From Planctomycetota bacterium (lineage in GTDB: Bacteria; Planctomycetota; Phycisphaerae; WQYP01): 15,053 nucleotides of DNA. Each line of letters starts with the position of its first letter. Position 1 is the first letter of the stretch. A program made the translations under genes and the position numbers. The notes beneath the pieces were generated by a model. The model searched no databases and was not told the origin of the DNA. It worked only from the letters and a program-made list of their open reading frames with translations. The stretch is from NCBI GenBank assembly GCA_021852225.1, contig JAJZOA010000198.1:1-15053 (forward strand), read 5' to 3'. Below are positions 1 to 15,053 of the stretch, piece after piece.

Positions 1-222
1 AAGCAGGTGGGCGACGAAGTTCCCACGGAAATTCTTCTGGAAAATATTGGCCATGTAAAAGGGCTAAAGGCCGCTGCGGTAAAACTCGCCAAAGATATGA
101 AACTGTCCGCTGACGACGCCGGAGTTCTGGTTTCGCTCGCCGAATTTTTGCTGGAGGGGTTGTATGTCAACAATCGCTTAAGCAAGATCACCGCGCCGGG
201 CAAGACGTTCTTTCGCAAATAA
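1..222 (+). CDS. C-terminal end of a probable Mg-chelatase-like AAA+ ATPase (partial, 5' end outside window)
   Basis: The frame is open from base 1 and ends at TAA (220-222), leaving 73 residues of the C-terminus. What remains is helical: a stretch ending in VKLAKDMKLSADDAG, then the block LAEFLLEGLYVNNRLSK and a basic end, KTFFRK. The pattern EFxLEGLxxxxRLxK is one I associate with the C-terminal helical lid of magnesium-chelatase subunit I / MoxR-type AAA+ ATPases that are common in bacteria without chlorophyll synthesis. No Walker motifs are visible because the ATPase core lies outside the window, so the family call rests on this C-terminal pattern alone. An in-frame GTG at 7-9 should not be taken as a start: the frame stays open upstream of it and there is no room to see a promoter or ribosome site. 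It converges on the PEP-CTERM gene. Confidence 0.5.
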   Translation, partial: KQVGDEVPTEILLENIGHVKGLKAAAVKLAKDMKLSADDAGVLVSLAEFLLEGLYVNNRLSKITAPGKTFFRK

Positions 223-253
223 CCAGCCACGTCAGGCGGCGAACAGTTAGGCT

Positions 254-298
254 AAAAAAAGCATCAGCCGACGAGGCGCAAGCGCCCCGCCGTGCTGA
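254..298 (-). terminator. Strong rho-independent terminator of the PEP-CTERM gene
   Basis: Read on the minus strand this is a near-perfect hairpin of about 16 base pairs followed by seven T (the A-run at 254-260). The outer arm TCAGC (298-294) pairs with GCTGA (268-264). After one bulged A (293) the stem continues with CGGCG against CGTCG and GGGCGC against GCGCCT, with two G-T wobbles and a TT loop at 281-280. It starts about 80 bases after the stop codon at 379. On the plus strand the A-run precedes the hairpin and no T-run follows, so it is directional and does not serve the gene ending at 222. Confidence 0.85.
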
Positions 299-378
299 GC
301 TGAACCCAAGGTAATCCTCAATCTCTCGTGTCTTTTATAGTCTGCCCGGTCCGGACCGCCGCCATTGTGCGGTTTATG

Positions 379-2052
379 TCAGGCCCGCACCCGGGTAAAC
401 GCCCGTCGTGGCATCAGACTGATACTGGCTGCACCGGTCATTATCAGCAGCCATGTGGCTGGCTCCGGAATGCTGCCGCCATTGGAAGTCGGCCCGGCCG
501 GGTCGACAAAATTAAATGCCAGTGCATAGGTTTCGGATGCGGATACAATGGATGTCCCGCCCAGCTTTATGACCTGCAGATCGTAACTTCCAGGTGCCAG
601 GTTGCTCACGGTTAATTGCTGCACATTGTCAATGGTGCTGAAACTGCCGGCGATTTGGCTTCCGCCGGAACTCATCAGATACAGCGACAAGTTGTTGATT
701 GCGGTCTGATTCACCTGCCGGTCCCAGGTCAGTGTGGCGGTCAGGTCATATGAATTGCCGCCTGTGCCCGGAAGGTTGAACAGATAATGTTGCGCCGCAT
801 CGAAGCTCGTGCCACTGGTGATGGTCGCCAGATTCCAGCCGTCAAAGCTCGTTTCGACGGGGCCGGCAGTGGTGGCGTACACCGGGGCGGCATTGACCGC
901 CTGTGTGGACGCTGCGCTGTAGGTGTGTTCGCCTGCGGCAAGCTGCTCGTAGGAATTGTAAACATTTACCACGCCTGCGCCATAACGCGGGTCCAGCGGA
1001 GTGTTGGAAAATGCTTTCGGGGCATTGTACGTGATCACGCCGCTGTTGACTGTATAGGAATTTGTCCAGCCGGTCGGCTTGACCGCGCCGTTTAGCAGCA
1101 GCGCCTTGACGGTACGAATATCGGTGGCCGCGACTTGCGTGCCGGCTCCGCCGATGCCTTCGTCGCCGGCCTGAATCAGCAAAGTCGCTGCGCCGGAAAC
1201 AATGGGCGTCGTATAACTTGTGTAGCTTCCGGGTGCGGTGATATCCGGCTTGCTGCGACCGTCGTAGGTCGGTCCCACGCCCGATCCGCCGTTCAGGGCG
1301 GCGACACCGATACCGTTATAGGCGTCCGCGGGCGGATTGACATAACTGACCGGACTGGTTCCGGTGGCATAACTGCTGCCGCCATCGCCGATGGCTGACA
1401 CAAACAATGTGTTGTGGCTCGCGGCATAATTGTCATAAAGGGAGTCCAGGTATTGAATTCCGTAGGCGTTTTCGCCCGGGAACACGAAACTCTGATTCAC
1501 CACCGCCGGGGCGGTGGTGTCGCCGGTCGGAATAAGGGTGTTTCCGTTGGCCATGGTCAGGTAGGCGTCATTGGCGTCGAACACATAAATCTGGCTGATC
1601 CCCGGCGAAATTCCGCCGGAGGTGCCGTAGAACAATTGACCCACATAGGTGGCGTGGCCGGATTCTTCCGACGTGTTCTGTGCGGTGGACACCGTCCCGG
1701 ACCCATTTACAAAGGTAAAAATCAACGGGGAAACGCCAGTTTGGGAAATGGTGGGTTCGAAATAGTCGCCGCCGGAAAGCGGAGCTTCAACCTGCGCCAC
1801 CGTCACACCCGCTCCGGTCAGGCTGGAATTGGCCGCCAGCAATTGTGGCAGGCCGATCTGCGTCTGGGTGGGGTTATAAGTGGTTCCCGCCGCAATAGTC
1901 AGTGGAGCGGTGGGAGCGGGGAGTGTGGTGGAAACCGTCGCGCCTGCGTGCGAGTTCAGGGCCAGCGCCGCGGCCCCTGCAATCGCCAGTGAGACAGCCG
2001 CGATTTTTCTCTCTCTCCACATCCGGACGTCCTTCCGGTGTGAAGCAATCAT
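379..2052 (-). CDS. PEP-CTERM exported protein with a subtilase-like (S8/S53-type) domain
   Basis: The product is 557 residues. It has an N-terminal signal segment (basic to residue 16, hydrophobic about 17-32, AGA cleavage site near 36-38). A subtilisin-fold region runs from about 75 to 325. The last 30 residues are a PEP-CTERM sorting signal: IPEPATWLL, a short hydrophobic stretch and a basic end (549-557). Such proteins are exported, cut by an exosortase and placed in the envelope or matrix. Protease-like landmarks are GVTVAQVEA (82-90), SGHATYVG (131-138), SAIGDGG (219-225), KPDITAPG (268-275) and TSYTTP (278-283). The Ser (279) and His (133) positions are kept, but the usual Asp is Glu89 and the oxyanion Asn position is Asp223. 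A beta-rich domain (about 400-515) resembles a pre-peptidase C-terminal or P-like domain. Two starts are equally good: ATG 2052 (GAGGA 7 bases upstream) and ATG 2022 (AAGGA 7 bases upstream). Whether it is an active protease is unknown. Confidence 0.85.
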   Translation of the reverse strand: MIASHRKDVRMWRERKIAAVSLAIAGAAALALNSHAGATVSTTLPAPTAPLTIAAGTTYNPTQTQIGLPQLLAANSSLTGAGVTVAQVEAPLSGGDYFEPTISQTGVSPLIFTFVNGSGTVSTAQNTSEESGHATYVGQLFYGTSGGISPGISQIYVFDANDAYLTMANGNTLIPTGDTTAPAVVNQSFVFPGENAYGIQYLDSLYDNYAASHNTLFVSAIGDGGSSYATGTSPVSYVNPPADAYNGIGVAALNGGSGVGPTYDGRSKPDITAPGSYTSYTTPIVSGAATLLIQAGDEGIGGAGTQVAATDIRTVKALLLNGAVKPTGWTNSYTVNSGVITYNAPKAFSNTPLDPRYGAGVVNVYNSYEQLAAGEHTYSAASTQAVNAAPVYATTAGPVETSFDGWNLATITSGTSFDAAQHYLFNLPGTGGNSYDLTATLTWDRQVNQTAINNLSLYLMSSGGSQIAGSFSTIDNVQQLTVSNLAPGSYDLQVIKLGGTSIVSASETYALAFNFVDPAGPTSNGGSIPEPATWLLIMTGAASISLMPRRAFTRVRA

Positions 2053-2084
2053 TTGAAAATCCTCATAAAAATGTACATAACTAA

Positions 2085-2090
2085 ATTATA
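2085..2090 (-). promoter_or_regulatory. Candidate -10 element of the PEP-CTERM gene
   Basis: The minus strand reads a perfect TATAAT at 2090-2085 in an AT-rich stretch, which would place the transcript start near 2078 and give a leader of about 26 bases to the ATG at 2052. No good -35 hexamer is seen 16-18 bases upstream, so it may need an activator or another sigma factor. Confidence 0.4.
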
Positions 2091-2158
2091 AAACGGTTGT
2101 CTGCCATATTCCGATGCGCACTTCCTTTTCAGTGTCCCGGGAATCTTTCTTTCTTCCG

Positions 2159-2184
2159 CCGGGGGCTTTTCACTACGGCCCCGG
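2159..2184. repeat. Inverted repeat, 6-bp GC-only arms
   Basis: CCGGGG at 2159-2164 pairs with CCCCGG at 2179-2184 across a 14-base loop. Neither strand has a T-run after it, so it is not a simple terminator. It lies about 110 bases upstream of the PEP-CTERM start and could be an operator or chance. Confidence 0.35.
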
Positions 2185-2402
2185 ATCCTTCCATCTCCAA
2201 CGGATATTTCATCGGCGATGCCGGCGAGCCAAACAAGCAAAATATCCTCCAGCGCGCTATTTTTTTTATTATGGGGCGCTGTCCCACGCGGGCATTTGCC
2301 CACCACTGTCATGTGGCCGATAAAATCCACATGGCGGCGGCATTCGGTCTTCGAGCCGTCTGTTCAAAAAACATTGTCCAGATGAATGTGACTTGAAGGA
2401 TT

Positions 2403-2431
2403 AAAAAATAAGCTCCGGGTGATGGCCGGGC
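2403..2431 (-). terminator. Candidate distal terminator of the rluD-rnc operon
   Basis: On the minus strand GC-CCGG (2431-2426) pairs with CCGG-A-GC (2418-2412, one bulged A) around a 7-base loop and is followed by TTATTTTTT (the A-run at 2403-2408 on the plus strand). The stem is short, but the T-run is good. It is about 200 bases after the rnc stop. Confidence 0.35.
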
Positions 2432-2443
2432 ACAGGAATTTCG

Positions 2444-2470
2444 CCGCCAGTCTTATGGGGTGCCTGGCGG
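2444..2470. repeat. Inverted repeat, perfect 7-bp arms
   Basis: CCGCCAG at 2444-2450 pairs with CTGGCGG at 2464-2470 around a 13-base loop. The A-run at 2475-2480 lies on the wrong side for a minus-strand terminator and is A, not T, on the plus strand. It may be an RNA hairpin in the 3' untranslated region of rnc, for example a stability element. Confidence 0.4.
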
Positions 2471-2583
2471 ACGCAAAAAACAGCTTGTAAATGATGGCGA
2501 TTTGTTTGCACACCCGAAACGCTGCGCGCCGCGGGCGTGCTTGCAGCGCGGATAAATGCCTTTTGATTATGTCGGCAGCGGTC

Positions 2584-2605
2584 AAAAGTCCGGCGGCCAC
2601 ACCGG
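2584..2605 (-). terminator. Candidate proximal terminator after rnc
   Basis: The minus strand reads a 6-bp stem (CCGGTG with CGCCGG, one T-G pair, 4-base loop; 2605-2590) followed by ACTTTTG. It starts 24 bases after the rnc stop. The T-run is only four long, so it would be weak. Confidence 0.3.
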
Positions 2606-2628
2606 TCAGATTATGGCGTAAGGATGTT

Positions 2629-3387
2629 TTATTCAGGTTTTTCTGGAATTACCTGGTGATCCCCGTTCAGATGTTCCGCGCCGGCTGCAAGACCAAGTTC
2701 CGCCATGACACCCAGTTCGCGCAGCGCATTGAAAGCCGCCTGCTGCTCTGCTTGTTTTTTTGTTTGCCCCCATGCTGATTCAAAAGTTTTGCCCGCGGCC
2801 ACCACGCGGATACAGAACGATTTGTCATGATCCGGCCCACTTTCCGCCAGAACTTCGTAGGTTGGCGTGCCCCCGCTGTGCCGTTGGGTATACTGCTGCA
2901 GTACCGATTTAAAATTCTGCTGGTGCATGGACGAGGCGTATTGCGCGATCCAGCGCTCGGTGGCGGCCAGTATGAATGCCCGTGCCGCCGCAAACCCGCC
3001 GTCCAGATAAATCGCTCCAACCACGGATTCAAAAACGCCGGCGGCCAGACTGTGCGGCAGGCGGCCGGTTTTATCCATGCCTGGCCCCACCGCTATAAAT
3101 CCGGTCAGCCCGGTTTCGTTGCTGATGGCCGCACATGTTTTACGGCTGACCACTGCGGATTTAAGAATGGTCAGCTCGCCCTCCAGCTTTTCCGGATACC
3201 GGTCGTATACATGGTGGCAGATCACCAAACCCAGCACTGAGTCGCCTAAAAATTCAAGCCTTTCGTTGCTGTTGCGACGGTCGTCCGTGCAGGAGGCGTG
3301 GGTCAAGGCCGTTTCCAGCAGAGCCGGATTATTAAACCGGTAGCCCAGAAGGTCCATGCACTTGTCCAAAGTTGATGCGTCTGCCAT
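2629..3387 (-). CDS. rnc: Ribonuclease III
   Basis: The product is 252 residues, close to the usual 220-250. RNase III cuts double-stranded RNA in rRNA maturation and mRNA turnover, in the cytoplasm as a homodimer. The nuclease domain (about 8-155) carries the signature NERLEFLGDSVLG (41-53), with metal-ligand positions Glu45 and Asp49, and the second acidic site with Glu120 in FESVVGAIYLD. The double-stranded-RNA-binding domain (about 157-226) is intact, with FKSVLQQYTQ at its start and KKQAEQQAAFNAL in its last helix. I chose the ATG at 3387 because GAGGA lies 9 bases upstream and family similarity starts just after it; the frame is also open back to an ATG at 3597, but that 70-residue extension looks unrelated to RNase III. 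One oddity: the residue three before Glu120, normally Asp (D114 in E. coli), is Gly117. It lies downstream of the pseudouridine synthase gene, probably in one operon. Confidence 0.95.
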   Translation of the reverse strand: MADASTLDKCMDLLGYRFNNPALLETALTHASCTDDRRNSNERLEFLGDSVLGLVICHHVYDRYPEKLEGELTILKSAVVSRKTCAAISNETGLTGFIAVGPGMDKTGRLPHSLAAGVFESVVGAIYLDGGFAAARAFILAATERWIAQYASSMHQQNFKSVLQQYTQRHSGGTPTYEVLAESGPDHDKSFCIRVVAAGKTFESAWGQTKKQAEQQAAFNALRELGVMAELGLAAGAEHLNGDHQVIPEKPE

Positions 3388-3416
3388 GAAACCGATTCCT
3401 CGTGTCACACGCTGTT

Positions 3417-3608
3417 CTAATGTTTTTGCGCCAATTCTGTAAGCCGCGCGATCCGGCCGGCAATATTCTGGGCGCAACAGCTTTCCGACACAAAGCGCCC
3501 GCACTGCCACGTCTGGACAGTCCGCGCGGTCAGTTTCGGAAACTGCGGGGCGACCTTTATGCTGGGGACGCCCCGCCGTCGCCCCGGGGCGACCCATGCC
3601 CTCATCAT
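3417..3608 (-). CDS. Possible small protein between the pseudouridine synthase gene and rnc
   Basis: The frame is 63 residues. Its ATG (3608-3606) overlaps the pseudouridine synthase stop as ATGA, and its TAG ends 29 bases before the rnc ATG, so it fills the gap neatly. The protein is basic, with an Arg-rich start, a middle KLTARTVQTWQCGRF and a C-terminal half with three Cys (WQCGRF, ESCCAQ) and a helical, Leu/Ala-rich end. Third codon positions are about 73% G or C, in keeping with a real gene. Against it: there is no clear ribosome site, so it would depend on coupling, and another frame is open over the same bases. I do not recognise the family. Confidence 0.35.
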   Translation of the reverse strand: MMRAWVAPGRRRGVPSIKVAPQFPKLTARTVQTWQCGRFVSESCCAQNIAGRIARLTELAQKH

Positions 3609-4774
3609 CGGTTTATCGGGCGTAAATGCCTCAATAATTCAATCATATCCGGCGGCAAAGGGGCTTCTAATATCATCCGGTTAAATCGTGTCGGGTGAAC
3701 AAACTGCAGACGGTGGGCGTGCAGGGCCTGCCTTTCAATAATCGGCATCTGCTCGGCGTTTGCTTGGCCGGTAATGTCCGATAACGATATCGCCTTGCCA
3801 CCGTAAAGAGTATCACCCGCAATCGGATGACCGATAAAACTCAAATGGACGCGCAACTGATGCGTGCGGCCAGTTCGCGGCGAAAGTTCCATCAGGCTGA
3901 ACCGCCCGAAACGTTCCAGAACCCGGTAAACCGTCTGGGCGGGGCGCCCATGTTCATCTCTGCGGACGGCGTACCGTTCGCGGTCCTTCTGGTCCACCCC
4001 AAGTGGCGCGTCAATTAAGTCACTGTCCAGCGACGGATTCCCGTGCACAATGGCGATATATGTTTTTTTTACTGTGCGCCGTTCAAACTGTCCGGCCAGC
4101 CGCCAATGGGCCTCATCTGTTTTGGCAATTAAAATAAGGCCCGTCGTATTTCGATCCAGCCGGTGAATAATCCCCGGCCGCCACGGATCGCTTCCGGTGG
4201 AAAGTGTGCCCGCGGTCTGCCGGGCATGGTGCACCAGTCCGTTAATCAGTGTGCCGGTCCAATGTCCGCGGGCGGGATGCACAAGCAGGTCGGCCTGCTT
4301 ATCAATGGCCATAAACTGGTCATCTTCATACACGATCTTTAAAGGAATATTTTCCGGCAATGCTTCCCGTGTTGGCGCGGAAGGCAGTTCCACCTTCACC
4401 ACATCGCCGCTCCGCAACATGGTGCTGGCCTTGGCGGGCCGGTCGTTGACTGCAATAGCGCCTGATCGAATAAGTTTCTGCAGCATGGCTCGCGAATGGT
4501 TCGCCAGCCGATCTCGCAGATAAAGATCGAGCCGCTTTTGCAGGTCATGCCGGATACTGAAAGTCAGCCGTTCCAGTCCTTCATCCCCGGTTTCAATTTC
4601 CGCTTCCGCCGTCAGCAGTGGTGCAGGCTCCGGAATTGCCGGCTCGGCTACGTGAATTTCTGGCGGCAGGGGCTTCATTTCGACAACCGGGACGATCGTG
4701 GTTGTCTTGCGCTTTGCGGGGACGCGGGCCTGCGGCTTGCGTCGGGCGACGGGGGCATTCTTTTTAGTCTTCAT
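3605..4774 (-). CDS. rluD: RluA/RluD-family 23S rRNA pseudouridine synthase with N-terminal extension
   Basis: The product is 389 residues from the ATG at 4774. The enzyme isomerises uridine to pseudouridine in RNA; in this family RluD modifies helix 69 of 23S rRNA. An S4 RNA-binding domain (about 80-130) includes KRLDLYLRDRLANHSRAMLQKLIRSG in two parts, 80-92 and 93-105. The catalytic domain (about 145-380) has the hallmark IIHRLDRNTTGLIL, with catalytic Asp207, and later RTGRTHQLRVHL and GDTLYGG. RluD itself is about 325 residues; the extra 70 here form a basic, then Pro/Glu-rich tail that looks disordered. A TTG six codons upstream (4792) is possible, but the ATG is preferred. RluA, RluC and RluD specificity cannot be separated by eye, so the symbol is provisional. 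It heads the operon with rnc. Confidence 0.88.
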   Translation of the reverse strand: MKTKKNAPVARRKPQARVPAKRKTTTIVPVVEMKPLPPEIHVAEPAIPEPAPLLTAEAEIETGDEGLERLTFSIRHDLQKRLDLYLRDRLANHSRAMLQKLIRSGAIAVNDRPAKASTMLRSGDVVKVELPSAPTREALPENIPLKIVYEDDQFMAIDKQADLLVHPARGHWTGTLINGLVHHARQTAGTLSTGSDPWRPGIIHRLDRNTTGLILIAKTDEAHWRLAGQFERRTVKKTYIAIVHGNPSLDSDLIDAPLGVDQKDRERYAVRRDEHGRPAQTVYRVLERFGRFSLMELSPRTGRTHQLRVHLSFIGHPIAGDTLYGGKAISLSDITGQANAEQMPIIERQALHAHRLQFVHPTRFNRMILEAPLPPDMIELLRHLRPINR

Positions 4775-4782
4775 TCCATGTA

Positions 4783-4811
4783 TTGTACGCAAATTAAGAC
4801 CAGCCGTAAGG
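4783..4811 (-). promoter_or_regulatory. Candidate promoter of the rluD-rnc operon, possibly leaderless
   Basis: The minus strand reads TACAAT seven bases before the ATG at 4774, so transcription would start at or very near the start codon. The -35 position, 17 bases upstream, is poor (CTTACG). No Shine-Dalgarno sequence precedes this ATG at a workable distance, which fits a leaderless mRNA but is not proof. Confidence 0.3.
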
Positions 4812-4897
4812 CCGCCCGACTGACCAATGTGTCACCCGTGGAACGTGAAGCGGCGGCGTTGGGCAAATCCGCAAATCCGTCATAGACGCGCTGGTAC

Positions 4898-4926
4898 TTG
4901 CCCCAAACCGGTTCCGTGTGTATTTT
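4898..4926 (+). promoter_or_regulatory. Weak candidate promoter for the small conserved gene at 4984
   Basis: TTGCCC (4898-4903), a 17-base spacer and TATTTT (4921-4926) match the sigma-70 hexamers at four of six positions each. The leader would be about 50 bases. The spacing is ideal, but the hexamers are weak. Confidence 0.3.
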
Positions 4927-4983
4927 CGTTCCAGGCCTCTGTCCGGCGAACGGTCCGGGATGCCCGTTTATTGGAGTTTTTCC

Positions 4984-5340
4984 ATGCAGGAATCGCAGAA
5001 TTCGGCATTTTTGAATGGCACGCAGAAGTGCACAGTTTATCAGCCCGGTACACGGGTTCGCGTCACTCAGCAGATTGCCCATCGGTCTCATGTGTATCCG
5101 ATCGCCATTACCGGTACCGTGATCCGTCAGGAACGACAGGAAACCGGAAGTTGGTACGCGCGCAACAAAAGCCAGCGATTGTGGCTGGACCGGCTTATCA
5201 TTGAGCGCGAAGATGGTGAAAAAGTGGTTCTGAATTTAGACGAATTTACGCACATCGCTGTGTTGGATGGCGATCAGCCGACCGCCGGTTCCGCCCCCAT
5301 GGTCACCGCCAATATTGACCGCGCCGGGTCGTTGACGTAA
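4984..5340 (+). CDS. Conserved small protein of unknown function (GSWYA / LWLDRL type)
   Basis: The product is 118 residues from ATG 4984, which has GGAG seven bases upstream; upstream in-frame starts lack such a site. The core is a small beta-rich domain: PGTRVRVTQQI (21-31), a strand ITGTV (42-46), RQETGSWYARNK (51-62), RLWLDRLIIEREDGE (65-79) and VVLNLDEFTHI (81-91). The order suggests an SH3-like or OB-like barrel, with a polar tail after residue 96. I recall similar proteins of unknown function from planctomycete genomes, with a near-invariant Gly-Ser-Trp and LWLDRL; this is memory, not a search. There is no signal peptide or membrane segment, so it is probably cytoplasmic. It is divergent from the rluD operon and convergent with the methyltransferase, and is one of only two plus-strand genes here. 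Confidence 0.75.
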   Translation: MQESQNSAFLNGTQKCTVYQPGTRVRVTQQIAHRSHVYPIAITGTVIRQERQETGSWYARNKSQRLWLDRLIIEREDGEKVVLNLDEFTHIAVLDGDQPTAGSAPMVTANIDRAGSLT

Positions 5341-5404
5341 AGGTTGTCAATCGGGGATCAATCGTCGGTTCCGCACTGGTGGCGTTGACGCTTCCATGGC
5401 GGAT

Positions 5405-6160
5405 TCAACTCTGTCCGCCGATCGGCTGACATGCGCCGCCCTTGACCCCACCGAAGGCTGCAAAGCAGGCGTTTTTGTGCAGGATGTCGACGTGGGTGAA
5501 GCCCGCGGCGACAAGCTGGTCTATCTGCCACAACAGTGGCCGCGGCGTATCTTCCTTTTCAATATAGGCAAATACCGTATCGCGGTAACGATCCCCTTCC
5601 GCACCGCCCCCTTTCAACTCCGACAGATATTCGCCATATCGGTCCCGCATCAGCGATTCAATGGGACCTTCATGCGAAATCAGATCAAAAATCCAGAAAG
5701 ATCCGCCTGGCCGCAACGCCCGGAATATGCGGCTGAACATGCTGGCCCATTCCGATTCGTCGCGCAGGTGATGCAGTGTGGAAGCCGCCATCGCAATATC
5801 AAATTCATTTTCCCCAAGTGGCGCGGAAAGCATGTCCTGCTGAAGGGTTCGCACGCGCCCGGTCGTGCACGGACGGATGCGTTCCACCGCGCGGCGCAAC
5901 ATCGGTTCGCTTAAGTCGATGAGTGTGCAGTCCAGCGCGGCCATTTTGCTCAACAGTTTCAGTGTATAATTCCCCGCCCCGCAGCCAATGTCCAGCAGGC
6001 TCGTGGCCTGCGGGGTGGTGCGGACCGCCGCCTGCGCGATCAATTCCATGCACAATGCCGCATCCATGGTGGCGGTCTGACCGGTTTGAAGATTGCTGAA
6101 CCGCTCGACCTCCTGATCGAAGCGGGCGCGAATTTCGTCAAGTGTCGATTTGATTGCCAT
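5405..6160 (-). CDS. Class I SAM-dependent methyltransferase
   Basis: The product is 251 residues. It has a Rossmann-type methyltransferase fold: motif I LLDIGCGAGNYT (55-66) for SAM binding, the acidic residue of motif II in TLIDLSEPML (79-88), a motif IV-like MAASTLHHLRD (124-134) and post-motif ALRPGGSFWIFDL (148-160). The N-terminus (RARFDQEVERFSNLQTGQ) and C-terminus (ILHKNACFAAFGGVKGG) recur in a family I recall from planctomycetes and delta-proteobacteria with no assigned substrate. The ATG at 6160 is supported by GAGAGG six bases upstream. The gene starts 82 bases after the HEPN-like gene ends, so it may be read from that operon or from its own promoter. The substrate (small molecule, lipid or RNA) cannot be told from sequence. 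Confidence 0.9.
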   Translation of the reverse strand: MAIKSTLDEIRARFDQEVERFSNLQTGQTATMDAALCMELIAQAAVRTTPQATSLLDIGCGAGNYTLKLLSKMAALDCTLIDLSEPMLRRAVERIRPCTTGRVRTLQQDMLSAPLGENEFDIAMAASTLHHLRDESEWASMFSRIFRALRPGGSFWIFDLISHEGPIESLMRDRYGEYLSELKGGGAEGDRYRDTVFAYIEKEDTPRPLLWQIDQLVAAGFTHVDILHKNACFAAFGGVKGGACQPIGGQS

Positions 6161-6177
6161 CGTTTTCCTCTCATTTG

Positions 6178-6191
6178 TGCCGTGATCGGCA
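6178..6191. repeat. Short perfect inverted repeat in the methyltransferase leader
   Basis: TGCCG (6178-6182) and CGGCA (6187-6191) flank a 4-base loop, 17 bases upstream of the methyltransferase ATG and just before its ribosome site. It could be an operator half-site pair or an RNA hairpin. It is short enough to be chance. Confidence 0.3.
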
Positions 6192-6242
6192 TGGTATCAA
6201 AACAGCATTTTATTAGTGCCGGCGGCAACACGCGAAGGAAGA

Positions 6243-6767
6243 TTATAATGGCGGCAAATCTCTGTCCAGAATGCATTTGACAAGATGAAAAAGTTCCGGC
6301 ACAAGCGGCCCGGCCGTCGTAAAGTCGGAAAAATGGTGTTCGACCGGCGCTATGACGCGCGAGCCTGAGTCTTGCCACGGATATTCCGGATTGGGTCGAT
6401 CAAATCCGGCGAAGGACGGGGCTATTTTTTCGGTCAATTCGGCTAAGGGACGCAGCCTTTTCAATAGCGCTTTGTATCGGGCGGTGCAGTTGCCATAACC
6501 GAGGCTTTTCTGCCAGGCGGAGCTTTGCAGCGACGTGCGAACGAAACTTGCAAAGGCGGCGTGTGTCTTGGCGGGCCGACGGTTGGAGGTTATATCCATT
6601 TCATAGGCCCGCGCCAGCTTTTCGGTTGCCATTTGCAGGTAGTGCACCCAGTGGCAGGTCGGATTTCTGGTGTTACGCAGTTCCTGACAAAGAATAAAAT
6701 CGCTGCGGGCCTGCTTCAGAAATGCCTGTCGCATCGCCGCGCCGAGGGTTTCATCCGCTGACGTCAA
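6243..6767 (-). CDS. HEPN-like helical protein, second gene of a conserved small-gene pair
   Basis: The product is 174 residues and mostly helical. The block CHWVHYLQMATEKLARAYE (38-56) followed by KTHAAFASFVRTS (67-79) resembles HEPN-type proteins (ARSD...YLQ.A.EK), a fold found in nucleases and toxins. Two R-x(4-6)-H arrangements exist, R64-PAKT-H69 and R137-x6-H144, either of which could be the HEPN catalytic motif. Neither has the polar residue usually seen after the Arg, so catalysis is unproven. NPEYPW (126-131) looks like a family signature. Translation probably starts at TTG 6767: GGAGG lies seven bases upstream, and the start overlaps the end of the preceding gene by 17 bases, implying coupling. 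The in-frame ATG at 6734 has no ribosome site. With its partner it could be a toxin-antitoxin-like or regulatory module; no function is known to me. Confidence 0.7.
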   Translation of the reverse strand: MTSADETLGAAMRQAFLKQARSDFILCQELRNTRNPTCHWVHYLQMATEKLARAYEMDITSNRRPAKTHAAFASFVRTSLQSSAWQKSLGYGNCTARYKALLKRLRPLAELTEKIAPSFAGFDRPNPEYPWQDSGSRVIAPVEHHFSDFTTAGPLVPELFHLVKCILDRDLPPL

Positions 6768-7134
6768 CGGCCTTCCTCCAACTTCCCCAGGTGCTCGGCA
6801 GACGCAGTCGTCCTTTTTCCTCGGGTCGAATAAGGGCTATGGCCATTGGCAGGTCGAGCTCTTTTTCCGGGTCAGCGGGGAAGTGGTATGCATGGACATG
6901 TCCGTCGGCATTGGATGGGATGTCACCTGTAATCTCCACCAGCCGTATCTGTTTCTTGCTGGGGAACCACAGTACATGCTTGATGGATCGGTCCACTTTT
7001 CGGCTTGCACGGGCCAGCAAGCGCGCCTGTCGTTCGACGCTTTTGGGCGACGCTTCACCTTTTATTCCGTTGATTCTGCTCATAAAACTTAGTCTATCGC
7101 TGGGTTTCTTTCCATGCAACCGGGCAAGCTTCAC
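6751..7134 (-). CDS. Small conserved protein, first gene of the pair with the HEPN-like gene
   Basis: The product is 127 residues from GTG 7134, or 110 from ATG 7083. The first 50 residues are strongly basic. The conserved-looking part is IKHVLWFPSKKQIRLVEIT (51-69) and then PMAIALIRPEEKGRLRLP (96-113), followed by STWGSWRKAVDV. I recall small proteins with IALIRPEE and LPxxWGxW patterns next to HEPN-like genes in cyanobacteria, methanogens and planctomycetes, unnamed. The GTG is favoured by position: GTGA overlaps the transporter stop, with AAGGA just upstream at short spacing. The ATG has no ribosome site. There are no membrane or signal segments. Order (small basic protein first, HEPN-like protein second) and overlap resemble toxin-antitoxin operons, but which partner would be the toxin is not clear from sequence. 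Confidence 0.7.
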   Translation of the reverse strand: MKLARLHGKKPSDRLSFMSRINGIKGEASPKSVERQARLLARASRKVDRSIKHVLWFPSKKQIRLVEITGDIPSNADGHVHAYHFPADPEKELDLPMAIALIRPEEKGRLRLPSTWGSWRKAVDVSG

Positions 7135-8162
7135 CTATCCTTGGCGGGCAGGGAAATGGGGTCCATGTCCTCTGTCACAATAACCTTGGCGCGCGGGCGG
7201 GAAAGGGTTAACACCATGCCCGCCAGCAGAAGGGCTGAACCGAGCAGAAACCAGATGCCCGGCAGCCGCCGATTGAGGATCGCCTCCCACACCAGTGTCA
7301 GCGGATAGGCCGCATTGGTGAATGTAGCCACCCTCGATGGCGGCTGGCGCATCATGGACCAGTTGAAAAGAAAGAATACCAGTACGGCGACCACCACACT
7401 TAAATAAAACAAACCCACCCAGGAAGTCCATGAAATATGAGTCCATGCGACAGAAAATCCCTCCACGCCGACCAGCGGAATCGAGGCCAGCGTTCCGGCC
7501 AGAAATACCCAGAACTGCGTGGCCAGGCTGCCGTAGCGGTCATTGAGTGGTCGCGAAAATACCAGATAGCCGGACCAGGTCAGCGCCGCCAAAAGCAGCA
7601 GCAAATCGCCATGGAAAAACCGGCCGCGTAATTCCAGACCGGAGTGAATCAATATCGCCAGAACGCCTGCGGACGCCAGCACCGCCGCCAGAAAAACCCG
7701 GAGGCTCCATTTTTCCACGCCGATCAGACAGACCATAATTGTTACCAGCACCGGCGTGGTGGCGTAAAACATGGCCGAATGTGACGGATTGGCCAATGCC
7801 ACCCCGCCCCAGAATGCGAACTGGTTGATCGGAACACAGACCAGCCCCAGCAGCGTCACTCGCAAAATATCGCGGCGGCCCAGGCGCGGCAGTTTTCGTT
7901 TTATCCCCAGAAAGACACCCAGAATAAGGCTGGCGATGGCAAAGCGAAGCACGCCACCCAAGATCGGCGGAAAAGAGGCGACGGCTGCCTGAACCGCGAT
8001 GGGAGTAAATGATGCCAGCAGCGTAATAAGAAAAAGAACGGCAATATCCGCAGGACGGGCCGGGCCGGAAGCAACTGCCGTGCCCGATGCCGAAACGGTA
8101 TTTCCACCGGTTACCGGTTGGGGTGTGCGGTCTCCAGGAATGTCAGAACGTGTCCAGGCCAA
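7131..8162 (-). CDS. EamA/DMT-family transporter
   Basis: The product is 343 residues with about ten hydrophobic helices (roughly 39-62, 68-86, 100-118, 126-148, 154-172, 185-203, 214-232, 248-267, 277-296 and 303-320), arranged as two EamA repeats. Family features include PIAVQAAVASFPPILGGVLRF in helix 1-2, the conserved Asn-Gln-Phe near 113-115 and a second-half PSRVATFTNAAYPL loop. Members export amino acids, nucleotide sugars or other metabolites from the inner membrane; the substrate is not predictable. The only usual start codon before the first helix is TTG 8162, with AAGGA four bases upstream; it overlaps the carboxykinase end by 20 bases. Its own TGA overlaps the next GTG. The 38-residue polar N-terminus is longer than usual for the family. 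Confidence 0.88.
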   Translation of the reverse strand: MAWTRSDIPGDRTPQPVTGGNTVSASGTAVASGPARPADIAVLFLITLLASFTPIAVQAAVASFPPILGGVLRFAIASLILGVFLGIKRKLPRLGRRDILRVTLLGLVCVPINQFAFWGGVALANPSHSAMFYATTPVLVTIMVCLIGVEKWSLRVFLAAVLASAGVLAILIHSGLELRGRFFHGDLLLLLAALTWSGYLVFSRPLNDRYGSLATQFWVFLAGTLASIPLVGVEGFSVAWTHISWTSWVGLFYLSVVVAVLVFFLFNWSMMRQPPSRVATFTNAAYPLTLVWEAILNRRLPGIWFLLGSALLLAGMVLTLSRPRAKVIVTEDMDPISLPAKDR

Positions 8163-11100
8163 TCGTTCCTTCCAGACTCTTCAGATATTCCGCCGATTCG
8201 GCGCGCTGCAGTTGGGTTTGCGCCAGCGCCAGTCGTTCGGAAAGTTTCAGATTTTCCGCAACGCCATCATCGCGTAATTGGTGCATAAAATCGTGCAGGT
8301 ATTGAATGTGTCTCTTGTACAGATTGCTGTCGCACCTCTGTTTGTTGATCAGCCGTTGCCGGTACCAGTCGCTTTTCAAGAGGCTTTCCAGTGTGAACAG
8401 GCCGCGGATTTCCGGGTCGTGCACATTTTTGCCGGCGTAGTGGCCGTGCGCCATAATGTGCAGCAGTGCTTTCAGCGGCGGGCAGGCCCGATCAATGGAC
8501 CCATCTTCAAAATATTGCAGCGCCACCCGCTGCTGGGTTTCAGCGATATTCAACACGCCATCCACAAACAGGTCCATATCCTGGAGTTCCGGCTTGAGCA
8601 TCAGGGAATCAAAAATGCGTGACGGGTTGTCAAAAATTCTGCCCAGGAATATTCGCATGAAGCGCGATGTGACCCGATAGCCCAGGCGACTGGCCGGCAC
8701 ATGAACGCCGTTGTGCTGGAAATCTTCCAGTTTTTCCAGATAGCCACCGCCAATCAGGAACTGCGGATCGCGTTCTGCCGGCCCCATGCGGCACCAGAGT
8801 TCCGGAATAAGCAAACTGATGTCATGCCCCATTTTATACCGTGGGCCTACATGTCCCGCCGCGGTGGAAAAGCCAGCCAGTCCGGTCAGGATATAACTGA
8901 CCATCGCCGCATTCAGGTCTGCGGTGGTCAGCAGCGCATTGAAGGGGCCTTTGGTTAGCGCCCCTTCGGACCCGGCCCCCGTCGTGGATGGACTTTTGCC
9001 GGTCAGGCTGGAAATAAAATCCATGAAAAGTTCCGGCAGCTCCTGGTAGTGAATCGGATTATAAACCGCAAGCGAACGGATCGCCGCGGCCGCATCGGGC
9101 GGATTGTTCCGTCGGCCCAGCAGCACCGCATCAACGGGAAAGCTGACCGGCGTTTCCAGTGGAATTGCCCTCGCCAGACGATAGGCCATATTTGCCGCAT
9201 AGGTATCCCGTGGATTGGCCAGATCCGGCCGATATTGCAGATACCGCGGATTTTTAGTTCGTTCGCCATTGACCAGCCGCGGATGGGCGGAGGAAACCAC
9301 AAAACCCTGTCCCCGGCGGGCGGCATCACCCAGCAGATTGTGCATGGGGGGCGTATAGGCGTCAAATTCCGCCACGTTTTCCACAATGGCGCGTACGCCT
9401 TGTGGATCCAGCGGTTCAAAGTTGGAAATAAAGTTGTCCGACCGGGCCATATCAGCTTCTGTCTGACGGTCCAGTCCGGGAATGACCGCATCATCCGGGC
9501 GCTGAAACAGCCGCAGTTCACAATTTGTGACCAGTTTCACACTTGGTCCACTGGCGGCCAGCGGCTTAACGGACAACTGTCCGACGGGCGCGACAGTTGA
9601 TGCGGTAATGTCATCTTCCATCTGGACTTTTGCCGCCGGGAAAAAATCCTGTCTGACCTTGAACGTATTCCAGGCACCATTGGGCCGCAGGCCGACGCGC
9701 AGATAAGTTCCCGCGGCTTTGCGGTCATCCATTTTCAGTTCGTGCCCTGGTTCGCCATTGACAATATCCACCGAAAAATGGGTCCGCCAGTCCGGCCCCC
9801 ATTCGGGCTTGTATAAACGCTTGATCAAGAAAACCAGCGCCAGAATATCGCTGGGAATGGCGGCCAGCCAGCGGTTGTAGTCGTCGGTATATTCGTTGGA
9901 TGGCGTGAGCATCTTAATGACGCTTCCCAGCGATCGCGTGGCACCTAAAATTGGGCGGCTGGGCGTGTGGGCATAATGGGCCGGCTCGTGCCCCGGCTTC
10001 CATCGAATGGAATGATCTTTATCCAGAATGGCCTGCACCTGGTCGAGGTCATGAGTCAGATTCGCCACATAGATCGGGCCAAAAATCATATAATCAGAAA
10101 TACTTTTGCTGATCTCGCTTTTTCCGCCGCCGCTGACGGTGCACGGCTTGTGGCAGAAAACACCGCGCGCCGCGGTTACCACAATGCGGAACCGGTTGGA
10201 CCCCGGATGTTTGTGCACAAACAACTTCTGGCCAGAAGGGGTCAGATAAAGCTTGTCCGCCAGCAGCGGCAGTGACCGGGGTTTTTCATCCAGGTCCCAG
10301 ATAATGCGCGTGGTATGCAGGTCCATGTGTGCGTTTTCAGGGATATAAATGATATCGGGAAACTGCCGGTCTACGCCGTAACCATCGGGATGAATGTCCA
10401 TCAGTGGGCCGTAGGCTTTGGCGACATCGGCGAAGGTTCGCCCGTTCCAGTATTTTTCGTGTGGAGTGAATTCAGTGCCCAGGCTGTAACTTGGAAACGC
10501 CACCGCGCCCCCGGCATGTTCTTCTTCCGCATTGCCGAGCAGATTGGCGGCAAAACTGATCTGGGTTTTGACTTCCTTTTTGCAATACCCGAAATAATTG
10601 TCTGCAATAATGGTTACCATGACTCCCTGCGGACCCCGACAGGTCAATTTAAACGCCGATCCGCCATTGTAATATTCCTCCGGATTTTTCCAGCACATTC
10701 CATCGCGCTGCTGGCGCGGTGTCGCGGCATTCCATGCGGGCAGGCCCAACTGTTTTTTAGTCAATTTCGTCAGGTGGGGGGCCAGAATGACGCAGCCAGT
10801 ATGCCCGGTCCAGTGGGCTACATCCAGACCGGCGTCATTTTCCGGCAGAACCGGGTCACCGGCATTGCCAAAAATGGATTCCACAAAATCCAGATTGCTG
10901 ACCAGCGAACCCGGTGCAAAAAAATGAATTTCCATCGTCTTTTGCGGGCTTAAACCGAAAACTTCCGGTACCACAATGGGCCGCAGCATAAGTGTGCAAA
11001 AAATTCCCGCCGCGCGACCGCCTTTGGCGGTGTATGGCAGCGTCAGCAAGTCCGTCGGTGGATTGACCGCATGTTCAAATATCCTCGCGTAAACCAATGG

Positions 11101-11592
11101 CGGCACCGCGATTTTGTCCGCTGGAACCGGCAGGCCGCAGTCTGCAATATGAAATGTTCCCTGGGTGGTGCGGCGGTCGTTGGCGGGATTATGCAAAACG
11201 CCGTTGGCCACCCGATAGGAATTCAGCAGCGGACTGGCAAAATAGTCCTCTCCCTTTGGCAGCGACAGTTCCCGTGCTACCCCGGTGCGATGCAGACTAA
11301 GGCAGCGGTCCGGCAGCCGAAGGGGCTCTTTTGCGCCGAGGGGACCTAGAATGTCATTTAAAAATGATTCAATCCGCCGGTCTATCGGGTTGCGATAGTC
11401 TTTCAGAAGGCGGTTCTTCTGCTGAAAGTTCGCCAGCAAGCCGGAGGCGATATCGTCAAGCTCCGCTCCCAGCGCATCGCTGCTGTCCGTAGGTAGGCCC
11501 AGCGCTTTTAGCCGAAGGTGAATATACCGGTGTATGGCCGCATGATTTTCCGACGAATTTAGATCAGGGGACGGCAATTGGGTACGTGTCAT
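8143..11592 (-). CDS. PPi-type phosphoenolpyruvate carboxykinase (probable, EC 4.1.1.38)
   Basis: The product is 1149 residues, about 130 kDa. That is twice the size of ATP- or GTP-dependent PEPCK and the size described for the pyrophosphate-dependent enzymes of Entamoeba and Propionibacterium. Those convert oxaloacetate and PPi into phosphoenolpyruvate, CO2 and phosphate, reversibly, in the cytoplasm. Blocks I recognise from that family are SLVSNLDFVESIFGNAGDP (229-247), WTGHTGCVILAPHLT (261-275), ADNYFGYCKKEVKTQIS (330-346), the P-loop-like CHKPCTVSGGGKSEISKSIS (480-499), DDITASTVAP (660-669), LTGKSPSTTGAGSEGALTKG (863-882) and GHDISLLIPELWCRMGP (922-938). The identification is from memory of these blocks plus length; no search was run. 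ATG 11592 has AGG eight bases upstream and a good promoter. No frameshift or stop interrupts it. It is the first gene of a four-gene overlapping operon. Confidence 0.75.
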   Translation of the reverse strand: MTRTQLPSPDLNSSENHAAIHRYIHLRLKALGLPTDSSDALGAELDDIASGLLANFQQKNRLLKDYRNPIDRRIESFLNDILGPLGAKEPLRLPDRCLSLHRTGVARELSLPKGEDYFASPLLNSYRVANGVLHNPANDRRTTQGTFHIADCGLPVPADKIAVPPLVYARIFEHAVNPPTDLLTLPYTAKGGRAAGIFCTLMLRPIVVPEVFGLSPQKTMEIHFFAPGSLVSNLDFVESIFGNAGDPVLPENDAGLDVAHWTGHTGCVILAPHLTKLTKKQLGLPAWNAATPRQQRDGMCWKNPEEYYNGGSAFKLTCRGPQGVMVTIIADNYFGYCKKEVKTQISFAANLLGNAEEEHAGGAVAFPSYSLGTEFTPHEKYWNGRTFADVAKAYGPLMDIHPDGYGVDRQFPDIIYIPENAHMDLHTTRIIWDLDEKPRSLPLLADKLYLTPSGQKLFVHKHPGSNRFRIVVTAARGVFCHKPCTVSGGGKSEISKSISDYMIFGPIYVANLTHDLDQVQAILDKDHSIRWKPGHEPAHYAHTPSRPILGATRSLGSVIKMLTPSNEYTDDYNRWLAAIPSDILALVFLIKRLYKPEWGPDWRTHFSVDIVNGEPGHELKMDDRKAAGTYLRVGLRPNGAWNTFKVRQDFFPAAKVQMEDDITASTVAPVGQLSVKPLAASGPSVKLVTNCELRLFQRPDDAVIPGLDRQTEADMARSDNFISNFEPLDPQGVRAIVENVAEFDAYTPPMHNLLGDAARRGQGFVVSSAHPRLVNGERTKNPRYLQYRPDLANPRDTYAANMAYRLARAIPLETPVSFPVDAVLLGRRNNPPDAAAAIRSLAVYNPIHYQELPELFMDFISSLTGKSPSTTGAGSEGALTKGPFNALLTTADLNAAMVSYILTGLAGFSTAAGHVGPRYKMGHDISLLIPELWCRMGPAERDPQFLIGGGYLEKLEDFQHNGVHVPASRLGYRVTSRFMRIFLGRIFDNPSRIFDSLMLKPELQDMDLFVDGVLNIAETQQRVALQYFEDGSIDRACPPLKALLHIMAHGHYAGKNVHDPEIRGLFTLESLLKSDWYRQRLINKQRCDSNLYKRHIQYLHDFMHQLRDDGVAENLKLSERLALAQTQLQRAESAEYLKSLEGTIGLDTF

Positions 11593-11653
11593 TGTGGCTA
11601 CCTGTATGGAGTTCCCTCTGCATCATTTCAATCCAACCTCTTGCCGCCAAAGG

Positions 11654-11682
11654 AATATAGCCGCTGAACACGGCCGGCTCAA
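11654..11682 (-). promoter_or_regulatory. Sigma-70-like promoter of the carboxykinase operon
   Basis: On the minus strand TTGAGC (11682-11677), a 17-base spacer and TATATT (11659-11654) match the consensus hexamers at four and five of six positions. The start would be near 11647, leaving a leader of about 55 bases to the ATG at 11592. It lies in the 189-base gap after the upstream exported-protein gene, for which no clear terminator is seen. Confidence 0.55.
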
Positions 11683-11781
11683 GATGCCCGGTTCCCTTAT
11701 TGGCCGCGCCGAAATAATGACTTGCAGGCAACGCCGCTGGTGTCGGTCGTTTGCCGGGATTAGGTTAACCAGTGCCGCGCC

Positions 11782-13569
11782 TTACTGAGCCTGTTCGGAC
11801 ATCAGCATGAACAGGGGTGCCAGCGCCCGACCTTGGTTGACCGTATCTTCCAGCGTGGCCATCGGTACGAAGGCCTTGATTCTCATGCGGTTGCCTTGGG
11901 CGCTGGCGCTGATCACCATCGGTGCAAAACGCCGGCCCAGAACCAGTCCATTGGTCGCTGGCTGTGGCAGTCCGTTGGCCTTTCGCAGATTGGCCGCCAT
12001 GTCTGAAAGCAGGCGATTGATAAGAAGATAGGAAACACAAGTGGCTTGAGGCAGTACATGCTTTTGTGCCAATTGAATGGAGGGGCTTAAGCCCAGCGCA
12101 TTGACGCGGGTTTTCGAGGCGGCAATCAGCGCGGGCATTTTGGCCGCTGGCATGCTCATGGTCCAGACCGCTTGGGTTTTGCTTAATGTCCCAAAGTATT
12201 CCACTATTTCCGGTTGACCGAAGACGGTTTTGAACATCGAGGCCACCGAATGATTTCCCGGACTCGGTTTCATCTCAATCCGTGTCATCGAAACATTTCC
12301 AACGGAAATCGCTTTGGGTTTATAGGTGATCGCAAAAGGTTTCGGACCGGCCGCATTTGGAGCGTTCATCATCTTGAGCACTTTCGGCATAAAGCCTTCC
12401 AGTGACTTTATGATGCCAGTCGCATCGGTATACGTTCCAAGTCCCACTGCACTGATGCCGCCACCATGGCGCGAACTTAGCATCACACTGCTTGACTCCC
12501 GGACATTGGCTACAAATTGACCGTAGATGGCCAGATCTTTTTCCAGGTTCTTTTCGATGGGGCCTAAGGCACCGGTGGTTTGCCGCGGCCTTTCGAGAGT
12601 CTTAAGCCACTGCGATAACGCCAGTCCATTGACGCTGTATGCCTGAGCTACCACGTATCGTCCGCCCGGCAGGCCCGCAAGGGGCGCTTTACCCATCGCG
12701 GACTGTGCGGCCAGCAACTGGCCCATTGGTGTGCCCGGCTGCATATCGCCAATTTCCTGCAGGCTGATTCCCCGGTTGGTAATGTGCACCCCTATAAATT
12801 GCCGCTGCGAATTGCCCAGAAATTGTTCCATTAACCGGACGAAAATCAATTGCACGGCCGCGGACTGTAACTGCGAAGGATCCCCGGCTTCAAAGCCCAG
12901 CATCATTTGCGATTCGGCGCTTAACCCGGCGCTGGCAATGGGGCCAAGAACTTTCATGTTCAGATACGTACTGACGTCGCTGCCGCTTACGCCCTTCATA
13001 TAGGTTGGACTTAGTGTGCCCGAAAGCATCACCTTGTTTGCCATAAATGCGATCAGTGCGTCTTTTAATGGCGAAAACAGGGCGTAGCCGCCCTGCTGTG
13101 CAAGAAAAATTGGCGTGCCGGTTGGATCCTGACCGGCGCTGATGCCATTTTGTGGAGCGGCGCATTGATAAGCCTTTTCCGCCGCAGCATAGTTCGTGAC
13201 TGGAACCATCGCCACCATCCATTGTGATGTGGGCTGCAAATTTCCTTTGGGCGGCGGCAACATCGCAATGCCCGCCGGTCGGTTGGCATCGAATATGCCC
13301 GTCAAACCCATGCTCTGTTCGCTGGAAGCAAGAGGGTCTTGGGAAACGGGGATTTTAAGTTGGCCAGCGATCTGCACAATTTTCCGGTCCAGAGCGGCCG
13401 GGTCGCGGAAAATAATGACCGCGCTGCTGTCCGCTGGCGACATGGCACAAATTTTCATAGCCGGGTTTGCCGCCCCGTGGGCTGACACCGCAAGCCCCAT
13501 CAGGCCGAGTGCGGAAAGTCCGGGTGCCAGTTTCTTTGCCAGACGCGTGGTCAGAGATAATTTTCCCAT
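11782..13569 (-). CDS. Exported protein of unknown function
   Basis: The product is 595 residues from ATG 13569, chosen because AAGGA lies seven bases upstream and a classical signal peptide follows (basic 3-13, hydrophobic about 16-30, AHGA cleavage site near 30-33). The frame is open a further 109 codons upstream, but that part crosses the promoter and looks non-coding. The mature protein begins with SPADSSAVIIFRDPAALDRK (44-63), and has a stretch LTGIFDANRPAGIAMLP and repeated strand-helix elements. This resembles large planctomycete exported proteins of the type ADAxAVVxxxDxxALD, which may relate to DUF3352; I am not sure of that link. There are no protease, lipoprotein or sugar-binding signatures, and no C-terminal anchor. 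It sits between alaS and the carboxykinase operon with promoters on both sides, so it is probably transcribed alone. Confidence 0.8.
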   Translation of the reverse strand: MGKLSLTTRLAKKLAPGLSALGLMGLAVSAHGAANPAMKICAMSPADSSAVIIFRDPAALDRKIVQIAGQLKIPVSQDPLASSEQSMGLTGIFDANRPAGIAMLPPPKGNLQPTSQWMVAMVPVTNYAAAEKAYQCAAPQNGISAGQDPTGTPIFLAQQGGYALFSPLKDALIAFMANKVMLSGTLSPTYMKGVSGSDVSTYLNMKVLGPIASAGLSAESQMMLGFEAGDPSQLQSAAVQLIFVRLMEQFLGNSQRQFIGVHITNRGISLQEIGDMQPGTPMGQLLAAQSAMGKAPLAGLPGGRYVVAQAYSVNGLALSQWLKTLERPRQTTGALGPIEKNLEKDLAIYGQFVANVRESSSVMLSSRHGGGISAVGLGTYTDATGIIKSLEGFMPKVLKMMNAPNAAGPKPFAITYKPKAISVGNVSMTRIEMKPSPGNHSVASMFKTVFGQPEIVEYFGTLSKTQAVWTMSMPAAKMPALIAASKTRVNALGLSPSIQLAQKHVLPQATCVSYLLINRLLSDMAANLRKANGLPQPATNGLVLGRRFAPMVISASAQGNRMRIKAFVPMATLEDTVNQGRALAPLFMLMSEQAQ

Positions 13570-13729
13570 GGTCGGTTCCTTTCCAACGCCGCCCGCCCGT
13601 CCGGTCGCCGCACGGGATCGGATGGCGGTAGATAATGTGTCCCGTAATCTGGCCGCACGAACGCCATCGCACTTTTCGAAAGCTCGGTTAAAGCCTGGTG
13701 CGCCGGGAACCCTGCTGAAGTTGGTGAGA

Positions 13730-13759
13730 ATTGTATCATGGATGATCTGATTTTGACAA
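13730..13759 (-). promoter_or_regulatory. Sigma-70-like promoter of the exported-protein gene
   Basis: The minus strand reads TTGTCA (13759-13754), an 18-base spacer and TACAAT (13735-13730), each five of six to consensus. The start would be near 13723, giving a leader of about 155 bases before the ATG at 13569. No known riboswitch pattern is recognised in that leader. Confidence 0.5.
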
Positions 13760-13843
13760 TTCGCCCGAAATCGGCGCGTGAACCAGCACTTGAGTCTCTG
13801 TTTGCATTTGTTTACAGCCCGTCGCCGCCCCTTGACTGCGAAT

Positions 13844-15053
13844 TTAGGCCAGTTTGCCGACGGCAAAATCACGGCCGGTCTCCAAAGCTCTTTCAATGCC
13901 GGCTACATCTTTGCCGCCGGCCATGGCCAGTTGCGGCCGTCCCCCGCCACTTCCCCCCACCAGCGGGGCAATATGTTTTACCCAATCACCGGCCTTTAAT
14001 TTGTCAATCAGGGCGTCGCTGACAGAAGCCAGCAAATTGACCTTGGGCGGTTGCGCCTTGCCATCCTTATCGGTCTGAATATGTGTGCCGACCAGCAGCA
14101 TCGCCATGGAATCCTGCCCGAGCTTTTTCTTCAGACTGTCCATGACCGATCGCAGCGCATCCGGGTCGCCCGTGGAAAGCTGACCGACAATCAGCTTTGC
14201 CGGGCCGATTGTCTGTATCGTGGAAACCAGCCTGTCCACATCACTGGAAAAGTCGTGGCCGTCGGTATTTCCGCCCGCGTGCTTTTTCTGTTCCTGTTTC
14301 AGTTTTTCCTGAACCGCAGCCTGTGTATGCAAGGCCAGCCGGCGGGCCATCATGGGCAGGCCCGGTTCGCGGGCGACTTTTTGAATTTCCGCCAGAAGAG
14401 CGGGCAGTTCACTGACCGGCGCATGGGCCGCCTTATCCACCAGTGTCATCACATTGCCAGCCTGTCGCTGGGCGTCACGGGCGGCCTGACCCGTAAGGGC
14501 CACAACGCGCCGCACTCCTTTGCTGACAGATTCTTCGCCAATCAGGACAAAGGCCTCCGCCTGGCCGGTGTGGGCCAAATGGGTGCCGCCGCAGAATTCG
14601 ATGGAATATTGCCGCCAATTCGGATTCGCCGGGTCCGCCAGCAGGTCTTCCACGGGGCGGCCGATGCTGACCACTCGAACCATGGGCGGATATTTTTCGC
14701 CAAAAATAGCCCGCAGCGAAAAAATGTCGCGTCCTTTTTCCGCTGGTACCACGGCGGTGTAAACTGGCATATCCGCTTCAATGGCTTTTGCCACCAGCGA
14801 TTCAACATGGGCAAGCTGGTCATCTGAAACAGGTACGGGCTGGATAAAATCGAACCGCAGCTTTTGCGCATCTACCAGCGAACCCTTTTGCTGCACATGG
14901 TCGCCAAGCACCTGCCGGAGCGCCCAGTTAAGCAGGTGGGTGGACGTATGATTCTTTTCCGTGCGCTGCCGGGCCGAGAACACTTCCGCGGTAACCGAGT
15001 CGCCTACGGTGAGTTTGCCTGTTTTAATATGGCCGATATGCAGAACAGATCGG
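13844..15053 (-). CDS. alaS: Alanyl-tRNA synthetase, C-terminal part (partial, 5' end outside window)
   Basis: The frame is open from the right edge (first full codon at 15052) to TAA at 13846-13844, about 402 codons of a protein usually near 870-900. AlaRS charges tRNA-Ala and clears mis-charged Ser and Gly. The editing domain is present with all four zinc-site residues: the two His of NHTSTHLLN (codons at 14950 and 14938) and the Cys and His of CGGTH (14593 to 14579). The C-terminal DHHA1/C-Ala domain ends with the glycine-rich GGSGGGRPQLAMAGG, typical of the family. The aminoacylation core is outside the window. A GTG at 14983 is internal, not a start: HIGHIKTGKLTVGDSV just upstream is standard AlaRS sequence. 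Confidence 0.95.
   Translation of the reverse strand, partial: RSVLHIGHIKTGKLTVGDSVTAEVFSARQRTEKNHTSTHLLNWALRQVLGDHVQQKGSLVDAQKLRFDFIQPVPVSDDQLAHVESLVAKAIEADMPVYTAVVPAEKGRDIFSLRAIFGEKYPPMVRVVSIGRPVEDLLADPANPNWRQYSIEFCGGTHLAHTGQAEAFVLIGEESVSKGVRRVVALTGQAARDAQRQAGNVMTLVDKAAHAPVSELPALLAEIQKVAREPGLPMMARRLALHTQAAVQEKLKQEQKKHAGGNTDGHDFSSDVDRLVSTIQTIGPAKLIVGQLSTGDPDALRSVMDSLKKKLGQDSMAMLLVGTHIQTDKDGKAQPPKVNLLASVSDALIDKLKAGDWVKHIAPLVGGSGGGRPQLAMAGGKDVAGIERALETGRDFAVGKLA

Follow-up and report, generated by a model that had tools for sequence, protein, structure and literature searches.

Two small overlapping genes on the minus strand of the window (the whole stretch of 15,053 nucleotides that was analysed) encode a HEPN-domain protein and a partner with a predicted nucleotidyltransferase fold, and represent a conserved two-gene family that is real and so far nameless. 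Because the partner is predicted to have the nucleotidyltransferase fold while missing its catalytic motif, the pair is, as far as fold prediction goes, a derived relative of the HEPN/MNT module rather than an unrelated cassette. The pair most likely works like a HEPN/MNT module, and of the readings considered, that of a two-gene, HEPN/MNT-like toxin-antitoxin module ranks first, with an even chance of being correct.

The partner gene, the proposed antitoxin gene, comes first (6751..7083, minus strand) and encodes a degenerate protein of predicted minimal nucleotidyltransferase fold, 110 aa long when counted from the ATG at 7083. It is followed by the HEPN-domain gene, the proposed effector or toxin gene (6243..6767, minus strand), which encodes 174 aa from a TTG start at 6767-6765. 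According to the ORF coordinates the two genes overlap by 17 bases (6751..6767, minus strand), and a GGAGG ribosome-binding site for the HEPN gene lies within the partner gene at 6775..6779 (6779-6775 as read on the minus strand), 7 nt ahead of the TTG; both the overlap and the internal GGAGG ahead of a TTG start had been reported in the initial annotation and were confirmed. An in-frame GTG at 7134 would extend the partner to an ORF of 127 aa (6751-7134, minus strand) and shares bases with the stop codon of the preceding EamA gene; because of the lengths of relatives, ATG 7083 is the likelier start. The pair is flanked by an EamA transporter gene upstream and a methyltransferase gene downstream, and Pfam search of the window placed RNase III, pseudouridine synthase and a stretch carrying domains of alanyl/threonyl-tRNA synthetase near it, which is an ordinary chromosomal setting. 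A promoter/terminator scan gave site numbers close to those of shuffled sequence (2 vs 1.9; 5 vs 3.8 +/- 2.3). With dN/dS at 0.02-0.21 in six pairs of relatives for either gene, both families have the appearance of genuine genes.

The partner gene was located directly upstream of the HEPN gene and on the same strand in 24 of 24 loci found through HEPN, also by HMM. When the match lists for the 20 genomes behind these loci were compared by hand, 35 of 35 HEPN matches adjoined one of 38 partner matches, and the three surplus partner matches were a tandem second partner (G007, L008), a partner whose neighbouring HEPN was no more than a sub-threshold remnant (G004:C89, L056) and an isolated partner fragment (G018:C239, L070). 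In this neighbourhood survey of homologues the fixed pairing holds across distant bacteria; the toxin-antitoxin-like layout proposed at the outset is also borne out. Partner always precedes HEPN in the paired family; among true PF01909/PF05168 neighbours in the same genomes, MNT was first in 36 of 41 cases and the order was reversed in 5 of 41 (hand count). The two families also co-vary, the distances of 59 thinned pairs giving r 0.58 with 0 of 2000 permutations as high (L006, L055 and L192 were excluded). Outside the pair, no stretch among the 60 rows listed recurs in the flanks of more than 4 of the 24 loci, and several of the recurring flank stretches are ORFs antisense to the pair.

The spread of the HEPN family across genomes is patchy. 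In five phylum samples, seeds included, the HEPN model matched 7/392, 3/82, 17/282, 14/201 and 5/288 genomes, frequencies that are lower bounds because the genome searches score the best few candidates per genome. Among the 392 Planctomycetota genomes (that of L014 included), the HEPN model matched 7 and the partner model 6; all six genomes with a partner match have HEPN adjacent, in two cases as a broken gene (G011, G191), and the seventh HEPN genome, G320, contains a marginal fragment that was not confirmed by a second model. Several loci have unusual copy numbers: two tandem partner genes stand ahead of one HEPN gene at L008:5319-6504, ten partner matches were recorded in G004 (the genome of L004, KSB1) and seven HEPN matches in G492, a second genome of the same phylum. 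Several HEPN genes are decayed in G004 and G492, and a Pfam HEPN match precedes one pair by about 1.4 kb at G004:C123:34695-37274.

The downstream protein is a member of the HEPN superfamily. A HEPN helical fold was found in its predicted structure (single chain), with the AbiV structures 9bj7 and 9bj6 and AF0298 (2hsb) among the structural matches, and the same fold is indicated by profile: hhalign of the family against known HEPN domains gave E 1.1e-5 and probability 82 (0/100 shuffles), the alignment spanning helices 1-2 and continuing past H69. Controls for the profile comparison were 20 HEPN and 21 MNT proteins, with L087 and L102 dropped and L096, L097 and L098 dropped as another HEPN type; control proteins had been taken from 25 of 30 HEPN loci and 23 of 30 MNT loci, L099 and L106 being left out. 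Pfam HEPN matched 8 of 48 HEPN members at E<=1 (best 8.4e-4). The HEPN-like character ascribed to the 174-residue protein is thereby borne out, its predicted fold being HEPN and not an unrelated one, and the strings YLQMATEKLARAY, IALIRPEE and WGSW are all present as claimed.

Residue conservation was read from an alignment of 117 rows, in which the window's protein stands twice (116 distinct sequences). The Ex3[KR] motif of the superfamily, described for many HEPN families in a passage of PMC3710099, is present as E49-K50-x2-R/K53 (6609..6623, minus strand; E49 in 117, K50 in 115 and K/R53 in 116 of 117 rows), and a conserved histidine, H69 (6561..6563, minus strand), in 116 of 117 rows. NPEYPW, residues 126-131 (6375..6392, minus strand), was placed by eye at the position of RYP in ordinary PF05168 domains; true PF05168 proteins carry RYP, and the window's HEPN has Glu in place of Arg, with E128 in 115 of 117 rows (the remaining two have R), Y129 in 116 and P130 in all 117. 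Two distant members, L175 and L185, have RYP rather than EYP and may stand between the family and ordinary PF05168 HEPN. The two R-x(4-6)-H arrangements pointed out in the initial annotation do exist as strings in the window's protein, but R64 is found in 23, R137 in 10 and H144 in 31 of 117 rows, so that only H69 of the four residues is kept; Rx4-6H, which is usual though not universal in HEPN, occurs anywhere in 75 of 117 rows vs 79.7 +/- 5.1 in shuffled sequences, the chance level. Because these arrangements are not conserved, the standard HEPN RNase site is, judging from the alignment, absent from the family, and it was rejected as the active site. Passages of Anantharaman et al. 2013 (PMC3710099) describe AbiV and AF0298-type HEPN as typically losing the motif His and having another conserved His N-terminal, a proposed alternative site. 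H69 fits this description; the additional loss of Arg does not, the AbiV/AF0298 type keeping the basic motif residue where Glu stands here, and on this footing the HEPN protein may be active.

The first protein had been characterised as small and basic, which is incomplete, since its predicted structure (single chain) has a Pol-beta-like nucleotidyltransferase fold devoid of the catalytic motif. GSx10DxD was found in 0 of 149 partner sequences vs 21 of 21 true MNTs, the latter having themselves been picked by PF01909. By fold prediction and alignment, the second beta strand, IRLVEIT (residues 46-52; 6928..6948, minus strand), takes the DxD place of true MNT, and R47 and E50 in this strand, the DxD carrier in MNTs, are invariant in 77 sequences (alignment A3, which took 74 of the 120 listed partner proteins). 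No match of the partner to PF01909 or to an NCBIfam model was obtained, and a comparison of lists showed none of the 38 partner places in 20 genomes among the PF01909 matches there; of 1196 partner proteins, the 120 listed ones carry no Pfam domain. The partner falls outside PF01909 MNT. The combination of HEPN and degenerate nucleotidyltransferase, with the fold of the partner predicted, is a structural reading in which we have high confidence. We also weighed a charge swap between the proteins, from Arg to Glu in HEPN and from Asp to Arg in the partner, and dropped its partner side because the DxD register differs between two alignments.

A total of 87 distinct loci were classified by script and then re-read by hand. 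The script classes were 63 with both genes intact, 16 with partner intact and HEPN broken, 3 with partner absent and HEPN intact, 2 with partner absent and HEPN broken, and one each with partner broken and HEPN intact, partner broken and HEPN absent, and both broken. After hand reading, 64 pairs were intact according to the models and a further 2 are probably intact, judged by eye; 14 loci had partner intact and HEPN broken, and none the reverse. The 64 include L008, which was scripted as broken and has two intact tandem partners; the 2 by eye are the distant L177 and L201, whose upstream ORFs of partner size carry an LFEV motif by eye and are not recognised by the partner model (E 1.2 and 2.5); and two contig ends, L023 and L183, were taken off the 16 HEPN-broken loci. 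The resulting 14 (L006 first copy, L014, L017, L056, L058, L059, L062, L136, L150, L154, L173, L203, L206 and L207) are distributed over 8 genomes. Both genes are decayed at L167, since the HEPN match breaks off at position 103 of the 169 in the model and upstream the partner is reduced to a C-terminal remnant (E 0.034); L176 is cut off by a contig end, L137 and L070 are fragmentary, and L156 is broken in both genes. Under a gene-length null calculated by hand, the probability of 14 of 14 is about 9e-4, and that of 8 of 8, with each genome counted once, about 0.02. Since the HEPN model, by which most loci were retrieved, preferentially detects intact HEPN genes, the sampling is biased against this result (L056 was found through its partner only). 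Assembly errors behind single stops in HEPN genes cannot be excluded; the HEPN genes of G004 have large internal losses that are hard to attribute to such errors. One-sided decay of this kind would be expected if a genome could not keep an intact HEPN gene in the absence of the partner.

In published HEPN/MNT pairs, as passages of PMC7641770 and PMC11586414 describe them, MNT neutralises HEPN via AMP transfer by GSx10DxD. Adjacent HEPN and MNT-fold genes, as required of type VII, are found here (with a predicted MNT fold in the partner); if type VII is defined by enzymatic neutralisation, the pair probably does not belong to it. With Class II (HepT/MntA; PF05168/PF01909) it shares a PF05168-type HEPN without RX4H, a conserved Tyr, a nucleotidyltransferase-fold partner (here predicted) and the partner gene first, as in most pairs. 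Class II pairs (PF05168 HEPN) have no RX4H and keep Tyr and the MNT motif according to passages of PMC7641770 and PMC11586414, and published Class I and II antitoxins keep GSx10DxD (passage of PMC7641770), whereas the window's partner family is without it; further differences from Class II are EYP instead of RYP in HEPN (115/117 rows) and the failure of the window's two proteins to pass any Pfam cut-off. The tested Class I pairs described in a passage of PMC7641770 have the partner gene first. Unlike Class I (SO_3166/SO_3165; type VII), the present family has neither RX4HXY in HEPN nor GSx10DxD in the partner. The catalytic motif of kanamycin nucleotidyltransferase ANT(4') is likewise absent from the partner, and ANT(4') is a single chain vs two genes here.

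In the mechanism that we propose, the HEPN protein would be the harmful part and would bind or cut RNA via a non-standard site (E49/K50/K53, H69 and E128/Y129), while the partner, a putative minimal nucleotidyltransferase fold after loss of GSx10DxD, would restrain it. Because GSx10DxD is lost, the restraint would come from binding in a complex rather than from AMP transfer, and AMPylation of HEPN by the partner appears unlikely because the motif is absent. The overlapping start would couple translation such that the partner is made with, or before, HEPN. A more specific version, possible though put forward only tentatively, is that the family forms a third, undescribed HEPN/MNT branch, in which a pseudo-nucleotidyltransferase antitoxin acts by binding only and the site E49/K50/K53, H69, E128/Y129 replaces Rx4-6H in HEPN. 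If true, neutralisation would have switched in evolution from the enzymatic (type VII) to the binding (type II) mode within one fold pair. A conserved branch without either catalytic motif, its genes still together, would reveal which role the pair has beyond AMP transfer, and 1196 partner proteins and their HEPN neighbours would gain a testable function.

The pair may instead be a two-subunit binding or sensing complex and not a toxin, in which partner and HEPN, like the halves of kanamycin nucleotidyltransferase, would form a cleft for a nucleotide or small molecule and serve in signalling or regulation; we consider this rather doubtful, for it does not predict broken HEPN beside intact partner (14 vs 0), the patchy spread or ten partner copies in one genome. 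Nucleotidyltransferase folds occur in some toxins, and a reversal of roles, with the nucleotidyltransferase-fold partner as toxin and HEPN as antitoxin, can draw on this. MNT was also at first predicted as the toxin of the HEPN/MNT pair, as a passage of PMC3710099 relates, but reversed roles predict surviving HEPN with broken partner, seen at 0 of 87 loci vs 14 of the opposite, and the partner is without the catalytic motif, which makes the reversal very improbable. That the partner is still an active nucleotidyltransferase by way of other residues, with Y129 of HEPN as its target, in line with what is assumed for Class II pairs, would suit the near-invariant Y129 (116/117 rows), the conserved tyrosine without RX4H of Class II HEPN (passage of PMC7641770) and the invariant R47 and E50 (77 sequences) in the DxD-carrying strand of MNTs; with GSx10DxD in 0 of 149 partners, and even D to E changes in DxD abolishing modification in a true MNT (passage of PMC7641770), it is unlikely. 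Still less can be said for an ordinary HEPN RNase toxin with an R-x(4-6)-H site, the suggestion of the initial annotation: the window's protein does contain R64-H69 and R137-H144, but the poor conservation of R64, R137 and H144 and the chance-level frequency of Rx4-6H refute it at the family level, and its probability is minimal.

The two proteins of the window pass no Pfam or NCBIfam cut-off, have no match in PADLOC at E<=1 and, searched together with two relatives of each, none in PHROGs at E<=0.1. Searches of PADLOC with 48 HEPN relatives (HEPN relatives only) gave scattered weak matches, the best at E 0.0026 in two of them, and relatives of both proteins showed weak, scattered family matches apart from Pfam HEPN; Glyco_trans_4_2 and RecA were rejected as families, being below cut-off and in 1/48 and 1/27 members, respectively. 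Sequence search of solved structures returned neither a HEPN nor a nucleotidyltransferase match. The window's two proteins had no match in plasmids, and the HEPN of L004 none in plasmids or phages; in IMG/VR the single HEPN sequence of the window found no relative and its alignment found one, L024, so that a mobile-element home for the pair is not supported by these searches. Among titles and abstract starts of the open-access literature, no paper describing the HEPN/partner pair was found, and both families are unnamed in the databases and literature searched, in agreement with the initial annotation. Elsewhere in the window, a 1149-aa ORF upstream of the EamA gene (8143-11592, minus strand) matched nothing in Pfam, NCBIfam or PADLOC at E<=1, and a 704-aa ORF (11782-13896, minus strand) has no Pfam match at E<=1. 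A 557-aa protein (379-2052, minus strand) has a PEP-CTERM-like end (Pfam E 0.012, below cut-off), and its middle resembles, by eye, a subtilisin-type peptidase with altered motifs.
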